The notes under the pieces: generated by a model
Databases searched by the model: none
What the model saw: only the letters and a program-made list of their open reading frames with translations
What the model was told of the DNA's origin: nothing
Part shown: positions 1-64,000 of the stretch, in pieces
Layout: each line of letters begins with the position of its first letter
Position numbering within the stretch: position 1 is the stretch's first letter
Program-made: the position numbers and the translations under genes
Origin: Sycon ciliatum
Lineage: Eukaryota > Porifera > Calcarea > Leucosolenida > Sycettidae
DNA: 64,000 bases
NCBI RefSeq assembly: GCF_964019385.1
Contig: NC_088643.1
Coordinates: forward strand, 17,136,873-17,200,872
Direction of reading: 5' to 3'

Positions 1-140
1 TGTCTGTGCTGAGGCCACTGCTGTGATGTGGTGTTCATGATCGTTGTCATTCTGCCAAGTGTCTGTGCTGAGCCCACTGCTGCGATGTGTTGTTCGTGGC
101 TGTTGTCACTCTGCCAAGTGTCTGTGCTGAGCCCACTGGC
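1..140. repeat. 59-bp tandem repeat, about 2.4 copies
   Basis: Copies begin at 1, 60 and 119 with TGTCTGTGCTGAG; the first two end in CTGCCAAG and the third breaks off at 140. It lies in the intron upstream of the first exon I can see. Nothing coding is supported between 140 and 564. Confidence 0.8.
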
Positions 141-564
141 AGAGTGTGTGTGTATGGTTGTGTACTCGTGGAGTTTAGTGGTGTGTTGGTGTGAATGTCA
201 TTCACTGTAGCTGGATTCTGGCATGCCTATATTGAATTAAGTTACATGTACATGTAAACCCACGTGTCCTGTAGATGTGTGCTGTGAAACTATTCTGTGA
301 AACCGTACTAGTCACAAAGCACAGTTTTCTGTGCTGCGTTTACCCATTGTTTTACCTTACTCTGGCATCATGCAGTGCGAGGCCCTTGTGTGCCTGATGG
401 CTTGACTGCCGCATGGGCTTAGAATGATAGATTGCGGTGGTATGATGTGTGCAGTCTTCGTTTTCATCCATAGCTGATCTGTGTTAATTTGTTGTTGCTG
501 CTGTTGTTGCTGCTGTTTTTGCTGCTGTTTTTGCTGCTGCTGCTTCTTGTTGTTGTGTACATAG

Positions 565-21468
<20,904 letters not shown>

Positions 21469-22320
21469 GGCTAGCCGCTGTGGCGGAATGTCGACGTCGA
21501 CACCACACACTGCTGTTGCTACAACCCGCTGAGCTAGCCGTCTCCCAAGCAGCGCTCTCACCTACGGCATAGCCCTGCAACACACCTAACTAACTTGATG
21601 GCAACTAACTAACTTGATGCCATCTTTGCGGGGCCATCGGGTAGTTATTTGGAGAGAAATTGTTACTCGTGTCTTAAGGCACGTTGCAAACATGAGCAGG
21701 GCGGAATCTACTCGAACTTTCCCAAAGTGATGAGATTACCTTAGGCCATGATGGCAGATGTTCTATTTCCGATTTCCTTTTTTTTCTTTTTGACTTTGAG
21801 CAACAATTTCTGGCGGTTGTTATTTCCGTGTTCGTTTGTCTAGCGGAATTTTTTGAGAATGCAACTACGACTTACTCCCGCGGGGTACCATTTACACTAT
21901 TATTAGTTAGGCTCTTCAATATGCAGGGCTCAGGGCTCAGGGCTCAGGGCTGTGACGCAGGACGCACTGCTATGTACAATGTTTTCAAAGTACTTTTATG
22001 ATTGTCACCTTTTTAGCCAGTCTATTTTTAGCTTTACTACAGTGCACAACTGGAGGATTGTGGTGTTACACAACTTTTGTCAGGTGGTGCTTTTGCGCAG
22101 CCATAATTATTTAATTCGTTCAGTGCTGTAATTTCTGTTCACCTGGGACGCTGCTCGGCATCCCGACTGAACGCCGATCGTGAAACTCAGCGCTCTCTCT
22201 CTAGGAGTGGCGGACCCCCTTGGGGGTTTCCAGTGCCACAGATCCCTGGTTTCAATGATGAGCTTTCAACCAGCAGCCGTTCACATCTCTCTGATTTCAG
22301 GGCTGGGTTTCGCGCTCAAC

Positions 22321-22547
22321 TACTGTAAAACCGGAAAGTCTAACGAGTCACGTCTAACGTTTTAGCCACCAATCTTTATTCGCTATTTGAAGAAACGTTA
22401 TCCCGGACCCAGTGTGTAAAGATGCGCACACATCGATGCATGTTCTGGGTGACCAGGCAGCCATCGTTAAACTTTCTGCACGTTATCATGCCAAAATTAC
22501 AAAAAACGTTAAACTTTTTGGTCGTTAGACTTTCCGGTTTTACAGTA
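22321..22547. mobile_element. MITE with TACTGTAAAACCGGAAAGTC ends
   Basis: Inverted ends TACTGTAAAACCGGAAAGTC / GACTTTCCGGTTTTACAGTA, TA-bounded, with an inner CTAACG inverse pair. It sits in the 3' flank of the coiled-coil gene. 21469-22320 otherwise shows only a short AGGGCTC repeat at about 21927-21950. Confidence 0.85.
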
Positions 22548-22556
22548 GCCTAGGGT

Positions 22557-22622
<66 letters not shown>

Positions 22623-22700
22623 AGGGAGAGGGAGAGGGAGAGGGAGAGGGAGAGGGAGAGGGAGAGGGAGAGGGAGAGAGGGAGGGAGAGAGAGAGAGAG
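22557..22700. repeat. (GA)n and (GAGAGG)n microsatellite
   Basis: Pure GA followed by a hexamer array, then GA again. Confidence 0.97.
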
Positions 22701-22986
22701 GTCATCACTAGCAGTGAACGCGTGTTTCCCTGTCACAATGCCAGAGGCAGAAGGAAGTCGGCTCGCTGACAGTTTCATCCAGACGCTGTTCGGTTGAGAA
22801 CTCCAACGCGCGAAGGAGATAATTATGTCCACCGACCACGCAGCCCATGTGTAAGGGCGGCATGCGTTACAGGGTTCAGTACCGGTAGTGGCCCGGTATC
22901 TTCAACAGTCGTAGGTCATGCTGCCAGTCTTGGACTTTTCCAACTGCCAGCTTCATAACTCAGATCGAGGGTTGTGTTTGATGTAA

Positions 22987-22996
22987 AATAAATAAA
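22987..22996 (+). terminator. Candidate poly(A) signal for the coiled-coil gene
   Basis: Two overlapping AATAAA hexamers, followed by GTCATGTCTCT. It is the first strong signal I see after the stop, about 1.5 kb downstream, so the link is tentative. Confidence 0.35.
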
Positions 22997-23716
22997 GTCA
23001 TGTCTCTACGACCGCACCCAGCTAGGTAGCATGCTCCACCCGTGACCACCTAAATGCCAGTAAATTGTTAAAGGGAAAGGCAAAAATTAAAATTTCACCA
23101 GTTGTAGTCTTCGGGGTGCTGAGTCGAATGGTCGTGGTCCGAGGAAGCTGAGACGCTCCCTTCCTACTTGAATCCCAATCGAACTCGCGCACTTCCACCG
23201 AAACTGGGTGACTGCGCCCTACTAGATGGGGATTTGTATGCAAAATGTCACTAAAAGCGCCATTTCGTTCTTATAAAAGCACGGATGACCGCGATTGGCC
23301 CATATGTTGTAGTCTTTTGGACGCTGAGTCCACTGGTTTTGGTCCGAAAAGGCTGCGATGCAGCGTTCCTCCTTTATTCCCAATCGAACATGGTTGAACA
23401 AGCGGTCACGTGCTCCTGCGTACGCCAGTCACCTGGTCACCGTGCCTGCAGGGTACAACTATTACTTTACTAGCCTGTTTGACCATTTTTGGGTGCAGTC
23501 CTGTTACTCGAGTTGAACCTTGGTGTGAAAGTTGTCACCAGCTGGCGAGGTGACCAGGTGATTTGGGGACCCAGGAGCACGTGACCACTTGTTCAACCAT
23601 GTTCGGTTGGGAATAAAGGAGGAACGCTGCATCGCAGCCTTTTCGGACCAAAACCAGTCGACTCAGCGTCCAAAAGACTACAACATATGGGCCAATCGCG
23701 GTCATCCGTGCTTTTA

Positions 23717-24555
23717 GGGGCCGTCCGTAAATATCGATGTTTTTTTAGAGACGATATTGGTGCGTCTGGGGGGGGGGGGGGGGGGGGGGGTTGAGCCATG
23801 TGCGTCTTTTCGAGCATCAGAAAAATATCGATGTAAATACGGAGCATCAGCAAATCGAATATTCGAGTGAAATTCGAGAATCGTCACGAAAAGCACTCAA
23901 TCAGTCGAAACTAGGGCTTTGTTCGACTGAAAAATGCCCGCAAACAGAAAATACTTTTCGAATGCTCCGCGCGTGCTCTGGTGCACTACGAGTACTCATT
24001 CTTGCGCATGTAGCTAAAAATACTGGACTGCGCTACATGCTGAACCTCTTTTTCATTCGAATTTTCTCTCTGATTTTCTTTTTGCCATTCGAATAATCAA
24101 ATCGAAAATTCGATTTGCTGATGCTCCGTAATATCTGAAGTTTCGCCGATCCCTGCACGCGGACGTCTAAATGGCTATACAAGAAATGTGAAACCAGCTT
24201 CCGTTCGCGGAGCTAAAACTCGCGACACAAGAACAAAATCAAAAATTGGAAGCTGTACGCCCATGGCGAATTTCAAGAGCAAAAGAATGAGCTATTGATT
24301 GTGGAAATCGGCCGAACGATGCCTGCAGGAGACCTTTTTCAAGACGTAGAGGCAGTGTGAACAAACACGGACGAACTCCACAAGAGTTTCCAGTCTTCAC
24401 TGTCTGAACAAGGATTTGAAAAAATGAGCATCCAAAAATATTGATTCCATGATCTAGATGTACATGTGCGTCTTCTGGGGGGAGGGGGGGGGGGGTCAAG
24501 GGAGAGAAGCACCAATATCGTCTCTAAAAAAACATCGATATTTACGGACGGCCCC
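23717..24555. mobile_element. Harbinger-like MITE inside element A
   Basis: Terminal inverted repeats GGGGCCGTCCGTAAATATCG (extending over 40 bp) with TTA on both sides (23714-23716, 24556-24558). The TTA target and GGGGCC ends fit PIF/Harbinger (inference). Poly-G tracts lie near both ends. The empty site is visible in element B as GCTTTTATAAG. Confidence 0.85.
23841..24127. mobile_element. Third-level nested MITE
   Basis: Inverted ends GGAGCATCAGCAAATCGAA / TTCGATTTGCTGATGCTCC inside the Harbinger-like element. Flanks GTAAATAC and GTAATATC match only partly, so the duplication is uncertain. Confidence 0.75.
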
Positions 24556-24694
24556 TTATAAGAACGAAATGGCGCTTTTAGTGACATTTTGCATACAAAT
24601 CCCCATCTAGTAGGGCGCAGTCACCCAGTTTCGGTGGAAGTGCGCGAGTACGATTGGGATGAAAACACACCATGGCCAGCCACTGGCAGCCAGG

Positions 24695-25562
24695 TTAAAG
24701 GGGAAGTATACCCTAAAATCAAATATTTTCACCAGTTGTAGTCTTCTGGGTGCTGAGTCGAATGGTCTTGGTCCGAGGAAGCTGCGACGCTCCCTTCCTA
24801 CTTGAATCCCAATCGAACTCGCGCACTTCCACCGAAACTGGGTGACTGCGCCCTACTAGATGGGGATTTGTATGCAAAATGTCACTAAAAGCGCCATTTC
24901 GTTCTTATAAAAGCACGGATGACCGCGATTGGCCCATATGTTGTAGTCTTTTGGACGCTGAGTCGACTGGTTTTGGTCCGAAAAGGCTGCGATGCAGCGT
25001 TCCTCCTTTATTCCCAATCGAACATGGTTGAACAAGCGGTCACGTGCTCCTGGGTGCCCAAATCACCTGGTCACCGCGCCAGCAGGTGACAACTTTCACA
25101 CCAAGGTTCAACTCGAGTTCAACTCGATCAGGACTGCACCCAAAAAAGGTCAAACAGGCTAGTAAGTTGTACCCTGCAGGCACGGTGACCAGGTGACTGG
25201 TGTACGCAGGAGCACGTGACCGCTTCTTCAACCATGTTCGATTGGGAATAAAGGAGGAACGCTGCATCGCAACCTTTTCGGACCAAAACCAGTTGACTCA
25301 GCGTCCAAAAGACTACAACATATGGGCCAATCGCGGTCATCCGTGCTTTTATAAGAACGAAATGGCGCTTTTAGTGACATTTTGCATACAAATCCCCATC
25401 TAGTAGGGCGCAGTCACCCAGTTTCGGTGGAAGTGCGCGAGTTCGATTGGGATTCAAGTAGGAAGGGAGCGTCTCAGCTTCCTCGGACCACGACCATTCG
25501 ACTCAGCACCCCGAAGACTACAACTGGTGAAAATTTGATTTTAGGGTATACTTCCCCTTTAA
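24695..25562. mobile_element. Palindromic MITE B with TTAA target site
   Basis: TTAA at both ends, then AGGGGAAGTATACCCT and its inverse. Arms of several hundred bp are near-complementary, with a short centre near 25120-25140. The TTAA target fits piggyBac or Kolobok groups. It interrupts the reverse-transcriptase fragment to its right. Confidence 0.88.
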
Positions 25563-26430
25563 GCAGGTCCGGCTTGACGAGGAGGAGAGTGTTCGGGGCA
25601 TTGATATGGTAACCGTAGGGTTTCCCGGTCTCGTCCACATCATCCCGGCACCAGAGTCGAAAGGCACGTAGCTTGCCAGCATCACTTGAGTCGTCAGCAT
25701 GATACTATCACAATTCACGGATGTTGGTGTGGAGAGCGCGGCGGCGCCGTACGAATTGAAAACCATCGACAGATGGTCGCCTAGCTTGTGTTGTACCTTC
25801 GGCAGAGGAAGGCTCGCTACCACCAGGAATGAAGAGGCGGGCATCATCTTGGTAGCAGTGTGGTAGCCTAGGCTAAGGAGTAAGGGCAGCTTGCCAGCGG
25901 TTCAGGCAACTGGAGGCATTCTTCGCGTCAGCTAGTTTTTTTAAATATTTTTTTACTAGAGCCACGCAAACCCATCATGTGTGAGCCATGAATAAGGGTA
26001 GTAAGACAGTAAGACTGCTTCAGTTGTGGTGTCCTCACATAAGCGCTTCATGGCGTGGACCGCTGCCTCTTTCCCAGCATGCTAGCGCCAGCTGGCAATC
26101 CAACACATTTCCGCAGTAACCCACAGGCTTCCATCACATCTTCTGATGGTACTCGTAGGATGGATTCGGCTGGAATGCGACGGAGGACCTCACACACACC
26201 GGTAGGTCGGACGTGGCCCGGGTTCTTGTCAAGGGCGATCAGTCGACACGACGACAGGCTGTGAATGGGCAATAGAGTCTGGTGGTGGCAAGGTTCTTGC
26301 GGCTAGCAAGCGGGCGAGGGACGCCATTGCCGAACATAGGCTGTTGGGGGCACCTTTGCACGGCGAGTGGAAGCATGAAGCACGTGACTGGTCGCGCGAG
26401 CGGCCAAGAGTTGAAAAGTATCGAAACTAC
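25563..26430 (-). pseudogene. Decayed non-LTR reverse transcriptase fragment (RLE-LINE type)
   Basis: On the minus strand, the frames hold CRLIALDKNPGHVRPTGV at about 26170-26240 (an RT palm-entry motif) and, further on, HADDSS at about 25690-25705, where LINE RTs carry the YxDD catalytic motif, then GYHINAPNTLLLVKPDLL. Several frameshifts. The motif style matches the C-terminal piece at 29473-30956, probably the same family. Confidence 0.6.
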
Positions 26431-26441
26431 ACAGTCATGCA

Positions 26442-26479
26442 CAGGGAGTCGTAAAATACCGGTATTTTACGACTCCCTG
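26442..26479. mobile_element. 38-bp perfect palindrome with 8-bp target duplication
   Basis: CAGGGAGTCGTAAAATACC joined to its exact inverse, flanked by GTCATGCA at 26434-26441 and 26480-26487. It looks like two fused hAT terminal repeats with no interior. Confidence 0.85.
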
Positions 26480-26490
26480 GTCATGCACAC

Positions 26491-26533
26491 CAGGGTGTCA
26501 TACCCAAACCGCTGGTCTGGGTATGACTCCCTG
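26491..26533. mobile_element. Second CAGGG mini-palindrome
   Basis: CAGGGTGTCATACCCA ... TGGGTATGACTCCCTG; flanks ATGCACAC and GTGCATAC match at six of eight positions. It directly follows the 38-bp palindrome. Confidence 0.65.
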
Positions 26534-26865
26534 GTGCATACCAAGCATGCCGCATGCTTGAACACATTGCGCAGGGCGGCACTTATCATCGAAGTTATCG
26601 ATCCTTGTTGTTAGTACATACCGGTACGCTCCAAGCTGGGAGTTGGAGCTTATTCTTGGGGAAAAAAATTCTTGGCACTCACGTGATCAGTCACGTGACG
26701 CAAACCGGTCCATGATGCACAAAGAAACAAGTGCTGACGGTATATTTCTTCTAAGAACTCTACAAATCAACATGACTGTACTCGTTTGGTCACTGCGAAT
26801 TAAAATCAAATCAAACGACGACGACGACAACAACAATGGCCACCGTGAGAACAAAGATTTGAAAC

Positions 26866-26891
26866 AACAACAACAACAACAACAACAACAA
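26866..26891. repeat. (CAA)n microsatellite
   Basis: Nine CAA units upstream of the zinc-finger gene 3' end. Confidence 0.9.
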
Positions 26892-27051
26892 TTCCAGTGC
26901 AGTGTTTTCTTTGCACTTGCTAACGCTTGCATTGTCCGTCCGTCCCACAAACAAGCTCTCAGCTGGACGAAACGAATGAAAAAAAAAGATCGCCAGTTTC
27001 AGCGTGTTAGGAGCCCGGAGAACACCAATGTACGATTTTAGAAAATAATTT

Positions 27052-27057
27052 TTTATT
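27052..27057 (-). terminator. Poly(A) signal of zinc-finger gene copy 1
   Basis: AATAAA on the minus strand, 120 bp after the stop. The surrounding AAATAAAAAATTATTTT is conserved at the same place in the array copies (41880s, 43500s, 45250s, 47840s, 49280s). Confidence 0.6.
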
Positions 27058-27176
27058 TCTTTTTCAAAAAAGGCAGCATGGAGACAAAAACCTTATACGT
27101 TGCATATTGTTCCAATTGGTGGAGTCGTGGTATGACTACGCTCACTTTACTTCCATCGATGTCGATTTTACAGCAT

Positions 27177-27683
27177 TTAAGACATGTCCATGTCTTCAGT
27201 GTCACCAGGTGAATGCACGCCAGCATCAGGCACAGTGGGAGCAGCGCTAGTACCACGCACGTCAAGACATTGCCGCGAGGCGTAGCACAGGGCGCACTGC
27301 GCGGTGGCGCCGTCGTTCACAAACTGGCACGACACGCACGCCCACTCTGCCATGCCGCTGGCTTCCACGCTGCTGCTGTCCTCGGCGTAAGCGGCCACAT
27401 TCAACTGGAAGGCATTGACCATACTGTCCATCGAGGGCAGGGAAAGTATTCCTTCGTTCGTGGGCCGAGACGCTACCGTTGCCACAGGTGGAGCATGCCG
27501 GGACTGTGCACATTTCTTACACACCGACCCGAGGCTCTCCTCGTTTTTGGTTTGGCATCCAAAGCACGACCACATCGGTATTTGTTTCAGCTTCTGCTGC
27601 TGTCGTTGTTGTTGCTCGGCGTCTTCTTCACTTGCCTGCGTATCCGATGCGCTCCTTTTTTTCGGTGGCTCCGAGTCCTCCAT
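27177..27683 (-). CDS. Small protein with two RanBP2-type zinc fingers, copy 1
   Basis: 168 residues starting MEDSEPPKKRSASDTQ. Finger 1: W38, C40, C43, C55, C58 (spacing 2-11-2). Finger 2: W114, C116, C119, C130, C133, an exact W-x-C-x2-C-x10-C-x2-C with Asn at the usual place. A short Gln stretch precedes finger 1 and the tail is acidic. Such fingers bind ubiquitin or single-stranded RNA in known proteins; which applies is unknown. I chose the MED start because the preceding sequence (ttctcccag at 27712-27720) looks like a 3' splice site, and the same arrangement occurs before the ATG of copy 2. The linker LPSMDSMVNAFQ is conserved in copy 2 although the DNA has diverged, arguing for selection. 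An upstream non-coding exon is likely. Promoter region about 29350-29450 (see copy B). Confidence 0.75.
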   Translation of the reverse strand: MEDSEPPKKRSASDTQASEEDAEQQQRQQQKLKQIPMWSCFGCQTKNEESLGSVCKKCAQSRHAPPVATVASRPTNEGILSLPSMDSMVNAFQLNVAAYAEDSSSVEASGMAEWACVSCQFVNDGATAQCALCYASRQCLDVRGTSAAPTVPDAGVHSPGDTEDMDMS

Positions 27684-27882
27684 TCTGAGCGTTGCAGTCA
27701 CTGGTTCGAGCCTGGGAGAAAGGGCAGAGAAACAGAAGTACACTCACGAAATCCTGTAGAAGTTCAGTCGCAGAGGGCCAGTGGCTATGCAAGGCACGCA
27801 GGGTTACTACCATACGATAGGTATATTGCCTTTGGGTCACTTTCTGAATAAAGGTATTACACGTACTCACTACTACAGAAAC

Positions 27883-27907
27883 ACACACACACACACATAC
27901 ACACACG

Positions 27908-27949
<42 letters not shown>
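27883..27949. repeat. (CA)n microsatellite
   Basis: Interrupted CA/CG repeat in the presumed 5' intron of zinc-finger copy 1. Confidence 0.95.
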
Positions 27950-28365
27950 GCACTTCGTTGTAGCTACTACAAGTAGTTGCATGCCCTTAGGCAATCATCA
28001 GACAACTGGTAGTGGTTGAACACTCAAGATCGGATTATGCTATCACAGAAGCAGCGATATACGTATGTACGTGAGAGTGAGCAATACAATGGGTGGATAC
28101 TATAGCCATTTAAAAAAATACGACGGACGTTGCAGGAGACGCATGACATGTGGGGTGACATCAGTCCACTGCTCACATCCTAAGATCTGATAATGCGTTT
28201 CCAGTGTGACCGTTGGCTTTGAATAATTGCACGAATCTATGAATCCGTACATGTACACTATCCACTACAAACATTTCTATAATAATAATAATCATACCAC
28301 TTGCATGTATTTATCTCTATACATTTCCTCATATAATTTCAATAATGGACGCGGAGACAACAATT

Positions 28366-28473
28366 TTATAATAGCTATAAAGAGAACAAATTCTGCTGTC
28401 ATTGGTAAACCTTCATGACTTTGTTGTAGTGTGGCGATGACAGCAGAATTTGTTCTCTTTATAGCTATCATAT
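28366..28473 (+). mobile_element. Hairpin element starting at a hammerhead-type cut site
   Basis: Perfect 32-bp arms (ATAGCTATAAAGAGAACAAA ... inverse), with TGGTAAACCTTCATGACTTT beginning at 28403. The same segment at 45008-44936 (minus) follows directly after the predicted cleavage base of HHR-H. Probably a retro-inserted ribozyme product with a fold-back arm. Confidence 0.65.
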
Positions 28474-29040
28474 AATTTCCTTCATCTTTCTGTGAGAACC
28501 GGACCTATGCCGGTAAGAAGGCCAGCATGCCTGTGCAATTGGTGAAGTAAAATAAAAGTCAACAACAACAACACTAATCTAGACTTTTTTTCTTTTTTTA
28601 AAATTTTACAATGAGGAGAAACCAATGAGAAAGTTCGCATGCGCATGCAACATTGCTTGCTGGAAAAACTGGCTAAAAATATGACGTTTATACACTCGAG
28701 CAAACCAGCCTGACCTGATCAACTAAACCATGGAACAATTGCTGAAGTTTTGAATCCATAAATACTACTCCTAGTTTTCTCTGACTTCGTTGTATTCGTG
28801 TCATATCTCAATGGATGTCATCTCGTCTCATTCATCACCGGAGGGCTATGGCAGGGACCACGGCCATCACATTCACTGCATCACAGCCATGACATGCTGG
28901 GTACTGATAGTCCTACCAAACACGACTCAAATAATTCACACAATCTACAAACATCCTACTGCTACACTGTACCTACAATCATAGCATGTATGCACTCTTT
29001 TGTTCAAAATGGATGCAAAGCGCAAGGCGGCATCTTTTTG

Positions 29041-29080
29041 ATTTTTGAAAAAAGGTCGTGGGTTCGAACCCCGCTAGCTT
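29041..29080 (+). repeat. tRNA-like B-box fragment
   Basis: GTGGGTTCGAACCCCGC forms a T-arm-like hairpin with a pol III B box, but no acceptor stem, A box or anticodon arm is present. Probably a tRNA-derived SINE remnant, not a tRNA gene. Confidence 0.45.
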
Positions 29081-29472
29081 TTGACGACCTTTTTTTCTTC
29101 GTTTTTTACACTATGATCAACGACACGTGCAGGCTTGATCTACGCGTCGGTAGTCACCGCACTACACTGTACTGTCCGTGTCTGGCTGTTGAGTGTACAG
29201 TGAGTACTCTCGTGCAGAGATACTAAAATGTACAATGTCATGTAACTCACATGTGCAATGCACTGGTCGTCTTCTCTAGCTCTGGAGTCTGGTCACTGCT
29301 GCGCAAGGAGAAGTAAATTAACAACAACCAACAAGATCAGTCCAACACTTCAACAAAGGTCTCTTGGTTCTCCTTTTAATGGCTGTGCCGACTCGGTGGC
29401 CCGAGTGTCCGTATCTCGTCCCGTACGGGAAGCTGCGCCCGTACGAGATACACCGTACCACTACTAGTACTA

Positions 29473-30797
29473 TGTACCAGAGAAAGCCCGGGACTGGTGT
29501 GGGCAGGTCGAATCACTGACATCAACCGCCCTGCCTCAGCCACAAGCAGCCTATTCTGCTTTCACCCGAGGCCTCTCCAGCCGCTGGTCTTTCCTCTGCC
29601 GGGTACTTGAAAGTGTGTCTGCTGGCCTTGCTTCACTGGAGCGGGTCATTGCCACGAAGCTCCTCCCAGCTCTCACAGGCCAGGAAATAAGCTCTGAGCT
29701 CCGCACCCTTTTCTCCTTCCCTTGCCGGAACGGTGGTCTAGGAATATTGGATCCCACCTCTCTGTCGGCCCAGTACCAATCCTCGCGTGCCATCACTGCT
29801 CCTATGGTTGCCAACATCCTCACCCAGAGTTTCAACCTGGGACAGTGGGAGACTCTTTGGCAGAGGTCGCCAGCCTGAAGGCCTCTAACCACAAGGATGT
29901 GAAGGCAGCTGCCACGGAAGCCCTTCGCCAATTCACCGCCCGAGCCTCCTCTGCCCTCCAGCACTCCATCAACCTTGGCAGTGAGGCGGGTGCGTCCAGC
30001 TGGCTCACGTGTCGCCCCCTCAGTCGGCATGGGTTCAGCTTGTCGAAGTGTGAATTTCGCGATGGTCTGGCATTGCGGTATGGCTGGCACCCGGCACGGC
30101 TCCCTTCTACTTGTGTCTGTGGTGCCACCTTCTCTGTTGAGCATGCTCTCTCTTGCCCCACTGGTGGTTTCCCGACGCTTCGCCACAATGAAGTACGGGA
30201 CATCATCGCTGGCCAACTGAAGAAGGTGGCACACAGCGTAGAAGTAGAGCCTCATCTCCAACCCCTCACCGGCGAGCTTTTCCGATACCGGACGGCGTCC
30301 ACCGAGGATCAGGCCCGTCTGGATGTGGCGGCGAGTGGCGTGTGGGGAGGACGGTTTGAACGCGTTTATCTTGATGTACGAGTGTTTAACCCATTCGCTC
30401 CTTCAAACCGTTCCTCTTCTCTCGCTGCTCGCTACCAGAGCCATGAGCGCGAGAAGCGTCGCAGGTATGGTCAGAGGGTGCAAGAAGTTGAGCGAGCCTC
30501 CTTCGTACCTTTTGTATTCTCAGCCACAGGTGGAGCCGGTCGAGCTGCTTCCGCTCTTCTCAAGCGAATTGCTGCTCTGTCTGCAGAGAAATCCGGAGAG
30601 CCATACGCAATGGTGATGGCGTTGCTGCGTTGTCGTCTTGGTTTTGGTCTCCTGCGTGCCAGTGTTGCCTGCCTTCGCGGTGCCCAGCGGATGCGCCGCG
30701 TCAATGATCAGTCTGCTGTCCTCGCAAACGCGGAGGCTGCATTGATTTAACTTTCTTTGCAACTCCTGCAGTCTAAGTACTGAGTATCATTGTTATC

Positions 30798-30836
<39 letters not shown>

Positions 30837-30956
30837 TATGCGTGAGTCAACAGCTTTGATAAAGTTATTGTGTTTACCCCTCTTGTTTTCTCATCATTGT
30901 GTTGCTTTTAATTTTAATCTTGCCCGTTAAAGAGGCTGTTGGACCGTTGAAAAAAA
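29473..30956 (+). mobile_element. 5'-truncated non-LTR retrotransposon with restriction-like endonuclease
   Basis: Coding remnant of the Pol C terminus in two frames joined by a frameshift near 29865-29880. First part includes FTRGLSSRWSFLCRVLES and LPARL-like CRNGGLGILDP. Second part (to TAA 30748-30750) has CVCGATFSVEHALSC (C-x-C-x7-H-x4-C knuckle), LRHNEVRD, then ARLDVAASG and YLDVRVFNP, the spacing of a PD-(D/E)xK-type endonuclease seen in R2-like LINEs. It ends in A-rich GAAAAAA. CTAGTACTA (29464-29472) and CTAATACTA (30957-30965) are the target duplication. The insertion lies upstream of zinc-finger copy 1. Confidence 0.8.
30801..30840. repeat. (GT)n microsatellite in the 3' UTR of the LINE
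   Basis: GT repeat between the stop codon and the A-rich end. Confidence 0.9.
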
Positions 30957-30987
30957 CTAATACTACCCGTAACGATATTTTGCGTAA

Positions 30988-33055
30988 CGTTTTTTATTTA
31001 TTTTTTATTTTTTACTATGTTCACATTCCCAGCTCGAAAAATTTATAATAAAGAAGGACAATGGTACTGTGACGACGGGTTGCACCGAGACGCAGCAGTG
31101 ATGGTGCAACCGGTGGGGCATTGATGGCTCTGACCTGAGGTCTCGGCATCACGGCCAAAAACACGCACCAAAAAAACAAAAGATAGAGCTGTCAGCAAAG
31201 TGAAAAGAAGCCCGGGAAGGGTTAACACCAGCGAGTGTGCGGGAGAAACTGTGAGACTATTAACAACAAGGGTTGTGACTGAGAGGAGCATCATCATGGC
31301 TGATCATGGCGAGTCGATTGTCCGAGCCAGTTGTGGTGCATAGATAGGGATAGGCGAGAGCAGCATCCTAGTGAGTCGACTGCCCAGAGCCAGGTTGTGC
31401 TTCGCAGATGGCGATAAACGTTCGTTTTGAATGCTTGCATTCCCTTGCTGTGGGGAGGCTGGGACAGAAGAGCGGCGGGGAGGGACTGTCACTAATACTG
31501 CAGTGTGTGAACGAGCGCTTCAATCATGCGCCTGCGGGACAGATGCAAGCAGCTGGTGTTGGAGCTGGTGGTCATGGCCAATGACACTACCATGCTCGCT
31601 GCGAGTTCTGGGGCTGGATGAAGGGAAATAGCGCGGTGGCAAAACGGAGAGCAGCTGCGGAGGGCCAGGCAGGTAATGCAGCTTGTATAGGCAGGCAAGC
31701 GAGGCAACAGTACGGCGGATGGCCATGCTAGGTAATAGTGCACCTGGACCGATGATTCGCAGAGCACAGCGTTGGATATGATCCAGGCGTTGCAGGTAGC
31801 TGGGCGGAGCACCTATCCAGATGAGGGGGCATACTCCATTATGCATAACCTGTCGAACAAATGCCTTGTATTGTGGTGCGGCCGGCTGGCGAGAGAATGT
31901 GCGCTGCATGGCGCAGGAAACCCAGGCGTTGTTTGGCTCGAGCGGCACCCTTCTGGAGATGAGTGCTGAATGACAGCTTCGAGTCAAAGGTCACTCCAAG
32001 TAAAGAGAGAGCCTTCTCCTCAAGCAAGGACAGGAGTGCCGCCGAAGACAATGCGAGGCAAATTGATGGGGTTCTGCGGAGAGTGGCGGTCATGGCTTGG
32101 GACTCGACGGTTCGAAGGAGATGCGCCATCTGCGGCCCCACTGATGCAAGCGATCAACAGAAGTCTGGAGGTTCAATGCTGCATCGGCTGGGCCTGGGGA
32201 TGTGTCGAGGGAGACCAGGCTACACAAGGTAATATCGTCGACGTACGCCTCCAGGTGGGCTCCGGGTGAGAGAGCCTCTGAGGCGTCGTTCACGTAAATC
32301 AGGAAGAATGTAGGGCCGAGTACTAGTATGCTCCTTGGGGAACTCCTGATGATATGGTGTACGGCGACGAGGTTTGCATTGAATGGACCGTCCACCTAGG
32401 TAGGAAGAGAGCCAGATATGCAGGGGACCGCCAATGCCAAGATGGCGGACTTTGTGGAGGAGGCCAGCATGGGACACACGGTCGAATTCTCCGGCTATCC
32501 ACGGCTAGAATACGTGCTGCACCGCCTCGGCCGACGGCTGTGATCCAGGCATGGTGCAGAGCCTGTAGCCCATCTGAGGTACCGAGGCCGCGACGAAACC
32601 CGAACTGGTGGGGTGTCAGGAGCTTCGCTCAAGGTGATTCGTGAGTTGACGATTGATAACGCTCTCCATGATCTTAGAGATTATGCTCAGCAGTGAAACT
32701 GGACGATAATTCCTCAAGGCGGATCGTGAAGATCGCTTGTGGATTGGGACCACGCCGGCAGTCTTCCACATTTGTGGCTGGACTCTGTGCTGGAAGCAAA
32801 GAGCAAAGAGCTGACATAGTGGCTTGGCAAGTTCTCTGGCGCATTCCTTCAAGACACGAGCGGAAATACCGTCGGGTCCAGTCGCCTTTGAGGCATCCAA
32901 ACGAGCTAGAAGCCGGTGGACTGCATCGGGACGAAAGTGGACTGTCGTTAGTGCAGGTGCGCCTGTGAATGCCGTGTCCGGTAAGTCCATCGTAGTAAGG
33001 TAGCGGCCCTGTACACTGCATTTGTTAGAAAGGAAACGTGGGAAAGCCTCCGATT
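30988..33055 (-). pseudogene. LINE reverse transcriptase, frameshifted
   Basis: Reading the minus strand: KATGPDGISARVLKECA and NYRPVSLLSIISKIMESVI (RT motifs, about 32700-32900), VLGPTFFLIYVND then YVDD (32245-32234, catalytic), LLGVTFDSKLSFSTHL, and the C-terminal WIGAPPSYLQRLDHIQRCAL (about 31700-31830). At least three frameshifts. AT-rich A-tail-like sequence at 30988-31018 marks the 3' end. It appears inserted between the zinc-finger promoter flank and duplication A; an uninterrupted version is at about 39975-40010. Confidence 0.8.
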
Positions 33056-33069
33056 TCTAAGTGAAGCTA

Positions 33070-34300
33070 GGTAGGTACGTCTCAAGGTCTCAAGGTTTCC
33101 AAGAACGTTTCCTTGTGACGATCATCAGTTGGGAAATACATCACAATAGGGAACACGAAAAGGGAACATGTTAATAGGTTTCCGGCACTTGTTTTTGCCG
33201 ACTTTGACCAAGTAGAACAACTGACTGACACTACAGCATGTAGGGCTGGGCGGATAATGCTAGCATTATAACAAGCATTAAAGTGTGCGATTTGGAATAA
33301 GCACAGTGCTAGCATAATACTCGCGGCATTTCCCACAAGAGTAGCATTATAGTCTGATTAAATTTCGGGTTTTCGCCATCTGTACAGTAGGGCGGCATAG
33401 CGGTATACTCGCCATTTTCCGACGGAACCATGCATCCTGCTGGCCGATGGTCCTGCTCCACAGAACAATGTGCTCTTTCACCACCTCTCGCGTACGTGCA
33501 ACCTTCATCACTAAGAAAGGAGCCGCGGAACCTTCTGTGCTGGATGCCACAGTGTGGCTGACCTTCCAAGTTGGAAGGTCGTTGGTTAGCGCTATCGAGA
33601 AGTGCTCAAGCTGACTTTCATGCCGCGGAATCTCTCAGTACTCCTTGTCAGTGTTGTGCTAGATTGTGCACGTCTGACTGTTCAAAATCTGGTTTAGTTG
33701 GTGGACTTGATCGCATAACTTGTGCCCACAATTTCCATGTTACAATTTTTCCTTGGCTCACCATCTGAGTTCTTCTGTGTTCTTTAAAATGCACACCTGA
33801 AGAGCCGTCATGAACAAAATGGCGAAACGATGGTCATGTGATACTATACATGTAATTGCAATTAGTTAGTCCATCATTGTCATCAACTAAGTACATTACT
33901 GTAGGATACTGGCGTTCGGTTTGTTACAATTCGCCCCAGCGAAGCTTCTCCTTCATATTTTCATCTCTGATAATATTGAGCCTCCCAAGTTGGGTGGTTG
34001 TTGCTTTGTGTTGTCGAATTGTGGTTTAACCGTTCTGTCTGGTCTTGCCGTCCCGTCATCATAGTTACCAGGCCTGCATTCCATGAAGCCTTTGAATGTA
34101 GCTTGTGCTCAGCTCGATAGCGCTCGCCTTCCCCTCTTTGGAATTGGCACTAATATCCATGAACCTTCCAAGTTGGAAGGCCGTTGGTTAGCGCTATCGA
34201 GCAGTGCTCAAGCTGACTTTCATGCCGTGGAAAGTCTCAGTACTCCTTGTCAGGTGTGCTAGATTCTGCACGTCTGACAGTTCAAAATCTGGTTTAGCTG
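33070..34300. repeat. Segment A of a 1.2-kb direct duplication
   Basis: Closely matches 40638-41830 from GTACGTCTCAAGGTCTCAAG onward. Contains decayed hammerhead HHR-G and two copies of the CCTTCCAAGTTGGAAGG module about 600 bp apart. No coding potential recognised. Confidence 0.85.
33097..33135 (-). ncRNA. Decayed hammerhead ribozyme HHR-G
   Basis: CTGATGA is intact, but the GAA is GGA and stem II is nearly lost; stem I has a bulge. Homologous to HHR-F. Probably inactive. Confidence 0.35.
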
Positions 34301-34700
34301 GTGGACTCATACGCATAACTCGTGCCCACAATTTCCATCTTACCAATCTTTTCCTTGGCTTACCATCTGGATTCTTAAAAAACCAATTTTTCCCTTGGCT
34401 TACCATCTGAGTTCTTAAAAAACCAATTTTTTCCTTGGCTTGCCATCTGAGTTCTTAAAAAAACATGGACATAATAGACTTGGATGGAGAGCCCAGGATA
34501 AATTTATGAAAAAGAAAAAGGACCAAGGAACTACAAGGTACGCTATAATGTCCGCTAACACCACCAGTTACTAAACGTCCTTCACAGCTGAGACTTTCAG
34601 CTCGTGCTTGTTTTGGTTGCGCTCAGCTTCCCCTTTTATGTTATCATAATAAATTAGAACCTTCCAAATTATTGGAAGGCTGTTGGAGTGCGCATCCAAG
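33556..34700. repeat. CCTTCCAAGTTGGAAGG modules
   Basis: The palindromic motif at 33558 and 34163 is followed by TTGGTTAGCGCTATCGAG; a weaker one lies at 34664. An inverse AGCTCGATAGCGCT occurs at about 34109. Duplicate copies are at 41130 and 41735. Function unknown. Confidence 0.6.
34340..34462. repeat. About 40-bp tandem repeat, three copies
   Basis: TTCCTTGGCTTACCATCTG plus TTCTTAAAAAACC, repeated. 34463-34900 has no recognised feature. Confidence 0.8.
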
Positions 34701-34902
34701 ATGTGCTAGAGCTGTTCGTCAGTTAGTTGTAGAATGTCAGTACCGTTGGTCAGTGTCGTGCAATGTTATCACATGAGCTGGTTGTTTAGCATCTGGTGGT
34801 GTTAGTGGACATTTTAAAGTAGTTCCTTGGTCCTTATTCTTTTCTATTAAGATGCCATAATATTATTAATTAGTGGAACAGTATGAAGTATAGCAGCTCT
34901 GT

Positions 34903-35211
34903 TAAGATTTTAGATACTTGGTAAAAACATTAACATTTTTAGATACTTGGTAAAACATTAACATTTTAGATACTTGGTAAAAACATTAACATTTTACATA
35001 CTTGGTAAAAACATTAACATTTTAGATACTTGGTAAAAACATTAACATTTTAGATACTTGGTACAAACATTAACATTTTTAGATACTTGGTAAAAACATT
35101 AACATTATAGATACTTGGTAAAAACATTAAAATTTGAGATACTTGGTAAAAACATTAACATTTTAGATACTTGGTAAAAACATTAACATTTTAGATACTT
35201 GGTAAAAACAT
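34903..35211. repeat. 28-bp AT-rich tandem repeat, about 11 copies
   Basis: Unit TAGATACTTGGTAAAAACAT plus TAACATTT, with small length changes. Confidence 0.92.
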
Positions 35212-35656
35212 TTGTGTACACTTACATGGGAGACAATTGCATTCATCCGGCAACATGAGCATGGAGAGGGTGGGTCTTGTAGCGGTGTGTGTTATGTATA
35301 AAATATAGAGCCGAAGGATTTATTGCAATTTCATACCAGTATAAAAAACCGAGGTCCGTCTTGTAACCAAGCCCATGTGCAAGTTTGGTGTTCTTATCCT
35401 AATGTTCTTGGCCATTGCTTTGCACTTGTGTTTTCAGGAACAAAATCGCAGGTCCTGTTCCCGTTTCTGTGGAGTCGTGAGCGTTTACAGTACACTTTAG
35501 GCTCTGTTTTTCTTTGTTCATGCTGAATGACGCAAATGTACCAGCAATGAAAAAGTAGTGCCCTCTCTTGAATCGTGACTGCCCCATCTGTGATGGACAT
35601 TGAACAAATAGTGCCCCAGGGCCCAGGGCCAGGGGCACTAATCGCGCGAGTACGGT

Positions 35657-35727
35657 ATAAGAAAAAGAAGTTCAGAGATACATCACACGTAATTGGAGTG
35701 ATGTATCTCTGAACTTCTTTTCCTTAT
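35657..35727. repeat. 30-bp-arm hairpin
   Basis: Arms ATAAGAAAAAGAAGTTCAGA... and the inverse, loop of about 11 bp. The rest of 35212-36256 shows no recognised gene; short ORFs are unsupported. Confidence 0.8.
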
Positions 35728-36256
35728 AGTTGAAGTCTCTTACCTTATTTCCATCATTCCCTGTAGTATTTTGAGAAGAAGGGAACGAAAACGTTCAACA
35801 CTTTTGACACATGTCCTAACTGGCTGGTGGTGATTCTTGCGTAGATGCATGCGTAGACAATACCTTATGACCGGTATAATTATTTTATATTTGAGGATTT
35901 CCCAAAGACATACTTCAGTAGTCTAAATTGAAGGGAGTTCCATTATAATGGGAGGCTGTAAAGTTGAGATAGCAGACAGTGAACAGCTTAGCTAGAAAAA
36001 TACTATAGGCTGAATGTTCCAGAATGGTCCTAGGATACCTGATAAAGGCTGATTCACATGCATCTTCTGCCACATGTACTGTATCAGTGTGAGAACGAAC
36101 TTTGAGGAAGACGAGTTCGAGCATACAATAATTGTATTGCCATGAGTTCTACCCTGCTTTTCATTGAAAACACTATCTCCATGACCTCCGAACCCTTTAC
36201 CATGCAGACCACCAGCAATGATCAGGTGAATTGTACACAATTGTGTAGCCTATATA

Positions 36257-37386
36257 CTAGAACTGTGGTACAATCATGCAGTTATGCTCCAACCTCCGAA
36301 AGGATGCCAAATTATGCTCCAAATTTTCAACCACCAAAATATGCCAATAATTATGCCAGCATAATCCGCCGATGCCTACTCTCAGGTCTGCGGGCAAGGC
36401 ATTCCAAAAAGTAGCCGTGGGGAAGAGAAGTGACCTCCTGGCGCGTTTCCCAACCCATGGCAGAGTGAATGCGAGTTTACGGCGGCGACTACGCGTGGGG
36501 CAGTATCCTGCTGCTTCAAGAAGTTCTGGTTGGGTGGTGACCAGATGGAAGAATTCCATAAGGCAGGCGATATTCCTGCGCCAGGATAGACTTGGCCACC
36601 CCAGCTGTCTAAACAATGACGACTTGGGCTCGTCTGATCGGCAAGGGCATCTATCAAGCCGCATGACTGTGCGAGCTACTCTGGCTTGCAGCCGTTCAAG
36701 GGTGAGCCGCTGTGCGGCAGAGAGGGAGGACTCCCATACTGGGGCGGCGTATTCTGCTATGGGGCGGACATACGTAAGGTACAGCTTCCTGACGATGTCT
36801 CCTGTTAAACGGTCAGCCATATGGCACAGAAGAACACATCGTTGTCTAAACTTGCTTATTGCCTGTTCAACGTGCTCCTGGAAGCTAAGTGTTTCACTCA
36901 ACAGCACTCCCAGGTGATGGTGAGTGGTTGACGGCTGGATACCACGGATGGTCTCTACAGCTCCTTCCTCAGCGAATAAGATAACAACGATTTTCGATGG
37001 GCTGAAGGTTCCGCCTACTCGGTCGGCCCAGGCAAATGTGTCCTGCAGGGCAGTCTACATTGGGCTGGTCCCTTTGGTTCGTGCTGGGCCGACGGCGGTA
37101 TCATCCGCGAACAGGTAAACATCAGCGTGCTGGTTGCGTTTTGAGGCACTGGGTAAGCTGTTGATATGCACCAGGAAAAGCAATGGCTCGAGGTGGGAAC
37201 CCTAGGGTACTCCAGACTTGACGGGACGTGGGGAGGACAGATGGTGTTGGACGCGGACACTGAATGTACGCGTATCGAGGTAGTTCTTAAACCAACTCGT
37301 AGCCGGAGCATTGCAGATAGTCCTGAGTTGCTGGCGAAGCACGTCATGCGGCACTTTCCGCTGCCGCTTGGTGTCTTCCCCGCTTC
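36257..37386 (-). pseudogene. 5'-truncated LINE reverse transcriptase inserted in a zinc-finger unit
   Basis: Minus strand: SWFKNYLDTRTFSVRVQHH and PVKSGVP (RT palm), LFADDT at about 37098-37112 (catalytic), then a long C-terminal frame with YLTYVRPIAEYAAPVWES and FWNALPADLR (36257-36907). Two or more frameshifts. A different family from the one at 31-33 kb. Its 5' end abuts the zinc-finger start codon region (next entry). Confidence 0.8.
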
Positions 37387-37870
37387 GTTGGGCGTCAGAT
37401 GCCCTCCTCATTTTCTTTTGTCGCAGTCAACAGTTAGAGTCTGGGAGAAGGGGCAGAGAAACAGAAGAGCACTCAAAAATCACTGCGTACTGATAGTCAT
37501 AACGGAACACGACTCGAACTCACACCACCTACAAACGCTAGCATACTGTATTGTCAGTGACAGAGAAACTACAAATCCCAAGCTCTTCATCACCATCCTC
37601 ATCAGGTTATGCGAAAGAACAGTCATCATGAGGAGTCAGCAGACTACCGGAGCCCGCGGCTTGAGAACCGCTTATGGGCGCTATGGATATAATACAGAGT
37701 GAGTCAGTAGTGCATCGCTAGTGCATTGTACATACATGTACTTCTCTTCGCCGCGACTTTGCCGAAGCATCACTTTACATAATACTATTGGCTCATCATC
37801 CGAGCTTTAAAATGTACTAGTACAGCGTTTTCTTCCACTTCAGTTGTCGCACTGAGTCCTTTCTCCTCTA
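37387..37870 (-). pseudogene. Zinc-finger unit fragment fused to the LINE
   Basis: Carries the unit's leader (TTCTCTGCCCCTTCTCCCAG splice-acceptor-like sequence at 37443-37462) and an ATG at 37409-37411 opening MRRASDAQRSGEDTKRQR, a basic start like the other units. It then runs straight into the LINE RT frame. The rest of the zinc-finger body is missing. Confidence 0.6.
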
Positions 37871-38203
37871 CTGTGCATGTGCTAATTTCACCCAATAAAT
37901 GAATTGAGGAACTCTGCACCTCCAGACTGGGTACAGTGTTTCCCTTTCACTTTCGCTTCCAATGTCCGCCCCACGAGCAGGCTCTCGGCCGCACAAAATC
38001 AAAGGAAAAAAAAGATATTGCCAATACTTTGCAGGCTGGACATGAGATTTGCAAACAGCATAAATTCCCGATGCTCTGCCAAGATAGCTTAGGAAACGAG
38101 GCGAACACTAAAAGGCGCCTTAAGAAAATATGTCTCTATTTCTTTTTACATAGAACAAGAGAACCGTTGAATCCTAAAGAGTATAGTACCATGCACGTCC
38201 AAA

Positions 38204-39154
38204 TCAAGACCGCCGCCGGGGGGCGTAGCACACGTAACACTGCGGAAGGGTGGCACGATTCATATTCATGCATATCAAGCACGGCCAGTCAACTTCAACG
38301 ACGTTGCTGCTCTCGTTCAAAGTGGCCAGATTCGACTGGAAAGTGCTGACCATACTTTCCAACGACGGCAGGGTATTCATTCCTTCGCTTGTTTGTGTAG
38401 ATGCTACCGTTGGTAATGCGGGTGTAGACGTAGACGCATGCGTAGACAAAGGTGAAGCATACCTACACTCTTCACAATTTCTGCACACCGACTCCCCTTG
38501 GACCTCGATGTTTTTGGTCTGGCATCCTGAGCAAATCCACATCGGTATTTGCCAAAGTCTCCTGTTCCTCTGCTCCTGCTGTGGCGGCTGCTGCTGCGGT
38601 TGCTGCTGCTGCTGCTGCAGCTGCAGCTGCTCCTCCAGCTGCAGCTGCTGCTGCTCCTGCTGCTCCTGCAGCTGCTGCTGCTGCAGCTGAAGCTGCTGCT
38701 CATGCTGCTGCTGCCCCAGCTGCCCCAGCTGCTGCTGCCCCTGCTGATCCTGCTGTTGTAGTTGCTGCAGCAGCTGCTGGTGCTGCAGGTGCTGATGTAG
38801 CGGTTGCTGCTGCTGCTGCAGCAGCTGCAGCAGCTGCTGCTGTGGCGATTGCTGATGCTGTTCCCGCAGCTGCTGCATCTGCTGCTCCAGCAGCTCCAGC
38901 AGCTGCTGCTTCTCCTCCTGCTGCTGCTGCTGCAGCTGTAGCTCCTGCTGATAATGCTGCTGCCGCAGCTGCTGCTGCTGCTCCTCCTGCTCCTGCTGCA
39001 GCTGCTGCAGCTGCTGCTGCTCCTGCTGTTGTAGATGCTGCTGCTGCTGTCGTAGTTGTTGTTCTTGCCGTTGCAGCTCTTGCCTTCGGTGCGGACCATA
39101 TGGCCTCCACTTTGTGGGCGATGTCGACACCTTCTTTGAGGGCGGTTGCGACAT
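38204..39154 (-). CDS. RanBP2-type double zinc-finger protein with large Gln-rich region, copy 2
   Basis: 316 residues from MSQPPSKKVSTSPTKW. Residues about 20-195 are Gln-rich with Leu, Glu and His interruptions, encoded by CAG/CAA/CTG-type repeats. Finger 1 starts at W206 (WICSGCQTKN, later CRNC), finger 2 at about W290 (W-P-C-L-I-C, ten residues, C-Y-V-C). The linker LPSLESMVSTFQSN matches copy 1. The start follows a splice-acceptor-like leader; an upstream in-frame ATG at 39253 would lie before that site. The Gln tract is more than ten times longer than in copy 1. RNA or ubiquitin binding is a family possibility, not shown. The opposite-strand poly-Leu and poly-Ala ORFs are shadows. Confidence 0.72.
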   Translation of the reverse strand: MSQPPSKKVSTSPTKWRPYGPHRRQELQRQEQQLRQQQQHLQQQEQQQLQQLQQEQEEQQQQLRQQHYQQELQLQQQQQEEKQQLLELLEQQMQQLREQHQQSPQQQLLQLLQQQQQPLHQHLQHQQLLQQLQQQDQQGQQQLGQLGQQQHEQQLQLQQQQLQEQQEQQQLQLEEQLQLQQQQQQPQQQPPQQEQRNRRLWQIPMWICSGCQTKNIEVQGESVCRNCEECRYASPLSTHASTSTPALPTVASTQTSEGMNTLPSLESMVSTFQSNLATLNESSNVVEVDWPCLICMNMNRATLPQCYVCYAPRRRS

Positions 39155-39857
39155 TTTGATTGTTGCAGTCAACAGTGAAAAATCTGGGAGAAGGGGCAGA
39201 GAAACAGAAGAGCACCCAAAATTCACTGCGTACTGATAGTCATCACCAAACACGACTCAAACTCACACCATCCACAAACGTTAGCATATTGTACTGTCAG
39301 TGACAGAGAAACAACAAAATCTCAAGCTCTTCATCACCATCATCATCAGGTTATGCGAAAGAACAGTCATCATGAGGAGTCAGCAGACTACCGGAGCCCG
39401 CGTCTTGAGAACCGCTAACAGCCGAAGCGCTTATGGGCGCTATGGATACAGAGTGGGTCAGTAGGGCATCGCTAGTGCATTGTACGTACTTGGCTTCGCC
39501 GCGACATTGCCCAAGCTGCATGTCTTTTACATAATACTATTGGCTCGTCATCCGAGTTTTACTAACAATCAATATCAACATGTCAAAAAATATTGACTTT
39601 AGTTTAATAATCTGCGGACTTACAATGTATACCGGAACTGGCGTACGGATAATGACAAGGTCAGTGGCACGGTTAGAACGTGCAGTCTTGATTCTACACG
39701 TGGCGGTTGTCACTGTCTAGGACTAGAACTCTCATGCAGAGATACGGACTGTAAAAGCATGTGTGCAATGCACTGGTCACGCTATCTGCTCTGGTCACTG
39801 CTGCGTGAGGAGAAGTAAAATAACAGCAACCAACAAGATCCAACACTTCATTGAAGG

Positions 39858-39885
39858 TCTCAGGTTCTCCTTCTAAAAGTATAAT
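39858..39885 (-). promoter_or_regulatory. Promoter-like block of zinc-finger copy 2
   Basis: GAAGGAGAACCTGAGACC with an upstream TATA-poor ATTATACTTTTA. In the array units the same spot reads TATATAAAAGGAGAACCTGA, a good TATA box (43361-43370, 44842-44851, 47691-47700, 49136-49145). Copy 1 has ATTAAAAGGAGAACC near 29370. Confidence 0.4.
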
Positions 39886-40004
39886 GGCTGGGGCGACTCG
39901 GCGGCCAAACTGTCAGCATCTCATCCCGTACGGGAAGCTTCCCTATACGAGATAAACGAGATAAACCGTACCAGTAACGTTATTTTGCGTAAATCAAGCT
40001 AGGT

Positions 40005-40634
40005 ACCGTATTTCGAGGAATGTAAGTCGCACCAAGAGTACATAACCCCCCAGAGTGTGCAACGCCGATCCAGCTCTGCATAAGGTCTTGGTCGAGCGGA
40101 ATCGGATCTTCTGATGTCATGCGTACACTCCACACCAGCGCAAGGCCGGTCTCGAGGCAGGGCACCATTGTTTTTGATCCGAGAGTACCCGCGACTTCCC
40201 GGGTTCCCCTCAGATGTGTACGGTATTATGACGCAAAGATCCGATTCCGCTCGACCAAGATCCTATGCACAGCTGGATCAGGCGTTGCACACTCTGGGGG
40301 GGGGGGGGGGGGGGGGTTATGTACTCTTGGTCGCACCATTTTAGAGTTTTTTTTTCTTCTCTAAAAACACAAACCCGGCTCGAGACGAAAATAAGAACAA
40401 GAAAGATAACAAAGTTGCATGCAGGGAGAACGAAGAAACGACTAGAACACGGAAATTGTGGGTTGAAAGAACAAACAACTATTGAGTCGGGGCTGACTAC
40501 TAGTACCGAACTTCAAAGGCAAAGAAGGAGGTGAGACTTACAATCGAGTGTGACGTCTTACTTATGTAAATGCATTGTGACGATTTGGTTCGGACGTGAG
40601 AATAGGCTGCCCCGACTTCTAATCGGGGAAGTAC
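40005..40634. mobile_element. TA-type MITE with nested MITE
   Basis: TACCGTATTTCGAGGAATGT start and GGGGAAGTACGG end. The duplicate at 33060-33075 (GCTAGGTAGGTACGTC) lacks it, so the empty site is directly visible. Confidence 0.75.
40033..40338. mobile_element. CCAAGAGTACATAACC MITE inside the above
   Basis: Inverted ends CCAAGAGTACATAACCCCCC / GGGTTATGTACTCTTGG, with TCGCA on both sides as a 5-bp duplication. A poly-G run sits in the right arm. The outer MITE continues with TCGCACCATTTTAG. Confidence 0.8.
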
Positions 40635-40637
40635 GGT

Positions 40638-41830
40638 GGGTACGTCTCAAGGTCTCAAGGTTTCCAAGAACGTTTTCTTGTGACGATCATCAGTTGGAAC
40701 ATACATAACAATAGGGAACACGAAAAGGGAACATGTTAATAGGTTGCCGGCACTTGTTTTTGCCGACTTTGACCAAGTAGAACAACTGACTGACACTACA
40801 GCATGTAGGGCTGGGCGGATAATGCTAGCATTATAGCAAGCATTAAAGTGTGCGATTTGGAATGAGCACAGTGCTAGCACAATACTCGTGGCATTTCCCA
40901 CAACAGTAGTATTATAGTGTGATTAAATTTCGGAAGTTTTCGCCATCTGTACAGTAGGGCGGCATAGCGGTATACTCGCCATTTTCCGACGGAACCATGC
41001 ATCCTGCTGGCTGATGGTCCTGCTCCACAGAAGAATGTGCTCTTTCACCACCTCCCGCGTACGTGCAACCATTATCACTATGAAGGCAGCTGTGAGGCCT
41101 TCTGGGCTGGATTCCACAACGTTGCTGACCTTCCAAGTTAGTTGGAAGGCCGATGGTTAGCGCTATGGAGCAGTGCTCAAGTTGACTTTCACGCCGTGGA
41201 ATGTCTTAGTCCTCCTTGTCAGTTTTGTGCTAGATTGTGCACGTCTGGCCGTTCAAAATCTGGTTTAGTTGGTGGACTCGATCGCACAACTTGTGCCCAC
41301 AATTTCCATGTTACACATTTTTTCCTTGGCTCACCATCTGAATTCTTAATGCACACCTAAAGTAGTAAAAAGCCGTCAAGAACAGTATAGCGAAACGATG
41401 GTCATGTGATACTATACATGTAATTGCGTATAGTTAGTCATCATTGTCATCAACTAAGTACATTACTGTAGGATACTGGCGTTCGGTTTGTTACAATTCG
41501 TCCTCGAGAAGCTTCCCCTTCATTCTATTTTCATCTCTGATAATATCGAGCCTCCCAAGTTAGTTGGGTGGTTTTTTCTTTGCCTTGTCGAATTGTGGTT
41601 TGACCGTTCGGTCTGGTCTTGCCGTCCCGTCATCATACCAGGCCAGCATTCCATGAAGCCTTGGAATGTAGCTTGTGCTCGGCTCGATAGCGCTCGCCTT
41701 CCCCTCCTTGGAATTAGCACTGATATCTATGCACCTTCCAAGTTGGAAAGCCGTTGGTTAGCTATCGAGCAGTGCTCAAGCTGACTTTCATGCAGTGGAA
41801 TGTCTCAGTACTGAGTACTCTCAGTACTCT
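40638..41830. repeat. Segment A' of the 1.2-kb direct duplication
   Basis: Second copy of 33070-34300, including HHR-F and two CCTTCCAAGTTGGAAGG modules (41130 with an extra TTAG, and 41735). No gene seen. Confidence 0.85.
40662..40699 (-). ncRNA. Hammerhead ribozyme HHR-F (core intact, weak stem II)
   Basis: Stem I TTCCAA/TTGGAA, CTGATGA, three-base stem II TCG/CAA with one mismatch and a TCA loop, GAA, palindromic stem III AACGTT, cleavage base C. The tiny self-complementary stem III suggests it would act, if at all, as a dimer. Confidence 0.5.
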
Positions 41831-41849
41831 CAGACTTTCAGCTCGTGCG

Positions 41850-43374
41850 AGGAGAACACCAATATACGATTCTACAAAATAATTTTTTATTTCTCTTTTA
41901 CACAGAACAAGGGCTTTTTCCTCAATCACATGATGTCCAACCGGACTACTTTAGACAAAAACAACATTTAGACAAAAACATTTGTGTACACTGACATTGT
42001 AGACAGTTGCATTCATCCGGCAACATCAGCATGGAGAGGGTGGGTCTTTCAGCGGTGGAAAGCTGTGTGTGAATGTGGGGTAGACGCTACCGTTTACAAA
42101 GGTGAATGTAATGTGGGGTAGACGCTACTGTTTACAAAGGTGAAGAAGCATACCACACTGTGCGCTCTTCCTGCACACAGACTCCCCCTTGGACGTTGAT
42201 GTGTTACATTTGGGGATCACGTGCACATCGGTACTTGCCAAAGTAATTTCTGCTGCTGCTACCGCACCTTCTCCTGCCGTAGTTGTTGTCTTTCACGTTG
42301 CCATTTCCTCTTGGCATGTTCCAAGCAGCTTCGCTCACCACTGCCTTTTCGACTTTTCTCTTGGTTTTTCGAATCCCTCCGCTTACTTTGAACCTCGGAC
42401 ATTTTGATTCTGAAAGTGAAGAGTCTCAGAAAAGGGGCAGAGAAACAGAAGAGCACTCAAAATTCACTGCGTACTGATAGTCATGACCCAACACGACTGA
42501 AACTCACACCATGCACAAACGTTAGCATACTGTATTGTCAGTGACAGAGAAACTACAAATCTCAAGCTCTTCATCACCATCATCATCAGGTTATGCGAAA
42601 GAATTTAAATAAATCCAACCAACCAATCAAAGAACAGTCATCATGAGGAGTCAGCAGACTACCGGAGTCCGCGGCTTGAGAACCGCTAACAGCCAACACG
42701 CTTATGGTCGCTATGGATACAGAGTGGGTCAGTAGTGCATCGCTAGTGCATTGTACATCGCTTCGCCGCGACTTTGCTCACGCTGCATGTCTTTACATAC
42801 ATGTAATAGTTAATTCCAAAAGCCTCTTTTACGGGCAACAAAACACAATTTGCCAAGATGAAGGATGTTAACACAAATGAAGAGAATAATTGTTTGAAGG
42901 AAAAAGAAAGAAAAAGAAGGAAAAAAGAACTTCAATAAGCCAACCTCTACAATCAGCACTACGGAAGAAAACCAGGCGGAATGCCCAAAACCAACATGCA
43001 TAATAGTTAATACCATTTGCTCATCAGTAGAGTTTTACTAACAATCAATATCAACATGTCAAAAAATATTGACTTTAGTTTAATAATCTGCTGACTTACA
43101 ATGTATACCGGAACTGGCGTGTGGATAATGACAAGGTCAGTGCCAGTGGTACGACCAGAACGTGCAGGCTTGATCAACACGTCGGTAGTAACTGTCTGGC
43201 ACTAGTACTCTCATACAGAGATACAGAAACTTTGAGAAAGTAACGCATGATGTTGTCTAGTCTTATCTGCTCTGCTCACTGCTGCGCTAGGGACAAGAAG
43301 TAAAATAACAACCAACACACAATATACATACAGACACGTCAACACAAGTCTCAGGTTCTCCTTTTATATAATGG
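41850..43374 (-). pseudogene. Zinc-finger array unit 1
   Basis: ATG at 42402 opens MSEVQSKRRDSKNQEKSRKG; the ORF stops at 42259. Downstream finger-1 sequence has the shared TGA, then 36-bp-type repeats of ACCGTTTACAAAGGTGAATG. TATA box at 43361-43370. Confidence 0.75.
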
Positions 43375-44935
43375 AAAAAAATGATATCGCCAGTATTGCC
43401 AATACTTTGCAGGCTTGACATGAGATTTGCAGACAGCATAAATTTCCATTTCTCTTCCAGACAGCTTAGGAACGAGAACACCAATATACGATTCTACAAA
43501 ATAATTTTTTATTTCTCTTTTACACAGAACAAGGGCTTTTTCCTCAATCACATGATGTCCAACCGGACTACTTTAGACAAAAACAACATTTAGACAAAAA
43601 CATTTGTGTACACTGACATTGTAGACAGTTGCATTCATCCGGCAACATCAGCATGGAGAGGGTGGGTCTTTCAGCGGTGGAAAGCTGTGTGTGAATGTGG
43701 GGTAGACGCTACCGTTTACAAAGGTGAATGTAATGTGGGTAGATGCTACTGTTACAAAGGCGAATGTAATGTGCGGGTAAACGCTACTGTCTACAAAGGT
43801 GAAGAAGCATACCACACTGTGCGCTCTTCCTGCACACCGACTCCCCCTTGGACCTTGATGTGTTACATTAGGGGATCAAGTGCACATCAGTACTTGCCAA
43901 AGTAATTTCTGCTGCTGCTGCTGCTGCGGATCCTCCTGCGGTGGCTGCTGCTGCTGCAGCTTCTCCTGCCGTAGTTGTTGTCTTTCACGTTGCCATTTCC
44001 TCTTGGCATGTTCCAAGCAGCTTCGCTCACCACTGCCTTTTCGACTTTTCTCTTGGTTTTTCGAATCCCTCCGCTTACTTTGAACCTCGGACATTTTGAT
44101 TCTGAAAGTGAAGAGTCTCAGAAAAGGGGCAGAGAAACAGAAGAGCACTCAAAATTCACTGCGTACTGATAGTCATGACCCAACACGACTGAAACTCACA
44201 CCATGCACAAACGTTAGCATACTGTATTGTCAGTGACAGAGAAACTACAAATCTCAAGCTCTTCATCACCATCATCATCAGGTTATGCGAAAGAATTTTA
44301 ATAAATCCAACCAACCAAAGAACAGTCATCATGAGACTAACGGAGCCCGCGGCTTGAGAACCGCTACCAGCCGAACCGCTTATGCAAGTTATGGGCGCTA
44401 TGGATACAGAGTGGGTCAGTAGTGCATCGCTAGTGCATTGTACATCGCTTCGCCGCGACTTTGCCCGCGCTGCATGTCTTTACATAATAGTTAATACCAT
44501 TGGCTCATCAGCAGAGTTTTACTAACAATCAATATCAACATGTCAAAAAATATTGACTTTAGTAAATCTGCTGACTTGCAATGTATACCGGAACTGGCGT
44601 GTGGATAATGACAAGGTCAGTGCCAGTGGTACGACCAGAACGTGCAGGCTTGATCAACACGTCGGTAGTAACTGACTGGCACAAGTACTCTCATACAGAG
44701 ATACAGAAACTTTGAGAAAGTAACGCATGATGTTGTCTAGTCTTATCTGCTCTGCTCACTGCTGCGCTAGGGACAAGAAGTAAAATAACAAACCAACACA
44801 CAATATACATACAGACACGTCAACACAAGTCTCAGGTTCTCCTTTTATATAATGGCTGTGCCGACTCGGCGGCCCGACTGTATGTAACCGCCTCACGAAC
44901 AGGCTCTCAGCTGCACAAAATCAATGGAAATAAAT
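43375..44935 (-). pseudogene. Zinc-finger array unit 2
   Basis: ORF 44094-43876 (73 codons including stop): the basic head, then a Gln/Pro-rich stretch, then LLWQVLMCT and stop. Intact genes have LWQIPMW-C here. Full promoter flank retained (TATA 44842-44851). Confidence 0.75.
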
Positions 44936-45107
44936 GATTATAATAGCTATAAAGAGAACACATTCTGCTGTCATCGCCACACTACAACAAAGTCATGAAG
45001 GTTTACCAAAATCGATTTTCTTGTCACAATCATCAGTGGAAAGCCGTGACTGAAGAGTAACCATGCTGAATCAATGATTAATATACATTCAATAATGTGT
45101 TACGAGA
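44936..45107 (-). mobile_element. HHR-H element inserted between units 2 and 3
   Basis: Contains HHR-H and the segment shared with 28403-28468. It separates two array units. Confidence 0.6.
45001..45043 (-). ncRNA. Hammerhead-like ribozyme HHR-H
   Basis: Stem I TTTCCA/TGGTAAA (one bulge), CTGATGA, stem II TTG/CAA with TGA loop, GAA, palindromic stem III AATCGATT, cleavage base T, product start TGGTAAACC at 45008 reading down. Confidence 0.5.
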
Positions 45108-45978
45108 ACAAAAAAAAAATGATATCACCAATATTGCCAATACTTTGCAGGCTTGACATGAGATTTGCAAACAGCATAAATTTCCATTTCTCTTCCAGAC
45201 AGCTAGCTTAGGAACGAGGAGAACACCAATATACGATTCTACAAAATAATTTTTTATTTCTCTTTTACACAGAACAAGGGCTTCTTCCTCAATCACATGA
45301 GGTCCAACCGGACTACTTTAGACAAAAACAACATTTAGGCAAAAACATTTGTGTACACTGACATTGTAGACAGTTGCATTCATCCGGCAACATCAGCATG
45401 GAGAGGGTGGGTCTTTCAGCGGTGGAAAGCTGTGTGTGAATGTGAGTTAGACGCTACCGTTTACAAAGGTGAATGTAATGTGGGTAGATGTTACTGTTAC
45501 AAAGGCGAATGTAATGTGCGGGTAAACGCTACTGTTTACAAAGGTGAAGAAGCATACCACACTGTGCGCTCTTCCTGCACACCGACTCCCCCTTGGACCT
45601 TGATGTGTTACATTTGGGGATCACGTGCACATCAGTACTTGCCAAAGTAATTTCTGCTGCTGCTGCTGCTGCTGCTGCTGCGGATCCTCCTGCGGTGGCT
45701 GCTGCTGCTGCAGCTTCTCCTGCCGTAGTTGTTGTCTTTCACGTTGCCATTTCCTCTTGGCATGTTCCAAGCAGCTTCGCTCACCCCCTGCCTTTTCGAC
45801 TTTTCTCTTGGTTTTTCGAATCCCTCCGCTTACTTTGAACCTCGGACATTTTGATTCTGAAAGTGAAGAGTCTGAGAGAAGGGGCAGAGAAACAGAAGAG
45901 CACTCAAAATTCACTGCGTACTGATAGTCATGACCCAACACGACTGAAACTCACACCATCCACAAACGTTAGCATACT
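45108..45978 (-). pseudogene. Zinc-finger array unit 3 (truncated head)
   Basis: ATG at 45848; a change at AAAAGGCAGGGGGTGA breaks the frame early. The promoter-side half is missing and it joins directly to the middle of unit 4. Confidence 0.7.
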
Positions 45979-46620
45979 GCATTTGGGGATCATGTGCACA
46001 TCGGTACTTGCCAAAGTAATTTCTGCTGCTGCTGCTGTGGATCCGCCTGCGGTGGCTGCTGCGGTGGCTGCTGCTGCTGCAGCCTCTCCTGCCGTAGTTG
46101 TTGTCTTTCACGTTGCCATTTCCTCTTGGCATGTTCCAAGCAGCTTCGCTCACCACTGCCTTTTCGACTTTTCTCTTGGTTTTTCGAATCCCTCCGCTTA
46201 CTTTGAACCTCGGACATTTTGATTCTGAAAGTGAAGAGTCTCAGAAAAGGGGCAGAGAAACAGAAGAGCACTCAAAATTCACTGCCTACTGATAGTCATG
46301 ACCCAACACGACTGAAACTCACACCATGCACAAACGTTAGCATACTGTATTGTCAGTGACAGAGAAACTACAAGTCTCAAGCTCTTCATCACCATCATCA
46401 TCAGGTTATGCGAAAGAATTTTAATAAATCCAACCAACCAAAGAACAGTCATCATGAGACTAACGGAGCCCGCGGCTTGAGAACCGCTACCAGCCGAACC
46501 GCTTATGCAAGTTATGGGCGCTATGGATACAGAGTGGGTCAGTAGTGCATCGCTAGTGCATTGTACATCGCTTCGCCGCGACTTTGCCCACGCTGCATGT
46601 CTTTACATAATAGTTAATAC

Positions 46621-47339
46621 CAGGGCCTGCTGGAGAGCCGGGTCAGCCGGGTCACGCGCCCGGCTGGGGAACTGCACGACCTGGCCCAACAGATAACACC
46701 GGGTCCAGTCTGACCCGGCTGAAAAATGTCTCAAACTGACAATGGATTCCTAAAATACCGGTATTTTACGACTCGCGGACCCCATCTGTTGCAAATCTAG
46801 CACAACCGTAGATCTACACACTACAGTCTACAAGCGACAGAAACTCGGCTACAAGGGTCAACCAGGTCAACTGGGGTCAACTGGTTCGAGCGCGATTTGG
46901 CCAGCGGCGAGCAGGAAGTCAGGACATTCAAAGACGTCGATGGCCATATGGGCCATGGGGCAGGCAGTCAAAACTTTCAAAGTAACGCTTTTGACAAAAG
47001 CGTTACTTTGGCTACAGCTTTTGACACAGTTGCAAGTTTTCAGCCGACTGGTGATTTGGACGATGGAGCCCGCAGCGAAGAGAAAAAAACTGACGCTTTC
47101 CAAGACTCTTGGAAGAAAGGTCGACCCTGGCTGGACTACGACCATGCCAGTCTATAGTTTGCCTTGTTCTCTAAAATTTCCGATTTCCGGTGATAAATTC
47201 GCCTTTCTGTTTTCCTGCGTTTTGAGCAGGCTTTTTGGTTGTTTTTCTGCCGGATGATCTGACCCGGCTTGACCCGGCTGGCCTGCATGCGCCAGGTACA
47301 CTCTGACCGGGCTGTGTTGAATGCCTAGAGCAGGCCCTG
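46621..47339 (+). mobile_element. hAT-like element, internally deleted, 5-bp target duplication
   Basis: Ends CAGGGCCTGCT / AGCAGGCCCTG; AATAC at 46616-46620 and 47340-47344. Neighbouring array units show the empty site (GTTAATACCATTGGC). Subterminal GACCCGGCT repeats. Confidence 0.88.
46897..47157 (+). pseudogene. hAT-type transposase N-terminal remnant
   Basis: 86 codons; the end KKTDAFQDSWKKGRPWLDYD resembles the start of the TTF/BED-like zinc domain before hAT transposases (F-x3-W...P-W-L-x-Y). It stops where the finger cysteines would follow, so it is truncated. Confidence 0.6.
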
Positions 47340-47703
47340 AATACCATTGGCTCATCAGCAGAGTTTTACTAACAATCAATATCAACATGTCAAAAAATAT
47401 TGGCTTTAGTTTAATAATCTGCTGACTTACAATGTATCCGGAATTGGCGTATGGATAATGACAAGGTCAGTGCCAGTGGTACGACCAGAACCTGCAGGCT
47501 TGATCAACACGTCGGTAGTAACTGTCTGGCACTAGTACTCTCATACAGAGATACAGAAACTTTGAGAAAGTAACACATGATGTTGTCTAGTCTTATCTGC
47601 TCTGCTCACTGCTGCGCTAGGGACAAGAAGTAAAATAACAACCAACACACAATATACATACAGACACGTCAACACAAGTCTCAGGTTCTCCTTTTATATA
47701 ATG

Positions 47704-49147
47704 GAAAAAAATGATATCGCCAATATTGCCAATACTTTGCAGGCTTGACATGAGATTTGCAAACAGCATAAATTTCCATTTCTCTTCCAGACAGCTAGCT
47801 TAGGAACGAGGAGAACACCAATATACGATTCTACAAAAATAATTTTTTATTTCTCTTTTACACAGAACAAGGGCTTCTTCCTCAATCACATGATGTCCAA
47901 CCGGACTACTTTAGACAGTTGCATTCATCCGGCATGGAGAGGGTGGGTCTTTCAGCGGTGGAAAGCTGTGTGTGAATGTGGGTTAGACGCTACCGTTTAC
48001 AAAGGTGAATGTAATGTGGGTAGATGTTACTGTAACAAAGGTGAATGTAATGTGCGGGTAAACGCTACTGTTTACAAAGGTGAAGAAGCATACCACACTG
48101 TGCGCTCTTACTGCACACCGATCCCCCCCCCCCCCTTGGACCTTGATGTGTTACATTTGGGGATCACGTGCACATCACTACTTGCCAAAGTAATTTCTGC
48201 TGCTGCTGCTGCTGCGGATCCTCCTGCGGTGGTTGCTGCTGCTGCAGCTTCTCCTGCCGTAGTTGTTGTCTTTCACGTTGCCATTTCCTCTTGGCATGTT
48301 CCAAGCAGCTTCGCTCACCACTGCCTTTTCGACTTTTCTCTTGGTTTTTCGAATTCCTCCGCTTACTTTGAACCTCGGACATTTTGATTCTGAAAGTGAA
48401 GAGTCTGAGAGAAGGGGCAGAGAAACATAAGAGCACTCAAAATTTACTGCCTACTGATAGTCATGACCCAACACGACTGAAACTCACACCATCCGCAAAC
48501 GTTAGCATACTGTATTGTCAGTGACAGAGAAACTACAAATCTCAAGCTCTTCAACACCATCATGATCAGGTTATGCGAAAGAATTTTTAATAAAACCAAC
48601 CAACCAAAGAACAGTCATCATGAGGAGTCAGCAGACTACTGAAGCCCGCGGCTTGAGACCCGCTACCAGCCGAACCGCATATGGGCGCTATTGAGACAGA
48701 GTGGGTCAGTAGTGCATTGCTAGTGCATTGTACATCGCTTCGCCGCGACTTTGCCCACGCTGCATGTCTTTACATAATAGTTAATACCATTGGCCCATCA
48801 GCAGAGTTTTACTAACAATCAATATCAACATGTCAAAAAATATTGACTTTAGTTTAATAATCTGCTGACTTACAATGTATACCGGAACTGGCGTGTGGAT
48901 AATGACAAGGTCAGTGCCAGTGGTACGACCAGAACGTGCAGGCTTGATCAACACGTCGGTAGTAACTGTCTGGCACTAGTACTCTCATACAGAGATACAG
49001 AAACTTTGAGAAAGTAACGCATGATGTTGTCTAGTCTTATCTGCTCTGCTCACTGCTGCGCTAGGGACAAGAAGTAAAATAACAAACCAACACACAATAT
49101 ACATACAGACACGTCAACACAAGTCTCAGGTTCTCCTTTTATATAAT
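47704..49147 (-). pseudogene. Zinc-finger array unit 5
   Basis: ATG at 48382, ORF to 48164 ending LLWQVVMCT and stop. About 1.44 kb, the cleanest full-length unit. TATA box at 49136-49145. Confidence 0.75.
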
Positions 49148-50100
49148 GGAAAAAAATGATATCGCCAATATTGCCAATACTTTGCAGGCTTGACATGAGA
49201 TTTGCAAACAGCATAAATTTCCATTTCTCTTCCAGACTGCTTTGGAACGAGAACACCAATATACGATTCTACAAAATAATTTTTTATTTCTCTTTTACAC
49301 AGAACAAGGGCTTCTTCCTCAATCACATGATGTCCAACCGGACTACTTTAGACAAAAACAACATTTAGGCAAAAACATTTGTGTACACTGACATTGTAGA
49401 CAGTTGCATTCATCCGGCAACATCAGCATGGAGAGGGTGGGTCTTTCAGCGGTGGAAAGCTGTGTGTGAATGTGGGTTAGACCCTACCGTTTACAAAGGT
49501 GAATGTAATGTGGGGTAGACGCTACTGTTTACAAAGGTGAAGAAGCATACCACACTGAGCGCTTTTCCTGCACACCGACTCCCCCTTGGTCCTTGATGTT
49601 TTACATTTGGCGGTCACGTGCACATCGGTACTTGCCAAAGTTGCTGCTACTGCTGCTGCGGGTAATGCTGCGGTGGCTGCTACGGCTGCTGCTGCTTCTC
49701 GTGCCGTAGTTGTTGTCGTTCTCGTTGCCATTTCCTCTTGGCATATTCTAAGCAGCTTCGCTCACCACTGCCTTTTCGACTTTTCTCTTGGTTTTTCGAA
49801 CCCCTCCGCTTACTTTGAACCTCGGACATTTTGATTCTGAAAGTAAAGAGTCTGAGAGAAGGGGCAGAGACACAGAAGAGCACTCAAAATTCACTGCCTA
49901 CTGATAGTCATGACCCAACACGACTCAAACTCACACCACCCACAAACGTTAGCATACTATAATATTGTCAGTGACAGAGAAACTACAAATCGCATGCTCT
50001 TCATCAACATCATCATCAGGTTATGCGAAAGAAGAGTCATCATGAGGAGTCAGCAGACTACTGGAGTCTGCGGTACTAGCTGGTTGTTTGTTGTTGTTTT
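49148..50100 (-). pseudogene. Zinc-finger array unit 6 (partial)
   Basis: ATG at 49829. The Gln codons are partly lost; another frame keeps KGESVCRKSAQC from finger 1. Promoter side missing after about 50070. Confidence 0.7.
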
Positions 50101-50138
50101 CTTGATTTCGCTAAAGACAGCTTAGGAACGAGGGGAAT

Positions 50139-50549
50139 TCAGCAATATACTTTTTTTACAAAATTGCGATCCTCTAGCCAGTCAGCCACTGCAGATATTG
50201 CCCGGGTAAGCGCCGTGGAGCATTCAGTAGGTAGCCAGTGGCTGAAGTACAAGCCAATATCATCCGCAAACTGTATTTTGGGCACGTCACCAGCAACCTC
50301 TGGTATACCGCGTGTGTATATACTGAACAAGATTGGTCCTAAAACGGATCCCTGCGGAACACCGCATGTGCATGCGTTACAGAGTCCGTCCTGGGTTCCA
50401 ATGCGCACTTTCTTCTTGAGCTGGTTTTTAGTTTTCTCGTTTTGAAGTTGTGTCTGGTTTCTAATGTCTTTCGATAATAGCACTTGATATGTACAGTTTA
50501 TGACCAATTTGTTCTCACGACGGAGACGAGGTACTGTGATCGCAGACAC
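50139..50549 (-). pseudogene. LINE reverse transcriptase fragment
   Basis: One open frame with CGVPQGSVLGPILFSIY and IQFADDIGLYF, the two RT palm motifs, then VADWLEDRNF. Both ends cut off. 50550-50830 holds nothing recognised. Confidence 0.82.
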
Positions 50550-50829
50550 AAATTGCTTTGGAATGCAGTAGTATTTTAGGCCCCTTTTTTCTCCGCTTTT
50601 TGCTGTTGGTCGGATTGTAACATTGTGCAGCTGCTTTTTTTTTGGGCGGTTACTGTTGCGTTTCTGTATTGTTTTCCGTTGACTTCTACCTCAGCGTGAA
50701 TTACTCATGCGCACTTTACACTTTTCAAGTAATCGTCTAGGGATTGAGTTGATTCTTTTACACAACCTTGATACATCTAGTATCTACCAAGTACCTAAAT
50801 ATATTATGGGGAATTGTGTGTTAATCCCT

Positions 50830-51060
50830 ACATGGCAGCTCGCGGTTTTCCTACCGACTTGAATTCTCACTTGACTGACTCACGACTGCCATCCAGAGCA
50901 TACGAGAAGTCGTCGAACCGTCCACTAGGCAAACCTGCAAGAAAGCACCACTCCCTGCTCAATACACAGTGTTTCGGGGAATTCACCCCTCATCAGTTGA
51001 GCTTGAGTAGGCTGAGGAAGATTGTGCCTGAAGAGCACCACATAAACGAGAGAGCTTGGA
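50830..51060. repeat. Ribozyme-bearing direct repeat, copy 1
   Basis: Matches 51810-52015: CTTGACTGACTCACGACTGC through AGAGCACCAC. Carries HHR-A on the minus strand. It could be the long-terminal-like repeats of a retrozyme, but the stretch between holds unrelated elements. Confidence 0.8.
50957..51002 (-). ncRNA. Hammerhead ribozyme HHR-A
   Basis: Complete type I fold: stem I GCTCAA/TTGAGC; CTGATGA; stem II GGGG/CCCC, loop TGAATT; GAA; stem III ACA/TGT (or ACAC/GTGT); cleavage after the A at 50963. All conserved core bases present. Confidence 0.88.
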
Positions 51061-51099
51061 AGCTCAGGGCCCTGCGCTATGCTTTTTTTGCCTTGATGA

Positions 51100-51555
51100 C
51101 CTAGACAAAAAAAAGCATAGGGATGTTTTCTTAAAAAAAATCCTTTTTTTTAAACCTGGGATTCGAACCCGCACTATCGCGCGCCCTGCATGCAGCCCCC
51201 GATACACTTCGCATACATACTAATTCTTCCAAGTTGTTTCACATTGTGATCTTGCATTTGAAAGCCCTATTTGAATATGCATTGTGGCCAGCCATCTTTG
51301 ATGGCACGGTACGGTAGGGAATAGGTACGGGACAGGTACGATCGAGGGTAATACGACACCGTCTAGCTGCCCGCAATATTCAAATAGGGCTTTCAAACGC
51401 AAGATTAACGTGAAGCAACTTGGAAGAATGGGTATGAATGCGAAGTGTATGGGGGAATGCATGTAGGGCGATAGTGCGGGTTCGAATCCCAGGATATGCC
51501 TGAAAAAAAGGAGAATTGAAAAATTTATAACATCCTATGCTTTTTTGCCGTCAGA
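51100..51555. mobile_element. Large inverted-repeat element with tRNA-like B boxes in both arms
   Basis: Arms run from AAAAAGCATAGGGATGTT and from its inverse ACATCCTATGCTTTTT. Each arm has GGGTTCGAATCCCAGG (minus at about 51160, plus at about 51480) and CTTCCAAGTTG...GAAAGCCCTATTTGAATAT. Partial copies at 53390-53560 and 56170-56510. Confidence 0.75.
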
Positions 51556-51809
51556 TACGGATAGCGCCAGGCGTGACACAAACAAACAAACAAACACACA
51601 AACAAACAAATACCAAATTAACCTTTTGAGCCCGGGCCCATTGAAAACCTCTGCCATGCAGTAATTTTTTTTAAATTCACTCTATGTGAGCAAACTTGAT
51701 TTCAAACGATTCTTTCACGTATCCTGAGCACAGAACTGTTTTTGTTTTGGAAATACAACAAAGATTACAATAGTTATGACCGTTTTCAGAAAGAAAGGTT
51801 CGCTCCCCA

Positions 51810-52015
51810 CACCGGAGCTCGCGCTATTCCGCCGACTTTACTTGACACTTGACTGACTCACGACTGCCATCCAGAGCACACGAGAAGTCCATCGAACCTT
51901 CGACTCGGCAAACCTGCAAGAAAGCACCACTCCCTGCTCAATACACAGTGTTTCGGGGAATTCACCCCTCATCAGTTGAGCTTGAGTAGGCTGAGGAAGA
52001 TTGTGCCTGAAGAGC
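51810..52015. repeat. Ribozyme-bearing direct repeat, copy 2
   Basis: Second copy of 50830-51060; it continues into TATATAGTGCTCTCCAGGCA, a segment repeated at 52452-52495. Confidence 0.8.
51936..51981 (-). ncRNA. Hammerhead ribozyme HHR-B
   Basis: Identical in all paired and core positions to HHR-A. Confidence 0.88.
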
Positions 52016-52369
52016 ACCACTTATATAGTGCTCTCCAGGCACAAACATCACCAGGGATACAAACTTACAGAGGAAGTCGCACCCACTACTTCGTTTTCAG
52101 AAAGGTAGTTTTAAGCTAAATTGGTATCTTGAAATGTATGCACGCGCATGTAACTCCAGTTCAAACTTACGGAGCGACTCGCATTTTTTACGGTACGCGT
52201 ACATACTAGGAGTCCTCTGTGCAGCGGTATAGCTCGACGCCGCGCCACGGAAGAAACGCGGGATCGATGTAGTTCCGCACTGACTCGAGACGTTCTAGAA
52301 CGTCACGCGTGTCACAGCGCTAGCGGCAGTGGTCATGACGTGTCAGAACGTCACGCGTGTTCAAAAGGT

Positions 52370-52994
52370 TTAAAGCTGTGTGGACCCTGGCTAGCGCCAG
52401 ACGTTACTGAAGTAACGTCTTCTGCATAGCTACGGGAATAATTATTATTATAGTGCTCTCCAGGCACAAACATCACCAGGGATACAAACTTACAGAGACG
52501 CTCCGTTTCCAGCGCGACAAACACCTCATGAACACCAGATTACAGCGTGAGTCAGTGTCGCTCATGGAGGTGCTGAACAAGCGCTGAGGACCGCTGGCCA
52601 TTCACAACGTTGTTGCCTCCAAACCGTCTAATTCGCAAGCCCGCGCTGGGGACAACATTGTGAAGAAGAGGAACCAACCTCTTCCATGTAAAGGCTTTAC
52701 ATATGTATTATAAATACTCAATCTGCGGACAGCATGCTGTTTCGTTCTTTGTGAACTCATCAGCGCAGCACAGAGGAAATTATATTATTCCCGTAGCTAT
52801 GCAGAAGACGTTACTTCAGTAACGTCTGGCGCTAGCCAGGGTCCACACAGCTTTAATTCCCGTAGCTATGCAGAAGACGTTACTTCAGTAACGTCTGGCG
52901 CTAGCCAGGGTCCACACAGCTTTAATTCCCGTAGCTATGCAGAAGACGTTACTTCAGTAACGTCTGGCGCTAGCCAGGGTCCACACAGCTTTAA
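52370..52994. mobile_element. TTAA-type MITE with tripled right end, containing HHR-C
   Basis: TTAA then AGCTGTGTGGACCCTGGC at the left, inverse at the right. The 69-bp right end is repeated three times (TTAA at 52853, 52922, 52991). Each end holds the perfect 22-nt palindrome built from AGACGTTACT and AGTAACGTCT. Solo ends at 56573-56640 and 56883-56912. Confidence 0.82.
52723..52768 (-). ncRNA. Hammerhead ribozyme HHR-C
   Basis: Stem I CTGCG/CGCAG; CTGATGA; stem II GTTC/GAAC, loop ACAAA; GAA; stem III ACAGC/GCTGT, two-base loop; cleavage base C (GTC triplet). Complete. Confidence 0.88.
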
Positions 52995-53389
52995 TTTGGT
53001 GTTTGTTTGTGTGTTTGTTTGTTTGTGTCACGCCTGGCGCTATTTTGTATCTATCCCGTACTGTACCGTACCAGCAAAGACAGCTGGCCACAATATTTTT
53101 GTTTGTTTGTGCCATCGACATGCCTGGCGCTATCCTGTACCTGTCCCGTACCATCAAGAGTACGGTACCATCAAGTGAATGAGTATATATGCGAAGTGTA
53201 TCGGGGGAATGCATTCAGTGCAGTAACATTTTGTGTGGTTTTGTGTGCGAAGCCGAGATCCCACTAGCAGGCTGGCTGGGCCGCCTGTCGACCAGCCCGG
53301 GAATCGCATGTAGGCCGATAGCATAACGAGAGAGCTTGGAAGCTCAGGGCCCTACGCTATGCTTTTTTGCCTTGATGACCTAGACAAAA

Positions 53390-53560
53390 AAAAGCATAGG
53401 GATGTTATAAATTCTTTAAAAAAATCCTTTTTTAAAGACATAACCTGGGATTCGAACCCGCACTATCGCGCGCCCTGCATGCATCCCCCGATACACTTCG
53501 CATACATACTAATTCTTCCAAGTTGTTTCACATTGTGATCTTGCATTTTAAAGCCGTATT
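53390..53560. mobile_element. Partial copy of the inverted-repeat element
   Basis: One arm only, with the minus-strand B box (GGGATTCGAACCCGCA at about 53448). Preceded by ACGAGAGAGCTTGGAAGCTC, also found beside HHR-A and HHR-D. Confidence 0.65.
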
Positions 53561-55757
53561 TGAATTTAGAAAAGCGATCCTGTCAGCTTTTCTATTATTG
53601 TGTTCACATGGCAGAAAAAACGACACCGCTATGCTACGTAAGTTTCTACGTAAGGTGCTCGGTACTTCACTTAGGCTACGTAAGTTTCTACGTAAGGTGC
53701 TCGGTATTAGATCTACTAACGCGTGGTAGCCGCGTGCTGTGCACGTGCACGGCAGACATTGTGTTGCATGCAGTGCAGTCCGTTTTCGGATGTGCATGCG
53801 CGAGGAACTTCCTTCTTTGGAACTGCTTCTTGCATGAGCTGTTTCGGATATTTCGTGTCCTGGCTTATTTCGCTTCCGCTCTGCTGAGACCTCTTTTCAC
53901 GGAATATTACTCAATGACAGGTGAGTTGACCAGTTCCCTTTGATTCATTTGCTTGTGTTGACTCTTTCATTTACGAAAAGTGTGCTGATTTTAGGTGGAA
54001 TACAATAAAATTAATAATGGAAAAGCTGACAGGATCTCTTTTCTAAATTTAGCTTTTCTGCTGTCGAGGCCTCCTTTTACGGAATACTCAATGACAGGTG
54101 ATCTCTGAGTTGACCAGCTTCCTTCGATTCATTTTGCTTATGCTCACCCTTTCATTTACGGAAACGTGTGCTGATTTTATTCGGATTTAGATCCATTCGT
54201 TTCACCTTGCCATTGCCAACAGTGTGCGAAGAACGTGAGTTCACCTTCTTGACCGTAAGGCTTATGTTGCTGCTGAGGCTTTAAATAGATGTGTTGTCGA
54301 AATACTCATGTTCATTGTACATTGGTGCGTTACAAGTAAGGCACTGGTCATGATTGCTTCCGGCATTCCGTGCTCCGATCATAGGGTAGAATCTGAATTT
54401 TGCAGTGGCATAGCATCGTTGGCAGTTCCCAATCTGGAGGGAAAGGTTCAAAGACGCATTGGCCGAGTACTAGTATGCAAAATAAATTTGCATATCAGGG
54501 AAAATCTCCATTATGGAGAGGTTCATGCATTCAGTGACTTGTTTGCTTCATACGAAACAAGCCAATGGGTGCAGTCTCGTCTCGTGAAAATCTCGTACGA
54601 TTGGATTTGTTTACTCGAGTCTGGGCTGTTTGATTTGTGAGTAGCGCCGAGATTGCACTGCCCCAAATAAAGTTGCGTGCCGGTAGAGCAAGAATTACGA
54701 TCTGCAATCTGTTTGTAGTACCTGCAAGAATGTGCTATACATGTATCGTATTTTCTCTGTTGTTGTTTCAGTTGCCGTCATGTTGCTAAAGAAAGGTTCA
54801 GTGACTCATTTGTTTCATAAAAGACGAGTCAATAGTTTGGTCCGGCTTAGAATCTTTCGCTGTGGAAGAAATCTATTCGTGTCTCTATTGGAGAAATAAT
54901 TGTTTTCACTTGTTATAAAATAGGGTCAAGACAAACTCACAGAGCAAATGCCATCGGTCCCTTGATGTTCGTCCTAAAGAGGTTTGACTAGATATCATTC
55001 ATACTCCCCCGAAGTCGTGTAACATTTTACTATTATGGAATGCCTTGTTTATCTCTCAGTACCTAAAACCATAATATATCCTTGCCCCTTATATCCTCAG
55101 GATCAGTGTAGTTGTTGGAACGAGGTGTCGGACTCAGCGATGTATTTGTTTACATTTTAATGCATGTTTATTGTTCCTACTTTGCTGTGTTGTTTTAGAC
55201 AATCGTGGACACTGAACTGCTTCCAAAAGTGTTATCGACATCAACAGGATTACGATTTCACTACAATATGATGCCGGATGACCTTATCACGACAACCCAT
55301 GACTACAATTATAAACACAGAATCAACAAAAACATCTGCGGCACACACCTGGTTACAATTCTCAAGTAAATGTGATTTAGGGTGTGGACATCTGAATTTT
55401 CTGAAAGACAAGACAATTTTATGACAGTCATGAAATTCGGCAAAATCCACAGAATGACTTGCGTATAAAAAAAGTATCACCGCCACGACCCATATGATTC
55501 CCCTGCAGAAGAACATGAATACATGTATGCAAGACTAGTTCCATTTTCTGCAAGAAAAGGCTTGCACATCAATGCGTGTAAAACGGTATTGAATTTGATA
55601 TGATACACATAGGGGCTCCCGTAAGAAGAACATAGGTCTGTGGGAAACACCCTAGTAAAATAAATAAAATAATAATAACAACATGCAGAGGCGCTACATG
55701 TAGGCCATCATTAGGGCATTCCATTGGTTACACAATTATATCCTTTAGCAAAAAAAA
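53561..55757. other. Unassigned region with a short duplication
   Basis: A segment of about 130 bp (GGAATACTCAATGACAGGTG and the following) occurs at about 53875-54000 and 54058-54190; a 41-bp repeat lies at 53634-53709. A 110-codon ORF at 54308-54640 and an 88-codon minus ORF at 55250-55516 show no motif. I see nothing else. Confidence 0.4.
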
Positions 55758-55765
55758 CAAAAGAA

Positions 55766-56192
55766 ATTATAACAATAAAAACTGCTTTATGGCAGTTTTC
55801 TAAAAAAAGTTATTGTGTTCTAGTCCATGGACCTCGTCTAAAAAGTAAGAAATTAACGAAATGTGATAGCCGAAAATTAAAATTTCACACAAAACCTCAC
55901 AATAATCACACACAGGATGCGAGACGACCTTTTCCCCTCGTGGTCCTCTTTCATATGCAAGCATGTTGGCGCAGTACATGTACTTGTACAAGTACAAGTG
56001 TCGGAATAAACAAGTGTTGAAAGCCGTACTATTAGATCTTCAAGTGTCGTGATTATTGTGAGGTTTTGTGTGAAATTTTAATTTTCGGCTATCACATTTC
56101 GTTAATTTCTTACTTTTTAGACGAGGTCCATGGACTAGAACACAATAACTTTTTTTAGAAAACTGCCATAAAGCAGTTTTTATTGTTATAAT
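55766..56192. mobile_element. Fold-back element, about 150-bp near-perfect arms
   Basis: Arms 55766-55918 and 56045-56192 are inverse copies (ATTATAACAATAAAAACTGC ...). The central 125 bp contain TACATGTACTTGTACAAGTA. The right arm joins a partial copy of the inverted-repeat element. Confidence 0.88.
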
Positions 56193-56673
56193 ATGCATTG
56201 TGGCCAGCCATCTTTGATGGCACGGTACGGTAGGGGATAGGAACGGGACAGGTACTATCGAGGGTAATACGACACCGTCTCCCGTACCGTACAGTACCAT
56301 CAAACACAGCTGGCCACATACAGGTGCCCGCAATATTCAAATAGGGCTTTCAAACGCAAGATAATAACATGAAGCAACTTGGAAGAATGGGTATGAATGC
56401 GAAGTGTATGGGGGAATGCATGTAGGGCGATAGTGCGGGTTCGAATCCCAGGATATGCCAGAAAAAAAATAGGAGAATTCAAAAAATTATAACATCCTAT
56501 GCTTTTTTTGCCGTCAGATACGGATAGCGCCAGGCGTGACACAAACAAACACACAAACAAACACCAAATTAAAGCTGTGTGGACCCTGGCTAGCGCCAGA
56601 CGTTACTGAAGTAACGTCTTCTGCATAGCTACGGGAATAATTATAACATATATACAGTCATGTAGATGTATAG

Positions 56674-56704
56674 CAGGGAGTCATATTATGTAAACGACTC
56701 CCTG
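56674..56704. mobile_element. Third CAGGGAGTC mini-palindrome
   Basis: CAGGGAGTCATATTATG then TAAACGACTCCCTG; same ends as the 38-bp palindrome at 26442. Confidence 0.6.
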
Positions 56705-57028
56705 CTGTATGGGGAGATTTAAATGCAATCAGAATGGATGTTAGTTGTCGTCAGTATAATAATAATAAGAAGAAGAAGAACGCCCGTGATCGGCAGAGTC
56801 AGCGCCGGTCCCAGGAAACGTCAGGACAGACATCTCGTCGACTCCAGAACGCCCGCGATCGGCAGAGTCAGCGCCGATCCAATTGCTATGCAGAAGACGT
56901 TACTTCAGTAACTCATTGAAACGTTTTTGCAATACAATAATGTAGCTAACAACATGCACGATGAGCTAGGCAACAAAGCATAGCGCAGGGCCCTGAGCTT
57001 CCAAGCTCTCTCGTTATAAATACCCAAT

Positions 57029-57076
57029 GCTGTAGACAGCAAGCTGTTTCGGCCATAAAGGCCTCATCAGTACAGC
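57029..57076 (-). ncRNA. Hammerhead ribozyme HHR-D
   Basis: Stem I GCTGTA/TACAGC; CTGATGA; stem II GGCC/GGCC, loop TTTAT; GAA; stem III ACAGC/GCTGT, loop TT; cleavage base C. Complete. Downstream TTATAACGAGAGAGCTTGG links it to the flank of HHR-A. Confidence 0.9.
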
Positions 57077-57230
57077 TACGAGCTAAAAAGGCCGAGCTAC
57101 CAGCCATGGTGCAAAGGAGGCACCACAGACATTAAGGTAGCTCGTTGCTCTAGCGCCAGAGTGCTCAAACTACAAAATGTAGCGGGCATTGCGCGATGCA
57201 GCAGCACTAGAGTATAAATGTAATAACTAA

Positions 57231-58450
57231 ATGCGCACTCATATCACAACCATGAGGACGAATCATGTATTCCAGAACGTTTTCTTGTCACAATTATCAA
57301 TGGAATTCGTGACTAAAGAGAATGATGAAACTACAATAGAATTTATACACTTGGAGTGGAACAGCGAGGATACAAGCATAGTAAGAAAAATAGCACAAGC
57401 TATCGGACCGTTGCCGTGCCGCGTATTTCTTTGCTTGCCCTGGACAGGGAAAGAATCGAAGGACACGGCCCGTGTGGTGAAATCCCTAGTGGAGAAAACC
57501 TACTTTGCCACCAATGTGGTTACCGTGTTCACTACGATCCGTTCGTTCACGATGTTAAAGGATGTCCTACCAACCCTACAATTGAGTCGAAATCGAGAAC
57601 AAACATTAATGTAAACAAAGACGAACACTGTGTCTTATCTTCATTATCAGCGCTGAGAAGGAGCAAACGGCTGGCGCCAGCTCGGTTTGCAGAGGTGACT
57701 GGAAAGATGCATCGAAACTCTCCGGATATGGATGATGCCAGCGGAAGAGTTGACGACTGTCAGGTGTTTGGCAATGGCAAGGGAAGACCGGTCAGGAAGA
57801 GAACGCGACGGCAGCTGGAGGAGGAGTGTGGAAGCGACGTGTGCAGTGACGATGATGAACCCGGTGGTCAGTTGCTGGGAGAGCCGACGACAGGTGAAGG
57901 TGGCAGCGATGATGAAGAGGACGATGACGATGATGGTGCAGATGGTGTGAAGGACGGTGGCGGTCAGAAACCAAGTGAAGGCGGAGACGGTGAGAAGAAG
58001 AAGAATAGATCGGCAATTAAATTGCATTTGTTGTCTAACCCCGTGTGTCGTGAAAGTTATGATGATTCTTGGTTCAGTGTTGTTCGTTCTGCAAGTAGTT
58101 TCAAGCAGTTGAAAGTTCTAGAAGCAGTCTACATTCGCTAGTTTGGAGTTGACAGGAGGGCATGCACATCGAAACCACGCCTTGTCAACGACCCGTTCTT
58201 GCTCAGTTTTAACGACCACACTCAGCAAAGAACAAAACAACAACGAAGCACAACTTTCTTGCTTCGACTTCTGCCGCGCCTTTGTTCTCGTACTCCCCTT
58301 TATGTACAAGTGTTGTGCAGACCCTCCCTTAATATAGTCTGTCTCATTTTGTCCTGAGATGTTTTGATGCATAGTGATTATGACGCTCATCATTCGCTAC
58401 CTTGTCACTGGACAGTTCTGTCCGTTTGGTTTTAGCGAATTCAAATAAAG
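57231..58450 (+). pseudogene. Penelope-like or GIY-YIG-type retroelement 3' end, frameshifted
   Basis: One frame (57231-57614) has VFLCLPWTGKESKDTARVV and TIRSFTMLKDVLPTLQLS, as found before the GIY-YIG domain of Penelope-like Pol proteins. Another frame (57356-58141) ends SAIKLHLLSNPVC ... FKQLKVLEAVYIR, like the end of such a domain, but has a run of Asp/Glu/Gly between and lacks a clear GIY and YIG. The assignment rests on these short resemblances. AATAAAG at 58444-58450 leads straight into the AAC tail. Confidence 0.45.
57269..57306 (-). ncRNA. Decayed hammerhead HHR-E
   Basis: Geometry preserved (stem I ATTCCA/TGGAAT, stem II TTG/CAA, GAA, AACGTT) but the core is TTGATAA, two changes from CTGATGA, so it is expected to be inactive. 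Confidence 0.45.
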
Positions 58451-58451
58451 A

Positions 58452-64000
<5,549 letters not shown>

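What the first reader, a model, noticed from the sequence alone, without database searches (positions are those of the whole stretch)
52723..57076. A second hammerhead class (HHR-C, HHR-D) with GTC cut site and 5-bp stem III
The two share flanking ATAAATAC-CAAT and stem III, but stems I and II differ by compensating changes (CTGCG/CGCAG vs GCTGTA/TACAGC; GTTC/GAAC vs GGCC/GGCC). Such covariation within one window is strong evidence that the fold is selected.
Basis: seen in the sequence. Interest (0 to 1): 0.85.

Follow-up and report, generated by a model that had tools for sequence, protein, structure and literature searches.

The report
Retrozymes sharing a transposon's start signal
The two hammerhead ribozymes are real pieces of two families of tiny mobile elements (retrozymes) with thousands of copies in this genome, and they seem to carry the same RNA start-site hairpins as the genome's Penelope-like jumping genes, which would explain who moves them.

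Summary
HHR-C (52723-52768, minus) and HHR-D (57029-57076, minus) are type I hammerheads with a GUC cut site and compensating changes in stems I and II. Each is the 3' part of a 5'-truncated animal-type non-LTR retrozyme (monomers 228 and 237 nt); a generic C/D pattern has 4242 genome copies. Retrozymes are known. I did not find their integration signal in print. Most sampled copies end 12-15 nt past the cut site, at GTA(T), in TA-rich DNA, with short target duplications; 5' ends show no peak at the cut site. A self-cleaved linear monomer could not template the longer copies; a circle or an uncut multimer could. Downstream lie two boxes (GCUC-stem-UU-GAGCAC) 65-67 nt apart. The same boxes, 60-65 nt apart, lie between hammerhead and ORF in Penelope-like elements (PLEs) of this genome; in PLE E they sit just 3' of the points where its copies end. 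Inner stems covary in most, not all, instances. I infer that these retrozymes are satellites of such PLEs. Against: PLE family P inserts as head-to-head pairs and retrozymes do not; E is typed as a PLE by weak evidence; no RNA was seen.

The parts
52714..52780 (-). Family C retrozyme copy, 5'-truncated, about 67 bp
   Evidence: matches monomer positions 176-228 and 1-14; limits read
52723..52768 (-). HHR-C, type I hammerhead; cut between 52728 and 52727 (minus strand, after GUC)
52714..52716 (-). UAU at the 3' junction, inferred start of cDNA in family C
   Evidence: junction statistics of family C
57020..57212 (-). Family D retrozyme copy, 5'-truncated, about 193 bp
   Evidence: monomer positions 60-237 and 1-15, from the identical copy L031; limits read
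57029..57076 (-). HHR-D, type I hammerhead; cut between 57035 and 57034 (minus strand, after GUC)
57020..57022 (-). UAU at the 3' junction, inferred start of cDNA in family D
   Evidence: junction statistics of family D
57157..57190 (-). Second box (m2) of family D, inner stem CTACA/TGTAG, GAGCACTC; m1 is lost from both window copies
   Evidence: read; family D boxes

Best explanation
HHR-C and HHR-D are the processing ribozymes of two families of non-LTR retrozymes. Tandem copies are transcribed, the hammerheads cut the transcript into monomers, and these are ligated into circles (inferred; circles are shown for other animals by Cervera and de la Pena 2020). A Penelope-like reverse transcriptase binds the circle through two hairpin boxes (m1, m2) next to the hammerhead (inferred). 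It nicks TA-rich DNA and the TA 3' end primes cDNA at UAU, 12-15 nt past the cut site (junction shown, priming inferred). Synthesis runs round the circle and stops at varied points, leaving 5'-truncated copies or arrays between short duplications (shown). The retrozymes would then be satellites of HHR-bearing PLEs and use those elements' initiation signal.
For: Copies: exact C core 272, exact D core 334, generic pattern 4242; reversed controls 0. 3' ends: C, 23 of 30 core-selected places at nt 12-14; D, of 20 places picked from the list, 4 are internal and 12 of the other 16 end at nt 13-15. Direct repeats of 7 nt or more flank 15 of 25 C copies, 2.7% with shuffled flanks. 5' ends: 1 of 78 within one nt of the cut site, 1.02 expected. 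Boxes: GCTC-stem-T(T/C)-GAGC at C and D and in PLE loci; 12 of 14 chosen instances keep three inner pairs, 0 of 100000 shuffles reach that; 9 of 11 distinct ones, reached once; covariation score 0.491 against 0.128 shuffled. Spacing C 67, D 65, E 60, L052 65 nt. E m2 against D: score 36, best of 3000 shuffles 27; E m2 against C P 0.001. E copies end just 5' of each box: three at GAGTGTAT, four near CTATTGT(TC). L038: PLE sequence joined in sense, with no TA tract between, to the last 33 nt of a D retrozyme, readable as a template switch.
Against: Counting L012, a window match at 51164 (-) and E m2, which lack the inner stem, 12 of 17 box instances have it; D m1 and L039 also fail. In one search two of five measures are unremarkable. 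E m1 against D is not significant (P 0.18) and against C is weak (0.026, 0.0012 with other scores). PLE family P has head-to-head pairs within 1.2 kb at 27 places among 100 listed tails, retrozymes 0 among 72 arrays. Neighbour orientations (tail-tail 13, head-tail 16, head-head 6; by eye on the map) fit nested insertion. TA tracts are used by other repeats too. 5' ends are not uniform (KS p 0.003) and 16 of 78 lie at positions 1-19, 6.4 expected. Pfam sees no RT or GIY-YIG in E. No RNA data; uncut multimers stay possible templates.
Confidence: 0.62

Rival explanations
1. The copies are retrozymes but are moved by a LINE-type retrotransposon that recognises the tail; the boxes are inherited for another reason.
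For: 5'-truncated insertions with duplications and no head-to-head pairs look like LINE integration. A LINE-like RT fragment lies in the window (RVT_1 33.8 bits, 50139-50690).
Against: I found no LINE with this tail, though I searched for none genome-wide. The boxes sit at PLE 3' ends. PLEs also give 8-10 bp duplications and favour AT-rich targets (PMC3846280, passages).
Confidence: 0.17
2. The GCTC...GAGCAC box is a promoter or processing signal shared by PLEs and retrozymes, not a site used by the reverse transcriptase.
For: In PLEs it lies between the HHR and the ORF start, where a pLTR promoter could sit; retrozymes need a promoter too.
Against: Inner stems covary as RNA would, and cDNA ends fall a few nt 5' of each box in E and of m1 in C and D.
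Confidence: 0.17
3. The repeats are ordinary satellite DNA spread by unequal exchange and the hammerheads are relics.
For: Tandem arrays of constant period exist.
Against: Core-selected C places are mostly dispersed truncated copies with one 3' end and target duplications; family stems covary.
Confidence: 0.03
4. The two hammerhead-like sites are chance folds.
For: Rfam scores below gathering; the isolated minimum-energy fold differs.
Against: Hundreds of exact copies with controls of 0, two-sided changes between families.
Confidence: 0.01

Closest known systems
Animal non-LTR retrozymes (Cervera and de la Pena 2020, PMC7229834; parts 1-4 of 6 of the text read)
   Same: Type I HHR, tandem repeats (220-240 bp in the coral Acropora millepora), no coding capacity, duplications longer than 4 bp
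Penelope-like element PAc with internal initiation of reverse transcription (Frangieh et al. 2024, PMC11167929; parts 1-3 of 4 read)
   Same: HHR upstream of two adjacent internal RT start sites, AT-rich target, tandem copies, optional tail between the two ends
   Different: Retrozymes have no ORF; PAc starts in an AC-rich stem loop inside the ORF, and its HHR mutants still insert in vitro
Plant LTR retrozymes (PMC4918200, search listing only; features from PMC7761336, passages)
   Same: Hammerhead-processed non-autonomous elements with circular RNA
   Different: Type III HHR, LTRs, primer binding site, 4-bp duplications

Membership tests
Type I hammerhead ribozyme | CUGANGA ... GAAA core, three stems, stem I open, cut after NUH | tested here: met
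   both sites, GUC
Type I hammerhead ribozyme | Rfam gathering score | tested here: not met
   none; 26.2 of 52 (HH9), 25.9 of 48.5 bits (Hammerhead_3)
Type I hammerhead ribozyme | Covarying stems | tested here: met
   stems I and II; stem III does not vary and says nothing
Type I hammerhead ribozyme | Self-cleavage | not testable with these tools
   needs a cleavage assay
Animal non-LTR retrozyme | Tandem repeats of 150-450 bp with one HHR per unit | tested here: met
   228, 226 and 237 nt
Animal non-LTR retrozyme | No coding capacity | tested here: met
   longest stop-free run over three laps in six frames 75, 83 and 54 aa
Animal non-LTR retrozyme | GC below 50% | tested here: inconclusive
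   C 0.487, C' 0.482 met; D 0.532 not
Animal non-LTR retrozyme | Target duplications longer than 4 bp | tested here: met
   15 of 25 C copies with 7 nt or more
Animal non-LTR retrozyme | Expressed as linear and circular RNA | not testable with these tools
   no RNA data held
Penelope-like element (the retrozymes themselves) | ORF with RT and GIY-YIG | tested here: not met
   no ORF in C or D: proposed satellites, not PLEs
Penelope-like element (element E) | RT and GIY-YIG domains | tested here: inconclusive
   GLYRDDGLA read by eye as an RT motif (recalled); Pfam silent; relative in L034 GIY-YIG 15.3 bits, cut-off 22.6; hhalign to L103 falls on its GIY-YIG, E 0.048, probability 1.1%
Penelope-like element (element E) | Tandem copies, HHR near the ORF start, optional 3' tail | tested here: met
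   four copies about 2590 bp apart; junction L133; two 3' ends

The most novel reading that the evidence does not exclude
Animal non-LTR retrozymes are satellites of HHR-bearing Penelope-like elements: in essence the PLE's hammerhead plus its paired RT-initiation boxes, closed into a circle. Because the enzyme starts internally, 5' of a box that must stay on the template, a circle (or uncut multimer) is the form that can still be copied after self-cleavage, which gives the ribozyme and circularisation a direct role in transposition.
Probability: 0.55. Interest if true: 0.86.

Novelty: new member of a known kind. Interest (0 to 1): 0.66.

Why it matters
[quoted passage not shown] The box pair is a candidate for that motif. 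It makes the question testable in one in vitro assay, suggests a purpose for self-cleavage and circle formation, and proposes an RNA element for PLE template recognition. In 9 searches of the held open-access papers (listings and abstract starts) I saw no report of it. Two papers that could hold it, Cervera and de la Pena 2014 and Craig et al. 2021, are not held.

Tried and rejected
Tail-to-tail pairs as proof of joint integration: orientation counts fit nested insertion, rejected. PLE family P as partner: it shares TA targets and TAT ends, but I saw no box in its tail and it inserts as head-to-head pairs (7 of 8 fetched loci, which I chose for that spacing); E-like families preferred. Linear cleaved RNA as main template: six tail-only insertions of 10-12 nt, plus one at a locus edge, would fit (the 10-nt ones are no longer than the search word). 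RNAalifold on the raw box alignment gave no structure; by eye MAFFT had misaligned the variable stems, so I used fixed-length excerpts. An E structure prediction was too poor to use (mean pLDDT 34). PDB sequence searches found nothing useful. The organism was not identified.

Full report
What is there. The window lies at G000:C1:17136873-17200872 of an unnamed 538-Mb genome. C and D share the core, stem III and the tail ATTGRGTAT and differ by two-sided changes in stem I (2 pairs) and stem II (2 pairs); no pair is broken among 9 changed paired columns. Rfam sees both only below its gathering scores.

Genome copies. The exact 36-nt C core occurs 272 times, the D core 334 times, a generic C/D pattern 4242 times; reversed controls give 0. 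Copies form arrays of 228 nt (C), 226 nt (C') or 237 nt (D), or stand alone. The 100 places listed make 72 arrays, 53 of one unit. Six family sequences show covariation in stems I and II and none in stem III. One variant has stem II GGGG/CCCC but a G.G mismatch at the base of stem I. Dead copies carry uncompensated changes.

How they integrate. I compared the sequence after the cut site with the monomer. In 30 C places chosen by the core alone the match stops at nt 12-14 in 23; the others are 4, 4, 5, 8, 9, 16 (the window copy) and 16 (L063, an internal monomer). Of 20 D places that I picked from the 100 listed, 4 run on as internal monomers and 16 stop: 12 at nt 13-15, the others at 11, 12, 17 and 58. 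Direct repeats of 7 nt or more flank 15 of 25 C copies against 2.7% when flanks are shuffled; 11 are 9 nt or longer, most begin with TA, and some lie in simple repeats. The 5' ends are spread round the monomer, with an excess at positions 1-19 (16 of 78, 6.4 expected) but none at the cut site (1 of 78, 1.02 expected). This is inference from DNA.

The partner. The genome holds several Penelope-like families: L103 and L104 (GIY-YIG 24.5 bits in L103; RT motif by eye), P (686 exact tails; RVT_1 26.1 bits, below its cut-off 29.6) and an E-like group (150 scored relatives of the E C-terminus, a capped list) in which L026, L034, L038, L043, L052 and L075 show a hammerhead core in the 3' region. Element E stands in tandem on C11, about 2590 bp apart, with open frames of 292, 758, 406 and 758 aa. 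The junction of two copies (L133) reads HHR, GAGTGTAT, box m1, about 60 nt, CTATTGTTCTAT, box m2, next ORF. E copies elsewhere end at GAGTGTAT (L022, L025, L126) or near CTATTGT(TC) (L009, L022, L035, L040) beside TA tracts; one, L035, differs. This resembles the two-start tail of PLEs (PMC11167929). The retrozymes have the same layout: HHR, GAGTAT or GGGTAT, box m1, box m2 67 or 65 nt later. E m2 and D m1 share ACGCTCCTC...TTGTTGAGCACTCTC (score 36, best of 3000 shuffles 27).

The box as RNA. A pattern blind to the inner stem, GCTC(9-17)T(T/C)GAGC(A/T)C, finds it in retrozymes and in held PLE contexts: E-like ORFs upstream (L026, L052, L075), ORF starts of the form MDxPxR (L052, L065, L081, L133), and L023 and L039. 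In five of the seven contexts printed a hammerhead core lies 77-84 nt upstream. Of 14 chosen instances 12 keep three inner pairs; D m1 and L039 fail. Adding L012, a window match and E m2, none with the stem, it is 12 of 17. Over 12 excerpts the three inner pairs have 18 cells changed on both sides; 95% of cells pair against 17-44% when slid; two of five shuffle measures are unremarkable. Folding gives this hairpin for C m1, C m2, E m1, L026 and L075, a variant for D m1, and not for L034.

Limits. E is typed as a PLE by motif, layout and weak profile evidence. The head-to-head habit of family P (27 pairs among 100 listed tails against 0 among 72 retrozyme arrays; a layout described for PLEs in PMC3846280, passages) is absent in retrozymes and unexplained; only L082 shows two retrozymes (D and C) fused head to head. 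No expression data are held. Whether the boxes occur outside this genome was not tested.

Verdict. They belong to a known kind of element. The new part is a fixed cDNA start and a box pair shared with Penelope-like elements.

Noticed in passing
window 50972-50996 and 51951-51975 (-): HHR-A/B, a different type I class with very short stem III and GUA cut site, inside a direct repeat 979 bp apart (97% over 132 nt); element type unknown.
   Followed up: partly
window 57000-57140 and G000:C1:17207361-17207501: The D copy and flank recur at 100% over 141 nt about 13.5 kb away: a local duplication.
   Followed up: no
L125-L130, L132: PLE family P as head-to-head inverted pairs fused within a few nt, tails outward in TA tracts, each arm using either of two 3' ends.
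   Followed up: yes
L038 (- strand): A PLE 3' region joined in sense, without TA tract, to the last 33 nt of a D retrozyme: a possible template switch between the two RNAs.
   Followed up: partly
L082, about 1265-1550: A D and a C retrozyme fused head to head with no gap, tails outward: perhaps one insertion primed on both strands.
   Followed up: no
window 55757-56201: Inverted repeat with 153-nt arms, 97% complementary, 139 nt apart.
   Followed up: no
window 51153-51276, 53442-53565, 56365-56468: Repeats holding a tRNA B-box-like stretch (GGTTCGAATCC, by eye); ARAGORN finds no tRNA. Possibly a SINE.
   Followed up: no
window 50139-50690 (-): Reverse transcriptase fragment, Pfam RVT_1 33.8 bits, LINE-like by eye.
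   Followed up: no
G000:C291:5914-6141: GIY-YIG match over nearly the whole profile in a 652-aa frame: possibly a bacterial contig in the assembly.
   Followed up: no
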